Below are positions 1 through 57,574 of a DNA stretch of 57,574 bases, one piece after another. The notes below the pieces were generated by a model, which saw only the letters and a program-made list of their open reading frames with translations, made no database searches and had not been told where the DNA came from. The position numbers were made by a program, and so were the translations under genes. Each line of letters opens with the position of its first letter. Position 1 is the stretch's first letter. Where the stretch lies: the NCBI GenBank assembly GCA_028345095.1, contig JAOMCQ010000005.1:1-57574 (forward strand), written 5' to 3'. The DNA comes from Candidatus Nitrosopelagicus sp. (GTDB taxonomy: Archaea; Thermoproteota; Nitrososphaeria; Nitrososphaerales; Nitrosopumilaceae).

Positions 1-74
1 GTAGACTAAGACTAATAATTTTAAATTAATTTTCTTAACAATCTATTATCGAGTAACTACTATTTTTTTTTATT

Positions 75-150
75 TTAATTTTAAAAACAAAATGTATCTT
101 GTGTAAATTTAATTTAAAAATTGAATTTGATATACCTAGTTTACACTAGG
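75..150 (-). terminator. possible terminator after the 23S rRNA
   Basis: Downstream of the 23S gene on the minus strand lies a hairpin at 135-150 with a 6-bp stem (CCTAGT/ACTAGG) and a 4-nt loop. It is followed on the transcribed strand by a T-rich stretch around 80-100. Archaeal termination relies mainly on T-rich tracts, so this is a plausible end for the rRNA operon. No 5S rRNA is seen between here and the window edge. Confidence 0.35.
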
Positions 151-168
151 GGAATCAAAAAATGAAAC

Positions 169-185
169 GCCATGCATGTGTCTTT
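169..185 (-). other. 23S processing stem, 3' arm
   Basis: These 17 bases are complementary to 3221-3237 on the other side of the 23S gene, with a single G-U wobble. They would form a continuous helix around the 23S precursor. Archaeal rRNA precursors are cut from such stems by the splicing endonuclease at bulge-helix-bulge motifs. The pairing is seen directly; the processing role is family knowledge. Confidence 0.8.
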
Positions 186-189
186 CTAT

Positions 190-3205
<3,016 letters not shown>

Positions 3206-3220
3206 GGCCACAATTTACAC

Positions 3221-3237
3221 AAGACACATGCATGACG
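3221..3237 (-). other. 23S processing stem, 5' arm
   Basis: Pairs with 169-185 over 17 positions to enclose the 23S precursor in a helix. It lies in the 16S-23S spacer just before the estimated 23S 5' end, as expected for the archaeal excision stem. Confidence 0.8.
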
Positions 3238-3310
3238 ATCATTGCCGAACTAGTGCGGTAGTCGGCTACATCCTTCTTACATCATTTTCATGATGTAATG
3301 CATCGATGGT

Positions 3311-3334
3311 GATGCAAAGATTATGTGCTTTCCG
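3311..3334 (-). other. 16S processing stem, 3' arm
   Basis: Pairs with 4879-4902 over 24 positions, with two G-U wobbles and one A-A mismatch. Together they enclose the 16S precursor. The arm lies 12 nt beyond the mature 16S 3' end. The remainder of the spacer (3238-3310) shows no tRNA. Confidence 0.8.
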
Positions 3335-3345
3335 TAATTCTTTCT

Positions 3346-4817
<1,472 letters not shown>

Positions 4818-4878
4818 CTATATTATTTTATTTTCAAAGTACATTTTTTGCACAACTAATTTCTATTATTGGAATTAA

Positions 4879-4902
4879 CGGAATGCACATAATCTTCACA
4901 TC
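4879..4902 (-). other. 16S processing stem, 5' arm
   Basis: Complementary to 3311-3334 beyond the 16S 3' end. It sits in the leader about 60 nt before the mature 16S 5' end. The long helix is typical of the archaeal pre-16S excision stem. Confidence 0.8.
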
Positions 4903-5049
4903 TCAGATTTGATCATTATGATCAGATCCTCATTTTGTATGCGTAACTGGAGGCCTCTAAATCACAAAATGGCATCTTGCCATACTTCATCAAAGGCGCC
5001 GCCAAAGCGTTACGTATGCGAAAATTTGAGTTGCTGAAGGCATTATAAA
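4903..5049 (-). promoter_or_regulatory. rRNA operon promoter and leader
   Basis: The 307-nt gap between 16S and the aminotransferase gene holds the rRNA leader. On the minus strand a TATA-like TTTATAATG lies at 5041-5049, predicting initiation near 5015-5020 and a leader of about 200 nt. The leader contains local self-complementarity: CGTAAC/GTTACG at 4942-4947 with 5009-5014, and a hairpin ATGGCA-TCT-TGCCAT at 4969-4983. The initiation site is inferred from spacing only. Confidence 0.5.
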
Positions 5050-5091
5050 CCATTCAAAATATAGGCGTAAACGGTCATTCTTGGCGATCAG

Positions 5092-5100
5092 TAATATAAT
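5092..5100 (+). promoter_or_regulatory. TATA box of the class III aminotransferase gene
   Basis: TAATATAAT lies about 29 nt before the ATG at 5125. With normal archaeal spacing, transcription would begin at or within a few bases of the start codon, implying a leaderless mRNA. It is back-to-back with the rRNA promoter. Confidence 0.5.
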
Positions 5101-5124
5101 GAAAGAAGCGAAAATAGGTAGGAT

Positions 5125-6438
5125 ATGACTAGTGTACAAGAGGCTTATAGGAAAAAAACAAGAAAGTCTGCAAAATTATTTACAAAAGCAAAAAAGGTTC
5201 ACATTAATGGAGTACATCATAATATTAGATTTTTTGAGCCATACCCATTTATCACAAAATCTGCAGAAGGTAAATTTCTCACAGATGTTGATTCTAACAA
5301 ATATGTCGATTACTGGATGGGGCACTGGAGTTTAATTTTAGGACATGCACAAAAACAAATTCAGAAAAAAGCAATAGGACAATTAAAGAAAGGTTGGATG
5401 CACGGAACATCAAATGAAAATGCAATCCTACTTTCAGAGAAAATTTCAAAAGTAGTTCCAGTAGCAGAAAAGATACGTTATGCATCAACGGGTACAGAAG
5501 CCACAATGTATTCAGTTAGATTAGCACGTGCAGTAACTGGCAAAAAAATTATTGCAAAAATTGATGGAGGATGGCACGGATATACAACAGATTTGTTAAA
5601 GACTGTAAACTGGCCATTTGATGTTTCAGAAAGTCAAGGATTAACAGATGAGGAACATATAGTATCCCTGCCTCTAAACAATTTACAAGAATCATTAAAA
5701 ATTTTAAATTCAGTGAAAAATGATTTGGCAGGAGTTTTGATTGAACCTGTGTTGGGAGGAGGTGGAGCAATACCAGCCACACAAGAATATCTTAAAGGAA
5801 TACAAGAAATGGTAAAAACAAATAATGCATTATTCATGCTAGATGAGATTGTTACAGGATTTCGATTTAGGTATGGATGTATTTATCCAACTATGAAACT
5901 TGATCCAGATATAGTAACACTTGGAAAAATTGTAGGTGGAGGATTTCCAATTGGAGTAATTTGTGGGAAAGATGAAATTATGGAACATGCTAACACCTCT
6001 GTAAATTCAAAAAAGAGTAGAACATACATTGGAGGAGGAACATTTTCTGCAAATCCATTAACAATGATAGCTGGAGATACAACACTGAATGTTTTGAAAA
6101 ATAAGAAAAATTCACTTTACAAAAAATTAGATAATCTTGGAAGAGATACTACAAAAATGCTAAAGAATGTGTTTTCAGATGAAGTTATTGTTACAGGTAA
6201 AGGATCATTATTCATGACACATTTTCCAAGAAATGGAATGACGAAAATTAACAATGCTGCAGATGTTGCAAAATGTGATTCAACAAAGCTATTCAATTAT
6301 CATTTTGAAATGATGACAAGAAATGGAATTTTCTTTTTGCCAGGAAAATTAGGGGCATTTTCAGATGTACATTCTACTTCAGATGTAAAAAACATGAAAA
6401 AGGCTACAGAAAATTTTGTGTCAAATTTAAAGAGATAG
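5125..6438 (+). CDS. class III PLP aminotransferase, glutamate-1-semialdehyde aminomutase-like
   Basis: A 437-residue fold-type I PLP enzyme of aminotransferase class III. The phosphate-binding motif STGTEA is at 121-126, the cofactor Asp in [10 protein letters not shown] at about 238-247, and the Schiff-base lysine is K268 in [13 protein letters not shown]. The last motif and overall length fit the HemL family, which converts glutamate-1-semialdehyde to 5-aminolevulinate. However, no other tetrapyrrole gene is nearby and the active-site loop differs enough that a paralogue with another amino acid substrate is possible. ATG start 29 nt after a TATA box. The nitroreductase gene follows after 34 nt and may be co-transcribed. 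Confidence 0.8.
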
Positions 6439-6472
6439 GGAAATTTTTTATCTCAATGATTAAAGATGATTT

Positions 6473-7126
6473 ATGGACAAAAAAATAGACACTAGACGTT
6501 CATGGCCAAAAGGGTATGAACCAAAGGAAGAAACTGAAGAAGATCTATCAGCAAGGCTGGGATTATTAGAAACCATTCTAAAATCAAAACCAGAAAAAAA
6601 AGCAAGTACAGATATTTTTAAGGTAATGGCATCAAGAAGGTCAACCAGAAAATTTTCTAAAAATCCCGTAGAGAAATGGAAGATTGACAAAATTTTAGCT
6701 GCTGCAGATACTGCACCAACTGCAGGAAATTTTCAGGGATTTGAGATTTTTTACATTAGTGATAAGAAAACAAAAGAGGAGCTTGTAAAAGCTTCAAACA
6801 ATCAACCTTATGTGAATACACCATTAGTTCTAGTATTTTGTATGAATCCATCTAGGGTAAAACTTGATTTTTCTCCAAAAGTTATAATGAAATTCTCAAT
6901 TCAAGATGCTACACTTGCTGCTGCATATTCTCAATTAGCCGCATCTGCATTAGGGTTAAGTAGTATTTGGATTGGCATGTTTGATGAGGAGAAGGTAAAA
7001 GAGATTATAGGAACAGAACTTAGGCCAACGTCAATACTATGCATTGGATATCCAATTAAAAAAAGACCTGCAAAATTAAGAAGACAATTAAAAGAACTTA
7101 TTCATGTAGTGGAAAGAAAAGACTAG
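6473..7126 (+). CDS. nitroreductase-family FMN oxidoreductase
   Basis: A 217-residue protein with an N-terminal stretch of about 50 charged residues ahead of the nitroreductase domain. The FMN phosphate-binding motif SRRSTRKF is at 54-61, followed by the family motif APTAGNFQGFE and a C-terminal IGYPIKKRP segment typical of the family. Such enzymes are FMN-dependent, usually dimeric, and use NAD(P)H; the substrate cannot be told. It follows the aminotransferase gene by 34 nt on the same strand. Its stop codon lies in the palindrome CTAG and is shared with the stop of the convergent gene, a 4-nt overlap. Confidence 0.88.
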   Translation: MDKKIDTRRSWPKGYEPKEETEEDLSARLGLLETILKSKPEKKASTDIFKVMASRRSTRKFSKNPVEKWKIDKILAAADTAPTAGNFQGFEIFYISDKKTKEELVKASNNQPYVNTPLVLVFCMNPSRVKLDFSPKVIMKFSIQDATLAAAYSQLAASALGLSSIWIGMFDEEKVKEIIGTELRPTSILCIGYPIKKRPAKLRRQLKELIHVVERKD

Positions 7127-7524
7127 TCGTCAGCAAGAGTTTTTGTAAATCCAGATGAATCATCTGAAAATATTTTAACTACATTTTCTGCTAGTTTCTC
7201 AATGTCTAAACCTGGTTCAGCAGATATTAGAAGTATGTTTGTAGTAACAGGAAATGGAAAACTGATTAAGATTACCTTATCCCTTCTAGATGCAATATAA
7301 TTTAATGCGCCAAGTGAATTGTTTAGTTCATCAGTTCTTAGTGAAACGGTTAATGCAAATTTATAAAAATCATGTAGTTTTGCTTCATCACCTTCATATG
7401 GATTAACTCCTTCAGTGAAACCACCTGCAATTTTTTTTCCTTCATGATTAATGATTGCTGCAAATCTTACACCATTATGATGTTGAATTTCAGTACATCG
7501 TGGATCATAAACAGAATCAGTCAT
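7123..7524 (-). CDS. small Roadblock/LC7-like protein (DUF6659-type)
   Basis: A 133-residue soluble protein. The pattern RFAAIINHEGKKIAGG near the N-terminus followed by alternating strands and helices suggests a profilin/Roadblock-like fold. It resembles the protein at 20821-21192: both share RFA(A/S)II, an LG-x-x-x-Y segment, a basic-acidic-K-V turn and a C-terminal EP-x-L-x-I segment. The DUF6659 name is from memory and not checked. It is probably leaderless, with an AT-rich TATA-like stretch at about 7545-7557. Function unknown; an adaptor or signalling role is only a guess. Confidence 0.72.
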   Translation of the reverse strand: MTDSVYDPRCTEIQHHNGVRFAAIINHEGKKIAGGFTEGVNPYEGDEAKLHDFYKFALTVSLRTDELNNSLGALNYIASRRDKVILISFPFPVTTNILLISAEPGLDIEKLAENVVKIFSDDSSGFTKTLADD

Positions 7525-7571
7525 AATTAATTAAGAAATTAAGAGTATAATAATTATAGTGAGGACAGAAT

Positions 7572-7641
7572 GGCATCTGCCGTTATACGCAGGAGTTAAC
7601 GCGTATTGGATTTTAAGCAGAGGTGCCCCCCACTAAAGTGG
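7572..7641. ncRNA. candidate structured RNA between small genes
   Basis: A GC-richer island in an AT-rich gap. GGCATCTGC (7572-7580) pairs with GCAGA-GG-TGCC (7617-7627) as a 9-bp stem with a 2-nt bulge. Inside it, ATACGC (7585-7590) pairs with GCGTAT (7601-7606) around a 10-nt loop. A further hairpin CCAC-TAAA-GTGG follows at 7630-7641. A TATA-like stretch about 25 nt upstream on the plus strand (7543-7557) would suit a plus-strand transcript, but the strand is uncertain. It has no known C/D, H/ACA, tRNA or 5S signature. It resembles the element at 11376-11459. Confidence 0.45.
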
Positions 7642-7672
7642 TTTGAACATTTCTCTAATAAAAAGTAAAGTA

Positions 7673-7789
7673 TTATTGAACTGCAACTAATTTTTCTTTT
7701 TTGGATTTTGCATCTTTTCTCATTTTTGCAATAACATTAGCTAACATTTGCTGTTGAATTGCTTCTAAATCTTCACAGACGCTACTCAT
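7673..7789 (-). CDS. 38-residue hypothetical protein
   Basis: A short reading frame starting at an ATG at 7789 that overlaps the end of the upstream 123-residue gene (stop at 7782-7784). It encodes a Gln- and Lys-rich, probably helical peptide beginning MSSVCEDLEAIQQQ and ending in a basic KSKKEKLVAVQ. The tight overlap with the upstream gene argues for translational coupling and a real gene, but the length makes the call tentative. Function unknown. Confidence 0.5.
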   Translation of the reverse strand: MSSVCEDLEAIQQQMLANVIAKMRKDAKSKKEKLVAVQ

Positions 7790-8153
7790 CTTCATCTTCA
7801 TCCTCGAATCTCCAATTTTTTAATAACTGTTTTCTTAAGTCTTGAACTTGTTTTTCATCTAAAACTTTACCTGTGTTTTTATCTACTGGGACTACATTCA
7901 TTCCATTTAGTTTGTACTCAACGTCATAAAGAGATAGTTTTGATTTCTCTTGTAATACTGGAACTCCATCTTCATCAACTGCACGATCCACGTCAAAAGG
8001 CTCTTCTTCATCCATATCACGATGCATGTAACTAGAAGTCACATCACCCTTTTTTGGAATAAATTTTTTAGCAATAGCCTTTTCAATTTCGAGTGTAGTT
8101 TCATTTTCATGATATAGACGTCTTCCAGTCTCATCTTCTACAAATTCAGGCAT
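7782..8153 (-). CDS. conserved-looking acidic hypothetical protein
   Basis: A 123-residue very acidic soluble protein ending in an EDEDEDE tail. There is no Cys pair, signal peptide or membrane segment. The sequence has a long helical middle (about residues 22-40) and a KLSLYDVEYKLNGMNVVPVDK strand segment near 84-104. It lies in a minus-strand run with the 74-residue membrane protein upstream (24 nt apart) and the 38-residue gene that overlaps its stop. I do not recognise a family. Confidence 0.7.
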   Translation of the reverse strand: MPEFVEDETGRRLYHENETTLEIEKAIAKKFIPKKGDVTSSYMHRDMDEEEPFDVDRAVDEDGVPVLQEKSKLSLYDVEYKLNGMNVVPVDKNTGKVLDEKQVQDLRKQLLKNWRFEDEDEDE

Positions 8154-8177
8154 AACTCTCGTCTAACTCATGTGTAT

Positions 8178-8402
8178 TTAATTTTTGGCGTCTCTGAAAA
8201 AGAATTTGAAAAGTGCTTCACGTCTGCCCTTTTTGCTCATATTTCTTGTAAGAACTCTATATACTACATATGCCAAACCGATGGAAGCAACGATCGTATA
8301 TCCAATACATGATGGATCCTCATAACACGGCGTACCTACAATTTTATTTTTTATTGCAAACATCGATGGAAGTAAGATTGCATCTAATCCACATGAATCC
8401 AT
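8178..8402 (-). CDS. small single-pass membrane protein
   Basis: A 74-residue protein with one clear hydrophobic segment at about residues 33-50, a Cys-containing N-terminal half (Cys at 4, 26 and 32) and a basic C-terminal tail that should face the cytoplasm. No family recognised. The 42-residue protein at 15356-15484 has the same general plan (Cys-Gly near the N-terminus, one membrane segment, basic tail). The 112 nt upstream to the phnE stop shows nothing I can name. Confidence 0.6.
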   Translation of the reverse strand: MDSCGLDAILLPSMFAIKNKIVGTPCYEDPSCIGYTIVASIGLAYVVYRVLTRNMSKKGRREALFKFFFRDAKN

Positions 8403-8514
8403 ATTTGGTATTAGTTTTATGATTAAAAAATTTGGCGGATTTGATTAGTTACTGAAACATGCTTTATCAAGAGTATCACATGTCTTTATGATATGACTAC
8501 ACCCCGTTACAATA

Positions 8515-9306
8515 CTAATTTGTTTTAACTTTAACTTGTTGACCATGTTGTGCTTTCATTATGTATTTATCACGGATTTTTACACTTACCCAATCAATTA
8601 CAAGAACAGTGATTAAAACAACTAGCATGAAAACTGCAGCTTTTCCATATTCAAAAAATTTAATGTAGTTTATAATATAAAATCCAATTCCACCTGCACC
8701 TACAATTCCAAGTATGCTAGTCTGTCTTACATTGTAATCAAACATGTACAATATCTGACTTAGAAGATGTGGTGCAGATTCAGGAATTATTACATAACGA
8801 ATTAGCTGAAGTTTTGACAAACCAATGGCAGTGGTTGCTTCTACAGGATCATAGTCAATAGCTTCAATTGATTCGTATTGTAGTTTACTGATAAATCCTA
8901 TAGTGTATAATGTAATAGCAAGAATACCAGCAAAAGGTCCAAGACCAACAACAATGACAAAAAGAATGGCCCAAAGAATAGAAGGAAAGGTTCTAGTTGC
9001 AGCCAACAATGCACGTAAAGGTGCATACACGTATTTACTAGAAATATTTCTTGCTGCAAAGATACTTAGAGGTAAAGAAATTACAACACCAAGAATTGTA
9101 CCAATAAATGCCATTTCAATTGTTTCAAGCATTGCCCAAAATGCGGTTCCCCAATGTTCAGATTCAAACTCAGTCATTTCTTTTAGAACTATTCCAAGGT
9201 TGGGTAACCCCTCAGCAAATGCAATAGGATCTACACCGACATCATAAGACATTACAACCACAACTGCAATTATGGCACCAATTAGGAGATTATTTTTTGG
9301 GTTCAT
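8515..9306 (-). CDS. phnE: phosphonate-type ABC transporter permease
   Basis: A 263-residue inner-membrane permease with about six membrane segments. The EAA loop that contacts the ATPase is visible as EATTAIGLSKLQLIRYVI near residues 155-172. Length and sequence style fit the PhnE family, which moves phosphonates or related phosphorus oxyanions. Its start overlaps the end of phnC by 17 nt, so the two are translationally coupled. No C-P lyase or phosphonatase gene lies in the window, so the imported compound (phosphonate, phosphite or phosphate) cannot be assigned. Confidence 0.9.
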   Translation of the reverse strand: MNPKNNLLIGAIIAVVVVMSYDVGVDPIAFAEGLPNLGIVLKEMTEFESEHWGTAFWAMLETIEMAFIGTILGVVISLPLSIFAARNISSKYVYAPLRALLAATRTFPSILWAILFVIVVGLGPFAGILAITLYTIGFISKLQYESIEAIDYDPVEATTAIGLSKLQLIRYVIIPESAPHLLSQILYMFDYNVRQTSILGIVGAGGIGFYIINYIKFFEYGKAAVFMLVVLITVLVIDWVSVKIRDKYIMKAQHGQQVKVKTN

Positions 9307-10117
9307 TATACATCTCCCAAATTTCTTTCTTAGTCATATCACCTGTTTGAAAATCAATTATTTTTTCACCTTCAACACCAAGTTCAAGTACTTTATCTCC
9401 ATCTTTGATTACTGCAACTCGATTTGCATATTCTAGAGCCAGATTCATGTCATGATGTATCATTATAGCAGTTAGATTGAATTTTTTTTGTGCATCTCTA
9501 ATTACAGTCATTATTTCTCTAGCAGTTACAGCATCTAATTCCGAGACAATTTCATCTGCCAATAAAATATCAGGATTTTGCATTAATGCACGAGCAATAG
9601 CAACACGACGTTTTTCACCACCACTGAGCATGTGTACCTTACGATTAGATTTTTCATGTAATCCTACTAATTTTAAGATATCATGTGCATGTTGAATTTC
9701 TTCTTTTGGGAAATTTTTAAAAAATGAGTTAATAGAATTTAATCTTGGTAACCCACCAATCATCACATTATCTAATACACTAGAATTTTTTACTAAGCCT
9801 AATGTTTGTGGAATATATCCAATTTTTGAGATTGATTTTTTATATTGTTTATTTTTAAGATCTGGTTTTTGATAGTTATACAATACGACACCATCACTCG
9901 GAATCATCATTCCGTTCATCAATTTCAATAAAGTGGATTTACCAGAACCAGAAGCTCCAACAATTGCATAATTAGTACCTCGTTCAACATTCATTGATAC
10001 ATTTTTCAGAACAAAACTTTTTGAGTCGTAAGAGGCAGATACATTTCTCATTTGTATAACCGATAAAGTTGCAATGGAGGAAAAAGATGCAGTGTTTTGG
10101 ACATCCATAACTATCAA
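9290..10117 (-). CDS. phnC: phosphonate-type ABC transporter ATP-binding protein
   Basis: A 275-residue ABC ATPase. Walker A GASGSGKST is at about 54-62, the signature LSGGEKRRVAIARA at about 164-177 and Walker B ILLADE at about 184-189. The C-terminal half and gene order match PhnC. A second ATG three codons downstream is an alternative start. It lies 114 nt downstream of phnD; that gap carries an 18-bp palindrome (10165-10182) nearly identical to one before phnD, suggesting its own regulation as well as read-through from phnD. Confidence 0.92.
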   Translation of the reverse strand: MIVMDVQNTASFSSIATLSVIQMRNVSASYDSKSFVLKNVSMNVERGTNYAIVGASGSGKSTLLKLMNGMMIPSDGVVLYNYQKPDLKNKQYKKSISKIGYIPQTLGLVKNSSVLDNVMIGGLPRLNSINSFFKNFPKEEIQHAHDILKLVGLHEKSNRKVHMLSGGEKRRVAIARALMQNPDILLADEIVSELDAVTAREIMTVIRDAQKKFNLTAIMIHHDMNLALEYANRVAVIKDGDKVLELGVEGEKIIDFQTGDMTKKEIWEMYNEPKK

Positions 10118-10164
10118 GATTTGTCATCAGATCTAAGCAATAAATCTAGATGAAATCACTCCCT

Positions 10165-10182
10165 ATTCTAAGAATTTAGAAT
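10165..10182 (-). promoter_or_regulatory. candidate operator before phnC
   Basis: An imperfect palindrome ATTCTAAGAATTTAGAAT on the plus strand, 48-65 nt before the phnC start. The same element with two differences is found at 11293-11310 before phnD. Matching palindromes before two genes of one transporter suggest a common DNA-binding regulator. No regulator gene is adjacent. Confidence 0.5.
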
Positions 10183-10231
10183 GAGAATTTGTGCGTGAGA
10201 AAATTGGTTAGTAATAAAAAAAGAAAAATGA

Positions 10232-11239
10232 TTATTTTGGTGCGTCGTAGTTTTTCTTATCAAATGTTGCCTGTTCAATTCCAGGTAACAAATCAAGATA
10301 TTGTCCAAAGTCTCCTATGTGCATTTCAGCAGTTGTTGGTAACAATGCATCAGCGCCATAAACATCTTTGAGGATTTGGTTGTTATCTTGGTGATTGAGT
10401 TTGACCATTGAATCTACCAAGTGTTGTTTTGTTTCAGATGATAAATCATTAGAAACTACAAACACGTGAGATGGTACTAATCCAAGTGTGTCAACTTTTT
10501 TGAGTTGTGCTTGCTGTTCAGGTGTTAGATATTTTCCTGGTGCTATATCAGAGCCAAATGCCATTTCAACAGAACCATTCAAAAGCAATTCTAAGGCTGC
10601 TTTGTATCCACCACCAAATGCATGGTACTCAAATGAGTTATCCAATGCTTGTTTCAATGCAACTATATCGTCACCTTCAACAGTAACTAAACCTCGATCT
10701 ACAAGAGTTCCCATAGGTCGGATGAATCCAGATGAACCAGTGATGCTAGTAAATGCAACTTTGTTTCCAACTGCTTCATCAATAGATGAATAGTTAGAAT
10801 CGGCTCTCTGCCATACTGTTGCATAATATCCGACTTTGCCTTTCTTTACTTCAGCCATTACAACTTCAGCATTTGCTCTGTCGTGTGCAATCCAGCCAGG
10901 TCCTGTATCCATAAATGCTGCATGAATATGTCCAAATCTCAATCCTTCAATTATTGTTTCATAGTTAGATGGAACAACAACTTCAACTTCGACTTTACCA
11001 TCAAATTCAGATTCCACGAAACGTGCAAGTGTTTCAGCTTTTGGCGTGAGAACATCTGCTTTTTCAGATGGAATGAATCCGATTGTTATTTTATCAATAC
11101 CATAATCTACTGATTCAGTCTGCATCATAGGTACTGGTGCAGTTTGTTCAATTCCAGAATCAGTTGGTATGAAAAATCCGATTGCAATACCAATGGCAAG
11201 TGTGCCAATAGCAATTCCTGCAATTTTTCCGCTAGACAT
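10232..11239 (-). CDS. phnD: phosphonate-type ABC transporter substrate-binding protein
   Basis: A 335-residue periplasmic-type binding protein. An N-terminal hydrophobic segment (residues 5-25, KIAGIAIGTLAIGIAIGFF) anchors or exports it. It is followed by a PhnD-type domain with characteristic TLARFVESEFDGKVEV, a GHIHAAFMDTGPGW segment and an AFTSITGSSGFIRPMG segment. It lacks a lipobox Cys, so it is probably tethered by the uncleaved N-terminal helix. It is first in phnD-phnC-phnE. An ATATAAAATA TATA element at about 11284-11294 is directly next to the candidate operator. Confidence 0.92.
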   Translation of the reverse strand: MSSGKIAGIAIGTLAIGIAIGFFIPTDSGIEQTAPVPMMQTESVDYGIDKITIGFIPSEKADVLTPKAETLARFVESEFDGKVEVEVVVPSNYETIIEGLRFGHIHAAFMDTGPGWIAHDRANAEVVMAEVKKGKVGYYATVWQRADSNYSSIDEAVGNKVAFTSITGSSGFIRPMGTLVDRGLVTVEGDDIVALKQALDNSFEYHAFGGGYKAALELLLNGSVEMAFGSDIAPGKYLTPEQQAQLKKVDTLGLVPSHVFVVSNDLSSETKQHLVDSMVKLNHQDNNQILKDVYGADALLPTTAEMHIGDFGQYLDLLPGIEQATFDKKNYDAPK

Positions 11240-11292
11240 AAAAATTTCACTTAGTCAAAGCTAATTAAACTAATAGCGATTTCTTATTTTAT

Positions 11293-11310
11293 ATTCCAAG
11301 AATGTAGAAT
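11293..11310 (-). promoter_or_regulatory. candidate operator before phnD
   Basis: The plus-strand sequence ATTCCAAGAATGTAGAAT matches the palindrome before phnC at 16 of 18 positions in the same orientation. It abuts the upstream edge of the phnD TATA element (about 11284-11294), a position where a bound regulator would block or assist TBP/TFB binding. Confidence 0.5.
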
Positions 11311-11375
11311 AAGTCTTAGTAATAAAATCATATTTTCAAATCTATTTTTAATAATTAATGAATTGACATTGAATA

Positions 11376-11459
11376 TGCCGTTAGTGATACAGCATTCGTA
11401 TGCTTTGATCTAAAACCAGAATTACATGTCGTCAACTACTGGAAGTATTGCTAACGGCA
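11376..11459. ncRNA. candidate structured RNA upstream of phnD
   Basis: The 291-nt gap between phnD and the next gene contains TGCCGTTAG (11376-11384), which pairs perfectly with CTAACGGCA (11451-11459). Inside are a hairpin AGCAT-TCGT-ATGCT (11391-11404) and a short CCAG/CTGG stem (11416-11419/11439-11442), giving a three-way-junction shape. A TATA-like TTTTTAATAATT at about 11345-11356 is placed to start a plus-strand transcript near 11373. It shares TGCCGTTA and a TTKGATYT-like segment with the element at 7572-7641. It is not a tRNA: no T-arm is present. Confidence 0.45.
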
Positions 11460-11530
11460 CTTTCCAATTAATTAGAATATGAATTTGAAAAGTACACTGA
11501 ATTTTAATATCCTACTAAGTATAATTTTTC

Positions 11531-11842
11531 ATGGCAGATAAATCACCATATGTTCTAGTTAGTGTTTTCAAAGAAGATGCAAACGAACAAGACGTGTCAC
11601 AAGCAGCAGGAAAGATTGCTGCTATAATTGACGACTGGAATGGTCAAGGAAATATGATTTGGAGTGGTTCTTTTGATGATAATAAGACTGCAATGTCAGT
11701 TATTGAAGGGGACAAAGCAGAAGCTGAAAAATTCTTCAACGGATACAATGAAGCATGCAAATCATTTCTTTCATCATATTTGTATCAGTGGGACGCAATG
11801 CCTCTTTTGTCATTATTAGGACAAAAACAAGCATCCCAATAA
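11531..11842 (+). CDS. hypothetical protein, possibly ferredoxin-like fold
   Basis: A 103-residue soluble protein with no signal peptide. The order strand (PYVLVSVFK), helix (DVSQAAGKIAAIIDDW), strand (MIWSGSFD), strand (TAMSVIEG), helix (KAEAEKFFNGYNEAC) would suit a small alpha/beta ferredoxin-like fold, which is an inference only. A TATA-like stretch TTTTAATAT lies about 28 nt before the ATG, so the mRNA is probably leaderless. No family recognised. Confidence 0.75.
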   Translation: MADKSPYVLVSVFKEDANEQDVSQAAGKIAAIIDDWNGQGNMIWSGSFDDNKTAMSVIEGDKAEAEKFFNGYNEACKSFLSSYLYQWDAMPLLSLLGQKQASQ

Positions 11843-11866
11843 TTATTAATTTACCACAATATTTTT

Positions 11867-12406
11867 TTAAATTATAATTATTCCTTGCTTCATTAGATAA
11901 TCTACGGTTCTGAGAAATTCTTCATCTGTTATTTTTTCATCAATCCACCAGGTTATGTTGTCTACAAGCCAGTTTGGAATATAGGGTTGTGAATAATTTG
12001 AAAATTCGTAATTTCCAATCAATCCTTTATTTTGGATATATTCAAATGCATCAAATAATAGTTGATCAGTGGATTGTCCATTCATCCACCAACTCGCATT
12101 TGATTTAATCCATCCCGGAAGGAAAATTGTAGAATCAGTAGAAAGAATTCTACCATTAGTTTCAATTAATGATTTGGAGATTTTGAGATTTTGTTCAATG
12201 TTTGGATAATTTGGGTTGATTTCATATACTTGTTCAAAATATGATAATGAATTTTCATAGTTTTTCAGATGTATTAAAGCAAGACCGATTTTATTCAAGG
12301 CGTTCAAGTATAACGGTTCTTGAATTTTATCTACATTTTTCATTACTATTTTGTAATTTTTAATGGCATTACCATACAAGCCCATTTCAAAAAAATTGCT
12401 CGGCAT
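11867..12406 (-). pseudogene. TPR and WW-rich repeat C-terminal part of split secreted protease
   Basis: A 179-residue open frame that begins in the middle of a TPR. Joining it to the upstream frame by removing one base from the T7 run (12389-12395) gives AEQFFEMGLYGNAIKNY, a proper TPR start, directly after the upstream protein's last codons. Two TPR units (about residues 1-60) are followed by two thaumarchaeal repeats of the form PxWxxxNxxWWxxxxxxDxxF (about 90-175). Such repeats recur in secreted proteins of this phylum. It could be a disrupted gene, a slippage-decoded one or a sequencing error. Translated alone it would lack a signal peptide. Confidence 0.7.
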
Positions 12407-13493
12407 TATTATTGACCTGAACGATGTTTAGATTTTCAGATTTAGATGGAAGTGGGATATCAGTTTGTTCTACATCAAAGATTAGATTTTTACTTTGATC
12501 AATTTTATCAATGTATGCAAATTCAATAGAATGTTTTCCTGGTATTGATTTGTAATTAAAGTTTAGATATGTTTCAAAAAATCCATTTCTAGTAGGTTTA
12601 ACTTTTAAGACATCTACAGAAAGATCAGGATTTGTGATCAATATGTAAACAGGGTGACCTGACATGTACACAGCATTATTTATCTGACCAGAAATTGTCA
12701 TCATGGTATCTTGATGACGAAATAGTTTTACAGTATTTTTAGAAATTTCAGTGAATTCGAATGGATATGTAGGATCTAACGGAGAGATTGGGTTTTCAAT
12801 AATAATTTCACTAGGTCGTTGTTCAGAAAATGCATGGAACCCATAACTTCCATAAATTGAACGAACTTTTTGGACATCAATTTCAGTTATCATTCTCAAA
12901 TCAGGATTAATGTGAGCAGGAGCAAACATTATGGAAGGAGGAGATTCATTGCGTGTTACAATTTTTCTGTTATAATCATTATCATCAGTTGTATAATGAC
13001 CAAGACCAAATGTGTGCCCCATTTCATGAATGGTAGTTTTTAAAATTCCATCCATCCATTTTTCACCATAAATTGATTCTTGATTTTCATAATAGATGTA
13101 AATTGAACTTCTCATAAATGCACCCAGTGTTTTACTAAGTAGTGAACCAGAAAATTCAGGATCATCTCTAAACAATATGGTAATCGTACAGTCATCACTT
13201 ACTGATTCATTTTTTCCAATTTTCTTAAATTTTATATCCCAAAAATCTTTGTTTATTAATTCCGAATCTTGTAATTTTTCCTTCCACGTATTAACAGCAA
13301 TTTGAGATTTATCCATCATCTCATTCATTTGAGAGAGAGAGATTTTGTCACTTATGGATTCAACCGCACAATATGTAGGAGTTTCAGTTAATCTTTGATT
13401 GATAGTAGGATAGGTATAATCTATCGCATATGCATAATTAGAACTAATTGTAACAAAAACTACAAAAATTAGGGACGATAATAGAATTTTCAT
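12387..13493 (-). CDS. secreted matrixin-like zinc metalloprotease (N-terminal part)
   Basis: A 368-residue exported protein with a signal peptide (residues 1-23, cleaved near AYA) and a zinc protease motif HEMGHTFGLGH at 156-166, the HExxHxxGxxH signature of matrixins and other metzincins. A Met-turn is plausible at SIMF, about 30 residues later. A beta-rich domain follows (about 245-345). The frame ends at a T7 run and continues in the -1-type frame as the TPR part at 11867-12406, so the intact product would be about 540 residues. Its ATG directly follows the stop of the 55-residue gene (TAAATG), marking an operon. Confidence 0.85.
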   Translation of the reverse strand: MKILLSSLIFVVFVTISSNYAYAIDYTYPTINQRLTETPTYCAVESISDKISLSQMNEMMDKSQIAVNTWKEKLQDSELINKDFWDIKFKKIGKNESVSDDCTITILFRDDPEFSGSLLSKTLGAFMRSSIYIYYENQESIYGEKWMDGILKTTIHEMGHTFGLGHYTTDDNDYNRKIVTRNESPPSIMFAPAHINPDLRMITEIDVQKVRSIYGSYGFHAFSEQRPSEIIIENPISPLDPTYPFEFTEISKNTVKLFRHQDTMMTISGQINNAVYMSGHPVYILITNPDLSVDVLKVKPTRNGFFETYLNFNYKSIPGKHSIEFAYIDKIDQSKNLIFDVEQTDIPLPSKSENLNIVQVNNNAEQFF

Positions 13494-13661
13494 TTAATCA
13501 ATTACGTATCTTTTTGCACGTTTCACATGTTCTTCATCAAGATGTTTAGCCATCATTACACCCAACATGTATGAACGTGCGGCTGCATCATCAGGATTGT
13601 CATTGAGAGCTTTTGCATTAATTTCAAAACCATCTGCGGCTATTTTTTTAAAATCAGTCAT
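13494..13661 (-). CDS. 55-residue hypothetical protein
   Basis: A short frame from an ATG at 13661 to a TAA at 13494-13496 that abuts the protease start codon. It encodes a helical, charged peptide beginning MTDFKKIAADGFEINAKALN with a mid-segment DDAAARSYMLGVMMAKH, resembling a single TPR-like helix pair. Stop-start abutment with the next gene and a 10-nt gap from the upstream gene support translation. Function unknown. Confidence 0.65.
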   Translation of the reverse strand: MTDFKKIAADGFEINAKALNDNPDDAAARSYMLGVMMAKHLDEEHVKRAKRYVID

Positions 13662-13671
13662 GATATTTTAT

Positions 13672-13878
13672 TTAATCAACTCGTTTTAAGATCTTTCGGT
13701 TTTTCAGATATGATATGAGAAGGTAAATTCCACCAAGAATAAATCCAATACTTACAACAATTACTGTTACAGTGGTAGTTGTTTGATAACTAGTTCCAGC
13801 ATCATATGCAGAATATACTCCAACAAATACAAAAAACATCCCTAAAACAAGATATGTTCTTTGATAAAATAGATTCAT
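13672..13878 (-). CDS. small two-helix membrane protein
   Basis: A 68-residue protein with hydrophobic segments at about residues 8-24 and 36-56 and a basic tail (KNRKILKR). Its ATG directly follows the stop of the DUF192 gene (TAG then ATG), so both are one operon with the 55-residue gene and the protease. Family not recognised. Confidence 0.7.
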   Translation of the reverse strand: MNLFYQRTYLVLGMFFVFVGVYSAYDAGTSYQTTTTVTVIVVSIGFILGGIYLLISYLKNRKILKRVD

Positions 13879-14382
13879 CTAAATCGAGATTAACTCTAAT
13901 TGTGAGTTTTCATTTATAGAATGTTCATCTACATATCCAGATATCATTTCAAGAACATATTGTGCATTATCCGCAGAAACACCATCAGATTTACAGGTCA
14001 TAACCTCAACAGGAGTTATGCATGGAGGAACATTTTTTTGGATTGAGACAACATTACCGTTTTCATTAAACCATATTATATCAATATGAAATTGCATATT
14101 TTTCATCCACATGGAACGATTTCCAGGTCCATCAAATACAAATAACATCCCTTTATCATCAGCAAGAAAACTTGCAGTTTCAAACATTAAACCACGCATT
14201 CTACGAGGATCGGTATCTGCAATATACACTTGGAGAATTTTATCATCTAACTGTACAGTGCCCATTAAAAAATTAGAATTTGCATCAATTTTTACTTCAG
14301 AAGGAAGTGATAACATGCCGGCTGCACCGACAATTATAGCTGCCACACTAATTGGAATTAATACCTGTAGACGAGTAGGCAT
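13879..14382 (-). CDS. exported DUF192 protein
   Basis: A 167-residue protein with an N-terminal hydrophobic anchor (residues 8-26) and a DUF192 domain. Hallmarks are RMRGLMFE, a GMLFVFD segment, and the strongly conserved SMWMKNMQFHIDIIWF. DUF192 proteins are small beta-rich proteins of unknown biochemical role, often exported in archaea. It is first in a minus-strand run that leads to the matrixin-like protease. Confidence 0.88.
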   Translation of the reverse strand: MPTRLQVLIPISVAAIIVGAAGMLSLPSEVKIDANSNFLMGTVQLDDKILQVYIADTDPRRMRGLMFETASFLADDKGMLFVFDGPGNRSMWMKNMQFHIDIIWFNENGNVVSIQKNVPPCITPVEVMTCKSDGVSADNAQYVLEMISGYVDEHSINENSQLELISI

Positions 14383-14420
14383 GCTTTACAATATAATCAA
14401 GAAAATAAAAACTAAAGCAA

Positions 14421-14768
14421 TTACAAAGATGCTTTGAATTGACTAATTGAAGATAAAGTATGATGTGTGTTATTGCCAATATCTTTCAGAGTAGTTCCAT
14501 TGTATTTTTTGTCCAAATATCTTCCTGCTAGTATCATTGGGGCTCCAACTGCAACAGTAACTCCGGTAGGCTCAGGAATCCATAGCATGAGAAATCCTAA
14601 TTTTTGCATTTTCTTACCGGGAGCAGATGCACGATTTAATGCCCCAAGAGATTGAGATGTTTTTTTATCATGTATTTTTCCCATGTCAGAATATAGACTA
14701 GTGCGTCTAGAAGCAGATTCTTTCATAAGTCGTAGTCGCTCAATTCGTTCTCTAAGAGGATCAGTCAT
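14421..14768 (-). CDS. hypothetical protein
   Basis: A 115-residue protein. The N-terminal 50 residues are basic and helical (RERIERLRLMKESASRR). A moderately hydrophobic Gly/Pro-rich segment at about 58-86 (LMLWIPEPTGVTVAVGAPMI) may be a membrane-embedded hairpin. No family is recognised. It is divergent from the MntR-type regulator gene, from which it is separated by 116 nt. Confidence 0.65.
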   Translation of the reverse strand: MTDPLRERIERLRLMKESASRRTSLYSDMGKIHDKKTSQSLGALNRASAPGKKMQKLGFLMLWIPEPTGVTVAVGAPMILAGRYLDKKYNGTTLKDIGNNTHHTLSSISQFKASL

Positions 14769-14845
14769 TTATTGATATTTTGAAAAATATAGTTAACAGC
14801 CAGTGATCAAATTCGACTACATCCAAGTCAAGATTTTGTCACAAA

Positions 14846-14872
14846 AATTTCCAATTTATATAAAAGGAAATT
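14846..14872 (+). promoter_or_regulatory. promoter with flanking inverted repeat before the MntR-type regulator
   Basis: A strong TATA element (TTTATATAA, 14855-14863) lies about 25 nt before the ATG at 14885. It is framed by the inverted repeat AATTTCC (14846-14852) and GGAAATT (14866-14872). A regulator bound here would cover the TATA box, so autoregulation is a reasonable inference. The mRNA would be essentially leaderless. Confidence 0.45.
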
Positions 14873-14884
14873 CTTATCGCCATA

Positions 14885-15352
14885 ATGAAAAACAAAACAT
14901 CTCGTAGATTAGATTCAATTAAAGCCGCACATGAATCAGAGAAATCAAGTTCCATTTCAGATAGAGTAGAAGATTATTTGGAAGTCATTTCAGAATTGGT
15001 AGATATGAAAGGATATGCTGCAACATTAGATATTTCAAGATACATGAATGTTAGTGCACCTAGTGTAACAAAAATGCTCAAGAAATTAGATGCAGAAGGA
15101 TTTTTAGAATATGAAAAATATTATGGGATTAATTTAACTGAAGAAGGCCAACGGATTGCAGATATGATAAAACAAAAACATGGAATTTTGCTAGAATTTT
15201 TTGAGATTTTAGGTATTGGTAAAGAAATAGCAAATCAAGATGCAGAAGGAATTGAACATCATCTTAATCCAAAAACGATTAGACAAATTAGAAAGTTTGT
15301 AACATTTTTCAAAGCAAATCCAAAGCTGATGAATAGTTTTAATGAGTTCTAA
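14885..15352 (+). CDS. DtxR/MntR-family metal-dependent regulator
   Basis: A 155-residue protein. The winged helix-turn-helix at about residues 24-80 has the family pattern VEDYLEVISELV, then YMNVSAPSVTKMLKKLDAEG and a wing ending in LTEEGQ. The dimerisation/metal domain follows (HGILLEFFEILG, EGIEHHLNP). A C-terminal SH3-like domain is absent, as in MntR. Candidate metal ligands are the Glu/His of EGIEHH and the HGILLEFF segment. Such proteins repress manganese or iron uptake genes. An N-terminal basic extension of about 20 residues is unusual. The target is unknown; the Nramp-like gene at 34.4 kb is a candidate. Confidence 0.88.
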   Translation: MKNKTSRRLDSIKAAHESEKSSSISDRVEDYLEVISELVDMKGYAATLDISRYMNVSAPSVTKMLKKLDAEGFLEYEKYYGINLTEEGQRIADMIKQKHGILLEFFEILGIGKEIANQDAEGIEHHLNPKTIRQIRKFVTFFKANPKLMNSFNEF

Positions 15353-15355
15353 TAA

Positions 15356-15484
15356 TTATTTGAGAATTTCTTCTATCTTTTTACGACTACTTTTTAAGAA
15401 AAATAGTCCTCCAGCACCCAACAATGCAAATGGAGCGGCATAGAATAGTAAATCTAACATTGGATCTCCGCACATATCATACAT
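15356..15484 (-). CDS. 42-residue single-pass membrane protein
   Basis: A short frame with an ATG at 15484 and TAA at 15356-15358. It starts MYDMCGDPMLD, then one membrane helix (about residues 12-31), then a basic tail KSSRKKIEEILK. The stop lies 4 nt from the end of the convergent regulator gene. It shares the Cys-Gly plus membrane-helix layout with the protein at 8178-8402. Function unknown. Confidence 0.6.
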   Translation of the reverse strand: MYDMCGDPMLDLLFYAAPFALLGAGGLFFLKSSRKKIEEILK

Positions 15485-15531
15485 TAGAATAACTAGTATT
15501 TGAAATTTTTTGTGAATGCTTTGCTACGATT

Positions 15532-17004
15532 TTAATCTCTTTTTAGATATATTTCCAGATTATCATCATTATTGACAAATCTAGAAAAACGCTTACCCTC
15601 AGTAGAACGCTTCAAAATTTTGATTTTACCTTTTTTGCCAATTCTGGATGAAAACAGAAATTCATCATTTACAACAAAGCTTGCCAAATTTCCAGTATAT
15701 TGTCTATCCACTTCAAATATCAAGGCGGTTCCAGACTCACCATAATCATATGATAAAGATTGAGATGGAAGATCTTGTTGTATTCCATGTTCTTCAACGT
15801 CAATGTGTAAACCAAGAGATTTTTCTAATTCTTGAATAGTTTTTCCTGCTTTTCCAATTAATGCAGGAATCGAATCTTTTGAGACAAAAATCTTGATTCT
15901 GCCAGGACTAAGAAATTCAACTTTAGGATGAGAATCAAATCTGTATAATCTGTCTAGAATTTTTTCTTCTGCTAAATGTTCTATTCCAGTTTTTTGTGAG
16001 TCATTTTCAGTTACAGGAATTATGATGTTTTCTTCACCAAAAGTGTAAATTTCATATTCCAAAGTGTTTGTTTCAAAATCAGATATCTCAATTACAGGTC
16101 GTGCTAAATCTTGCTCAACCATGCCAGAGGGAACCTTTACTTTTAATTCAAGTTGGTAAACCTTGGATATTCCACCATCTTTTACATAAATTACAGTGTC
16201 AAGTACATTTGGAATAATTCCAAGTTCAATTTTTCCAATAAATCTTTGAATTGCATCAATTGGCGTATTTGCATGAACAACCCCAACCATGCCAACCCCG
16301 GTCAATCTAAGATCGCTGAAAATTCTAAAATCTTCTCTTCGTCTAACCTCATCAAATATTGTATAATCAGGTCTAACAAGTAACAAGATGTCTGCAGAGT
16401 TTTCAAAACTTCCATCTAATCTAGTGTACTGAGTTACTCCAGGATCAACTTGTAGATCACGTGGAGATTCAAATGTTTTAACAATTTTTCCAGAGAGATT
16501 AAAGAAGTTTGCAATTCCTGATGCAAGTGTACTTTTTCCAGAACCTGGAGCGCCAGATATTAGAATTCCTTCTGCGTGTTGTTTCAATCTAGACATTAGT
16601 TTCTCAGATAGATGATAATCTTCTAATGACATTTGTTTAATTGGGTGAACTATTGTGATTTCTAAAAGTTCAGAAAATGGAGGTCTAGTTATTGCAATTC
16701 GATAATCCCTATACTGGATTACTAATGCTCCAGGTTTTGAGATTTCAGTATTACCAAGTGTTTCATCGTCTATTGCAGATAAAATTTGATTTGTTATAAT
16801 TTCAAGATAATCACGATCAAGTGTTTTTGTATCAAGTTCTACTAACTCAAAACTTCCAGGCATTCCTTTCTTGCCAAGAGGTTTTTGATTTTCTTTTAGA
16901 TGAATACTCATTGTTATTGGGTCAAAAAATTTCAGGAACTCTAAATTAGGAATCTTTTGTTCATTGGTGATAAACTCTGATTCAGATTTTTGTAAATCAC
17001 TCAT
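15532..17004 (-). CDS. PilT/secretion-type ATPase with C-terminal KH domain
   Basis: A 490-residue protein. The ATPase core has Walker A GAPGSGKST at 151-159, an Asp box with DYTIFDEVRRREDF at about 212-225, and the His-containing segment GVVHANTPIDAI. A type I KH RNA-binding domain lies at about 365-410, with the GxxG loop as IGKAGK. Related archaeal proteins usually begin with a PIN nuclease domain, which I do not see here: the 150 residues before Walker A look like the ATPase N-terminal domain only. RNA-linked rather than pilus function is likely. Neighbours give no extra hint. Confidence 0.82.
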   Translation of the reverse strand: MSDLQKSESEFITNEQKIPNLEFLKFFDPITMSIHLKENQKPLGKKGMPGSFELVELDTKTLDRDYLEIITNQILSAIDDETLGNTEISKPGALVIQYRDYRIAITRPPFSELLEITIVHPIKQMSLEDYHLSEKLMSRLKQHAEGILISGAPGSGKSTLASGIANFFNLSGKIVKTFESPRDLQVDPGVTQYTRLDGSFENSADILLLVRPDYTIFDEVRRREDFRIFSDLRLTGVGMVGVVHANTPIDAIQRFIGKIELGIIPNVLDTVIYVKDGGISKVYQLELKVKVPSGMVEQDLARPVIEISDFETNTLEYEIYTFGEENIIIPVTENDSQKTGIEHLAEEKILDRLYRFDSHPKVEFLSPGRIKIFVSKDSIPALIGKAGKTIQELEKSLGLHIDVEEHGIQQDLPSQSLSYDYGESGTALIFEVDRQYTGNLASFVVNDEFLFSSRIGKKGKIKILKRSTEGKRFSRFVNNDDNLEIYLKRD

Positions 17005-17120
17005 AATTGCAATTTAGGCTTGGTTCTATTATGTATTCTTTTAATGCATAAAACATCCACACAACTTAAACAAATTAATCTCACAAAGCCAAACAAAAGA
17101 ATTGTTTTAGATCGGTATGT

Positions 17121-17270
17121 ATGTCAGGCCAAAATAATGCCAACTTGCAGTTTCATTCAGATTGTAATAATTACTTTGAATCGTTAAGAGAGAAAGGCAA
17201 AACAGATTTTGAATTTGAAGATGAGTATTTCTTCACCATGCCTGCAATATCACAAATGAGTTTAGATTAA
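17121..17270 (+). CDS. possible 49-residue hypothetical protein
   Basis: A short acidic frame from ATG 17121 to TAA 17268, beginning MSGQNNANLQFHSDCNNYF. It fills a 294-nt gap between the ATPase start and the uracil-DNA glycosylase gene. No clear TATA box precedes the ATG, so it may be spurious or have another start. The rest of the gap shows nothing recognisable. Confidence 0.35.
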   Translation: MSGQNNANLQFHSDCNNYFESLREKGKTDFEFEDEYFFTMPAISQMSLD

Positions 17271-17298
17271 TTATTCAGTAGTTCCTCAAATTATAGAT

Positions 17299-18024
17299 AT
17301 GCATAAGCTAGATTCAATTGCAGAAAATGTCAAAGAGTGTCAAAAATGTGAGTTATGTGAGACGCGAACAAAGGCAGTTCCAGGTAAAGGAAACTTTGAT
17401 GCAGATGTAATTTTTGTAGGGGAGGCACCTGGCAAAAATGAGGATATGTATGGTGAGCCATTTGTCGGTGCGGCTGGAAAAAGACTTGACATGATTTTAG
17501 AAGATACTGGAATAAATAGAGAAGACGTCTATATCACAAATATCGTAAAGTGTAGACCTCCAAAAAATAGAGTTCCATCAAAAAAAGAAGAAGAATCATG
17601 TAATGATTTTATCAATCAAGAAATTGAGATAATAAATCCAAAGATAATCTGTGTTATGGGTAATACAGCATATGGTACGTTATTGGACGGAAAGGAAATA
17701 ACAAAGAATCACGGTAAAATTGTAGAAAAAGATGGAAGAAAATTTTTTGTTACTTTCCATCCTGCAGCAACAATTTACAATCAGAAACTAGTCGAAGAGT
17801 TAAAAAATGATTTTAGAGAATTGGCAAAGTTTCTAGGAATGGAAAACCAACAAAAACAGTATGAAGAAAGAAGATGTGATTACTGTATGGGAAAAACCAA
17901 ACACGAGGTAGTAGTTATGCCAAAAGTAGTTACAAGAAAAAGAAGATGGTTGTTCAAATGTACAGAATGTAATCATGAAAGATGGCTTCAACCTTATAGA
18001 ACAGTTGCTGAAAGTTTGTACTAG
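17299..18024 (+). CDS. family IV uracil-DNA glycosylase with C-terminal zinc ribbon
   Basis: A 241-residue DNA-repair protein that removes uracil from deaminated DNA. The catalytic domain (about 1-185) has motif GEAPGKNEDMYGEPFVGAAG at 41-60 and a FHPAA motif near the end. Iron-sulfur ligands C14 and C17 (CQKC) pair with later cysteines near 86 and 102, the family IV 4Fe-4S pattern. Beyond the usual end there is an extra segment of about 50 residues with CDYC and CTEC pairs, a probable zinc ribbon, which is not part of the standard enzyme. ATG start; same strand as nothing close by. Confidence 0.9.
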   Translation: MHKLDSIAENVKECQKCELCETRTKAVPGKGNFDADVIFVGEAPGKNEDMYGEPFVGAAGKRLDMILEDTGINREDVYITNIVKCRPPKNRVPSKKEEESCNDFINQEIEIINPKIICVMGNTAYGTLLDGKEITKNHGKIVEKDGRKFFVTFHPAATIYNQKLVEELKNDFRELAKFLGMENQQKQYEERRCDYCMGKTKHEVVVMPKVVTRKRRWLFKCTECNHERWLQPYRTVAESLY

Positions 18025-18056
18025 ATTAAAATAAACTATTTTAAGAATTATGACTT

Positions 18057-18968
18057 CTAGAATATCATTTTTGTTATTGTGGGGGTATCTCTTGTTCGAA
18101 ATGCATATGGATCATACCCCTCAAAATTAATCTTATATGAGATTCTTCTTAATCCAAATAATGCAAGTTTGAAAACAGCATCCCAGATAAATGATTTTCT
18201 GGTAAACATATATGATTTGTACATTTGATTGAATATCCAAAAATATTTAGGATAAAATTCTTTTACATACTGATCTATATACTCTTTTGAATTTTCAATT
18301 TTGTATTGAATATGTTCTAAAACTTCACGACGCGTGACATATTCCATTTTTTCAATAGAAATTTTACCTTTTTTCATTGCATATAGTATATCATCAAGAT
18401 TATTTTCAGAATGTATTAAATTTGTACATCTGCCTATTGTAGATGCAACATGAGAGTCACTTCCGGCAATTGTAAATAAATTTTTTTCCTTAGCAAAAAT
18501 TTCAGCCTTCTTATTTGAGTAAATATCAATATTTGAACTGTTAAACACTTCAAATAAATCACATTTTAGAGAATCTGCACGTAAAGCATCAATTAGGCTA
18601 AAAGGATGAGGTGCAATTGTTACTGCATCTTGAGATTTTGCTTCATCAAGAATTTCGTCTAAAGTTTGATTGGATTTAATTTCTTTATGTAGTCCATATA
18701 CAAGAACATGTGCTTCTTTATCGGTTGTAATTTCTGCAGCGGGATAAATTTTCAAGTTTTTAAATTTTTCATGGTTGTTTTTGTAATCAGTGATTTGCTT
18801 AAAACCATCCAAAGTATTATGGTTTGTTACAAATAATACATCCAATTTAGATTTCAATGATTTTTCCAATTGTTCATTTATGGAAACATTACAATCAAAT
18901 GGTGGTTCCAGTTCACCCACATGGCCATTAGAATATACATTGTGACAGTGAAGTTCAGTACGAATCAT
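18057..18968 (-). CDS. PHP-domain phosphoesterase
   Basis: A protein of 303 residues from ATG 18968 (a TTG three codons upstream is less likely). The PHP metal-site motifs are visible: RTELHCHNVYSNG at the start (HxH), VTNHNTLDGF, an APHPF segment and an AGSDSHV segment near 170. These fit a polymerase-and-histidinol-phosphatase domain that hydrolyses a phosphate ester with a di- or trinuclear metal centre. The C-terminal 100 residues are helical and unassigned. The substrate is unknown. It is 36 nt downstream of cofE on the same strand. Confidence 0.82.
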   Translation of the reverse strand: MIRTELHCHNVYSNGHVGELEPPFDCNVSINEQLEKSLKSKLDVLFVTNHNTLDGFKQITDYKNNHEKFKNLKIYPAAEITTDKEAHVLVYGLHKEIKSNQTLDEILDEAKSQDAVTIAPHPFSLIDALRADSLKCDLFEVFNSSNIDIYSNKKAEIFAKEKNLFTIAGSDSHVASTIGRCTNLIHSENNLDDILYAMKKGKISIEKMEYVTRREVLEHIQYKIENSKEYIDQYVKEFYPKYFWIFNQMYKSYMFTRKSFIWDAVFKLALFGLRRISYKINFEGYDPYAFRTRDTPTITKMIF

Positions 18969-19004
18969 TATTAGCAATATATCTGAAACATCACTTTTTA
19001 TTAA

Positions 19005-19742
19005 TTATCTGAATAAATCTTCATCTTTTGAACGTATGATACTCTGAATATTTCCAATATTTTCTTTGAACTCAAAATTCTTGATAATTGCTGCAGGACA
19101 TTTTTTAGTTTTACCCATTACAAGTTCTGCTGCAGAACAAAGTTCATCAACTATAGCAGTAGCTGTAACTCTTAAAATTTTACCAAAAGTATCAGTTGTT
19201 CCTTCATAATGTAAAATAGCATCCATACCAGATACGCCTATAGCATGATCAGTTTGCCCCATTCTAAAAGGACGACCAAATGTATCTGAAATTATAACAG
19301 CAATTTTTTTCCCAGTTTGTTGTAAAATTTTTAATTGTATTTCTTGAGCAGATTTATCAGAATCTTTTGGAAGCAATGTTGCATATCCAGGCTCCACATT
19401 ACTTTCATCTATTCCTGCATTTGCACAAATGAAACCATGTTTGGTTTGAACAATTATCACACCATGCTCCATTCTAACAATCCTTTCAGATTCAGATAAG
19501 ATGGCTTCAACTAATTTTGGATCCTTGTCATATGCAGATGCAATGCCAACAGATAATTCTGAAGGTATAATTGATTCTAAATTTATAACTCGTCCTTCAT
19601 GTTTAGAAATAATTTTTTGTGATATTACCAGAACATCGCCATTTTCAAAAGTTGTTTTAGAAGAGGATAGTAAGAGTTCAACCAAATCATCTGTAGGCTG
19701 TATATCATTTTTTATATGAATCGGGATTATTTGTATGCTCAT
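19005..19742 (-). CDS. cofE: F420-0:gamma-glutamyl ligase
   Basis: A 245-residue enzyme that adds gamma-linked glutamates to coenzyme F420-0 using GTP. Recognised from IIPIHIKNDIQPTDDL at the N-terminus, DVLVISQKIISKHEG at about 37-51, the ANAGIDESN motif near 125 and the ISDTFGRPFRMGQTDHAIG segment near 155-173, all typical of CofE. F420 is expected in this phylum. The gene runs with the PHP gene and a SerB-like gene on the minus strand; no other F420 gene is present. Confidence 0.93.
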   Translation of the reverse strand: MSIQIIPIHIKNDIQPTDDLVELLLSSSKTTFENGDVLVISQKIISKHEGRVINLESIIPSELSVGIASAYDKDPKLVEAILSESERIVRMEHGVIIVQTKHGFICANAGIDESNVEPGYATLLPKDSDKSAQEIQLKILQQTGKKIAVIISDTFGRPFRMGQTDHAIGVSGMDAILHYEGTTDTFGKILRVTATAIVDELCSAAELVMGKTKKCPAAIIKNFEFKENIGNIQSIIRSKDEDLFR

Positions 19743-19783
19743 AAGTTTACAGAAATATTTGCTATAATTGAATTTTTTCTATT

Positions 19784-20467
19784 TTAAGATGAAACAGGAA
19801 TAGGAAGTTCTAATGAATAATGTTGATTAATTATAGGAATGATTTTCGTGAGATCCTTTTCTTCTAGAGTAGTGGTAGCTAAATCTTTGACTAAATCTTG
19901 TGCACGGTATGCTATACCTAGATTACAGATATCAAATAGCTTAATGTCATTAGCACCATCTACAATAACTACAATTTCATCTTTAGGAATTTTCCATTCT
20001 TCAATCTTTACTCTAGCAGATTTTGCTTTATCGGAATCAACATTAATTGTTACACCATCTAATTTTCCATCTTTGAATAACAATTCATTTGTATAAACAT
20101 GATCAAGATTTAGTTCTTCTTTTAATCTATCAGTCATGATAGTAAATCCACCAGATACAGCCATGATTTTCCATCCAGCATTTTTTAGAGTTTGACAAGC
20201 TTGTCGTGCACCAGTCATTATAGGTAAAGAATCAGCAACTTCTTTGCATGTTTCAAAATCAAGACCTTTCAAAAGTTCAACTCTTTTTATTAATCCGTCT
20301 TCCCAATTTATTGAACCTTGGATTCCTTTCTTTGTGATATCCCAAATCTCATCTTCTTTGTTGACTTTTTCAGCCAGTATAGGCAAATATTCTGCGTCAT
20401 ACAATACCCCTTCTACATCAAAAATTGCTAACAATTGTTTTCTATTTTCAAACAAAAAATTCATCAT
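19784..20467 (-). CDS. SerB-like HAD phosphatase
   Basis: About 227 residues from ATG 20467 (an upstream TTG is also open). HAD motif I is FDVEGVL (normally DxDxT/V), with Glu replacing the second Asp. Motif II lies in MAVSGGFTIM, and motif III/IV in VIVDGANDIKLF (usually GDGAND). Overall order and length match phosphoserine phosphatase, which makes serine from phosphoserine. The motif I change leaves the substrate open; phosphotransfer activity as in the ThrH subgroup is possible. Upstream of cofE by about 40 nt. Confidence 0.78.
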   Translation of the reverse strand: MMNFLFENRKQLLAIFDVEGVLYDAEYLPILAEKVNKEDEIWDITKKGIQGSINWEDGLIKRVELLKGLDFETCKEVADSLPIMTGARQACQTLKNAGWKIMAVSGGFTIMTDRLKEELNLDHVYTNELLFKDGKLDGVTINVDSDKAKSARVKIEEWKIPKDEIVVIVDGANDIKLFDICNLGIAYRAQDLVKDLATTTLEEKDLTKIIPIINQHYSLELPIPVSS

Positions 20468-20537
20468 ATAAAAGTTGAAACAAATTAGCCCGATCAAGAA
20501 TAGCTAATAATAAATCAGCCTTTATAGAAAACCTATC

Positions 20538-20831
20538 ATGGTTGACGAATTAGAGCATAAACATGAAGTTCCAGTCAAAACAAGAGAAGGGCGACAAAAA
20601 CTTCCTGATAGTGTGAAAGAAATTTTGAAAGATGGTGGAATGATGGATGAAAAAGGAAAATTGAAATTAAAAGGAGTCAGTCCAAAGATGCTAAAAAGAA
20701 TGAAGCAAGAATATGTTGAATGCCCAGTTTTAAAAGATGAAATTCATTTTATTCAATGCTTTGTTTGTCCAAACTTTCAAAGTAGAGTTATGGGAAGTGT
20801 TCTATGTAAAGGGGAACCACTCAAAGATTAG
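20538..20831 (+). CDS. Cys-containing hypothetical protein
   Basis: A 97-residue protein with a charged, helical first half (LPDSVKEILKDGGMMDEKGK). The C-terminal half has cysteines as C-x(13)-C-x-x-C-x(12)-C (ECPVLKDEIHFIQCFVCPNF then LCKGE), which could bind a zinc ion or an iron-sulfur cluster. I do not recognise a named family. It is divergent from the SerB-like gene and overlaps the end of the convergent gene by 11 nt. Confidence 0.75.
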   Translation: MVDELEHKHEVPVKTREGRQKLPDSVKEILKDGGMMDEKGKLKLKGVSPKMLKRMKQEYVECPVLKDEIHFIQCFVCPNFQSRVMGSVLCKGEPLKD

Positions 20832-21192
20832 CAGTGATTCTCTTAATTTGATTGACAATCTTCATCTTTCGTTGTATTGTTAATTCAGGCTCCATTGTAA
20901 AGAAAATAGTTTTCCTAGCAGTGTAAATAACAAATTGAGTTACTTTTTCACGTTCAACATGAACATATCTTACTTTACCTAGAGGACGATCAAATTCTTT
21001 TCTCATTTTACGTCTCTGTGATACTTGTTTACAAAAATTCTCTTCTTGACGTTGAGATTCAAGTGAATTTTTACCGGTTTTCATAATACCCTCAACGATA
21101 TTACCTTTTAGATCAATTATTGAAGCAAATCTCATTTGAGGATCTAATGAAATGATTTTTTCAATTATACCAAGTAAATCTTGTTTTGCCAT
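20821..21192 (-). CDS. small Roadblock/LC7-like protein (DUF6659-type)
   Basis: About 123 residues from ATG 21192; an ATG three codons upstream is also open, but the TATA-like TTATATTG at about 21215-21222 fits a leaderless start at 21192. It shows the pattern MRFASIIDLKGNIVEG, a basic middle, VRYVHVEREKVTQFVIY and TMEPELTI, and is related to the protein at 7123-7524. The fold is probably profilin-like. Role unknown. The 3' end overlaps the convergent gene by 11 nt. Confidence 0.75.
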   Translation of the reverse strand: MAKQDLLGIIEKIISLDPQMRFASIIDLKGNIVEGIMKTGKNSLESQRQEENFCKQVSQRRKMRKEFDRPLGKVRYVHVEREKVTQFVIYTARKTIFFTMEPELTIQRKMKIVNQIKRITANL

Positions 21193-21286
21193 GTTTTTCA
21201 TGATTTAAGATTTTCAATATAATTCTAGGTTTCAAAAATATGAGTAGAAACAAGACTAAATAATTACAAAATTCTTGTCATTTCAA

Positions 21287-22729
21287 ATGGGAAAAGAAAT
21301 TGGAATAACCGTAAAAAAAACAGAAGATTTTAGTGAATGGTATACACAAACTGTCATAAAATCAGAGTTAGTAGATTATGCTCCAGTTAAAGGATTGATT
21401 GTTTTAAGACCAGACGGATATTCTATATGGGAATCAATAAAATCATCACTTGATACAAAATTTGCAGCCACAGGACATCGAAATGGATTCTTGCCAACAT
21501 TAATTCCAGAATCATTATTATCTAAAGAAAAAGATCATTTTGCAGGATTTAATCCAGAAGTTTTTTGGGTAACAAAATCAGGAGATGGAGATCTTGGAGA
21601 TAGATTAGCATTAAGACCAACTTCAGAAACTTTAGCTTATACATTATTTTCAAAATGGATTAGAAGTTGGAGAGATTTACCTTTAAAAATTAATTTTTGG
21701 AATACAGCACTTAGAGCAGAAATTAAAGCAACAAAACCATTTCTGAGAACATCTGAATTTCTATGGCAAGAAGGACATACTGTTCATATGGATAAAGAGG
21801 AAGCAGAAAAAGAAGTCACTGACATTTTGGCATTATATAAAAAAACAGTAGAAGAAGAATTAGCAATTCCAGTCATTACTGGAAAAAAATCTGAAAAAGA
21901 AAAATTTGTTGGAGCAGTTTATACGTTAACTATGGAGTCTCTAATGCCAGATGGAAAAGCATTACAAATGGGAACATCCCATTTTCTTGGTCAGAATTTC
22001 TCAAAACCATTTGATGTAAAATTTGCAGATAAAGAAAATATTGAAAGCTATGCATGGCAGACATCATGGGGGGTTTCATGGAGATTAATTGGAGGAATGA
22101 TAATGATACATGGGGACGATAAAGGATTAGTTTTACCACCAAGAGTTGCACCCATTCAGGTAATCATTATTCCAATTTATTATTCAGATGAAGATAAAGA
22201 AAAAATTCAAAAAGTATCGCAAGAAATAGAAGAGAAATTAAAAATAGAAAAAATTAGAGTACAGGTTGATAACAGAGAGCAGTTAACGCCAGGGTTCAAA
22301 TTTAACGATTGGGAAATGAAGGGAATTCCCCTAAGAATTGAAATTGGTCCAAAAGATTTGGAGCAAAATAAAGTCACATTTGCTAGAAGGCACAATCGAC
22401 AAAAAGATGATCAAGAAATAGAAGGGCTAGTAAATAGAGTGCTAACTGAATTAGACAAAATTCATGATGATATGTTTGCAGATGCAGGAAAAATTCTTGA
22501 AGAAAAGACTGTAGAAGTAAGCAATTATGATGATTTTAAAACGGAGTTAGAGAAAGGACGATTAATCAAAGCACCAATCTGTAACAACCCTGAATGCGAA
22601 GAGAAGATAAAAGAAGAAACAAGTGCAGATGTCAGAGTGATAACAGATGATGCTGAAGATACAAATTCAAAATGTATAAAATGCTCAGATCAAAGTGTGA
22701 TAAAACCACTGTTTGCAAGAGGATACTAA
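21287..22729 (+). CDS. proS: prolyl-tRNA synthetase
   Basis: About 480 residues; class II synthetase that charges tRNA-Pro. Recognised from DFSEWYTQTVIKSELVDYAP, motif 2 (FWNTALRAEIKATKPFLRTSEFLWQEGHT), the TSHFLGQNFSKPFDVKF segment and the SWRLIGGMIMIHGDDKGLVLPP motif 3, followed by the anticodon-binding domain and a Cys-rich end (CNNPEC, CIKCSD) that likely binds zinc, as in archaeal ProS. ATG 21287 is chosen over a TTG at 21275 because it lies about 27 nt after a TATA-like stretch. Confidence 0.96.
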   Translation: MGKEIGITVKKTEDFSEWYTQTVIKSELVDYAPVKGLIVLRPDGYSIWESIKSSLDTKFAATGHRNGFLPTLIPESLLSKEKDHFAGFNPEVFWVTKSGDGDLGDRLALRPTSETLAYTLFSKWIRSWRDLPLKINFWNTALRAEIKATKPFLRTSEFLWQEGHTVHMDKEEAEKEVTDILALYKKTVEEELAIPVITGKKSEKEKFVGAVYTLTMESLMPDGKALQMGTSHFLGQNFSKPFDVKFADKENIESYAWQTSWGVSWRLIGGMIMIHGDDKGLVLPPRVAPIQVIIIPIYYSDEDKEKIQKVSQEIEEKLKIEKIRVQVDNREQLTPGFKFNDWEMKGIPLRIEIGPKDLEQNKVTFARRHNRQKDDQEIEGLVNRVLTELDKIHDDMFADAGKILEEKTVEVSNYDDFKTELEKGRLIKAPICNNPECEEKIKEETSADVRVITDDAEDTNSKCIKCSDQSVIKPLFARGY

Positions 22730-22768
22730 AGTATCTAGGTTATAACTAGTCAGAATCCATATACTGTA

Positions 22769-24055
22769 GTGCATAATAGAGTTAAAGGCATATTTTTAAC
22801 AGGAATTTTAACAAGTTCAATCCTACTTTTATTATTAATTCCATTTGAAGAAAATGAAGCGGATGCGACAAGGGACGATAAACCACCTGGAATTTCAATA
22901 TTTTTTTGTGGTCACAATAAAAATAAAAAAACACTAGCAGATTGTGATGATACAATTAACGGGTATTCTTGGGGTTCAAAGATCAATATTTTGATTTTTG
23001 CACCAGCTTGGAATGAGGATAGTTACAAGATAGATGTCATAGGGGATGACTCAGATTTTCCAATTGGTGCATATTCAAGAACTAGCAAACATTATGGACC
23101 ATGCAAATTGGTTGAGACAGAACCAGATTCAGGATTATTTTATGGTCGGTTAAAATTAAATGGATTTCCACATGATGCACATGGTACAGGAGTCAAATAT
23201 CTATGGGGGAGTAAAACTTGCGAATCTGGAAAAGGTGCAGATAATGAATCAATAAAGATTGGGGCAGGTGGAGGAAGTGATGGCGGAGCATTTACAGTAT
23301 TTTGGAAATATGATACAGATAAAACAATTACAAAAACTGGATATTATTCATGGAGAGAAGGAACAATAGAATTTGATAAAAATTATTACGAATTAGATGG
23401 TACTGCAACTGTCACTCTACATGATATTGATTTAGAAGTTTATCCGTATGACATGAATACAATTCGTTTGAGAGTTTGGTCAGACACAGATACAGAAGGA
23501 ATTACATTAACATCATCTTACATGTACAGTGTATGGAGAGGTATTCAAGCAAGTTTTGAATTTACAACTGACGATAAATCACAAAATGATAGCAAATTAC
23601 GAATTTCACCTGGAGATAGAATTTATGCACAATATACAGATAGAACTTTGCCAAGGCCATATTCAAATGATGATCATAAAGAGATATTTGCAAGTGCATT
23701 TATGAGAGCAGATTTAGGAAGGCCCATAGATTTTGATAGAGTAGATATTACAAAATCTATTCGTATAAATGATGAACATAAAAAAACAGAATCAATTTCT
23801 ACGATCATAGAAGCAAAAAATCATTACAAAACAAATCTAGAAGCATATGTGATACATCAGATTAGGGATGAAACTGGAAAAGTTGTTCACATAGATTGGT
23901 CCAGAGTTTTTGCACCAGGTGAAGGTACCTTTATCATAAATCATAATTGTGACGTGATAAAATCTGGAAAATATACTATAGACATTTTTATTTTAAATAA
24001 TTTAGATAATCCAGTACCATATGCATCTAAATTCAGTGAAACTATAATCATTTAA
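22769..24055 (+). CDS. large secreted hypothetical protein
   Basis: A 428-residue protein with a GTG start, an N-terminal hydrophobic export segment (residues 7-25) and then a beta-rich extracellular part with several cysteines and many Tyr/Asp/Gly residues. The middle has repeats of the style LEVYPYDMNTIRLRVWSDTD that recall Ig-like or carbohydrate-binding domains, but no family is certain. It is probably exposed on the cell surface. The next gene, a membrane protein, follows after 24 nt, so the two may work together. Confidence 0.7.
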   Translation: MHNRVKGIFLTGILTSSILLLLLIPFEENEADATRDDKPPGISIFFCGHNKNKKTLADCDDTINGYSWGSKINILIFAPAWNEDSYKIDVIGDDSDFPIGAYSRTSKHYGPCKLVETEPDSGLFYGRLKLNGFPHDAHGTGVKYLWGSKTCESGKGADNESIKIGAGGGSDGGAFTVFWKYDTDKTITKTGYYSWREGTIEFDKNYYELDGTATVTLHDIDLEVYPYDMNTIRLRVWSDTDTEGITLTSSYMYSVWRGIQASFEFTTDDKSQNDSKLRISPGDRIYAQYTDRTLPRPYSNDDHKEIFASAFMRADLGRPIDFDRVDITKSIRINDEHKKTESISTIIEAKNHYKTNLEAYVIHQIRDETGKVVHIDWSRVFAPGEGTFIINHNCDVIKSGKYTIDIFILNNLDNPVPYASKFSETIII

Positions 24056-24079
24056 TTATGAAAGTGAGGATTTGGTAGT

Positions 24080-24565
24080 ATGATGCTGAAATTAACTGTA
24101 AAGGACATTCTAAAACAAAAAACATTCGCTATGATTGCAGTAATATCAGGATTAATTTTGGGAACAGTGTATTATTTTCTTACACTAGAAATGACATTAG
24201 TACACATGTCATCAGAAATAGAATTATTACCACTCTATATGACAGCATCAATTAGTTTAACAGGAATTGTAGCAGTGCTAGGAGGAATTAACATAGCATT
24301 GGTAGCTTACAATATAAAAACACAAAAAAATAAGAATATGAAAAATGGTACAAGTGCAGTATTAGGAGGAGCCCTAACAGCATTTACACCTGGATGCCCA
24401 GCATGTACAACTTCACTTTCAGCAGTTTTAGGAATTGTCGGAGGATTAGCAATATTCCCACTACAAGGATTGGAATTAAAACTGATTTCAATCGTGGCGC
24501 TAACATTTTCAATTTGGTGGGCTATGCGTAACATAAACAACACAACATGTTGTGTAATGAAATAA
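24080..24565 (+). CDS. polytopic membrane protein with CPAC motif
   Basis: A 161-residue protein with four predicted membrane segments (about 15-32, 48-72, 92-125, 130-148). A FTPGCPACTTSL motif containing a CxxC lies at the start of the third segment, and a CC pair near the end. CxxC at a membrane helix start suggests metal or thiol chemistry, but I cannot assign a family. It follows the secreted protein gene by 24 nt. Confidence 0.7.
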   Translation: MMLKLTVKDILKQKTFAMIAVISGLILGTVYYFLTLEMTLVHMSSEIELLPLYMTASISLTGIVAVLGGINIALVAYNIKTQKNKNMKNGTSAVLGGALTAFTPGCPACTTSLSAVLGIVGGLAIFPLQGLELKLISIVALTFSIWWAMRNINNTTCCVMK

Positions 24566-24605
24566 TAATCAAGGATTTATTACTCGCTTTGTAAATTTAG
24601 CAACA

Positions 24606-25475
24606 TTGACAGGACATAAAATTGATGGATTAGAAGTTGCAAAAAGTATCAAAGTAAAAGTTACAGATATTGTAAAGGATTTGAAAGCAAAAGGAATTAC
24701 ACCATGTCTTGCAACAATACTTGTAGGTGAAAATCCAGCTTCTGCAACTTATGTTAGAAATAAACACAAAGCATGTGAAGAAGTTGGAATAGTAACAAAG
24801 GATCATACACCATCAGAAGATATCACACAAGAAGAATTGAATCAATTAATTGAGAAATTAAATGAGGATGAAACGGTTCATGGTATTTTAGTACAATTAC
24901 CACTTCCATCACATCTCAGTGAGTTTAATACAACAACACAAATTTTACCTGAAAAAGATGTTGATGGTTTAACACCACCAAATGTTGGACTCTTATCAAT
25001 TGGGAAAGCAATGTTAGTTGCATGTACACCTTCAGGCATAATTGAGATGTGTAAATATTACAATATTAAACTTGAAGGAAAAAATGTGGCAGTAATTAAT
25101 AGAAGTAATTTGGTAGGAAAACCACTGTATCATCTGTTATTGCAAAATAATGCAACTGTAACTACATGTCATTCAAAAACTAAAGATCTAAAGAAAATTT
25201 GTTTAAATTCAGATATAATAATAACAGGAGTAGGTAATAGAGAAATTTTCAAGCTTACACCTGATATGATAAAAGATGGTGCAGTGGTGATCGATGTTGC
25301 AACTACAAGACATGAAGGAAAATTATCAGGTGATGCAGATTATTCAGAAATTATTGAAAAAACTTCATTCGCATCACCAGTTCCAGGTGGTGTAGGACCA
25401 ATGACGGTTGCTATGCTTTTGAAAAATACTGTTACTGCAGCTGCAATATCAAAGGGAATTGACATTAAATCCTGA
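24606..25475 (+). CDS. folD: bifunctional methylene-tetrahydrofolate dehydrogenase/cyclohydrolase
   Basis: A 289-residue enzyme that interconverts methylene-, methenyl- and formyl-tetrahydrofolate. Recognised from ILVGENPASATYVRNKHKAC (about 39-58), VHGILVQLPLPSHL, KDVDGLTPPNVGLL, the Rossmann motif NRSNLVGKPL and PGGVGPMTVAMLLKNT at the end. A TTG start codon is used, since no ATG lies at the conserved N-terminus. The next gene overlaps by 17 nt and acts on the same cofactor pool. Confidence 0.95.
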   Translation: MTGHKIDGLEVAKSIKVKVTDIVKDLKAKGITPCLATILVGENPASATYVRNKHKACEEVGIVTKDHTPSEDITQEELNQLIEKLNEDETVHGILVQLPLPSHLSEFNTTTQILPEKDVDGLTPPNVGLLSIGKAMLVACTPSGIIEMCKYYNIKLEGKNVAVINRSNLVGKPLYHLLLQNNATVTTCHSKTKDLKKICLNSDIIITGVGNREIFKLTPDMIKDGAVVIDVATTRHEGKLSGDADYSEIIEKTSFASPVPGGVGPMTVAMLLKNTVTAAAISKGIDIKS

Positions 25476-26019
25476 AAAAGATGCTTTACGTAAGCATCTT
25501 TTAGAAAAAAGAGATTCGACATCATTTGATTTGATTGGAATTCATAGTGAGAAGATTTTATCAAAATTAATGAAAACAAAAATAATCACAGAGGCAGAAT
25601 CTATTGCCTGTTATTATTCAATAGGAAGTGAGGTACAAACTGTTGAATTAATCACTCGCCTATTAAATGAAAAAAAGAGTGTGTCATTACCTAGAATATC
25701 AAGTAACACCATATCATTTAGAATAATTGATGATTTATCAAAATTAGATAAAGGTGAATTTGATATACCAGAACCAAAAGATAATGCACCAATTCAGAAA
25801 AAACATGATGTGATTTTAGTTCCGTGTGTAGGATTAGATAGTGAAGGAAACAGAATTGGATATGGACAAGGATTTTATGATAAATATCTTGAGAATAATA
25901 ACGCAATTAAGATTGCACTTTCATATTCAAAACAAATTGTCAAATCAATTCCGGTTACAGATGAAGATATCAAAATGGATTGGATAATTACAGAAAAAGA
26001 TGTTATAAAAACATCATAG
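25459..26019 (+). CDS. 5-formyltetrahydrofolate cyclo-ligase
   Basis: A 186-residue protein of the MTHFS family, which converts 5-formyl-THF to 5,10-methenyl-THF using ATP. Recognised from KDALRKHLLEKRDS near the N-terminus, IACYYSIGSEVQT, and the family signature LVPCVGLDSEGNRIGYGQGF (about 120-139). A TTG start overlaps the end of folD by 17 nt, pointing to translational coupling in a one-carbon operon. The end overlaps convergent purD by 6 nt. Confidence 0.88.
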   Translation: MTLNPEKDALRKHLLEKRDSTSFDLIGIHSEKILSKLMKTKIITEAESIACYYSIGSEVQTVELITRLLNEKKSVSLPRISSNTISFRIIDDLSKLDKGEFDIPEPKDNAPIQKKHDVILVPCVGLDSEGNRIGYGQGFYDKYLENNNAIKIALSYSKQIVKSIPVTDEDIKMDWIITEKDVIKTS

Positions 26020-27276
26020 ACTAGAAAGGCCTTTTTTTCCTATATCATTTCTTTGATACTTGTTACTCCATTGTATTTTTTTACATGTATTATATGCATT
26101 ATCAATTGCAAGTTGTAAGGTAGAACCTAATGCAGTAACTCCCAAGACACGGCCACCATTAGAAATTATTTTATCATCTTGTTTTTTTGTTCCAGCATGA
26201 AATACAAATGAATTTGATGGAATATCATTAAATCCAGAAATCACATCGCCTGTATGATATGATGCAGGATATCCATCAGACGCCAATACAACACATACAG
26301 AATAATCATTTTTCCAAGATATTTCAGGCAACTCGTTTAATTTTCCTTCATATGAAGCACGTAGATAATCATACAAATCAGAATCAAGACGCATTAGAAT
26401 TGGCTGACACTCAGGATCACCCATTCGAACATTGTATTCAAGAACGTATGGAATACCATCTTTTATCATTATTCCAGCATAAAGAAATCCTTTGAAATCA
26501 ATTCCTTCTTGATGCATTGCATTGATTGTTTTATCAATTATTTTTTCCTGGATTTCAGATGCAAGTTTTTCATCAATTACAGGAGTAGGAGAATAAGCAC
26601 CCATACCTCCAGTGTTTGGACCTTCATCATTATCAAAAATTCTTTTATGATCTTGGCTTGTAGCCATAGGAATTCCTATCTTACCATCACAAAGTGCAAT
26701 GTAAGACGCTTCAATTCCATCAATTCTTTCTTCAATAATTATTTTTGATCCTGCATCACCGAATGATTTTTTTGTCAAGATTGTATCTATTGCATCATTT
26801 GCTTCGTCTTTATTTTGACAAACAATTACACCTTTTCCTGCAGCAAGACCATCTGCTTTTATTACAACAGGTTTTTCATATGATTTAACAAAATCTTTTG
26901 CGCTTTTTGCATCATCAAATATTTGAAAATCAGCGGTAGGTATAGAATTTCTCTTCATGAATTCTTTTGCCCAAATTTTACTTGATTCTAACTGTGCAGC
27001 ATTTTGAGTTGGTCCAAATACCGGAAGACCTTTTTCAATGAATACATCTACAATGCCTGCAGCAAGTGGATCTTCAGGTCCAACAACAGTAAAACAATTT
27101 TTCTCTTGAGCAAATTTTGCTAAACCTTCAATATCATTAACAGATAGTTCAATATTTTGAGAAGTACCTCCATTTCCAGGTGCAGTGTATACTTGATCAA
27201 TTTTATCAGAAGAAGATAATTTCCATGATAATGCGTGTTCACGTCCTCCAGCACCCACAACTAAGACATTAATCAA
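26014..27276 (-). CDS. purD: phosphoribosylamine-glycine ligase
   Basis: A 420-residue ATP-grasp enzyme of purine synthesis. Motifs include VLVVGAGGREHALSWKL at the start, VVGPEDPLAAGIVD, FGPTQNAAQLESSK, KADGLAAGKGVIVC, DEGPNTGGMGAYSP and EYNVRMGDPECQPIL, all typical of PurD. It catalyses glycine addition to phosphoribosylamine. It is divergent from ileS with a 71-nt gap that must hold both promoters. Its stop overlaps the end of the convergent cyclo-ligase gene. Confidence 0.96.
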   Translation of the reverse strand: MINVLVVGAGGREHALSWKLSSSDKIDQVYTAPGNGGTSQNIELSVNDIEGLAKFAQEKNCFTVVGPEDPLAAGIVDVFIEKGLPVFGPTQNAAQLESSKIWAKEFMKRNSIPTADFQIFDDAKSAKDFVKSYEKPVVIKADGLAAGKGVIVCQNKDEANDAIDTILTKKSFGDAGSKIIIEERIDGIEASYIALCDGKIGIPMATSQDHKRIFDNDEGPNTGGMGAYSPTPVIDEKLASEIQEKIIDKTINAMHQEGIDFKGFLYAGIMIKDGIPYVLEYNVRMGDPECQPILMRLDSDLYDYLRASYEGKLNELPEISWKNDYSVCVVLASDGYPASYHTGDVISGFNDIPSNSFVFHAGTKKQDDKIISNGGRVLGVTALGSTLQLAIDNAYNTCKKIQWSNKYQRNDIGKKGLSSL

Positions 27277-27347
27277 TAATTATTCAACTGGTTTCCAGTA
27301 TATATTCCTCAAAGAGATTTTATAGGAAATACCTTTTCAAACGTTAG

Positions 27348-30300
27348 ATGGAACTTGTAGAAAATTTTGATATTAAACAAATTGAGAAAAATGTGAAAGA
27401 TGATTTAAAAGATAAAGATATTTCAAAATTAATTCAAGAAGATGAGAGTAAAAAAAATGAAATAATGTTCATCGAGGGACCTCCAACAATGAATGGAATT
27501 CCACATGCAGGACATCTGAGAGGCAGAGTATTCAAAGATCTATGGTATAGATACAATGTTTTAGCAGGTAACAGAGTCATTTTTAATGCAGGATGGGATA
27601 CGCAAGGATTACCAGTAGAATTACAAGCAGAAAAAGAGCTTGGAATTGAAAATGGTAAGAGTGATATTAGATCAACAGAAGATATTGAAAAATTAGTTGC
27701 AGAATGTAAAAACATTGTAAAAAAATATCATACGAAATGGGTAGAAGTTGATAAATTAATTGGGATGTCATTTAATCAAGACAAAGCATACTGGACATAC
27801 AAAGATGAGTTTATTGAAAAAGAATGGCAGTTAATGAAAAAAGCACATGAAAATGGAATAATGACAGAAGGATTCAGAGTGGTGGCATATTGTCCAAGCT
27901 GTCAAACATCATTAAGTCATTCTGAAGTTAATCAAGGTTATGATATGGTAAAGGATCCATCATTATACTATAAAGTGAAACTCGCACAAGAAGACAAATT
28001 TTTAATTGTTTGGACAACAATGCCATTTACACTTGTAACAGATGCAATGGTAGGAGTTAATCCAAAAGAGGAGTATGTGGAAGTTCGTGTAGAAAATGAA
28101 ACATGGGTTTTAGGGAAAACACGTTTAGAAGAATTCATGACGGAAGTAAAAATTGAAGATTATAAAATTGAGAGAACATTTTTGGGAACCGAGATGGAAG
28201 GTAAAAAATACATACATCCATTATTAGATGAAATACCAAAATTAGCAGAAATTGCAAAACAAGATAATTATCACATTACAGTAGCCGAAAACTTTGTGGA
28301 TGTTAATGCAGGTAGCGGATTAGTTCACTTATCTCCAGCAAATGGAGAAGAAGATAACAACATTGCAATGAAGCGAGGAGTGACAATTTTCTGTCCAATT
28401 GATGATGAAGTCAAATTTACAGATGATGCAGGAAAGTATGCAGGACTTTTTGTCAGAGATGCAGATGAAAAACTAGTTCAGGCGGTAAAAGATAGAAATG
28501 CACTAGTAAGAATTGGAAAAATTAAGCACAAATACCCATTATGCTGGCGTTGTAATCACGGATTAGTATGGCTTGCTCGTCGAGAATATTTCTATATGCT
28601 TGACAAGCTTGGAGACAAAGCTATCAAAGCAGCAGAAGAAGTAGAATACTTTTTTGATCAACCAAAAAACAGATTCTTAGAAATCATTAAGGAAAAACAC
28701 CCATGGTGTATATCACGTGAAAGATTTTGGGGATGCCCAATACCAATTTGGAAATGTGATGAGTGTGGAAATATGGAAAGATTGTTTTCAAGAAAAGAAA
28801 TTATTGAATCGGCAATAGAATTGCCAGACGGTGATAACTTTGAATTACATAGACCATGGATTGACAAAATCAAAGTAAAGTGTAAGAAATGTGATGCAAT
28901 CATGCAAAGAGAAGAGTTTGTTCTTGATACATGGCACAATAGCGGTTCTGCACCAATTGCATCTTTAGATGAGTCAACATATAAGGAAAAAATTCCGGCA
29001 CCATTTTTTACAGAAGGTATTGATCAAACCAGAGGATGGGCATACACACTTTTAATTGAAAATGTGATATACAACAATGCGTCAGTTTCACCCTACAAGT
29101 CATTTTTGTTTCAAGGACATGTTTTAGATGAAAATGGAAATAAAATGAGTAAGAGCAAAGGAAATGTATTAGAAGCAAAAGAACTTTTGGAAAAATATCC
29201 AGTAGATCTTGTGAGATTTTATTTTATGTGGAAAGCAAGTCCTATCGAACCATTAAACTTTAGCACCAAAGAATTAATGTCAAGACCATATCAAGTAATC
29301 AGTACATTATATCACCTACATACATTTTATAAACAAAATAGTGAATATGATAAATTCAATTTAGAAGAATCTACCATTGAATGGGCAAAGAAAAAAGAAT
29401 TACTAACACCACCAGATGTATGGTTACTATCAAAACTCCAAAGAATGATAGAACGAACTACTGAAACAAATGATTCATGTAGATTTCACGAATCTGCAAA
29501 AGCTATTGAAGACTTTTTGATAAACTCTCTTAGTCAGATCTACATTCCAATCATCAAGTCAGAATTATGGGATGAGGATGATTCAAAAAAGGATAGACGT
29601 TTTACAATTTATGCAATTCTTGCTAAAACTTTGAAAATAATTAACATATTGATTCATCCATTTGCACCATTTACTTCTCAATACTTGTACAGAACAATAT
29701 TTCCTCGAAAGGAAAATATTTTACTTGAATCATGGCCTAAAGTTGATTCATCATTAATTGATGAGAAAGTTGAAACATCATTTGATTTGTTAAAAGAGAC
29801 AGTTTCTGTAACATCTGCTGCAAGAATGAAAGGTAAGCTAAAGAGAAGATGGCCATTAAATCAAGCATTAATTTGTTTAAACAAAGGACAAAAGCAAGTC
29901 TTAGAATCACTTTCAGAACTTGTAAAATCACAAATGAATATACAAAATTATAAAATTTTTGAGATTGATAATTCTGAAGGAATAGAACAATATCTAGAAT
30001 TAAAAAAAAATGGATTACCAGTTGTGCCTAAAATAGAGTTAGAAAGAAGCGCAATAGGTCCAAAAGCAAAACAGGACATGGGAAAATTATTGAAAATATT
30101 TGCAGAAACAGATCCAGAATTAATCATTAACGAATTAAGTGATAATGGAAAATATACATTTCAAATTGGAGATAACGCAGTCATATTAGACAAACAAGAT
30201 TTCATAGTAGACTTTGAGGTTAATGAAAAATATCAATTTTCAAAAAGACAAAATCTAATTGTAATTATTTCATTAGAAAGAGATAATGAAATGATGGCAA

Positions 30301-30548
30301 AAGGATTGATTAAAGATTTAGCAAGGCGTATTCAAACGTTGAGAAAAGAAAAAGGATTCAATCCAACAGATATTTTGGAAAAGGCATCAATATTAGAATT
30401 GGATCAAGAATCACTGGATTTGATTAAAGATAAGACAGAAGACATTGCATTTCTAGTGAGAGTCAAAAATGTGGATTTTGTAGAATCGTGTAAAAATTAC
30501 AAAGATGATGATATTGACGGTCTAAAAATTAGGATCGCTGTAGAATAA
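27348..30548 (+). CDS. ileS: isoleucyl-tRNA synthetase
   Basis: A 1066-residue class I synthetase. The HIGH motif appears within PPTMNGIPHAGHLRGR (about 45-60), KMSKSKGN near residue 600, a C-x-x-C pair in the editing/zinc region (CWRCNHGLVW, CDECG), and a full CP1 editing domain. Length and C-terminal domain match archaeal/eukaryotic-type IleS. It charges tRNA-Ile and edits valine. ATG start just after a short gap from divergent purD. Confidence 0.97.
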   Translation: MELVENFDIKQIEKNVKDDLKDKDISKLIQEDESKKNEIMFIEGPPTMNGIPHAGHLRGRVFKDLWYRYNVLAGNRVIFNAGWDTQGLPVELQAEKELGIENGKSDIRSTEDIEKLVAECKNIVKKYHTKWVEVDKLIGMSFNQDKAYWTYKDEFIEKEWQLMKKAHENGIMTEGFRVVAYCPSCQTSLSHSEVNQGYDMVKDPSLYYKVKLAQEDKFLIVWTTMPFTLVTDAMVGVNPKEEYVEVRVENETWVLGKTRLEEFMTEVKIEDYKIERTFLGTEMEGKKYIHPLLDEIPKLAEIAKQDNYHITVAENFVDVNAGSGLVHLSPANGEEDNNIAMKRGVTIFCPIDDEVKFTDDAGKYAGLFVRDADEKLVQAVKDRNALVRIGKIKHKYPLCWRCNHGLVWLARREYFYMLDKLGDKAIKAAEEVEYFFDQPKNRFLEIIKEKHPWCISRERFWGCPIPIWKCDECGNMERLFSRKEIIESAIELPDGDNFELHRPWIDKIKVKCKKCDAIMQREEFVLDTWHNSGSAPIASLDESTYKEKIPAPFFTEGIDQTRGWAYTLLIENVIYNNASVSPYKSFLFQGHVLDENGNKMSKSKGNVLEAKELLEKYPVDLVRFYFMWKASPIEPLNFSTKELMSRPYQVISTLYHLHTFYKQNSEYDKFNLEESTIEWAKKKELLTPPDVWLLSKLQRMIERTTETNDSCRFHESAKAIEDFLINSLSQIYIPIIKSELWDEDDSKKDRRFTIYAILAKTLKIINILIHPFAPFTSQYLYRTIFPRKENILLESWPKVDSSLIDEKVETSFDLLKETVSVTSAARMKGKLKRRWPLNQALICLNKGQKQVLESLSELVKSQMNIQNYKIFEIDNSEGIEQYLELKKNGLPVVPKIELERSAIGPKAKQDMGKLLKIFAETDPELIINELSDNGKYTFQIGDNAVILDKQDFIVDFEVNEKYQFSKRQNLIVIISLERDNEMMAKGLIKDLARRIQTLRKEKGFNPTDILEKASILELDQESLDLIKDKTEDIAFLVRVKNVDFVESCKNYKDDDIDGLKIRIAVE

Positions 30549-30624
30549 ATTTACTAAAGGTTGACCAGTTATCTAGTTAACAAGTACCTGCTGGGGTTAA
30601 ATATTAAATTCGATATAATATAGC

Positions 30625-30954
30625 ATGGTAAAACAGATCAGTCTCGATACATGGTCTGTACACCATTTACAAGAATTGATGGTAAAGGCGACAAATTTCA
30701 TCAGTCAAACTAATACACCAATTGTTTTGTACAGAGAAACACTAGAAGAGAAAGAAGATGTTTTTGAAGAAATTGTCTGTACATTAACACAAGAGCACGT
30801 TATCGAACAAGTAATTGTTTCTGGTGGAATGGTGATTCCAGAGATTAAACAACAAATTGTATTTTCAACAGAGGAGTTTCCAAACAGACTCTTAAAAAAG
30901 AGTAAAGACCTTTTTGGTCAAGTAGTAGATTTGTTAGAAGATCAATTTGAATAG
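30625..30954 (+). CDS. hypothetical protein
   Basis: A 109-residue soluble alpha/beta protein with a TATA-like GATATAATATAG directly before the ATG. Notable segments are WSVHHLQELMVKATNFI (helix) and IEQVIVSGGMVIPEIKQQIVF. No motif for catalysis or metal binding is seen. It sits alone between ileS and sucC and is of unknown function. Confidence 0.7.
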   Translation: MVKQISLDTWSVHHLQELMVKATNFISQTNTPIVLYRETLEEKEDVFEEIVCTLTQEHVIEQVIVSGGMVIPEIKQQIVFSTEEFPNRLLKKSKDLFGQVVDLLEDQFE

Positions 30955-30991
30955 CTAATAGGAATATAAAGTCCATTTTTAGATTAAATTT

Positions 30992-32098
30992 ATGCGACTT
31001 TTAGAGTATCAGGCAAAAGAACTTTTCAAAGAGTTTGGTATTAAAACTCCACCTAGTATCTCCTCAAAAAATATTGAAAAAGGAAGAAAAGATGCAAAAG
31101 AATTAGGATATCCATTTGTAATCAAAGTTCAGGTACCGGTAGGCGGAAGAGGAAAAGCAGGAGGAATTCAAAAATGCAATAGCGATGATGAATTTGAACT
31201 CAAATATCCTCAATTACTAAACATGTCAATTAAAGGTGAAAAAACACGTGCTATTTTGCTTGAAAAAATGGCCGACATTGAAAAAGAATTGTATCTATCA
31301 CTTTTTCTCAATAGAAGCAAAAGATGCTATACAGTCATAGCCTCATCTGAAGGAGGAGTTGAGATTGAATCAGTGAAAAATCAAACAATTCGTGAGGTCG
31401 GATTAGGAGAGGTAGATGCTCAGACAGCAAAAGAAGTTGCAAATGAAATTGGATTGAAGGATTCCCAAGAAGAACAGTTTGTAGAGATGTTACAAAAACT
31501 ATCAAAATTAACTATTGAAAAAGAAGCAGAGCTTGCAGAAATTAATCCACTTGCAATTCTAAAAGATGGAACATTAATTGCACTTGATGGAAAAGTGATG
31601 ACAGATGATAATTCAAACTTTAGGCATGAAGAATTACAACAATATCAAGAAAAATCAGAATTAGAAGAACAAGCAGAAAAAAGTGGATTTTCACTTGTCG
31701 AGCTTGAAGGAAATATTGCAGTAATTGGTAATGGTGCAGGATTGGTAATGTCAACTTTTGATCTTGTTACAGACAATGGTGGCAAACCGGCAACATTTCT
31801 TGATGTGGGCGGAGGTGCAACAACAGAATCTGTATATGAAGCATTGACATTAATTAGTAAAATGAAAAGAGTCAAGGGAATTTTAGTGAATCTTTATGGA
31901 GGAATTGTAAAAACTACAACGGTTGCAGAAGCCTTCATTCAAGCATATGATAATAATTTAATTGACATACCAGTGTTTGCAAGACTCATGGGTACAAAAT
32001 CAGGAGAGGCAAAAGAAATGCTAAAAGATACAAAAACGAAAATGTTTGATTCAATTGAAGAAGCAATTAATGGAGTAGTAATGGAGGCAAACAAATGA
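30992..32098 (+). CDS. sucC: succinyl-CoA ligase (ADP-forming) beta subunit
   Basis: A 368-residue ATP-grasp subunit beginning MRLLEYQAKELFKEFGI, a hallmark of SucC. The nucleotide-binding region is KVQVPVGGRGKAGGI (about 47-61). The CoA-ligase domain contains VIGNGAGLVMSTFDLV and DVGGGATTESVYEAL. It forms succinate and CoA from succinyl-CoA with ATP gain, or the reverse. It overlaps sucD by 4 nt (ATGA), so the two are coupled. Related acyl-CoA synthetases exist in this phylum, but the split two-gene layout fits SucCD. Confidence 0.92.
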   Translation: MRLLEYQAKELFKEFGIKTPPSISSKNIEKGRKDAKELGYPFVIKVQVPVGGRGKAGGIQKCNSDDEFELKYPQLLNMSIKGEKTRAILLEKMADIEKELYLSLFLNRSKRCYTVIASSEGGVEIESVKNQTIREVGLGEVDAQTAKEVANEIGLKDSQEEQFVEMLQKLSKLTIEKEAELAEINPLAILKDGTLIALDGKVMTDDNSNFRHEELQQYQEKSELEEQAEKSGFSLVELEGNIAVIGNGAGLVMSTFDLVTDNGGKPATFLDVGGGATTESVYEALTLISKMKRVKGILVNLYGGIVKTTTVAEAFIQAYDNNLIDIPVFARLMGTKSGEAKEMLKDTKTKMFDSIEEAINGVVMEANK

Positions 32099-33009
32099 CA
32101 AATATTTATGAAATTCTTCGTGGACAAAAAGATGCAGATGGCAACTACCAGAAAAAATCTGTAATTGTACAAGGAATTACGGGTAAGTATGGATCAGCAC
32201 ATGCAAAATTAATGTTAGAATATGGTACAAACATTGTTGCAGGAGTTACACCAGGAAAAGGTGGACAAAAATTTGAAGATAAAATTCCAATTTATGATTC
32301 AGTAAAAGAAGCAGTAGAAAAAACAGGAGCAGAGATCTCGATAATCTTTGTCCCAGCAAAGTTTTTCCTTAAAGCAGCAAAAGATGCCCTAGAATCAGGA
32401 ATTAAACTTCTGGTTGCAATTCCCGAACATGTTCCAATTAGAGATGCCATGGAGGTAATTGAATTGGCAAAGGAAAAAAATGCAATCATGATTGGTCCAA
32501 ACACTCCAGGGGTAATTGTTCCAGGATTAATTAAAGTAGGAATTATGCCTGCTACACCATTTTCAGCTGGAAAAGTTGCAGTATTATCAAAAAGTGGTAC
32601 ACTACTTTATGAGATTTCAAATAACTTAACTAGCGCAGGGTTTGGACAAAACATTACAATAGGAATAGGCGGAGACCCAGTAAATGGAACAAGAATGATT
32701 GATGCATTTGATATGGTGAAAGATGACCCAGAACTTGATGCCATGGTAATAGTAGGCGAAATTGGTGGGGATTCAGAAGAGATTTTGGCGCAACATATTA
32801 TCGATACAGGTTTTAGTAAACCAATTGTCGGGTATATTGCAGGACGCCAAGCACCAAAAGAAAAGCGTATGGGACATGCAGGAGCAATAGTAATGGGAAA
32901 CTATGGTTCTGCAGAATCAAAAATATCCATGTTTGCAAAGGCAAACATTCCAGTTGCCAAAAGACCAGGCGAAGTTGCAGTACTCCTAGCTGGAAAAATG
33001 AACAGCTAA
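32095..33009 (+). CDS. sucD: succinyl-CoA ligase (ADP-forming) alpha subunit
   Basis: A 304-residue subunit. Early segments VIVQGITGKYGSAHAKLMLEY, the Rossmann CoA-binding domain with GVTPGKGGQKF, the IGPNTPGVIVPG motif, and the phosphorylated-His region MGHAGAIVMG near residue 265 identify SucD. The ATGA overlap with sucC shows stoichiometric co-expression. ATG start. Confidence 0.95.
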   Translation: MTNIYEILRGQKDADGNYQKKSVIVQGITGKYGSAHAKLMLEYGTNIVAGVTPGKGGQKFEDKIPIYDSVKEAVEKTGAEISIIFVPAKFFLKAAKDALESGIKLLVAIPEHVPIRDAMEVIELAKEKNAIMIGPNTPGVIVPGLIKVGIMPATPFSAGKVAVLSKSGTLLYEISNNLTSAGFGQNITIGIGGDPVNGTRMIDAFDMVKDDPELDAMVIVGEIGGDSEEILAQHIIDTGFSKPIVGYIAGRQAPKEKRMGHAGAIVMGNYGSAESKISMFAKANIPVAKRPGEVAVLLAGKMNS

Positions 33010-33041
33010 TAGAATAAATAACAGATTTTTGACGAATTACT

Positions 33042-33209
33042 ATGCCAGTTGCAGATCCACTAAAGAAACAGATTGCACAAAAAGCAAGACTTCATATGAA
33101 AATTTGTATTTCATGTGGTGCAAGATTGGATATGAGCGCTACAAGATGTAGAAAATGTAGAAGCACTCAATTAAGATTGAAAAACAGAGCACTTGGAATC
33201 AAAAAGTAA
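33042..33209 (+). CDS. rpl40e: ribosomal protein L40e
   Basis: A 55-residue basic protein from ATG 33042. The zinc finger CISCGARLDMSATRCRKC (about 22-39) and basic tail RLKNRALGIKK match archaeal L40e, a small zinc-binding large-subunit ribosomal protein. The TAA ends at 33209 and the convergent J-domain gene's stop begins at 33210, leaving no intergenic base. Confidence 0.92.
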   Translation: MPVADPLKKQIAQKARLHMKICISCGARLDMSATRCRKCRSTQLRLKNRALGIKK

Positions 33210-34316
33210 TTATTTTTTCTTAAACAGACCAGAAAATTTAGATGTCCAATTAGATGGAATCATACCACTACTTTCTTCCAATTTATCTAGAAACTCATAT
33301 GTCATATCCCGTCCACCAAATCCAATTAATTTTCTAGTTTTGAGATCATCTAAGAAAAATTCTTTTCCATTTTCAAGTTTTAATATAGCATCATCACTAA
33401 TATCAAATCCAGAACCTTTATCATAAAAACGAATTACTCCACCTTTCTTTAACTCAAAAAATACATCATAACTCACCTTAGGACCGAAAATAAAGATTTT
33501 CTTTGCTTTTACAATTACATTATCAATGAGATTTAATGCTAAAACTTCTTCAGCATCTAACAAAACTGTTTCACGAATATCACCTGCAACAATTTTTCCA
33601 TTTGGTGCGTCTAGTTTAGTAAAATGCTCTTTTGTTAATGACATACCAACACGACCAGTTGGATGTGGTACCTGTTCTCTTATTCCATTAACGTTACCAC
33701 AAACAATATCACCATTATCTACAATAATATGAGAACCATTTTCAATATTGTATCCATTCTCTATTGGATCCATTAATTTGAAAGTTCCTTTCGTTAGATG
33801 AATTACTGTTTTTGAATCATCAGTTTCTAGAAAGTAAGGACTGGTCATACTACCCCACATGAATACATGATTTGCATAAGAAATTTTTCCGGCCCAAAAT
33901 TTTCCTTTAATCGATAATGCACCAGTAGGTTTTCTTTCAATTTCTATTTGTCCCAATTCATTTGAACCAAATAATCTAATTCCAGTAGCATCAGTTCTGT
34001 TTAATGCATTAATCCATTCTTGCCCAACTTTAATTTCTCTTGCAACATCATTAGACAATAATGTGTTTTGACGAAGACGCTCTTCTTCATCTGTCCCCCA
34101 AAAGAATTTCGACCTATTCTTTTTTTCATCTAGTGAATCAGGAAATTTTTTTCCTACTTTAAGATCTTCAAATGCTTGTTTGATTATAATGAATTCTTCA
34201 TCCTGACCGCCTCTATCAGCATGATGTTTTAATGCAAGATTTCTAAATGCACCACGAATTTCATTTCTTGATGCACCTTCAGACACACCTAAAATCTCAT
34301 AATTATTTTTTACCAT
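33210..34316 (-). CDS. J-domain protein with unusual C-terminal beta-rich region
   Basis: A 368-residue protein. The J domain (about 3-55) reads YEILGVSEGASRNEIRGAFR and ALKHHADRGG, so the HPD tripeptide that activates Hsp70 is HAD. There is no Gly/Phe or zinc-finger region of DnaJ. Instead, about 300 residues of beta-rich sequence follow with many Gly and hydrophobic strands (SIKGKFWAGKISYANHVF, HIIVDNGDIVCGNVNG), which may form a beta-propeller or solenoid. Function unknown. It is not the DnaJ co-chaperone itself. Confidence 0.78.
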   Translation of the reverse strand: MVKNNYEILGVSEGASRNEIRGAFRNLALKHHADRGGQDEEFIIIKQAFEDLKVGKKFPDSLDEKKNRSKFFWGTDEEERLRQNTLLSNDVAREIKVGQEWINALNRTDATGIRLFGSNELGQIEIERKPTGALSIKGKFWAGKISYANHVFMWGSMTSPYFLETDDSKTVIHLTKGTFKLMDPIENGYNIENGSHIIVDNGDIVCGNVNGIREQVPHPTGRVGMSLTKEHFTKLDAPNGKIVAGDIRETVLLDAEEVLALNLIDNVIVKAKKIFIFGPKVSYDVFFELKKGGVIRFYDKGSGFDISDDAILKLENGKEFFLDDLKTRKLIGFGGRDMTYEFLDKLEESSGMIPSNWTSKFSGLFKKK

Positions 34317-34361
34317 AATAATCCACTCATCACTTAGAATATCTATAAGTTGTGTGATTTT

Positions 34362-35612
34362 TTAGAAAAATTTCGTATAGATGAAGAATAGTGCAAACCC
34401 TGTCAAAAACACTATACCAGATACACTAAGTCCTTTTATCCATACTGAAGGTTGCGAATTTTTAGGTAGAAATTTGCCTATTACTAATTTATGATTTAAT
34501 ATTGCAATTATTGGCGCAACCAAAAAAGACAATGTTGTTGCAAAGTCAACTAACTCTTTTAATTTATCTCCAAATTGCATTATAATTAAAATTGAACCAA
34601 TAGCAAGTATGCAAACTATTCCAACATATGATTTTCTTGAATCATCAGATTTGCTGTTTTGTAACAATTGTATTATTTTTTGAAATGAACGAGAATAACC
34701 ATCAAAAACTGCAAGAATTGTTCCAAACATCACACTAAATGCAGATGCTGCAATTATGATATAGCTCCATTGGCCAATCGTGTTAGCAAACATTGTAACA
34801 ATTTTATGCGCAAATAAAGAATTATTATTGGGCAGAGAATCTCCAGACCCAAAGAAAACTAATGTTCCCAATCCAAGAAAAAAGATAGCCAATAATGATG
34901 TTATGAAATAACCAATTCGAAATTCAGTAAGGGTTTCTTTTAATTTTGGCCGATAACCTGTCTGTTTGATACGTGCAAGAGTCCATAAACTATTCCAGCT
35001 AGAAAGATCTATTGCAGTAGGCATCCAACCCATTAATGCAATTAAGAAAAATATTCCTGAATCATCCCATAATTCACGAGGAAGAAAATTCTCGGACTGT
35101 TCAACAGGTCCATTAACAAATGCCAAAATAAATGCAGCCACCGTAGAAATAATTAATACAAATCCAATTATCTTAATTATTCCATCAAGTGTTCCAAATT
35201 TTCCAACACATAAAATGAATCCACAGACTGCAAATAAAATAACCATGGTCCATATTCCCAAAAATTCAATTTGAAATAGATTTTCAAAAAATCCAGCAGT
35301 TACAAATCCTACAGCAGCAGTAACAAAAAACATTGAACCTAAAGTTATTCCTAAATATAGAAAAAGAAATTTCCGTCCTAATTTTTCATAACCGTCAATA
35401 ATACTTGTACCCGTAACATTGGCATATCTGGACCCATGCTCAAAAAACGGATATTTCATGACATTTGCCAAAATTACAAATCCTAAAATTACAAAACCAA
35501 ATTCAGCACCTGCACGTGTTGACTGCACGAGATGAGATACTCCGATTGCAGTACAAGCAAAAAGTATTCCAGGACCAAAAGTTTTCCTATACCGATAGAA
35601 AACATTAGACAT
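34362..35612 (-). CDS. Nramp-family-like membrane transporter
   Basis: A 416-residue protein with about 11 membrane segments in the Nramp/APC-type order. The first segment (FGPGILFACTAIGVSHLVQS) aligns with Nramp TM1 but lacks the metal-binding DPGN motif, and the TM6 region reads LMGWMPTAIDLSSW, lacking the usual A-x-x-M-P-H pattern. These changes match divergent Nramp relatives reported to move magnesium or other cargo rather than Mn/Fe. Substrate therefore unsettled. It runs with the thioesterase gene upstream (36 nt apart). Confidence 0.78.
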   Translation of the reverse strand: MSNVFYRYRKTFGPGILFACTAIGVSHLVQSTRAGAEFGFVILGFVILANVMKYPFFEHGSRYANVTGTSIIDGYEKLGRKFLFLYLGITLGSMFFVTAAVGFVTAGFFENLFQIEFLGIWTMVILFAVCGFILCVGKFGTLDGIIKIIGFVLIISTVAAFILAFVNGPVEQSENFLPRELWDDSGIFFLIALMGWMPTAIDLSSWNSLWTLARIKQTGYRPKLKETLTEFRIGYFITSLLAIFFLGLGTLVFFGSGDSLPNNNSLFAHKIVTMFANTIGQWSYIIIAASAFSVMFGTILAVFDGYSRSFQKIIQLLQNSKSDDSRKSYVGIVCILAIGSILIIMQFGDKLKELVDFATTLSFLVAPIIAILNHKLVIGKFLPKNSQPSVWIKGLSVSGIVFLTGFALFFIYTKFF

Positions 35613-35648
35613 ATCTAAAATTCTGATATTAATTACTTAAAGTATGAG

Positions 35649-36113
35649 TTATTTTTTTCGCTCTTTTATTCTACGTTCCATTCGAAGTTTACCTTCATCA
35701 AAACGCTTTTGATCATCAGAATTATCAATACGTAATGTTGGAACCGTAGTAGGTTTACCGTTATCATCTAATGCAACAAATGTAACATATGCATTTCCAG
35801 TATGAACACGAGTTCCTTTTGCAATATCTTCAGCTTCAACGTTTACTTCAATCTCCATAGATGATTTTTGAACATAATTCACACGTGCATTTACAAATAA
35901 AACATTCCCAACAAATACAGGTTTTAAGAAGCTTATCTTATCCATACTAACAGTTACAGCATTAGTCTGACTATAACGCTGTGCAACAATTCCTGCAACC
36001 ATGTCTATGTGTTTTAAAATTGCACCTCCAAAGACGTTCCCAGCAGGATTTGCATCTGACGGAAACATTCTGATAATTACTTCAGCTTTTGAATCATTAG
36101 GAGTTTTTTCCAT
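35649..36113 (-). CDS. acyl-CoA thioesterase, hotdog fold
   Basis: A 154-residue enzyme of the YciA/BACH type. The hotdog core shows IIRMFPSDANPAGNVFGGAI, a catalytic Asp in HIDMVAGIVA, and strands AVTVSMDKISFLKPVFVGN. Such enzymes hydrolyse acyl-CoA thioesters, usually as hexamers. Leaderless or short-leader start at ATG 36113. The gene is divergent from the NHL protein gene (124 nt). Confidence 0.88.
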   Translation of the reverse strand: MEKTPNDSKAEVIIRMFPSDANPAGNVFGGAILKHIDMVAGIVAQRYSQTNAVTVSMDKISFLKPVFVGNVLFVNARVNYVQKSSMEIEVNVEAEDIAKGTRVHTGNAYVTFVALDDNGKPTTVPTLRIDNSDDQKRFDEGKLRMERRIKERKK

Positions 36114-36252
36114 TTTATTGTTATAGAAGCAGGTACGATTAAAGGTTAGTTTTCTAGGCTCAAACTAATCATCCATAATCAATGGGAGTAGTATTCATAA
36201 ACATGAAGAATTTTAGCAAAATATTTTTAAAAAACATTTGATTCCTCTGTCC

Positions 36253-39200
36253 ATGAGAAAAATTATAATTCTAGGATTAATGCTTGGAATTTTAACCTCT
36301 CCTGGATTATTTTTACCCCCGGATGCATTTGCAGCAGCACCTGCACAAGTAGGAACTGTCAGTATGACTCCAAATAAAACCAGTATTACATTATCATGGT
36401 CTGCGCCAGCATCACAAGGTGCAGATATTACCGATTACATTGTTAAATTTCGGGATGTGACTGAAGGGGATTATGATTCAAAGTTTGGTTCATCAGGAAC
36501 TGGTGATGGGCAGTTTGATAATCCAAATGGAATAGCAATTGATGGTTCTGGAAATATCTATGTTGTAGATTCAGACAATCATCGTGTACAAAAATTCAAC
36601 TCTGCAGGAGTATTCCAATCCGAGTTTGGTTCATCAGGTACAGGAAATGGACAATTCAATACACCTACTGGAATAGTAATTGATTCGTCAGGTAACATCT
36701 ATGTTGTAGATGCGGGTAATCATCGAATACAAAAATTCAACTCTTCTCATAGTTTTGTATTAAAGTGGGGCTCTCAAGGTACAGGCAATGCTCAATTCAA
36801 TGATCCCGCAGGAATAGCAATTAAATCAAACCGTATCTATGTTGCAGATTCAGGTAATGACCGTATTATGAGATATGATAATACAGGTACATTTGAAAAT
36901 AAGTTTGGTTCATCAGGAACTAATAATGGGCAGTTTGATAATCCTAGAGGAATAGCGTTTGATTCGTCAGGTAACATCTATGTTGTAGATTCAGACAATC
37001 ATCGTGTACAAAAATTAGATAGTAATGGAAATCATAGTAATACGTTTGGCTCATCAGGTACAGGAAATGGTCAGTTTGATAATCCTAGAGGAATAGCGTT
37101 TGATTCGTCAGGTAACATCTATGTTGTAGATTCAGACAATCATCGTGTACAAAAGTTTGATTCATCACGGAATTATTCTTCTCAGTTTGGTTCATCGGGT
37201 TCGAGTAATGGACAATTCAGTACACCAACTTATGTTGCAATTGACTCCTCAGACAACATCTATGTTGCTGATGGAAATAACCATCGTGTACAAAAATTCT
37301 CAGAGGGATTTACTACATTTAGTGATGGTACAAGTGCTACTACTAGTGCAACAGTCACTGGATTATCAGGTGCAAAATCATATGAGTTTAAAGTAGCAGC
37401 AGTCAACGCTGATGGAACCGGTTCTTATTCCTCTGTAGTTACAGGTCATACTACAGAATATGTTGCAGGACATGAGTTCTCAGGACATCAGTCATTTGAT
37501 GCTGGCAAAAAATTTGGGGCAGGTACAAAGTTTGCAGAAAATCAGGACTTTTCTGTAGGCACGATGGTTTTTAATGGTGCACAAGAATTTGGTGCAGGTA
37601 CAAAGTTTGCATCAGGTCAAGACCTATCTGGAGGAACGCACACATTTAGTCAAAATATAGAATTCCAAGGAAATACCGACTTTGCAGATGGCCAAGAATT
37701 TGCACAAGGAGCGAAATTTGACAAGGACCAAGAATTTGCTGCAGGAGAAAGTTACGACTTTACTGCAACATCAATGGAGTTTGGTGGTACAGAAGATACC
37801 TTTGCATCCAAATTTGGTTCATCAGGGTCTGGTAATGGACAACTTGACGATCCTGTTTCACTAGACATTGATGCATTAGGCAACATTTGGGTTATGGACA
37901 TGACTAACAACCGCATTCAAAAGTTTGATTCATCAGGTAACTATGTATCGAAATTTGGATCTTCTGGTTCTGGTAATGGACAGTTTAGTTCTGCTAGTGA
38001 CATAGTGTTTGATTCAACAGGTTACTACATGTATGTAGCAGATGCAGGAAACAACCGCATTCAAAAGTTTGACAATACCGGCACATATGTGCTAAAGTTT
38101 GGCTCTTCAGGTACAGGAAATGGACAATTCAATACACCCATCGGAATAGCAATTGATTCTGAAGGTTATCTTTGGGTAGCAGATTCAGGTAACCATAGGA
38201 TACAAAAATTTGACAATAATGGCGGGCATATGAAAACAGTTGGAACCTCAGGAACCGGCGATGGGCAGTTTAATTCTGCTCGCGATTTAGCAATTGATGC
38301 TGGGGATAGCATCTATGTCGTAGACCGAAATAACCATCGTGTACAGAAGTTTAATTCTGATGGTATCTATCAATCTCAATTTGGTTCAAATGGAAACGGT
38401 AATGGTCAGTTTAGTAGTCCTATTGGAATAGAATTTGATTCTGGCGGAAACATTTTCGTTACAGATACAGGAAATAACCGCATTCAAAAATTTGATCCTT
38501 CAGGTAATTTCTTAAATAAGTTTGGTTCATCAGGAACTGGTAATGGTCAGTTTGATAACGTTAATGGAATTACAACTAACTCCACACATACATTAGTTAC
38601 AGACATGAATAATGATCGTGTACAAATTTTTGGTGATGAAGGCATAGACTTTGGTACTGCTAGAACTTTTGGTACAAGTGCAGATTTTCAATCAGCTGTT
38701 CAGAAATTTATTGGACAAAATGTATTTGCGACAGGTGCTAAGTTTTCAGATGGACAGGATTTTAGTTCATTAGCTGTTCAGACATTCCAAGGTGCAAACA
38801 CATTTGGTAATGGTACAAAGTTTGCATCCGGCCAAGACCTATCTGCAGGAACACACTCATTTGGTAAAAATATAGAATTTAATGGAAATACCGACTTTGC
38901 AGATGGTCAAGAATTTTCATTTGGTACAAAATTTGATAAGGACCAAGAATTTGCTGCAGGTGAAAGTTATGACTTTAGTGCTATGGCAATGGAATTTGGT
39001 GGGCATAGAGGAGCATATGACTCCAAGTTTGGGTCATCAGGTACTGGCGATGGTCAGTTTGATAATCCTAGAGGAATAGCGTTTGATTCATCAGGTAACA
39101 TATGGGTTGTTGACTCAGATAATCACCGCATTCAAAAGTTCAACTCTGCTAGAATATTCCAATCCGAGTTTGGTTCATCCGGTAAAGGAAATGGTCAGTT

Positions 39201-41724
39201 TGATAATCCTAGAGGAATACTAATTGATTCAGATAATAGACTCTACGTAACAGATACCGATAACCATCGTGTACAAAAATTTGACAATACTGGAACGTAC
39301 ATGGCTAAATGGGGTTCTGAAGGTACCAGCAACACACAATTTGATGAACCTTCTGGAATCGCACTTGACTCGGACAATAATCTCTGGATTGCAGATAAGA
39401 ATAATCATAGAGTTGTAAAATATGATAGAAGTGGAAATTATGACTCCAAGTTTGGTTCTTCTGGTACGGGTGACGGGCAATTTAATAATGCATGTGGGAT
39501 AGCAATCGACTCGTCAGATAATATCTTTGTAACAGATCTAAATAATCATCGTGTACAAAAGTTTGATTCTAGTGGTACTTTTATTTCCAAGTTTGGTATT
39601 TCTGGAACTGGTAACGGACAATTTGATAATCCATGTGGGATAGCAATTGATGTGGGAGATAATGTCTTTGTTTCAGATAGAGATAATCATCGTGTACAAA
39701 TGTTTGATAATAATGGCGTCTTTAAACAATGGATTGGTTCCTCAGGAAATGGTAATGGACAATTAAACAAACCCCATGGATTAGTATTTGATTCTTCAGG
39801 TTCTATGTATGTAACAGATTCAGATAATCATCGTGTACAAAAATTAGTATCGGACGGAGTAGAATTTGGTACTGCTAGAACTTTTGGTCAGGATGCCGAT
39901 TTTGAATCAGCCATACAGACATTTGTTGGAAAAAATACATTTTCTGCAGGCGCTAAATTTGCAGTCAATCAAGACTTTAGTTCATTAGATCCTCAAGTAT
40001 TCTTAGGCAATAGTACATTTAGTGCAGGAACTAAATTCTCCGAAGCACAAGATCTTTCTACAGGCATTCATGAATTTGGTAGAAACATTACATTTGATGA
40101 TTTTACTGAATTTGCTGACAAACAAGCATTTACAGCTGCGATGACATTTGACAAATATCAACACTTTGGTGAAACTACTGATTTCACATCTGTTATTCAG
40201 ACATTCAAAGAGGGAAGTACATTTGGAGATGGAACTAAATTCAAATCTGATGGAACCCAGTCACTTCCTACGGGAACTATCCCCGCATTTGGCGTATTAC
40301 TGGAAAGTGTAACATGTACTGCAGAAGATTGTAAGCCAGCAGATGATAGTAAATTTCTTGAACCTGGAGAAATTTTACCTCCAGGTACGGATCCTGCTCC
40401 TTCATACACAAGTGTTTCATCAAGTGATAAATCCCTATCAGTCGAGGGATTAGGTCTATCAATGTCATTTGAAACTGTGTCTAGTGATGGAACAATCAAG
40501 AAAGATTTGTTAGATCCAGAAGATGTTACATCAGCAACAACTGAGTCAGATGGTTCCATCACAGTTACAACTTCTGAAGGAGGTGTTCCTATTGTAGGAA
40601 GTGTAATAGATCTTTCTGCAGGAACTGCAACGGTTTCAGGTACAATTACAGTTACTTTGCCTTATGTTGAATCTAACATTCCTGCTGGAAAAACAGAATC
40701 TGATTTGACTTTAGTTCACCAAGTTAATGGAGAATGGATTGAAGAAACAAATTGTACTACAAATACTACTGCAAACACAGTAACATGTAATGTCACATCA
40801 CTTTCTCCATTTGGAGTAGGTACAAAATCCTCTAGTTCTAGTTCTAGCTCTAGTACATCTGGAAGTGTGTCCGGTGGAAATACGGGTGTAGCATGTTATC
40901 CTGATGCATTAGATGGAAAGTCATTACGACTTTATGAGATTAGATATGATTTGTGTGGGGATCCTATCATAGAAGTAATTGGTTATTCGGCATGCGGTAT
41001 TATGGAATATACTGTAAAAGATAATACTGGAACAAATACTGGACATCTAAACCCTGAACAAAATTACTTAGATCAAATTAGAGTTAGTATGATTGCATCA
41101 GTATCTGCAGATTCGGATACGTTTAAAATATTAGTGAAAAATTTACGAGAGAACATACCTCACACATTACATCCTGAAAAAGTTGAGGGAGTGTTTCTAG
41201 AATGTACTGGAAATGTAATTCTTCCACAATTATCTTCAAAATTTACTGGTTACACTTCTAACGAAAAAACTTCTCAATGGGTTGCACCAGAAGAATTCAC
41301 GGGCTATACATCAGATGAAGAGATTTCTGGAATTCCGGAACCTGAACCAATTGAACCAACATATACTCCGGAACCTGAACCAATTGAACCAACATATACT
41401 CCGGAACCTGAACCAATTGAACCAACATATACTCCGGAACCTGAACCAATTGAACCAACATATACTCCGGAACCTGAACCAATTGAACCAACATATACTC
41501 CGGAACCTGAACCAATTGAACCAACATATACTCCGGAACCTGAACCAATTGAACCAACATATACTCCGGAACCTGAACCAATTGAACCAACATATACTCC
41601 GGAACCTGAACCAATTGAACCAACATATACTCCGGAACCTGAACCAATTGAACCAGAAGAGATTGACGAAGGAATTTTTGAATGGCTTATGAAGAGATTG
41701 TTATTCTCCTTCGGCAATAGATAA
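36253..41724 (+). CDS. giant secreted NHL-repeat surface protein
   Basis: About 1823 residues from ATG 36253; a TTG at 36238 is also in frame. Signal peptide about 1-28 (DAFAAAPA). A fibronectin type III domain starts at about 33 and resumes at about 353-398; six NHL repeats (72-351) sit between the halves. Then come an F-x(5) hexad repeat block (403-510), six NHL repeats (513-795), a hexad block, six NHL repeats (920-1200) and a hexad block to about 1333. Beyond these are a beta-rich region ending in a Ser-rich linker (1343-1530), a Cys-containing domain (1543-1656), ten PEPEPIEP units (1695-1801) and a terminal amphipathic helix. Likely cell-surface adhesion or ligand binding. Confidence 0.92.
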   Translation: MRKIIILGLMLGILTSPGLFLPPDAFAAAPAQVGTVSMTPNKTSITLSWSAPASQGADITDYIVKFRDVTEGDYDSKFGSSGTGDGQFDNPNGIAIDGSGNIYVVDSDNHRVQKFNSAGVFQSEFGSSGTGNGQFNTPTGIVIDSSGNIYVVDAGNHRIQKFNSSHSFVLKWGSQGTGNAQFNDPAGIAIKSNRIYVADSGNDRIMRYDNTGTFENKFGSSGTNNGQFDNPRGIAFDSSGNIYVVDSDNHRVQKLDSNGNHSNTFGSSGTGNGQFDNPRGIAFDSSGNIYVVDSDNHRVQKFDSSRNYSSQFGSSGSSNGQFSTPTYVAIDSSDNIYVADGNNHRVQKFSEGFTTFSDGTSATTSATVTGLSGAKSYEFKVAAVNADGTGSYSSVVTGHTTEYVAGHEFSGHQSFDAGKKFGAGTKFAENQDFSVGTMVFNGAQEFGAGTKFASGQDLSGGTHTFSQNIEFQGNTDFADGQEFAQGAKFDKDQEFAAGESYDFTATSMEFGGTEDTFASKFGSSGSGNGQLDDPVSLDIDALGNIWVMDMTNNRIQKFDSSGNYVSKFGSSGSGNGQFSSASDIVFDSTGYYMYVADAGNNRIQKFDNTGTYVLKFGSSGTGNGQFNTPIGIAIDSEGYLWVADSGNHRIQKFDNNGGHMKTVGTSGTGDGQFNSARDLAIDAGDSIYVVDRNNHRVQKFNSDGIYQSQFGSNGNGNGQFSSPIGIEFDSGGNIFVTDTGNNRIQKFDPSGNFLNKFGSSGTGNGQFDNVNGITTNSTHTLVTDMNNDRVQIFGDEGIDFGTARTFGTSADFQSAVQKFIGQNVFATGAKFSDGQDFSSLAVQTFQGANTFGNGTKFASGQDLSAGTHSFGKNIEFNGNTDFADGQEFSFGTKFDKDQEFAAGESYDFSAMAMEFGGHRGAYDSKFGSSGTGDGQFDNPRGIAFDSSGNIWVVDSDNHRIQKFNSARIFQSEFGSSGKGNGQFDNPRGILIDSDNRLYVTDTDNHRVQKFDNTGTYMAKWGSEGTSNTQFDEPSGIALDSDNNLWIADKNNHRVVKYDRSGNYDSKFGSSGTGDGQFNNACGIAIDSSDNIFVTDLNNHRVQKFDSSGTFISKFGISGTGNGQFDNPCGIAIDVGDNVFVSDRDNHRVQMFDNNGVFKQWIGSSGNGNGQLNKPHGLVFDSSGSMYVTDSDNHRVQKLVSDGVEFGTARTFGQDADFESAIQTFVGKNTFSAGAKFAVNQDFSSLDPQVFLGNSTFSAGTKFSEAQDLSTGIHEFGRNITFDDFTEFADKQAFTAAMTFDKYQHFGETTDFTSVIQTFKEGSTFGDGTKFKSDGTQSLPTGTIPAFGVLLESVTCTAEDCKPADDSKFLEPGEILPPGTDPAPSYTSVSSSDKSLSVEGLGLSMSFETVSSDGTIKKDLLDPEDVTSATTESDGSITVTTSEGGVPIVGSVIDLSAGTATVSGTITVTLPYVESNIPAGKTESDLTLVHQVNGEWIEETNCTTNTTANTVTCNVTSLSPFGVGTKSSSSSSSSSTSGSVSGGNTGVACYPDALDGKSLRLYEIRYDLCGDPIIEVIGYSACGIMEYTVKDNTGTNTGHLNPEQNYLDQIRVSMIASVSADSDTFKILVKNLRENIPHTLHPEKVEGVFLECTGNVILPQLSSKFTGYTSNEKTSQWVAPEEFTGYTSDEEISGIPEPEPIEPTYTPEPEPIEPTYTPEPEPIEPTYTPEPEPIEPTYTPEPEPIEPTYTPEPEPIEPTYTPEPEPIEPTYTPEPEPIEPTYTPEPEPIEPTYTPEPEPIEPEEIDEGIFEWLMKRLLFSFGNR
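41335..41655 (+). repeat. 33-bp coding tandem repeat, 10 units
   Basis: Nine complete 33-bp copies and a tenth partial copy inside the NHL protein gene, each starting CCGGAACCTGAACC and encoding PEPEPIEPTYT. Copies appear identical base for base, which suggests recent expansion or homogenisation. The repeat forms an acidic Pro/Glu stalk. It has no spacers, so it is not a CRISPR array. Confidence 0.95.
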
Positions 41725-41749
41725 CTATGATATTTTTCTATGACAAAAT

Positions 41750-41923
41750 TTATCCATAGATTAAGCAGTGTTCGCAATCACAACTAGGTTGTTCTTTAGA
41801 TTTGAAAAGACATTTTTTGTGTTGACCTGCCTGACATTGCACACAAATTTTTTCTAGATTATCAACACTAGTATATTTTTTTGACTGATCAAAGCCGAAG
41901 CCTCCATCTTGCGGACCAACCAT
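41750..41923 (-). CDS. 57-residue Cys-rich protein, probably zinc-binding
   Basis: A short frame from ATG 41923 to TAA 41750. It begins MVGPQDGGFGFDQSKKYT, then carries CVQC, a Cys-Gly-free CLF, and CDCEHC, six cysteines plus two His (AGQHKKC, CEHC). This pattern fits a small zinc-binding fold and resembles a compact treble-clef module. It is not in an obvious operon: 25 nt separate it from the next gene on the same strand. Function unknown. Confidence 0.7.
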   Translation of the reverse strand: MVGPQDGGFGFDQSKKYTSVDNLEKICVQCQAGQHKKCLFKSKEQPSCDCEHCLIYG

Positions 41924-41947
41924 AAGAAACGTATTACAAACTACTAT

Positions 41948-42226
41948 TTAGATTACTTGAACGCCATTCCAAAAAGCAACTCTTCCTTTAATTTTTTCAG
42001 CCTCTTTACTTGGAACAGGATAATACCATGCGCAATCTGTATTTGTTTTTCCATTTACAGTAACAGAATAGTAGCTCGCCATTCCTTTCCATGGACATGA
42101 TGTACTAGTCTCTGTTTTGCTGAAAAATTCATTTTTTATCGAGTTTTCTGGGAAATAGTGATTTCCATCAACCACCACAGTGTCATTACTTTCTGCAATT
42201 ACTTCATCATTCCATATTGCTTTCAT
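41948..42226 (-). CDS. DUF427 protein
   Basis: A 92-residue protein of the DUF427 family. Typical features are MKAIWNDEVIAESNDT, the strand HYFPENSIKNEFF, then TSCPWKGMASYYSV and the ending CAWYYPVPSKEAEKIKGRVAFW. These are small beta-barrel proteins of unknown role found in bacteria and archaea. Same strand as the Cys-rich gene and the next membrane protein gene. Confidence 0.9.
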   Translation of the reverse strand: MKAIWNDEVIAESNDTVVVDGNHYFPENSIKNEFFSKTETSTSCPWKGMASYYSVTVNGKTNTDCAWYYPVPSKEAEKIKGRVAFWNGVQVI

Positions 42227-42251
42227 TACTTTTGATATGATTTTAGATAAT

Positions 42252-42581
42252 TTATGGATATCCTGTCTTGAAATTATTTAGAATTATTTGTTTTTTGGCA
42301 TCATTTGCAGACATTACATCAAATGTGTAAAGAGGAAATTCCTTTTTATAAAATTTGGAAAAAGATAAGGCAACATCACGATTTTTGAAATTTGTTCTAA
42401 TTCCACTTAATTGAGCCCGATTTCCATAGACATCAAAAACAACTATAGTGAATGTTTTAGATTCAACCTTAATTCCTTTTTTTACAAGTAATGCAAAAAA
42501 TACAACAAAAAATCCAAGAGTCATTATACTTCCCAATAAAATAATTATTGAAAATCCAGGAGTTTTTAGATCGTTTACCAT
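42252..42581 (-). CDS. single-pass membrane hypothetical protein
   Basis: A 109-residue protein with one membrane helix at about residues 10-33 and a soluble C-terminal alpha/beta part (SKTFTIVVFDVYGNRAQL). The start is one nucleotide from the CbtA stop, suggesting co-expression with CbtA. It does not look like CbtB, which is shorter with a His-rich end. No family assigned. Confidence 0.68.
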   Translation of the reverse strand: MVNDLKTPGFSIIILLGSIMTLGFFVVFFALLVKKGIKVESKTFTIVVFDVYGNRAQLSGIRTNFKNRDVALSFSKFYKKEFPLYTFDVMSANDAKKQIILNNFKTGYP

Positions 42582-42582
42582 G

Positions 42583-43302
42583 CTAATTCTTCATCTTAAG
42601 TCGCTCTTGAAGTTTTTCAATGAATCCACCAAGAATCAAACCTAATGTCAGCCAGTAAACGGTTACTGCCACAAATGATGCACCTCTAAATCCATCAACT
42701 AGTTCCATAGGTGCAGTTATCTCATCAGGATTTTCCGGCATTAAGAAAAATATAGCACTGATGAATACAGCATATCCTGCAAATGCAAGAATTTTTTTAT
42801 TTTGTAATTTTTTGTAAACTTGATAAAATGCAACAGCCCCCAATCCTGAAATTGCTATAAACGATAGGAAAAGAATTGAACGTAACACTACAGTTTCAGT
42901 TTCTCCGACAGTAGGAGGATTTGCAGGATATTTCAAGAAAGGGATTACAAATATTGTAAACCACATCAATCCGGATAAAACAAGTGTTTTTTTAATATTA
43001 TTTCCTTCAGGCAATACTTTTCTTGCAAATAGAAACACAATTCCAACTAACGCTGCAATAGATGTTCCAAGTATTGCACCAGCTAAAACTTGACCACCCT
43101 TTTGCCAGACACGATATGAATTGTATTCTACCCAAAATTCAGGAGTGTCTTCTTCTTCACCAATTGCAAAGAGAGTTTGATTTTCAATTCCAATTGCCTG
43201 ATCAAGGTATGGTTCTACTATTGCAAGATTAATTCCGCCATGGATCAAACCTGCAAAACAACCTGAAACTAATACTATAATTATGAATAGACCTGTTTTC
43301 AT
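42583..43302 (-). CDS. CbtA-family membrane protein (putative cobalt transport)
   Basis: A 239-residue protein with about six membrane segments. The N-terminus GCFAGLIHGGINLAIVEPYL and a later GEEEDTPEFWVEYNSYRVWQ stretch, plus FLKYPANPP and FLMPENPDEI, match the CbtA family, predicted to take up cobalt for cobalamin. The family role is from its association with B12 regulation elsewhere, not shown here; no riboswitch is seen upstream. Partner CbtB is not visible. Confidence 0.78.
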   Translation of the reverse strand: MKTGLFIIIVLVSGCFAGLIHGGINLAIVEPYLDQAIGIENQTLFAIGEEEDTPEFWVEYNSYRVWQKGGQVLAGAILGTSIAALVGIVFLFARKVLPEGNNIKKTLVLSGLMWFTIFVIPFLKYPANPPTVGETETVVLRSILFLSFIAISGLGAVAFYQVYKKLQNKKILAFAGYAVFISAIFFLMPENPDEITAPMELVDGFRGASFVAVTVYWLTLGLILGGFIEKLQERLKMKN

Positions 43303-43338
43303 TAATTTTTCAAATGTTTTTCCAAATATAACATAAGT

Positions 43339-43412
43339 GGATCCGGCGAGACTTGAACTCGCGACCTCTGCAGTGTGAGTGCAGCATCCAAACCAGGCTA
43401 GACGACGGATCC
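43339..43412 (-). tRNA. tRNA-Val (CAC)
   Basis: 74-nt cloverleaf on the minus strand with acceptor GGATCCG/CGGATCC, anticodon stem CTGCA/TGCAG, loop CTCACAC giving anticodon CAC, and T-arm GCGAG-TTCAAGT-CTCGC. CCA is not encoded and there is no intron. Located between CbtA and pepF. Confidence 0.97.
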
Positions 43413-43492
43413 AAAATTATTTTTGAATTTGGATTATTTAGACGTTAAATTAATTTCAAAAGATATAGAAACAGTTCATTTAGAAAGAAATT

Positions 43493-45262
43493 GTGCAAAA
43501 TTACAAAAAAGGCATATGGGATCTTGATGATTTAGTCAAAAATCCAACCAGACAAACATTTGATAAGAAAATTAGAGAAATACAAAGACAGTCTGAAAGA
43601 TTTGCAAAAAATAAATCTCAATTAAAACCAAATATGTCATCTAAGAAATTTTTACAATTACTGCATGAAATTGAAGATATAACAGAAAAATCAAGTAAGG
43701 TGGGAGGATATGCAGGACTAAAATTTTCAGAAAATACCCAATCAGACGAAGCAACAGCATTACTAAATAGAATTTCTCAATTTGGCTCAACCATAGAAAA
43801 TAAGATGTTATTTTTTGATTTATGGTGGAAAAAGCAAGTAGATGAGAAAAATGCAAAGAGATTGATTAAAGATGCAGGAGAACTATCAGATTATTTACGA
43901 TATAAGAGACTAGTTGCAAAATATGCATTAACAGAACCTGAAGAAAAAATTATCAATACTTTGGATGTTACAGGAATTTCAGCACTAGTAAAAATTTATG
44001 ATAAAATAACAAATGCATTCATCTATACAGTAAATGTTAATGGCAAAAAAAAGACAATGGGAAGAGAACAGCTTACAACACTTGTAAGAAATAAAAATCC
44101 AAAAATTAGAGAAGCAGCTTACAAGTCACTATTAACAAAATACCAAGATAACAAAGGGGTAATCGGTCAGATTTATCAAAATATTGTACTAAATTGGAAA
44201 AATGAAGGAATTGATATGAGAGGATTTAAGAATCCAATTTCAATTCAAAATATTTCAAATGATGTGGACGATAAAACAATAGAGGTTATGTTAGAAGTGT
44301 GTAAGAAAAATGCACCAGTATTTCAAAAATATTTTAAACAAAAAGCAAGACGGGTAGGAGTAAAGAAACTTAGAAGATATGATCTATATGCACCATCAAA
44401 AAAGAGTGCTGCAGAGAAAAATTATACATTTGATCAAGGAACAAAACTTGTTCTTGATTCACTTAATAGATTCAGTCCAAAAATTGCAGAATACGCTTCA
44501 CGTGTTTTTAATGAAAATCATATAGATTATTCATTGAGACATGGAAAAAGAGATGGTGCATTTTGTAGTACACCTCTTCCATACATTACACCATTTGTTT
44601 TGATTAATTATACAGGGAAATCAAGAGATGTGTTCACACTAGCACATGAAATTGGACATGCAGTACACAGTGTTGCAGCATCTGAAAAATCAATTCTAGT
44701 TTCAGATGCACCATTACCTCTTGCAGAAACAGCATCTACATATTCAGAATTATTACTCTATGATAATATTTCAAGCCAGATCTCAGATGACGAAAAGGCT
44801 AGCATGCTTTCAGACAAGATTGATGATTTCTATGCAACAATTGGAAGACAATCATTCTTTACTCTATTTGAAATTGAAGCTCACAACCAAATTGCAAACT
44901 CCATAACAGTGGATGACATATCAAATATCTATAGAAAAAATCTAAAAGAACAATTTGGAAATTCAGTAGAAATTTCAGATGATTTTGGAATAGAGTGGAG
45001 TTGTATTCCACATTTTTATCATTCACCATTTTACTGCTATTCTTATTCATTTGGAAATTTACTTGCAGTGTCATTATTCCAAACATACAAAAATGAAGGG
45101 GATGACTTTGTCTCAACATACACAGATATTTTATCTGCAGGCGGTTCACAAAAACCTGAAAAACTGCTAAAAGAACATGGTCTTGATATTTCTAAATCAA
45201 AATTCTGGCAGAGTGGATTCGATTATATCAAAAAACAAGTAGACGATCTGGCTAGATTATAA
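43493..45262 (+). CDS. pepF: oligoendopeptidase F family metallopeptidase
   Basis: A 589-residue cytoplasmic M3B peptidase. The zinc motif HEIGH lies in LAHEIGHAVHS at about 385, with the third ligand Glu in the ETASTYSELLL segment shortly after. The rest matches PepF length and C-terminal HSPFYCYSYSFGNLLAVSLF signature. It cuts oligopeptides of about 7-17 residues. GTG start. A truncated, diverged copy of its last codons and 3' flank reappears about 66 nt downstream. Confidence 0.92.
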   Translation: MQNYKKGIWDLDDLVKNPTRQTFDKKIREIQRQSERFAKNKSQLKPNMSSKKFLQLLHEIEDITEKSSKVGGYAGLKFSENTQSDEATALLNRISQFGSTIENKMLFFDLWWKKQVDEKNAKRLIKDAGELSDYLRYKRLVAKYALTEPEEKIINTLDVTGISALVKIYDKITNAFIYTVNVNGKKKTMGREQLTTLVRNKNPKIREAAYKSLLTKYQDNKGVIGQIYQNIVLNWKNEGIDMRGFKNPISIQNISNDVDDKTIEVMLEVCKKNAPVFQKYFKQKARRVGVKKLRRYDLYAPSKKSAAEKNYTFDQGTKLVLDSLNRFSPKIAEYASRVFNENHIDYSLRHGKRDGAFCSTPLPYITPFVLINYTGKSRDVFTLAHEIGHAVHSVAASEKSILVSDAPLPLAETASTYSELLLYDNISSQISDDEKASMLSDKIDDFYATIGRQSFFTLFEIEAHNQIANSITVDDISNIYRKNLKEQFGNSVEISDDFGIEWSCIPHFYHSPFYCYSYSFGNLLAVSLFQTYKNEGDDFVSTYTDILSAGGSQKPEKLLKEHGLDISKSKFWQSGFDYIKKQVDDLARL

Positions 45263-45335
45263 TTAATTAAAATTCAGGTAGAGATGATTCGAGCACATCA
45301 AAAAGTGATAGAATTATCTAGATTATAATTAAAAT
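45227..45335 (+). repeat. duplicated pepF tail
   Basis: The end of pepF (45227-45270) and 45297-45335 are similar. Both begin ATCAAAAA and finish CTAGATTATAATTAA with a diverged middle. The downstream copy no longer encodes the peptidase end. It looks like the remnant of a short tandem duplication directly before the GC-rich hairpin. Confidence 0.6.
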
Positions 45336-45337
45336 GT

Positions 45338-45379
45338 GGGGCTGGCAGCCCGAGCCATCGGACTGCCAGCGTGTTCCCC
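45338..45379. ncRNA. GC-rich hairpin, possible small RNA or terminator
   Basis: A 42-nt GC-rich island in AT-rich DNA folds into a long hairpin: GGGG/CCCC outer stem, six-base one-sided bulge, CTGGCAG (45342-45348) with CTGCCAG (45363-45369), then CCGA (45350-45353) with TCGG (45358-45361) around loop GCCA. It lies 75 nt after pepF and about 100 nt before the ATG at 45482. Minus-strand flank is T-rich after the hairpin. It might terminate pepF transcription or be a small RNA. Confidence 0.5.
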
Positions 45380-45481
45380 AACGGTTTGAATTCGATGTCA
45401 ATTAGGCAAAATTTCATTAGTGATTTAAACGTTATACTACAAAGCAGTAAACTAAATAAAATAACACAAGTTTCATTGATC

Positions 45482-46708
45482 ATGGAAAAATCTATACTTA
45501 CATTAGGTGTTTTCATTAGTACATTATTCATTATTCCATTTGTTAGTGCACAAGAGTTTGAAAAAGCAACATTTCAAGAAACTGCAAGTATAATTTATGA
45601 TCAAAAATTATCAAACTCAGTAATTGCATCAATAGGATTTGAGACAACTGATAATGAAGAAATTAGATTTCCAGACAAGGTAATTCAAGAAATTAAATCT
45701 AATGAAAAAATTAGAAGTGTAGTTTTCACAAATGCAGGAGAATGTGTTATTGGCGTAACAGCAGAAGAGCAATGCTTGATGATAAATTTTGATTATCAGC
45801 AATTAAAAGGAGATGGTGGAATTAGAATGGTTCAAGAGTCTGCTAAAGAGATGAGTAATGAAGTAGTAAAAAAGCTAAATGAATTATTAGGAATGGATTT
45901 AGAATTCCATTCAACATTCATACATACAGTTGATGATGCAAACATTTTTCTAGAAACATCAGGTATTGTATCAGGAAGAGGTTCAGTCTCTGCCACATAC
46001 ATAACACAAAAACAATCCACAGATTTCATATTTTCAGATTTAGCAGGAAAATTAATTCCTAAAGAGATTAGAGAGGGGGGAGGATTTTATGACATTGCAA
46101 AAAAAATTGCAAAATTAGATAATTCCATAATTTCCGTTAGCATCTTACGAAATGGAGATTCCAATTTATACATGTTCAAAGTGGTTAACGAGATAAAAGA
46201 TGCCAGTTCAGATATTTCTAGAATTAGCGTATTGGAACATTTGCAAACAGACGAAATTACACGTTCCAATATATTTGATAACAAAAATGTTCCACTAAAT
46301 TCAATTATTCAATTAATAATAATACCAAATGAACAATCAAAGGTTGATGCAATAACAACACATCTAATAACAGATTTGACAAAGCTAGAAAACATTCTGA
46401 AGAAAGGTTGGTTTTTCACATCCCCTGCAGGAGATAAGATTGATGGGAAATTTTTATTTGGACAAAACAAATTGGTGCCATCTAACGAATTGCAGTTAGA
46501 AATAGGAATGTGGGATGGTCAAACAGAATTATCAATATATGCGGTTGAAGAAATTCAAGGAACAGAAAATATAGATAAAGAATCCATTGTAGAAGAAAAT
46601 TCTAACGGTATAGAAGATCAAACACAATATGCAGTTCTAGGAATTATAATCGCAGTAGGAATTGGAGCAGTAATATTTTATCTAAAAGGATACAAGCCAA
46701 AACATTAG
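45482..46708 (+). CDS. secreted or membrane-anchored hypothetical protein
   Basis: About 408 residues from ATG 45482 (a GTG at 45371 is in frame but lies in the GC hairpin). Signal peptide 1-23 (FIIPFVSA then QE), large extracellular part, and a C-terminal membrane helix (about 385-402, YAVLGIIIAVGIGAVIFYL) with a short basic tail. The layout, signal peptide plus C-terminal anchor, is that of a surface-anchored protein. No domain recognised. Its end overlaps convergent pdaD by 4 nt. Confidence 0.75.
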   Translation: MEKSILTLGVFISTLFIIPFVSAQEFEKATFQETASIIYDQKLSNSVIASIGFETTDNEEIRFPDKVIQEIKSNEKIRSVVFTNAGECVIGVTAEEQCLMINFDYQQLKGDGGIRMVQESAKEMSNEVVKKLNELLGMDLEFHSTFIHTVDDANIFLETSGIVSGRGSVSATYITQKQSTDFIFSDLAGKLIPKEIREGGGFYDIAKKIAKLDNSIISVSILRNGDSNLYMFKVVNEIKDASSDISRISVLEHLQTDEITRSNIFDNKNVPLNSIIQLIIIPNEQSKVDAITTHLITDLTKLENILKKGWFFTSPAGDKIDGKFLFGQNKLVPSNELQLEIGMWDGQTELSIYAVEEIQGTENIDKESIVEENSNGIEDQTQYAVLGIIIAVGIGAVIFYLKGYKPKH

Positions 46709-47256
46709 AGAATCAAACATGCTGCAGAAAACACGGTAGTCCATTTACCAGATTTATCACCTTTAGCAGTCATCGTGATATTTTGAGATTTGTAAATTTT
46801 TCCAGAAATTGACCACTGTTGCCTTTTTTCATCCCAGCTCTTATCAATATCAAAAGATATTCCAAGTGATGATGCAAGCATTTGTGCTGCAATATCTTCT
46901 GCATAATCACCTGCTTGTTTTTCGTTTTGTCCAAATGAGTCATATTCGGACAAATATCCATATCTAGTACGATCTTTTGGCAGTGCTAATCCAACAGATG
47001 CAGAAATCATTCGATGAGGTTCATTTGTTTGATTTCTAGAATAAATTGTAAAAAGAATTTGGCCTGGTTTAATTTTCTTTAATCCCTCCTTTTTAGGAAT
47101 AAGTTTGGCTTTAGGTGGAAAAATACTAGAGATTAGAACAATGTTGGTACCAGCAATTCCTGCATCACGTAATGCATATTCAAAGCTTGTAAGTTTATCT
47201 TCATGAACCCCAATTCCTCGAGTGAGAAATAATTCCTTAGCAACCAAATCAATCAT
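46705..47256 (-). CDS. pdaD: pyruvoyl-dependent arginine decarboxylase
   Basis: A 183-residue proenzyme that self-cleaves to make a pyruvoyl group and turns arginine into agmatine for polyamine synthesis. Recognised from LFLTRGIGVHEDKLTSFEYAL, the cleavage region NIVLISSIFPP (Ser43-Ser44), and later RMISASVGLALP. The C-terminal half has the SWDEKRQQW segment common to the family. ATG start. It is 25 nt from the following peroxiredoxin gene's end on the same strand. Confidence 0.92.
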   Translation of the reverse strand: MIDLVAKELFLTRGIGVHEDKLTSFEYALRDAGIAGTNIVLISSIFPPKAKLIPKKEGLKKIKPGQILFTIYSRNQTNEPHRMISASVGLALPKDRTRYGYLSEYDSFGQNEKQAGDYAEDIAAQMLASSLGISFDIDKSWDEKRQQWSISGKIYKSQNITMTAKGDKSGKWTTVFSAACLIL

Positions 47257-47281
47257 TCTTCGAATGATTTCAATGTGTGAT

Positions 47282-47749
47282 TTATACTTTGATTTTCTTT
47301 AGTGAATCAAGAATTTCTTGCCCATGGGATGCAACATTAATTTCCCGCATTACATCGTGGATTATTCCATTTTTATCAATGATAAAGGTACTGCGCTTAG
47401 CAAGACCGGCAATATTTGTTCCAGCATATTTCTTACAAGCAATTTTTTTAGGATCACTAAGATGTAGATATGGGACGTGATATTCTTTTACAAATTCAGC
47501 CTGAGAATTAACAGAATCTACAGATATAGCAAATACAACAGTATCAGTTGATATAATTTCATCATAAACTGAAATTACACTTTTTGCCATCTCAAAAACT
47601 TTCTTTGATGGGCATGCAAATAGATGGTTTTTTGGATAAAAACATAGAACTACATTTTTAGAATTTTTATATGAACTTAAAGTGATAGAGGATCCATCAT
47701 TTCCAAGTAATTCAAAATCCTCAGCAATATCACATTTCTTAAGAGTCAT
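47282..47749 (-). CDS. divergent Bcp-type peroxiredoxin
   Basis: A 155-residue thioredoxin-fold protein. The peroxidatic Cys is C46 in FYPKNHLFACPSKK. In classical Bcp the motif is PxxxTxxC; here the Thr position is Leu43. A conserved Arg lies in KRSTFIIDKNG. The intact canonical motif is present in the second peroxiredoxin at 55124-55582. Reduced peroxidase activity or another thiol role is possible. ATG start at 47749. Confidence 0.82.
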   Translation of the reverse strand: MTLKKCDIAEDFELLGNDGSSITLSSYKNSKNVVLCFYPKNHLFACPSKKVFEMAKSVISVYDEIISTDTVVFAISVDSVNSQAEFVKEYHVPYLHLSDPKKIACKKYAGTNIAGLAKRSTFIIDKNGIIHDVMREINVASHGQEILDSLKKIKV

Positions 47750-47796
47750 GAATTTAATTACAATGGGTTATTTATGAAGTATATACTTTGACTACA

Positions 47797-48345
47797 ATGG
47801 ACATTTCATTTCTTGATTCAGACGCATTTCTCATTGGATATTATGTATTAACAGTAGGAGCCAGCCTTCTTTTGATTAAAGACACAAAAAAACGAATTAG
47901 AGATTTAAGAACAGGAATTGGCTCAATGAAATATGCGCCAATAGCATTTGGTATTTTATCAGTATACGTTTTGTTTGTATTTGAATATGTTGATCAGATA
48001 CCCATACTAAATTGGAGTTGGCTTGGTTATAACATTGCATTTGGGCCATTTGCAGATCAAGGAATACTTGGAATAATTCCATTCATGCCATTATTACTTT
48101 ACATGTTTTTGCACATAAATTATTTTGAAGAATTTTACTTCAGAAAATCAAAAAAAATGGTCTTAGTATGGGCACTAATCCATATTGGAATGGGCATAAA
48201 AATACACATGGCATTAGTGTTAATACCAATTGGATTTGTATTCAAGTACATTTATGATAAAAAGGGCATAAAACATTCCTATGCGATGCATTTTGCTACA
48301 AACATTTTGGTTGTAATGATGTTATTTCTTTCGTTTATACTTTGA
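47797..48345 (+). CDS. CPBP/CAAX-like intramembrane protease
   Basis: About 182 residues with five to six membrane segments. The CPBP signature is present: EEFYFR (EExxxR, about 111-116), an H in WALIHIG (about 129) and H-x-x-x-N in HFATN (about 165-169). Family members are membrane-embedded metalloproteases with catalytic Glu and His residues. The short length and single copy of motifs make the enzymatic assignment reasonable but not sure. ATG 47797 is chosen over a TTG at 47788. Its 3' end overlaps the next gene by 24 nt. Confidence 0.75.
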   Translation: MDISFLDSDAFLIGYYVLTVGASLLLIKDTKKRIRDLRTGIGSMKYAPIAFGILSVYVLFVFEYVDQIPILNWSWLGYNIAFGPFADQGILGIIPFMPLLLYMFLHINYFEEFYFRKSKKMVLVWALIHIGMGIKIHMALVLIPIGFVFKYIYDKKGIKHSYAMHFATNILVVMMLFLSFIL

Positions 48346-48579
48346 GTCTTTTCTTGGATCAACTTTCTTCACTTGTGTCAAGTAAAGATATGTCATAAAA
48401 GCACCTAAGACTAAATTTACTACGCCCAAAACAACTATCATAAAATAATTCATTGAAGCCTTGAATGTTCCCATCCATAATCCAAAAGCAATACCCCATA
48501 TTCCTACCATTGTAAAGACAGCTATGAGAATTTTTAATTTCTTAGGATTAACGTATTTTAATTTCAATGATAAAACCAT
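48322..48579 (-). CDS. small two-helix membrane protein
   Basis: An 85-residue protein with membrane helices at about 17-34 and 40-65 and a basic tail (PRKDSKYKRKK). Its end overlaps the convergent CPBP-like gene by 24 nt. No family recognised. Confidence 0.62.
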   Translation of the reverse strand: MVLSLKLKYVNPKKLKILIAVFTMVGIWGIAFGLWMGTFKASMNYFMIVVLGVVNLVLGAFMTYLYLTQVKKVDPRKDSKYKRKK

Positions 48580-48646
48580 AGTTTAGAAGTTATTAAATTA
48601 TGGGTATCTTAACATTTTAAACCAGCCATTTTATGAAAAATGTAGT

Positions 48647-48720
48647 GCCAGTGTAGCTCAGCCTGGTTAGAGCAATTGATTTGTAATCAATAGGTCGAGA
48701 GTTCAAATCTCTCTACTGGC
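48647..48720 (+). tRNA. tRNA-Thr (TGT)
   Basis: 74-nt cloverleaf with acceptor GCCAGTG/TACTGGC, D-arm GCTC..GAGC, anticodon stem ATTGA/TCAAT, loop TTTGTAA with anticodon TGT, and T-arm GAGAG-TTCAAAT-CTCTC. No intron and no encoded CCA. Confidence 0.97.
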
Positions 48721-48791
48721 TTCCTTTTTTAAAATTGACTCTCAGGTAATTGTTAAAAATAATTTAAATTCATCAAATATCAAAAATTATT

Positions 48792-49319
48792 ATGAGTAGA
48801 AAATCTAAAGAAGAAGAACTATCAGAATATGAAAAAGATTATCTAAAAAGATTAACTACCAAAGGAAAAATAAGATCAATACAAAAAGAGGAATCCACCA
48901 TTAGTGAAGAAGAGAGAACTCGAAAAGTAGAAGAAGCGGAGAAAATTCAGATAGAATCTGCACAACAAATTCAAGAAGCTTCTGCGGCAAAAATTCAATC
49001 AGAAATAGATATAAAAAATAAACAAGAGTTTTTGAATAAAGAAATCTTATTATTAATTGATGAATTAAAAGTTCTAAAAACAGAATTAGAGAAAGAACCT
49101 GTAAAGAGGAAGGTTTCTAAAAAGAAAGTAACTCCTAAGAGACGAAAAACTGTAAAGAGGAAGGTTTCTAAAAAGAAAGTAACTCCTAAGAGACGAAAAA
49201 CTGTAAAGAGGAAGGTTTCTAAAAAGAAAGTAACTCCTAAGAGACGAAAAACTGTAAAGAGGAAGGTTTCTAAAAAGAAAGTAACTCCTAAGAGACGAAA
49301 AACTGTAAAGAGGAAGTAG
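48792..49319 (+). CDS. H1-like protein with coiled coil and Lys-rich repeat tail
   Basis: A 175-residue protein. N-terminal module SKEEELSEYEKDYLKRL (about 4-20) followed by a Glu/Lys/Gln coiled coil (about 30-100) and four Lys/Arg-rich 17-residue repeats (KRKVSKKKVTPKRRKTV) at the C-terminus, like histone H1 tails. The 17-residue repeat is encoded by a 51-bp DNA repeat. It is probably DNA- or RNA-binding. The N-terminal module recurs at the C-terminus of the protein at 55602-56465. ATG start 71 nt after tRNA-Thr. Confidence 0.82.
   Translation: MSRKSKEEELSEYEKDYLKRLTTKGKIRSIQKEESTISEEERTRKVEEAEKIQIESAQQIQEASAAKIQSEIDIKNKQEFLNKEILLLIDELKVLKTELEKEPVKRKVSKKKVTPKRRKTVKRKVSKKKVTPKRRKTVKRKVSKKKVTPKRRKTVKRKVSKKKVTPKRRKTVKRK
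49101..49317 (+). repeat. 51-bp coding tandem repeat, four units
   Basis: Four complete copies and a partial fifth of a 51-bp unit beginning GTAAAGAGGAAGG, encoding the basic tail KRKVSKKKVTPKRRKTV. Copies look identical, implying recent expansion or homogenisation. Confidence 0.95.
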
Positions 49320-49363
49320 AATATTACTTAAAGCATTTTATGTTACATTAATTTGCATAGAGC

Positions 49364-50944
49364 ATGCAGAAATTAAGTGAGAATTTTTTAGATGCATGTA
49401 AAGAAATTTGTGAACGATTATCTGGAATTGATAATCTAGAAAAAAATCAATTGAAACATGAAATAAAGGAAATATGTGCAAAATATTCATTAGAAAGACT
49501 ACCAAGAAATTCAGAAATACTATCAGTCGCAACAGAAGAACAATTCTTAAAGCTTCAGAAAGTTTTGCTAAAAAAACCAGTAAAATCAGCTTCAGGAGTG
49601 ACAGTAATTGCGATAATGCCAAAACCTTTTGCATGTCCACATGGAAGATGTACATTTTGCCCTGGAGGAACAGAGATCAATACTCCAAACAGCTACACAG
49701 GAAAAGAACCTGTAACACTTAGTGCAATAGAAGATGATTATGAACCTGGAACTCAGATAAAAAGAAGAATTGAACAATTAATTGCATTTGGTCATGATCC
49801 TACAAAATTAGAGCTAGTTATCGTAGGAGGGACGTTCCTGTTTATGCCAGATGAATATCAACGAAATTTCATAAAATCATGTTATGATGCAATTAATGGA
49901 TTTGAATCAAGTAGTTTAGAGGATGCAAAAAGAAATAATGAAAAAGCAAAAATGCGAAATGTCGGTTTCACAATAGAAACAAAACCAGATTATTGTCAAC
50001 AGAAACATGTGGATATGATGCTAGATTATGGAACAACCAGAGTAGAAATTGGTGTTCAAAGTCTAACTGAAAGAGTTTACAATATTGTGAATAGAGGACA
50101 TAATTTACAACAAGTAATAAGTTCATTTCAAATTGCAAAAGATGCAGGATACAAAGTTGTTGCACACATGATGCCAGGACTTCCAACCATGAGTCCAAAA
50201 GAAGACATTGCTGATTTTAAAAAATTATTTGAGATGGAAGAGTTCAAACCAGATATGCTAAAAATTTATCCGGCTTTAGTGTTAAAAGACACTCCACTAT
50301 ATGATGATTATAAATTAGGAAATTACAAACCGTATTCAACAGAAGATATGATTAATGTTTTAACTGAATCTAAAAAAATGGTTCCAAAATGGGTTAGAAT
50401 CATGAGAGTTCAACGAGAAATAACAACAGATGAAATTATTGATGGTCCAAAGATGGGAAATTTAAGACAAAAAGTTCATCAGGAATTAGAAAAACAAGGA
50501 ACATCATGCAAATGTATTAGATGTAGGGAGGCAGGTTTGAATAATAAAAAAGAATTTTCAGAATTAAAATTAGAAAGAATAGATTATGATGCATGTGGTG
50601 GAAAAGAGATATTTTTGTCATTTAATGATGAAAGTGACTTAACATATGGATTTTTGAGACTACGAAAACCTAGTCAAAATGTACATAGACCGGAAATTAC
50701 TGATAAAACATCAATTGTGAGAGAACTACACGTATTTGGAAAAGCAATTGGTATTGGTGAGCAGGGAGAATTTAGCTTTCAACACCAAGGAATTGGAAAA
50801 AAATTAATGATGAAAGCAGAAGAAATTGCTGCAACAGATCTGTCGTCAAACAAATTATGTGTAATCAGTGCAGTAGGTACAAGAGAATATTATAGAAAAT
50901 TAAATTATAAAAATAATGGACCATATATGGCAAAGGAGTTGTGA
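49364..50944 (+). CDS. elp3: Elp3, tRNA uridine-modifying radical SAM/acetyltransferase
   Basis: A 526-residue protein. Radical SAM cluster cysteines are C91, C96 and C99 in CPHGRCTFCPGG. A TIM-barrel continues to about residue 360 (VGFTIETKPDYC, TRVEIGVQSL). A GNAT acetyltransferase domain closes the protein, with the acetyl-CoA motif QHQGIGKKL near residue 470. Elp3 adds a carboxymethyl group at tRNA wobble uridine. The next gene lysK follows after 6 nt, so a translation-related operon is likely. Confidence 0.95.
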   Translation: MQKLSENFLDACKEICERLSGIDNLEKNQLKHEIKEICAKYSLERLPRNSEILSVATEEQFLKLQKVLLKKPVKSASGVTVIAIMPKPFACPHGRCTFCPGGTEINTPNSYTGKEPVTLSAIEDDYEPGTQIKRRIEQLIAFGHDPTKLELVIVGGTFLFMPDEYQRNFIKSCYDAINGFESSSLEDAKRNNEKAKMRNVGFTIETKPDYCQQKHVDMMLDYGTTRVEIGVQSLTERVYNIVNRGHNLQQVISSFQIAKDAGYKVVAHMMPGLPTMSPKEDIADFKKLFEMEEFKPDMLKIYPALVLKDTPLYDDYKLGNYKPYSTEDMINVLTESKKMVPKWVRIMRVQREITTDEIIDGPKMGNLRQKVHQELEKQGTSCKCIRCREAGLNNKKEFSELKLERIDYDACGGKEIFLSFNDESDLTYGFLRLRKPSQNVHRPEITDKTSIVRELHVFGKAIGIGEQGEFSFQHQGIGKKLMMKAEEIAATDLSSNKLCVISAVGTREYYRKLNYKNNGPYMAKEL

Positions 50945-50950
50945 TGAAAT

Positions 50951-52540
50951 ATGTCTGAACAAAATGTTATAGGAAAAGGTACATGGATTGACAAACTAGC
51001 ATCTGAATTAATTGAAAGAGAAGAACAGTTGGGAAGAGATACAAGTTTAATCAGAGTTGAAAGCGGATTAGGTGCATCAGGTATTCCTCACATCGGTAGT
51101 TTAGGAGATGCGGTTAGAGCATACGGAGTAAAACTTGCATTAGAAAATATTGGATACAAATCAGAATTAATTGCATATTCAGATGATCTTGATGGATTAA
51201 GAAAAATTCCAGCAGGATTTCCAAATTCACTTGAAGAACATATTGGAAAACCAGTATCGCTAATACCAGATCATACAGGAGAACATGAATCATATGGAAT
51301 GAATATGAGTAGTAGACTTTTGAATGGATTAGACAAATTAGGAATAGAATACACCTTCAAAAGAGCAAGAGACACCTACAAAGAGGGCTTACTGCAAGAA
51401 CAAATTCACACAATTTTAACACAGAGTGAAAGAATTGGGGCCAAAATTGAAGATTTGGTTGGACAAGAAAAATATCAAAAATTCTTACCATATTTTCCAG
51501 TATGTGCACAATGTAACAGATTGTATGTTGCAGAAGCAACAGAGTATCTATCTGATGAAAGAAAGGTTCGTTACAAATGTCACGATGCAGAAATTGGTGG
51601 AAAAATTATCAAAGGTTGTGGACATGAAGGTGAAGCAGACATTAAAAAAGATCTTGGTAAATTAGCATGGAAAGTAGAATTTGCTGCAAGATGGAGTGCG
51701 TTTGATATTAGATTCGAAGCATATGGAAAAGATATCATGGATTCAGTCAAAGTTAATGATTGGGTTGCAGATGATGTTTTGAATTTCCCACATCCACATC
51801 ACATAAAATATGAAATGTTTTTGGACAAAGGTGGAAAGAAAATATCAAAATCACTTGGTAATGTGGTAACATCTCAAACATGGTTGAAATTTGGAACACC
51901 AGAATCAATACTATTGTTACTATACAAGAGAATTACAGGTGCAAGAGAGTTGGGATTTGAAGACATACCATCACTTATGGACGAATATAATGAATTAGAG
52001 AAAATATTTTTTGGAAAAATTAAGATTGATAATGAAGCAAAATTGGTCAAATCAAAAGGATTGTACGAGTATGTGAATCTGTTAACGCCTCCAAAGCAGA
52101 TGCCACCCCAAGTAAGTTATAGACTTCTTTTAGAATTATGTAAGATTTTCAAAGAAGATAGAGTTTCCAGAATAAATAAAAAATTAATCGATTATCATGC
52201 AATCAAAGAAACATCATCTGAAATTGACAAATTAATTGAAATGGCAGGAAACTTTGCAGATGAATTCGATATATCTGACGAAATTAATATTGATATAGAC
52301 TCAAAAATTAAAGGCGCACTAAGTAAACTGGTTATTCTTTTAGAAAAAGATGAAGAGATTGAAGATTTACAAAATGAGATATATCAAATTGCAAAAAACG
52401 ACGACATAGAACCAAAAGAGTTCTTTAAAGTACTGTACCAAATTATTTTATCAACTACTAGAGGACCTAAGATTGGGCCATTCATTTTAGATATTGGAAA
52501 AAAGAACGTAGCAGAAAAAATTGGTAAATACGTGAAATAA
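50951..52540 (+). CDS. lysK: lysyl-tRNA synthetase, class I
   Basis: A 529-residue class I synthetase, the archaeal-type enzyme. HIGH-type motif GIPHIGSLGDAVRAYG lies near residues 44-59, KMSKS-type KISKSLGN near 300, and cysteines with CxxC and CGH in the 180-230 region suggest a zinc site (PVCAQCNRLY). It charges tRNA-Lys and replaces the class II enzyme. It abuts the next gene: stop TAA is immediately followed by ATG. Confidence 0.96.
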   Translation: MSEQNVIGKGTWIDKLASELIEREEQLGRDTSLIRVESGLGASGIPHIGSLGDAVRAYGVKLALENIGYKSELIAYSDDLDGLRKIPAGFPNSLEEHIGKPVSLIPDHTGEHESYGMNMSSRLLNGLDKLGIEYTFKRARDTYKEGLLQEQIHTILTQSERIGAKIEDLVGQEKYQKFLPYFPVCAQCNRLYVAEATEYLSDERKVRYKCHDAEIGGKIIKGCGHEGEADIKKDLGKLAWKVEFAARWSAFDIRFEAYGKDIMDSVKVNDWVADDVLNFPHPHHIKYEMFLDKGGKKISKSLGNVVTSQTWLKFGTPESILLLLYKRITGARELGFEDIPSLMDEYNELEKIFFGKIKIDNEAKLVKSKGLYEYVNLLTPPKQMPPQVSYRLLLELCKIFKEDRVSRINKKLIDYHAIKETSSEIDKLIEMAGNFADEFDISDEINIDIDSKIKGALSKLVILLEKDEEIEDLQNEIYQIAKNDDIEPKEFFKVLYQIILSTTRGPKIGPFILDIGKKNVAEKIGKYVK

Positions 52541-52738
52541 ATGGCTCATAATGAACACAATAGACAGAAAAAAGGTGGGGGATTTTTTCTAATAATTTTT
52601 GGAGCATTGTTATTGTTTTTAGCACCAAATTTACACACAGATACCCCAGAATTAGGAATTGCGTCATTAGTTTTTGGAATTATAGTTGGAGGAGCAGGAT
52701 TTTATGTGAGATTTATTAGAAAGGCAAAACGGATCTAA
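52541..52738 (+). CDS. small two-helix membrane protein
   Basis: A 65-residue protein starting right after the lysK stop. Membrane helices are at about 16-32 and 40-58; the rest is basic (NRQKKGGG start, RKAKRI end). Translational coupling with lysK is likely, but its role is unknown. Confidence 0.7.
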   Translation: MAHNEHNRQKKGGGFFLIIFGALLLFLAPNLHTDTPELGIASLVFGIIVGGAGFYVRFIRKAKRI

Positions 52739-52747
52739 GAGTTAGAA

Positions 52748-53431
52748 ATGGGATTATTTAAAAAAACAAAGAAAGATGATGCTAATGTTTATCATGAAAC
52801 AAACGAAAATCTACAAAAAATTAAAGATGAAACAGAAAGTGAGATTGAAAAATTAGAAAGTGAGATTCAAGAGAAAAATGAAAGATTGAGTACAATACTT
52901 GAGAAAATTGAATTATCAAAAAAGGAATATAATGAAATTGTAAGCAAAATAATTCAATCAAAAAAAGAATTACGCACACATGGAACTTTACAAGTAAATA
53001 CTAACGAAACAAGAATGAATAATCAAAGTACAGATGATATTTCAAAAGATATTAGCGATTCAAAAATTGAGTTGAAAAATATTCAAGACGATATTGCTAA
53101 AAAAATAGAAATTAATAAAGAATTAGACGAGAAAATTAAGAAAAATCAGACATTTTTTTCAAACTCAGAGAATCAGAAAAAGAAAATTGAAGAAGAATTG
53201 GAACAAAGAAAAAAAGAATTGGAAATTTTGAATAAAAAATTAGGTGGAATGAAAAAAACACATATCAAAAATGAAGGAAGTGACGATTCAAAGAATGTAG
53301 TTGAAGCCGCAAGTCAAATTGTTGCTACAACAAATAAACGATTACAAGATACAATGAAAGAACTGGATATTGTTAGACGATTGTTAGATAAAGAAAGAAA
53401 GGCACATAACGAAACAAAAAAGAAATTATAA
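52748..53431 (+). CDS. coiled-coil protein
   Basis: A 227-residue protein almost entirely of heptad-type coiled coil rich in Lys, Glu and Asn (SEIEKLESEIQEKNERL and similar). No signal peptide or membrane segment. It follows the small membrane protein by 9 nt and probably shares its transcript. Structural or scaffold role is plausible only. End is 3 nt from the convergent FMN-binding gene. Confidence 0.72.
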   Translation: MGLFKKTKKDDANVYHETNENLQKIKDETESEIEKLESEIQEKNERLSTILEKIELSKKEYNEIVSKIIQSKKELRTHGTLQVNTNETRMNNQSTDDISKDISDSKIELKNIQDDIAKKIEINKELDEKIKKNQTFFSNSENQKKKIEEELEQRKKELEILNKKLGGMKKTHIKNEGSDDSKNVVEAASQIVATTNKRLQDTMKELDIVRRLLDKERKAHNETKKKL

Positions 53432-53433
53432 GA

Positions 53434-53874
53434 TTAGTTGTAATATTTTTTCCATTTTTTAATTAAATCATCTTTTTTGATACCTAAATCATATGAGGGA
53501 GATGTCACTTTAGAGAAAGATTTCACATCTACTACAATAATATGAGAAATTTTACTTTTGATACCTTTTTTCTCAAAATAATCAAGGATGTTTTTGAAAT
53601 CATCTCCATCTGAGAGAATTTCAGCTAATCCTTTGAATCTATACCCAAGACGAGAAAAAGAATCTATTACATTAATTTCAATTGAAGGGTTTTTTGTTAG
53701 ATTTTCAATTGTTTGAGGAGACCGAATGTTTGCAAATACCAATCTAGAATCATCAAGAATTGCAATTGTCCCTTTTGGCGAAAGATTTGGAGTACCATCT
53801 AAAGCGACGGTTGCAACATAACCTAATTTTTGAAAATTTACAAGATCTTTTATCTCGTCATCAAATTCAATCAT
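53434..53874 (-). CDS. pyridoxamine 5'-phosphate oxidase-like FMN-binding protein
   Basis: A 146-residue split-barrel flavin-binding protein. Recognised from YVATVALDGTPNLSPKGTIA, VFANIRSPQTIENL and the ending VDVKSFSKVTSP; the Lys/Pro segment SPKGT typically contacts FMN phosphate. Substrate unknown; related enzymes use F420 or FMN. ATG start. Confidence 0.85.
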   Translation of the reverse strand: MIEFDDEIKDLVNFQKLGYVATVALDGTPNLSPKGTIAILDDSRLVFANIRSPQTIENLTKNPSIEINVIDSFSRLGYRFKGLAEILSDGDDFKNILDYFEKKGIKSKISHIIVVDVKSFSKVTSPSYDLGIKKDDLIKKWKKYYN

Positions 53875-53911
53875 AAAATGAGTTTAGATTACAGGTAATT
53901 AAATTCGTAAA

Positions 53912-54010
53912 TTATCTCATCAGGTCGGCTGCAACACCATAAAATAAGAAGAAACCTATTCCACCTGCAAGAATTGCAATCCATGTTGCGATATCTTTAC
54001 GCTTTGGCAT
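53912..54010 (-). CDS. 32-residue single-pass membrane peptide
   Basis: ATG 54010 to TAA 53912. The peptide MPKRKDIATWIAILAGGIGF continues with a hydrophobic run, a single membrane helix, and ends in a short AADLMR. The basic start should stay in the cytoplasm. Very short; the even coding layout and free-standing position support it weakly. Confidence 0.5.
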   Translation of the reverse strand: MPKRKDIATWIAILAGGIGFFLFYGVAADLMR

Positions 54011-54057
54011 AATCTTCAAGAAATATGTCTTAATAATAATGCATTCCAGATAAGAAT

Positions 54058-54204
54058 ATGTCAAAACTTGGAATTATAGGTAGAGGCTTTATGTTCGTAG
54101 TAGTAGGATTTGTTACAATTATCGTAGGCTCATTTTTGTTACGTGGAAATATGCACATGTGGGATAAAGTAAAGAAAGATGAATCAAAAGAAAATAAAGA
54201 ATAA
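54058..54204 (+). CDS. 48-residue single-pass membrane protein
   Basis: ATG 54058 to TAA 54202. The protein begins MSKLGIIGRGFMFVVVG, has one membrane helix (about residues 7-28) and a charged tail rich in Lys and Glu. Its stop lies one nucleotide before the 3' end of the convergent tRNA-Arg gene. Function unknown. Confidence 0.55.
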   Translation: MSKLGIIGRGFMFVVVGFVTIIVGSFLLRGNMHMWDKVKKDESKENKE

Positions 54205-54205
54205 C

Positions 54206-54279
54206 GGATCCGAAGGGATTCGAACCCCCGACCTAATGCTCCGCAAGCACTCGCTCTATCCATGCTGAGCTACGAACCC
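54206..54279 (-). tRNA. tRNA-Arg (GCG)
   Basis: 74-nt cloverleaf on the minus strand: acceptor GGGTTCG with CGGATCC (includes two G-U pairs), D-arm GCTC..GAGC, anticodon stem AGTGC/GCATT, loop TTGCGGA giving anticodon GCG, T-loop TTCGAAT. No intron, no encoded CCA. Confidence 0.96.
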
Positions 54280-54322
54280 AATAACTTACTTTGAAAAATT
54301 GTTAAAAACGTTTGGAAAATAA

Positions 54323-55036
54323 TTATGCTTCTTTTTCTGCTGGCTTAACATACAGATAATTCATTATTACACCTGCAATGATACCACCAATGATTGGTCC
54401 AACCCAGTATAACCATTGAACTTCCCATAAACCAGCATCTCCAGATACCAATGTAGGTGAAAATGATCTTGCAGGATTCATTGAAGCGCCAGTTAATGGA
54501 ACACCAACTAAGTGTAGTAAGAATACCATTCCACCTATTGCACCACCATAGATCTGTTTTGGTGCTTTTTTGTGAACTGCTGTCATAAAGATTACAACTA
54601 CTAAGAAGAATGTGAGAATAATTTCAACTGCCAATCCTGACATCATACTGTTTCCAAGTAGTTCACTTGGACCACCATGTGCCCCCCAGAATACTTTTTT
54701 TCCGATTTCAGGAAATAGTGCTTGTAAGGATAAGGTTGCAATAACTGCACCCATTATTTGAAATAGAATGTAACCAATTCCATTTTTAACATCAATTTTC
54801 TTTGTAATCATCATAGGGATAGTAACTGCAGGATTGATATGCGCTCCAGAAATATGTCCAAATGCATAAACCATTAAAACAATTATTCCACCGTGTCCAA
54901 GAGATATGAAAATTATCGCTTCAGTTGATAATCCATCACCATACCATGCAGCAGACAGAATTACAGATAACGGTCCAAAGAATACGAGACCAAATGTTGC
55001 AATTGCCTCAGCAAGCCATGCTCGTGGATTAACCAT
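54323..55036 (-). CDS. aquaporin (MIP family)
   Basis: A 237-residue channel with six membrane segments and the two NPA half-helix motifs: GAHINPAVTIP near 66-76 and GASMNPARSF near 182-191. It conducts water and possibly glycerol or other small neutral molecules such as ammonia, which would be relevant in an ammonia oxidiser but is not shown here. ATG start; divergent from the peroxiredoxin gene by 87 nt. Confidence 0.9.
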   Translation of the reverse strand: MVNPRAWLAEAIATFGLVFFGPLSVILSAAWYGDGLSTEAIIFISLGHGGIIVLMVYAFGHISGAHINPAVTIPMMITKKIDVKNGIGYILFQIMGAVIATLSLQALFPEIGKKVFWGAHGGPSELLGNSMMSGLAVEIILTFFLVVVIFMTAVHKKAPKQIYGGAIGGMVFLLHLVGVPLTGASMNPARSFSPTLVSGDAGLWEVQWLYWVGPIIGGIIAGVIMNYLYVKPAEKEA

Positions 55037-55123
55037 ATTCGATGTCGAATTTCATATCCATATAAAACATGCTAGTCAATTTTTGCTCAAAGAATATTTA
55101 TCTGGAAAAATATACTTCAAAAT

Positions 55124-55582
55124 ATGATCGAGGAAGGAAAAGCAGTTCCAAAATTTCAATTAGAAGATGCAGATGGTAACTTGATAAAATCATCACAGTT
55201 CAAAGGAAGTAAATTTGTAGTCTATTTTTATCCAAGAGATTTTACACCAGGTTGTACAACAGAAGCAGACGAATTTTCTAAAGATTATAAAAAATTTAAA
55301 AAAGCAGGAATAGAAATAGTTGGAATTAGTAAAGATGACGTTACATCTCACAGAAAGTTTTGTGATAAAATGAATATACCTTACATCTTACTTGCAGATG
55401 TTGAAACAAAAGTTTCAAAGCAGTTTGGAGTATGGGGATTAAAAAAATTCATGGGAAGAGAATTCATGGGAATTAATCGTAGTACATTTTTGATAAATGA
55501 GAAAGGAAAAATCTTCAAAGTGTTCCCTAAAGTGAAACCAAAAGGACATTCAAAGGAAGTTTTAGAGGCATTTCAAAAATAA
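55124..55582 (+). CDS. Bcp-type peroxiredoxin
   Basis: A 152-residue thiol peroxidase. Canonical motif PRDFTPGCTTEADEF contains P37, T41 and C44 (PxxxTxxC). The rest (VVGISKDDVTSHRKFCDK, VWGLKKFMGREF) matches Bcp/PrxQ. It reduces peroxides with thioredoxin-type electron donors. The conserved second Cys is seen in KFCDK. This is the canonical counterpart of the divergent gene at 47282-47749. Confidence 0.93.
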   Translation: MIEEGKAVPKFQLEDADGNLIKSSQFKGSKFVVYFYPRDFTPGCTTEADEFSKDYKKFKKAGIEIVGISKDDVTSHRKFCDKMNIPYILLADVETKVSKQFGVWGLKKFMGREFMGINRSTFLINEKGKIFKVFPKVKPKGHSKEVLEAFQK

Positions 55583-55601
55583 AAGAAGAGAAGTTGGAGT
55601 T

Positions 55602-56465
55602 TTAAGGTGTCCAGCCTTTTGGCATTGTACCTTTAGAAGTTTGTGCGGCTGCTGCTGCTGCGGCTGCTTCATCTGCGGCTGCTTTTGCTTGATCAACTTT
55701 TTGTTGTTCTAGACGCACAAGATACTCTTTTTCATATTCTTCAAGTTGTTCTTGTTTTGATTTACCACTACTTCCACTAGATGATGTTTGACCACTTGTT
55801 TGTTGCTGTGGTGGAGGTGGAGGTGGAGGTGGAGCTGCCTTTGCTTGACCACTTGCTGGAGCATCGTTAATCCAAGTACCGAATTTTTTGGCTTCCGGAT
55901 GATATGCAAGTCTTTGTTTTGTTGCAAAGTACTTGTTTCCTGGAGCAGTAAATCCAGTGATTTTTGTTTTGTGATCATTCCAGTTAGATGGTGTAACATT
56001 GGTTTCCGCTACTAGAGCTCTGCTTCCAAAGTATCTGTTACCAGGTGCAGTAAAACCAGTGATTGCAATTTTTTGAGTGTTCCAGTTTCCAGTTGGAATT
56101 TCACGGAATCTTTCGTGAAGTGGAACTGGTGCTGGAGGTGCTTTCTCTGCTGGCTTTGGTGGTGGCGGAGCTGGTTTAGGAGCTGTTTCAGCTGGCTTTG
56201 GTGGTGGCGGAGCTGTTTCAGCTGGCTTTGGTGGTGGCGGAGCTGGTTTAGGAGCTGTTTCAGCTGGCTTTGGAGCTGGTTTTGTTTCAGCACCTGCAGC
56301 AAGACTTGATAATCGCTTTTCTAATTTAGCAATTTTTGCTTCTAAATCTGCTTTTGTTGTTCTTGAAGATGTTGATTTGCGTTTTGTAGTTGTTTTACGT
56401 GCAGGTTTACGTGCAGGTTTACGTGCAGGTTTACGTGCAGTTGTACGCTTTTTTGATGTCGCCAT
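55602..56465 (-). CDS. H1-like protein with Pro-rich middle and duplicated NWN-ITGFTAPGN unit
   Basis: A 287-residue protein in four parts. The N-terminus (about 1-35) has Arg/Lys/Ala/Pro repeats (RKPARKPARKPARK) typical of histone H1-like tails. A short coiled coil and a Pro/Lys/Ala-rich linker (about 60-125) follow. Two copies of NWN-x-x-K-x-x-ITGFTAPGNxYF lie at about 133-155 and 167-189. A Pro-rich/Ser-rich region leads to a C-terminal module SKQEQLEEYEKEYLVRLEQQ, also found in the gene at 48792-49319. Probably a nucleic-acid-binding protein. ATG start at 56465. Confidence 0.82.
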   Translation of the reverse strand: MATSKKRTTARKPARKPARKPARKTTTKRKSTSSRTTKADLEAKIAKLEKRLSSLAAGAETKPAPKPAETAPKPAPPPPKPAETAPPPPKPAETAPKPAPPPPKPAEKAPPAPVPLHERFREIPTGNWNTQKIAITGFTAPGNRYFGSRALVAETNVTPSNWNDHKTKITGFTAPGNKYFATKQRLAYHPEAKKFGTWINDAPASGQAKAAPPPPPPPPQQQTSGQTSSSGSSGKSKQEQLEEYEKEYLVRLEQQKVDQAKAAADEAAAAAAAAQTSKGTMPKGWTP

Positions 56466-56612
56466 TGGAGGATGATAGAATTAGTTGCTTATTTGCATTA
56501 TGTAATGATATAAAATTTTTCCAAGAAATTTAACAAAAATCTGTAAAAATTTGAAAAATTAAATGCAAAAAAAAATGAAAAATAGAGTTAGTTGGCTAAA
56601 TTGAGAATTAAT

Positions 56613-57167
56613 CTATAATCCCATTTCCAATTTGAGTTGAGTACACCAATTCTTGACTCTTTCTTCGGTAAGCTCACCTTCACTATCTTCATCGACAGGA
56701 AGACCGCAAAACTTCATACCTTCTTCTGGTTTTGTTATTTCGTTGAGATGTGGGATTAGACATCGTGAGCTAGTGAAATTCTCATATCCATCTAGACTTA
56801 CATATCCAATCATTTTTGCACCTGCTTTTTCAAAATGTCTATGTAGTTCTTCCATTGCATCGACAAAATCTTCGCCATATCCAACAGAATCACCTAAACC
56901 AAATAGTGCAACAGGTTTTCCCTTCAAGTCTAAATCAGGAATATCTTCTAAAAGCTCATCCCAAGCAGTTCCGGATCTTAATTCCTCAGCTCCAGTATTC
57001 CAAGTAGGAATACCACAAATAAGACCATCAAAGTTTGGAAAGTCAGCCAAATCTTTCTTAGATACATCAATAGCATCAGCTACTGCATCACCAAATTCAT
57101 CTTTTATGTAACCACATACTGTTTCTGTCTTACCGGTTTGTGTGCCAAAATAAAGTCCAATTGTCAT
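56613..57167 (-). CDS. flavodoxin, long-chain type
   Basis: A 184-residue electron-transfer flavoprotein. FMN phosphate loop GTQTGKTE lies at 8-15, then CGIPTWNTGAE (about 51-61) and ALFGLGDSVGYGEDFVDAM (about 88-106), matching long-chain flavodoxins. Flavodoxins often substitute for ferredoxin under iron limitation. The promoter carries a shared box at 57190-57213, so expression may be regulated. ATG at 57167, probable leaderless transcript. Confidence 0.93.
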   Translation of the reverse strand: MTIGLYFGTQTGKTETVCGYIKDEFGDAVADAIDVSKKDLADFPNFDGLICGIPTWNTGAEELRSGTAWDELLEDIPDLDLKGKPVALFGLGDSVGYGEDFVDAMEELHRHFEKAGAKMIGYVSLDGYENFTSSRCLIPHLNEITKPEEGMKFCGLPVDEDSEGELTEERVKNWCTQLKLEMGL

Positions 57168-57189
57168 TAAGAATTTCGAAGAATTTACA

Positions 57190-57213
57190 TATTTAATTCG
57201 AAGGATGATTTCA
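57190..57213 (-). promoter_or_regulatory. shared promoter box before flavodoxin
   Basis: A 24-nt block starting 22 nt before the flavodoxin ATG. It is 22/24 identical to 57503-57526, which lies 21 nt before the start of the next gene. On the transcribed strand it reads TGAAATCATC, then a CGAATTAAATA TATA/BRE region. Equal placement suggests common transcription control with leaderless mRNAs. Confidence 0.6.
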
Positions 57214-57250
57214 TACTCTAATTCTAAAGATTCAGAAAAATAACTTAGAT

Positions 57251-57290
57251 AAAAAAAGAATGTTCTAGAATTTACACTAATGATTAGTGT
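57251..57290 (-). terminator. terminator of the 65-residue gene
   Basis: A perfect 8-bp inverted repeat (ACACTAAT / ATTAGTGT, 57274-57290) overlaps the stop codon of the 65-residue gene. On the minus strand it is followed by a T7 run (57251-57258). Hairpin plus T-run is a good candidate for termination. Confidence 0.5.
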
Positions 57291-57481
57291 CCAGTGTTTG
57301 CTTTTGCATCTTTGATGAATCCCTTTGGTAGGGTTGCACCTTTTTTTGCCATTTCTGCAACATATATTTCTCTAGCTTCTGGAGATTTCCAATCTAATTC
57401 AACTTTAGTATTGTCTGTCACCTTAGCTTTAACTTTTTTTGTTGATTTTCGATTTTTATTATGTGTGTGTAAGTCAGTCAT
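57284..57481 (-). CDS. small basic hypothetical protein
   Basis: A 65-residue Lys-rich soluble protein with segment LDWKSPEAREIYVAEMAKKG. Its start is 21 nt from the shared promoter box at 57503-57526, so it is likely leaderless and co-regulated with flavodoxin. Its stop codon lies in a terminator hairpin. No family assigned. Confidence 0.7.
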   Translation of the reverse strand: MTDLHTHNKNRKSTKKVKAKVTDNTKVELDWKSPEAREIYVAEMAKKGATLPKGFIKDAKANTGH

Positions 57482-57502
57482 GAAATCAATTCATAAAGAT
57501 TC

Positions 57503-57526
57503 TATTTAATTCGGATGATGATTTCA
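57503..57526 (-). promoter_or_regulatory. shared promoter box before the 65-residue gene
   Basis: Matches the flavodoxin promoter block at 57190-57213 at 22 of 24 positions, with nearly equal distance to the start codon (21 versus 22 nt). Includes a TATA-like TTAAATA. Probable promoter with a common upstream regulatory motif. Confidence 0.6.
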
Positions 57527-57574
57527 AAAGATAATTTCAAAGACTCGTTTCAAATTTCCAGAAGAAAAGATTAG

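Follow-up and report, generated by a model that had tools for sequence, protein, structure and literature searches.

How a single archaeal protein comes to carry three separate NHL propellers, and whether these stand between its other domains or within them, is the question raised by the gene at positions 36253-41724 (+ strand) of the window, as we call the whole 57,574-nucleotide stretch of Candidatus Nitrosopelagicus DNA that was analysed, and which belongs to an incomplete (66% complete) genome of 895 kb. Taken as a whole, the gene product is best explained as a strain-variable secreted surface protein in which three propellers have been inserted into an older host chain, a reading to which we give a probability of roughly 70%; the structural part of it, in which the propellers are nested in a fibronectin type III (Fn3) domain and in a Phe-rich solenoid, we regard as very probable.

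Layout of the protein and its propellers

The gene is a single ORF of 1823 aa, with an ATG start at 36253 and an in-frame TTG upstream of it at 36238; all features of the protein given below lie on the + strand. The Pfam NHL profile PF01436 matched the product above its curated cut-off (E = 8e-143, 458 bits, 17 individually significant stretches), the Pfam fn3 family matched the same protein with E = 5e-11, and the pattern of NHL, Fn3 and Phe-rich repeats is far beyond chance. A putative Sec-type signal peptide (36253-36333, residues 1-27), with its cleavage site placed by eye between ...PPDAFA and AAPA, contains the 19 residues of highest hydrophobicity in the protein (about 2.0 on the Kyte–Doolittle scale), and is the only strongly hydrophobic stretch in it. 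The NCBIfam model NF035926, for the scytonemin biosynthesis protein ScyF, also scored above its cut-off (606 bits against 350, in 10 stretches), the score being summed over many NHL repeats. ScyF is a single-propeller protein with a PEP-CTERM signal, whereas the present protein is archaeal, with three nested propellers, and no model for a PEP-CTERM sorting signal is among its NCBIfam matches; we therefore reject the match as a repeat-driven false assignment. Automatic annotation by this equivalog would misname the protein (P0001, 36253-41724).

Placing the blades by their [F/W]G motif, with starts in register, gave 18 NHL blades in three sets of six, starting at residues 77, 124, 171, 217, 264 and 311 (propeller 1), 520, 567, 615, 662, 709 and 756 (propeller 2) and 925, 972, 1019, 1066, 1113 and 1160 (propeller 3). 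A preliminary description of the locus had counted exactly 18 repeats in three groups of six, and the register count agrees with it in both numbers and coordinates; the weakest blade by eye is the last of the second group. The three propellers are 53-61% identical to one another (propeller 2 is 55%, and propeller 3 61%, identical to propeller 1), and some blades have been homogenised, the fourth and fifth of propeller 1 being 85% identical.

The structure of residues 28-404 was predicted with AlphaFold2 from an alignment whose rows were propellers 2 and 3 and four propellers from viral contigs; propeller-only rows were used because a joint MAFFT alignment with the host halves misplaced the Fn3 fragments. 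The model had an overall pLDDT of 85 and a pTM of 0.78, with values of pLDDT of 90-98 in propeller 1. In Foldseek comparisons propeller 1 matched the solved six-bladed NHL domains of Thin and TRIM71 with TM scores of 0.94-0.96, the match to Thin (6xg7) having a TM of 0.96 and a deviation of 0.9 Å over 281 columns. Propeller 1 is thus predicted, with high confidence, to close into a six-bladed ring, and the closure that had been proposed from the repeat number is upheld by this match of the modelled ring to complete solved domains. Propellers 2 and 3 would be closed six-bladed rings as well, judged solely by the 53-61% homology among the three and their equal length.

All three inserts share one register: in each, an outer strand d (..YDSKFG, ..FASKFG) comes first and the c strand of blade 6 (HRVQKF, DRVQIF, HRVQKL) comes last. 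In the model that we propose, each ring would be opened at the c/d hairpin of blade 6, with the first strand (..SKFG) as d and the last (HRVQKF) as c, so that the two ends of the insert should emerge next to each other and the loop of the host could close beneath the propeller.

Host domains around the propellers

Propeller 1 (36463-37308, residues 71-352; six blades, from the AlphaFold2 model and its TM match) is flanked by an N-terminal Fn3 half with strands A, B and C (36334-36462, residues 28-70) and a C-terminal Fn3 half with strands C', E, F and G (37309-37464, residues 353-404), both delimited by the PF00041 profile and the strands of the model. Searched separately, residues 28-72 matched PF00041 positions 5-40 with 27.2 bits, and residues 351-404 matched positions 47-83 with 30.0 bits; joined, the halves gave one match to positions 6-82 of 84, whose 61.6 bits exceed the sum of the two. 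In the AlphaFold2 model the strands before the propeller lie at model positions 9-13, 17-22 and 32-41, and those after it at 327-329, 338-342, 349-358 and 363-372, which is the correct Fn3 order at low confidence (pLDDT about 53-70 in both halves). In Nitrosopumilus sp. Nsub, RIS_SAG_24 and NORP47 the domain is uninterrupted and gives a single fn3 match (52.9, 38.1 and 39.0 bits, respectively). The Nsub sequence DYIIQISPDDSNWSTFSDGTS corresponds to DYIVKFRDVTEG[propeller]SEGFTTFSDGTS in the present protein, with 21/39 identical residues on one side of the junction and 29/41 on the other, and this alignment locates the insert in the C-C' loop of the Fn3 domain. The proposal that the first propeller lies between two halves of one Fn3 domain is supported by the complementary parts of the profile and the uninterrupted Fn3 of the relatives at the same position. 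The low confidence of both modelled halves would suit two independent partial domains, or linkers, flanking the propeller in an ordinary tandem with nothing nested, but we consider this very improbable, given that the halves match parts of the fn3 model that do not overlap and, once joined, give one match, that strands A, B and C precede the propeller and C', E, F and G follow it, and that the same two halves are contiguous in relatives, where DYIIQISPDDSNWSTFSDGTS replaces DYIVKFRDV[propeller]FTTFSDGTS.

The Fn3 domain is followed by Phe-rich block 1 (37465-37788, residues 405-512), propeller 2 (37789-38640, residues 513-796, six blades), block 2 (38641-39003, residues 797-917), propeller 3 (39004-39852, residues 918-1200, six blades) and block 3 (39853-40272, residues 1201-1340). 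Phenylalanine recurs in the blocks mostly every 6 residues. Block 1 is 54-63% identical to the propeller-free blocks of Nitrosopelagicus AH-558-D10 (G036, L137), in which Phe-rich units of ~123 residues stand back to back with no propeller; block 2 was assigned by its 67% identity to block 1 and the predicted fold of homologous units, and block 3 by its 49% identity to block 1 and its continuity with the host sequence of the relatives. The unit junction of L137, MEFGDDAGVDFGKARTFG, is the empty site of both propellers, which is occupied here as MEFGG[TEDTFASKFG...VQIFGDE]GIDFGTARTFG by propeller 2 and as MEFGG[HRGAYDSKFG...VQKLVSD]GVEFGTARTFG by propeller 3. Three homologous Phe-rich units were predicted to fold as a regular β-solenoid (pLDDT 92, pTM 0.85), in which strands of two residues recur at intervals of about six and the propeller junction lies in an inter-strand turn. 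The preliminary description had groups two and three separated by F-rich blocks, which is correct in that the blocks do lie between them, but incomplete: because relatives without propellers have uninterrupted Phe-rich repeats, both propellers appear to lie inside solenoid turns, beyond mere separation. The nesting of propellers 2 and 3 at equivalent turns of a predicted β-solenoid is thereby supported.

The solenoid is without a close solved relative: the blocks matched no Pfam family, those of beta-helix or pentapeptide repeats included, and no PDB sequence, and its predicted fold matched nothing in the PDB at E <= 0.001 and gave one weak match among viral models (9e-5, TM 0.23). In a related ORF (L092, G158 C6, 381-4742) copies of a different set of inserted domains (NLRLNGLTTGT...) recur between the solenoid units, so it seems that more than one kind of insert can be accommodated in the Phe-rich solenoid.

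The rest of the chain begins with a conserved C-terminal host domain (40273-40824, residues 1341-1524, IPAFGV...SLSPFGVG), which is 38-49% identical in host relatives without propellers and for which a Pfam search returned no family. The following Ser-rich linker and second C-terminal domain (40825-41331, residues 1525-1693) fall within a C-terminal region of about 300 aa that is shared with the Nsub and RIS_SAG_24 homologues at 46-47% identity. The protein ends in a Pro-Glu-Thr-Tyr repeat tail and a basic, hydrophobic C-terminus (41332-41721); the tail is encoded by a tandem repeat at 41334-41655, with 9.8 copies, 100% identical, of a 33-bp unit specifying PEPEPIEPTYT, whose copy number is likely to give tails of differing length between cells.

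Distribution and origin

The host protein exists without propellers in relatives from both Nitrosopumilus and Nitrosopelagicus. The homologues of Nsub, RIS_SAG_24, NORP47 and AH-558-D10 have the solenoid and the C-terminal host domain in common with the protein described here, and three of the four (Nsub, RIS_SAG_24 and NORP47) have an intact Fn3 domain, but none has a propeller. Matches to the C-terminal host region were found in 25/250 genomes of the family, many of them weak or partial, and matches to the Phe-rich block in 9/200 genomes. The junction of propeller and Fn3 was found in this genome only, among 250 family and 398 phylum genomes (overlapping sets), in a search that detects only Fn3 domains resembling that of this protein; a partial match in G018 was rejected as a second case, being an NHL protein without Fn3. 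Two giant ORFs also occur in the Nitrosopumilaceae, one of 9668 residues, rich in Fn3 matches (G046 C1, around 948556-973443), and one of 6484 residues (G084 C23, around 48298-50154) in which both the Phe-rich and the C-terminal host domains of the present protein recur.

The genes on either side, a thioesterase and an M3 peptidase with CbtA and small genes, are conserved. The syntenic locus lacks the gene in all 11 other Nitrosopelagicus genomes whose two flanks lie together on one contig, the spacing between the flanks being about 1.6-1.84 kb compared with 7.4 kb here; in five of the 11 the flanking DNA is 93-97% identical. Homology stops on the left at 36169-36182 and resumes on the right at 41731-41747, and a 7-bp direct repeat, ATCCATA, present in only two copies in the searched stretch, marks both edges of the inserted DNA (36171-41758) at 36171-36177 and 41752-41758, in agreement with the empty target ATCCATAAATTAA of several relatives. 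No integrase or transposase gene lies inside the insertion. The simplest reading of these comparisons would be a clean single-gene gain, by which a complex surface protein was acquired by Nitrosopelagicus, a marine ammonia-oxidising, open-ocean nitrifier. A foreign origin judged by codon usage was rejected, the codon distance of the gene (0.060) being within the range of its neighbours; with such native usage the gene was probably donated by a related archaeon, or else was not gained very recently.

The closest outside propeller seen is in a protein encoded two genes from a tape-measure gene in marine viral contigs, with 57% identity to propeller 1. The resident NHL proteins of the genus were rejected as a source, as they are only about 40% identical and group apart in the tree, in which the propellers of the window fall with those of the viral contigs (support 86/88). 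The three were not resolved as a clade, so that a single acquisition followed by duplication lacks tree support, and the identities are hard to read because the blades are near-consensus.

We infer that the propellers were inserted rather than repeatedly lost. There are few relatives, and these are divergent, with 38-49% identity in the C-terminal region, so that the direction of change rests on parsimony, and ancestral propellers that were later lost would account for the same distribution; this is, however, improbable, as it would need the clean in-frame removal of each propeller in several lineages. Moreover, the host homologues that were read have no propellers, the junction is in no other of the 250 family genomes, and the NHL family resident in the genus is not where the three propellers fall in the tree, their loose grouping being with phage and other NHL proteins.

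Two observations concern phage proteins. An ORF on IMG/VR contigs L139 / L140 (3104-6313), close to a tape-measure gene, encodes a phage protein with one six-bladed NHL propeller, 57% identical to propeller 1 and in the same strand-d to strand-c register, which by eye lies inside a LamG-type domain; Pfam did not confirm the LamG-like host, even at E = 10, and a relative with an empty site was not found, and we treat this nesting as a lead only. On phage contig L142 (3983-5774) there are successive NHL-repeat frames, the first of which is a stand-alone six-blade propeller of 279 residues. It is conceivable, though we would put it forward only tentatively, that the c/d-opened NHL propeller is a portable nested module, spreading between marine archaeal surface proteins and phage structural proteins and entering β-hairpin loops of unrelated hosts; if so, one strain could gain several side-mounted binding heads.

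Proposed role and comparison with known systems

We propose that three complete NHL propellers would have entered, in frame, an older host chain running from a signal peptide through one Fn3 domain, a Phe-rich β-solenoid and a conserved C-terminal domain to a proline-rich tail; the first would lie in the C-C' hairpin of the Fn3 domain, and the other two at equivalent turns in successive units of the solenoid. A location at the cell surface is suggested by the signal peptide, by the linker rich in Ser and the tail rich in Pro, and by the hydrophobic C-terminal segment of RIS_SAG_24; since the protein itself showed no membrane anchor, it could be released. On the stiff solenoid stalk the propellers might act as side-mounted recognition heads at fixed spacing, whose ligand would be a glycan or a protein carried by other cells, by particles or by viruses. 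This recognition or adhesive role, suggested by the presence of the gene in one genome and by propellers as binding modules, has in our view about an even chance of being right; the protein yielded neither an enzymatic nor a binding motif.

Of the alternatives, a passive part for the propellers, as ligand-free spacers or as bulk within the cell envelope, associated with the S-layer, seems unlikely. The near-consensus and partly homogenised blades (85% identity between the fourth and fifth of propeller 1) would be expected if bulk outweighed a specific site, but three complete six-blade propellers have been kept at 53-61% identity with no decay. Equally doubtful is a part in defence or escape, in which the protein would not be an adhesin but would serve, under pressure from phages, as a decoy or as a variable receptor: the strain-specific presence of the gene and the similar propellers of viral-contig proteins (57% identity) would fit it, but strain-variable surface genes suit adhesion or escape from grazing equally well. 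Recognition by side-mounted heads is the role we prefer.

The propellers agree with the NHL domains of Thin, TRIM71/Lin41 and Brat and the extracellular NHL domain of PknD in repeat family, blade number, size (~280 residues) and closure; in those proteins, however, the NHL domain is terminal or in tandem, whereas here propellers interrupt other domains at three points. The filamin domain and NHL domain of zebrafish Lin41 are in tandem and are not known to be nested. Its structure (6fpt) has the Ig-like filamin domain and the NHL domain in one chain. A 2002 paper (Structure 10:1453), cited in PMC8559796 and PMC2447325, reportedly, by its title, concerns archaeal surface proteins with propeller, Ig-like and beta-helical domains; compared by title, which does not speak of nesting, the combination is similar but the domain families differ, being NHL and Fn3 here.

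In a 2026 survey of domain insertions (PMC13114784), the median distance between termini was 14.3 Å for inserts against 29.8 Å for the background, and in 77% of the insertions the insert was smaller than its host, with medians of 115 and 199 residues, respectively; neither propellers nor Fn3 domains are mentioned in its text. As in the A1-B-A2 insertions surveyed, the host here is discontinuous and the ends of the insert are expected to be close, and an uninterrupted host homologue at the same point is found in Nsub, RIS_SAG_24 and NORP47 for the Fn3 domain and in L137 for the solenoid. This gives a case of domain nesting with before-and-after sequences, the host chain of the relatives being empty at both the Fn3 and solenoid sites. 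No propeller nested in an Fn3 domain was found in the open-access literature searched. NHL propellers and Fn3 domains were already known, as were surface proteins of archaea in which propeller, Ig-like and beta-helical domains occur together; the triple nesting is new. Opening at one hairpin should leave two adjacent ends, which suggests why an NHL propeller can nest, and does so here contrary to the usual size rule for inserted domains, with a propeller of ~280 residues inside an Fn3 domain of ~95, about three times the size of its host.
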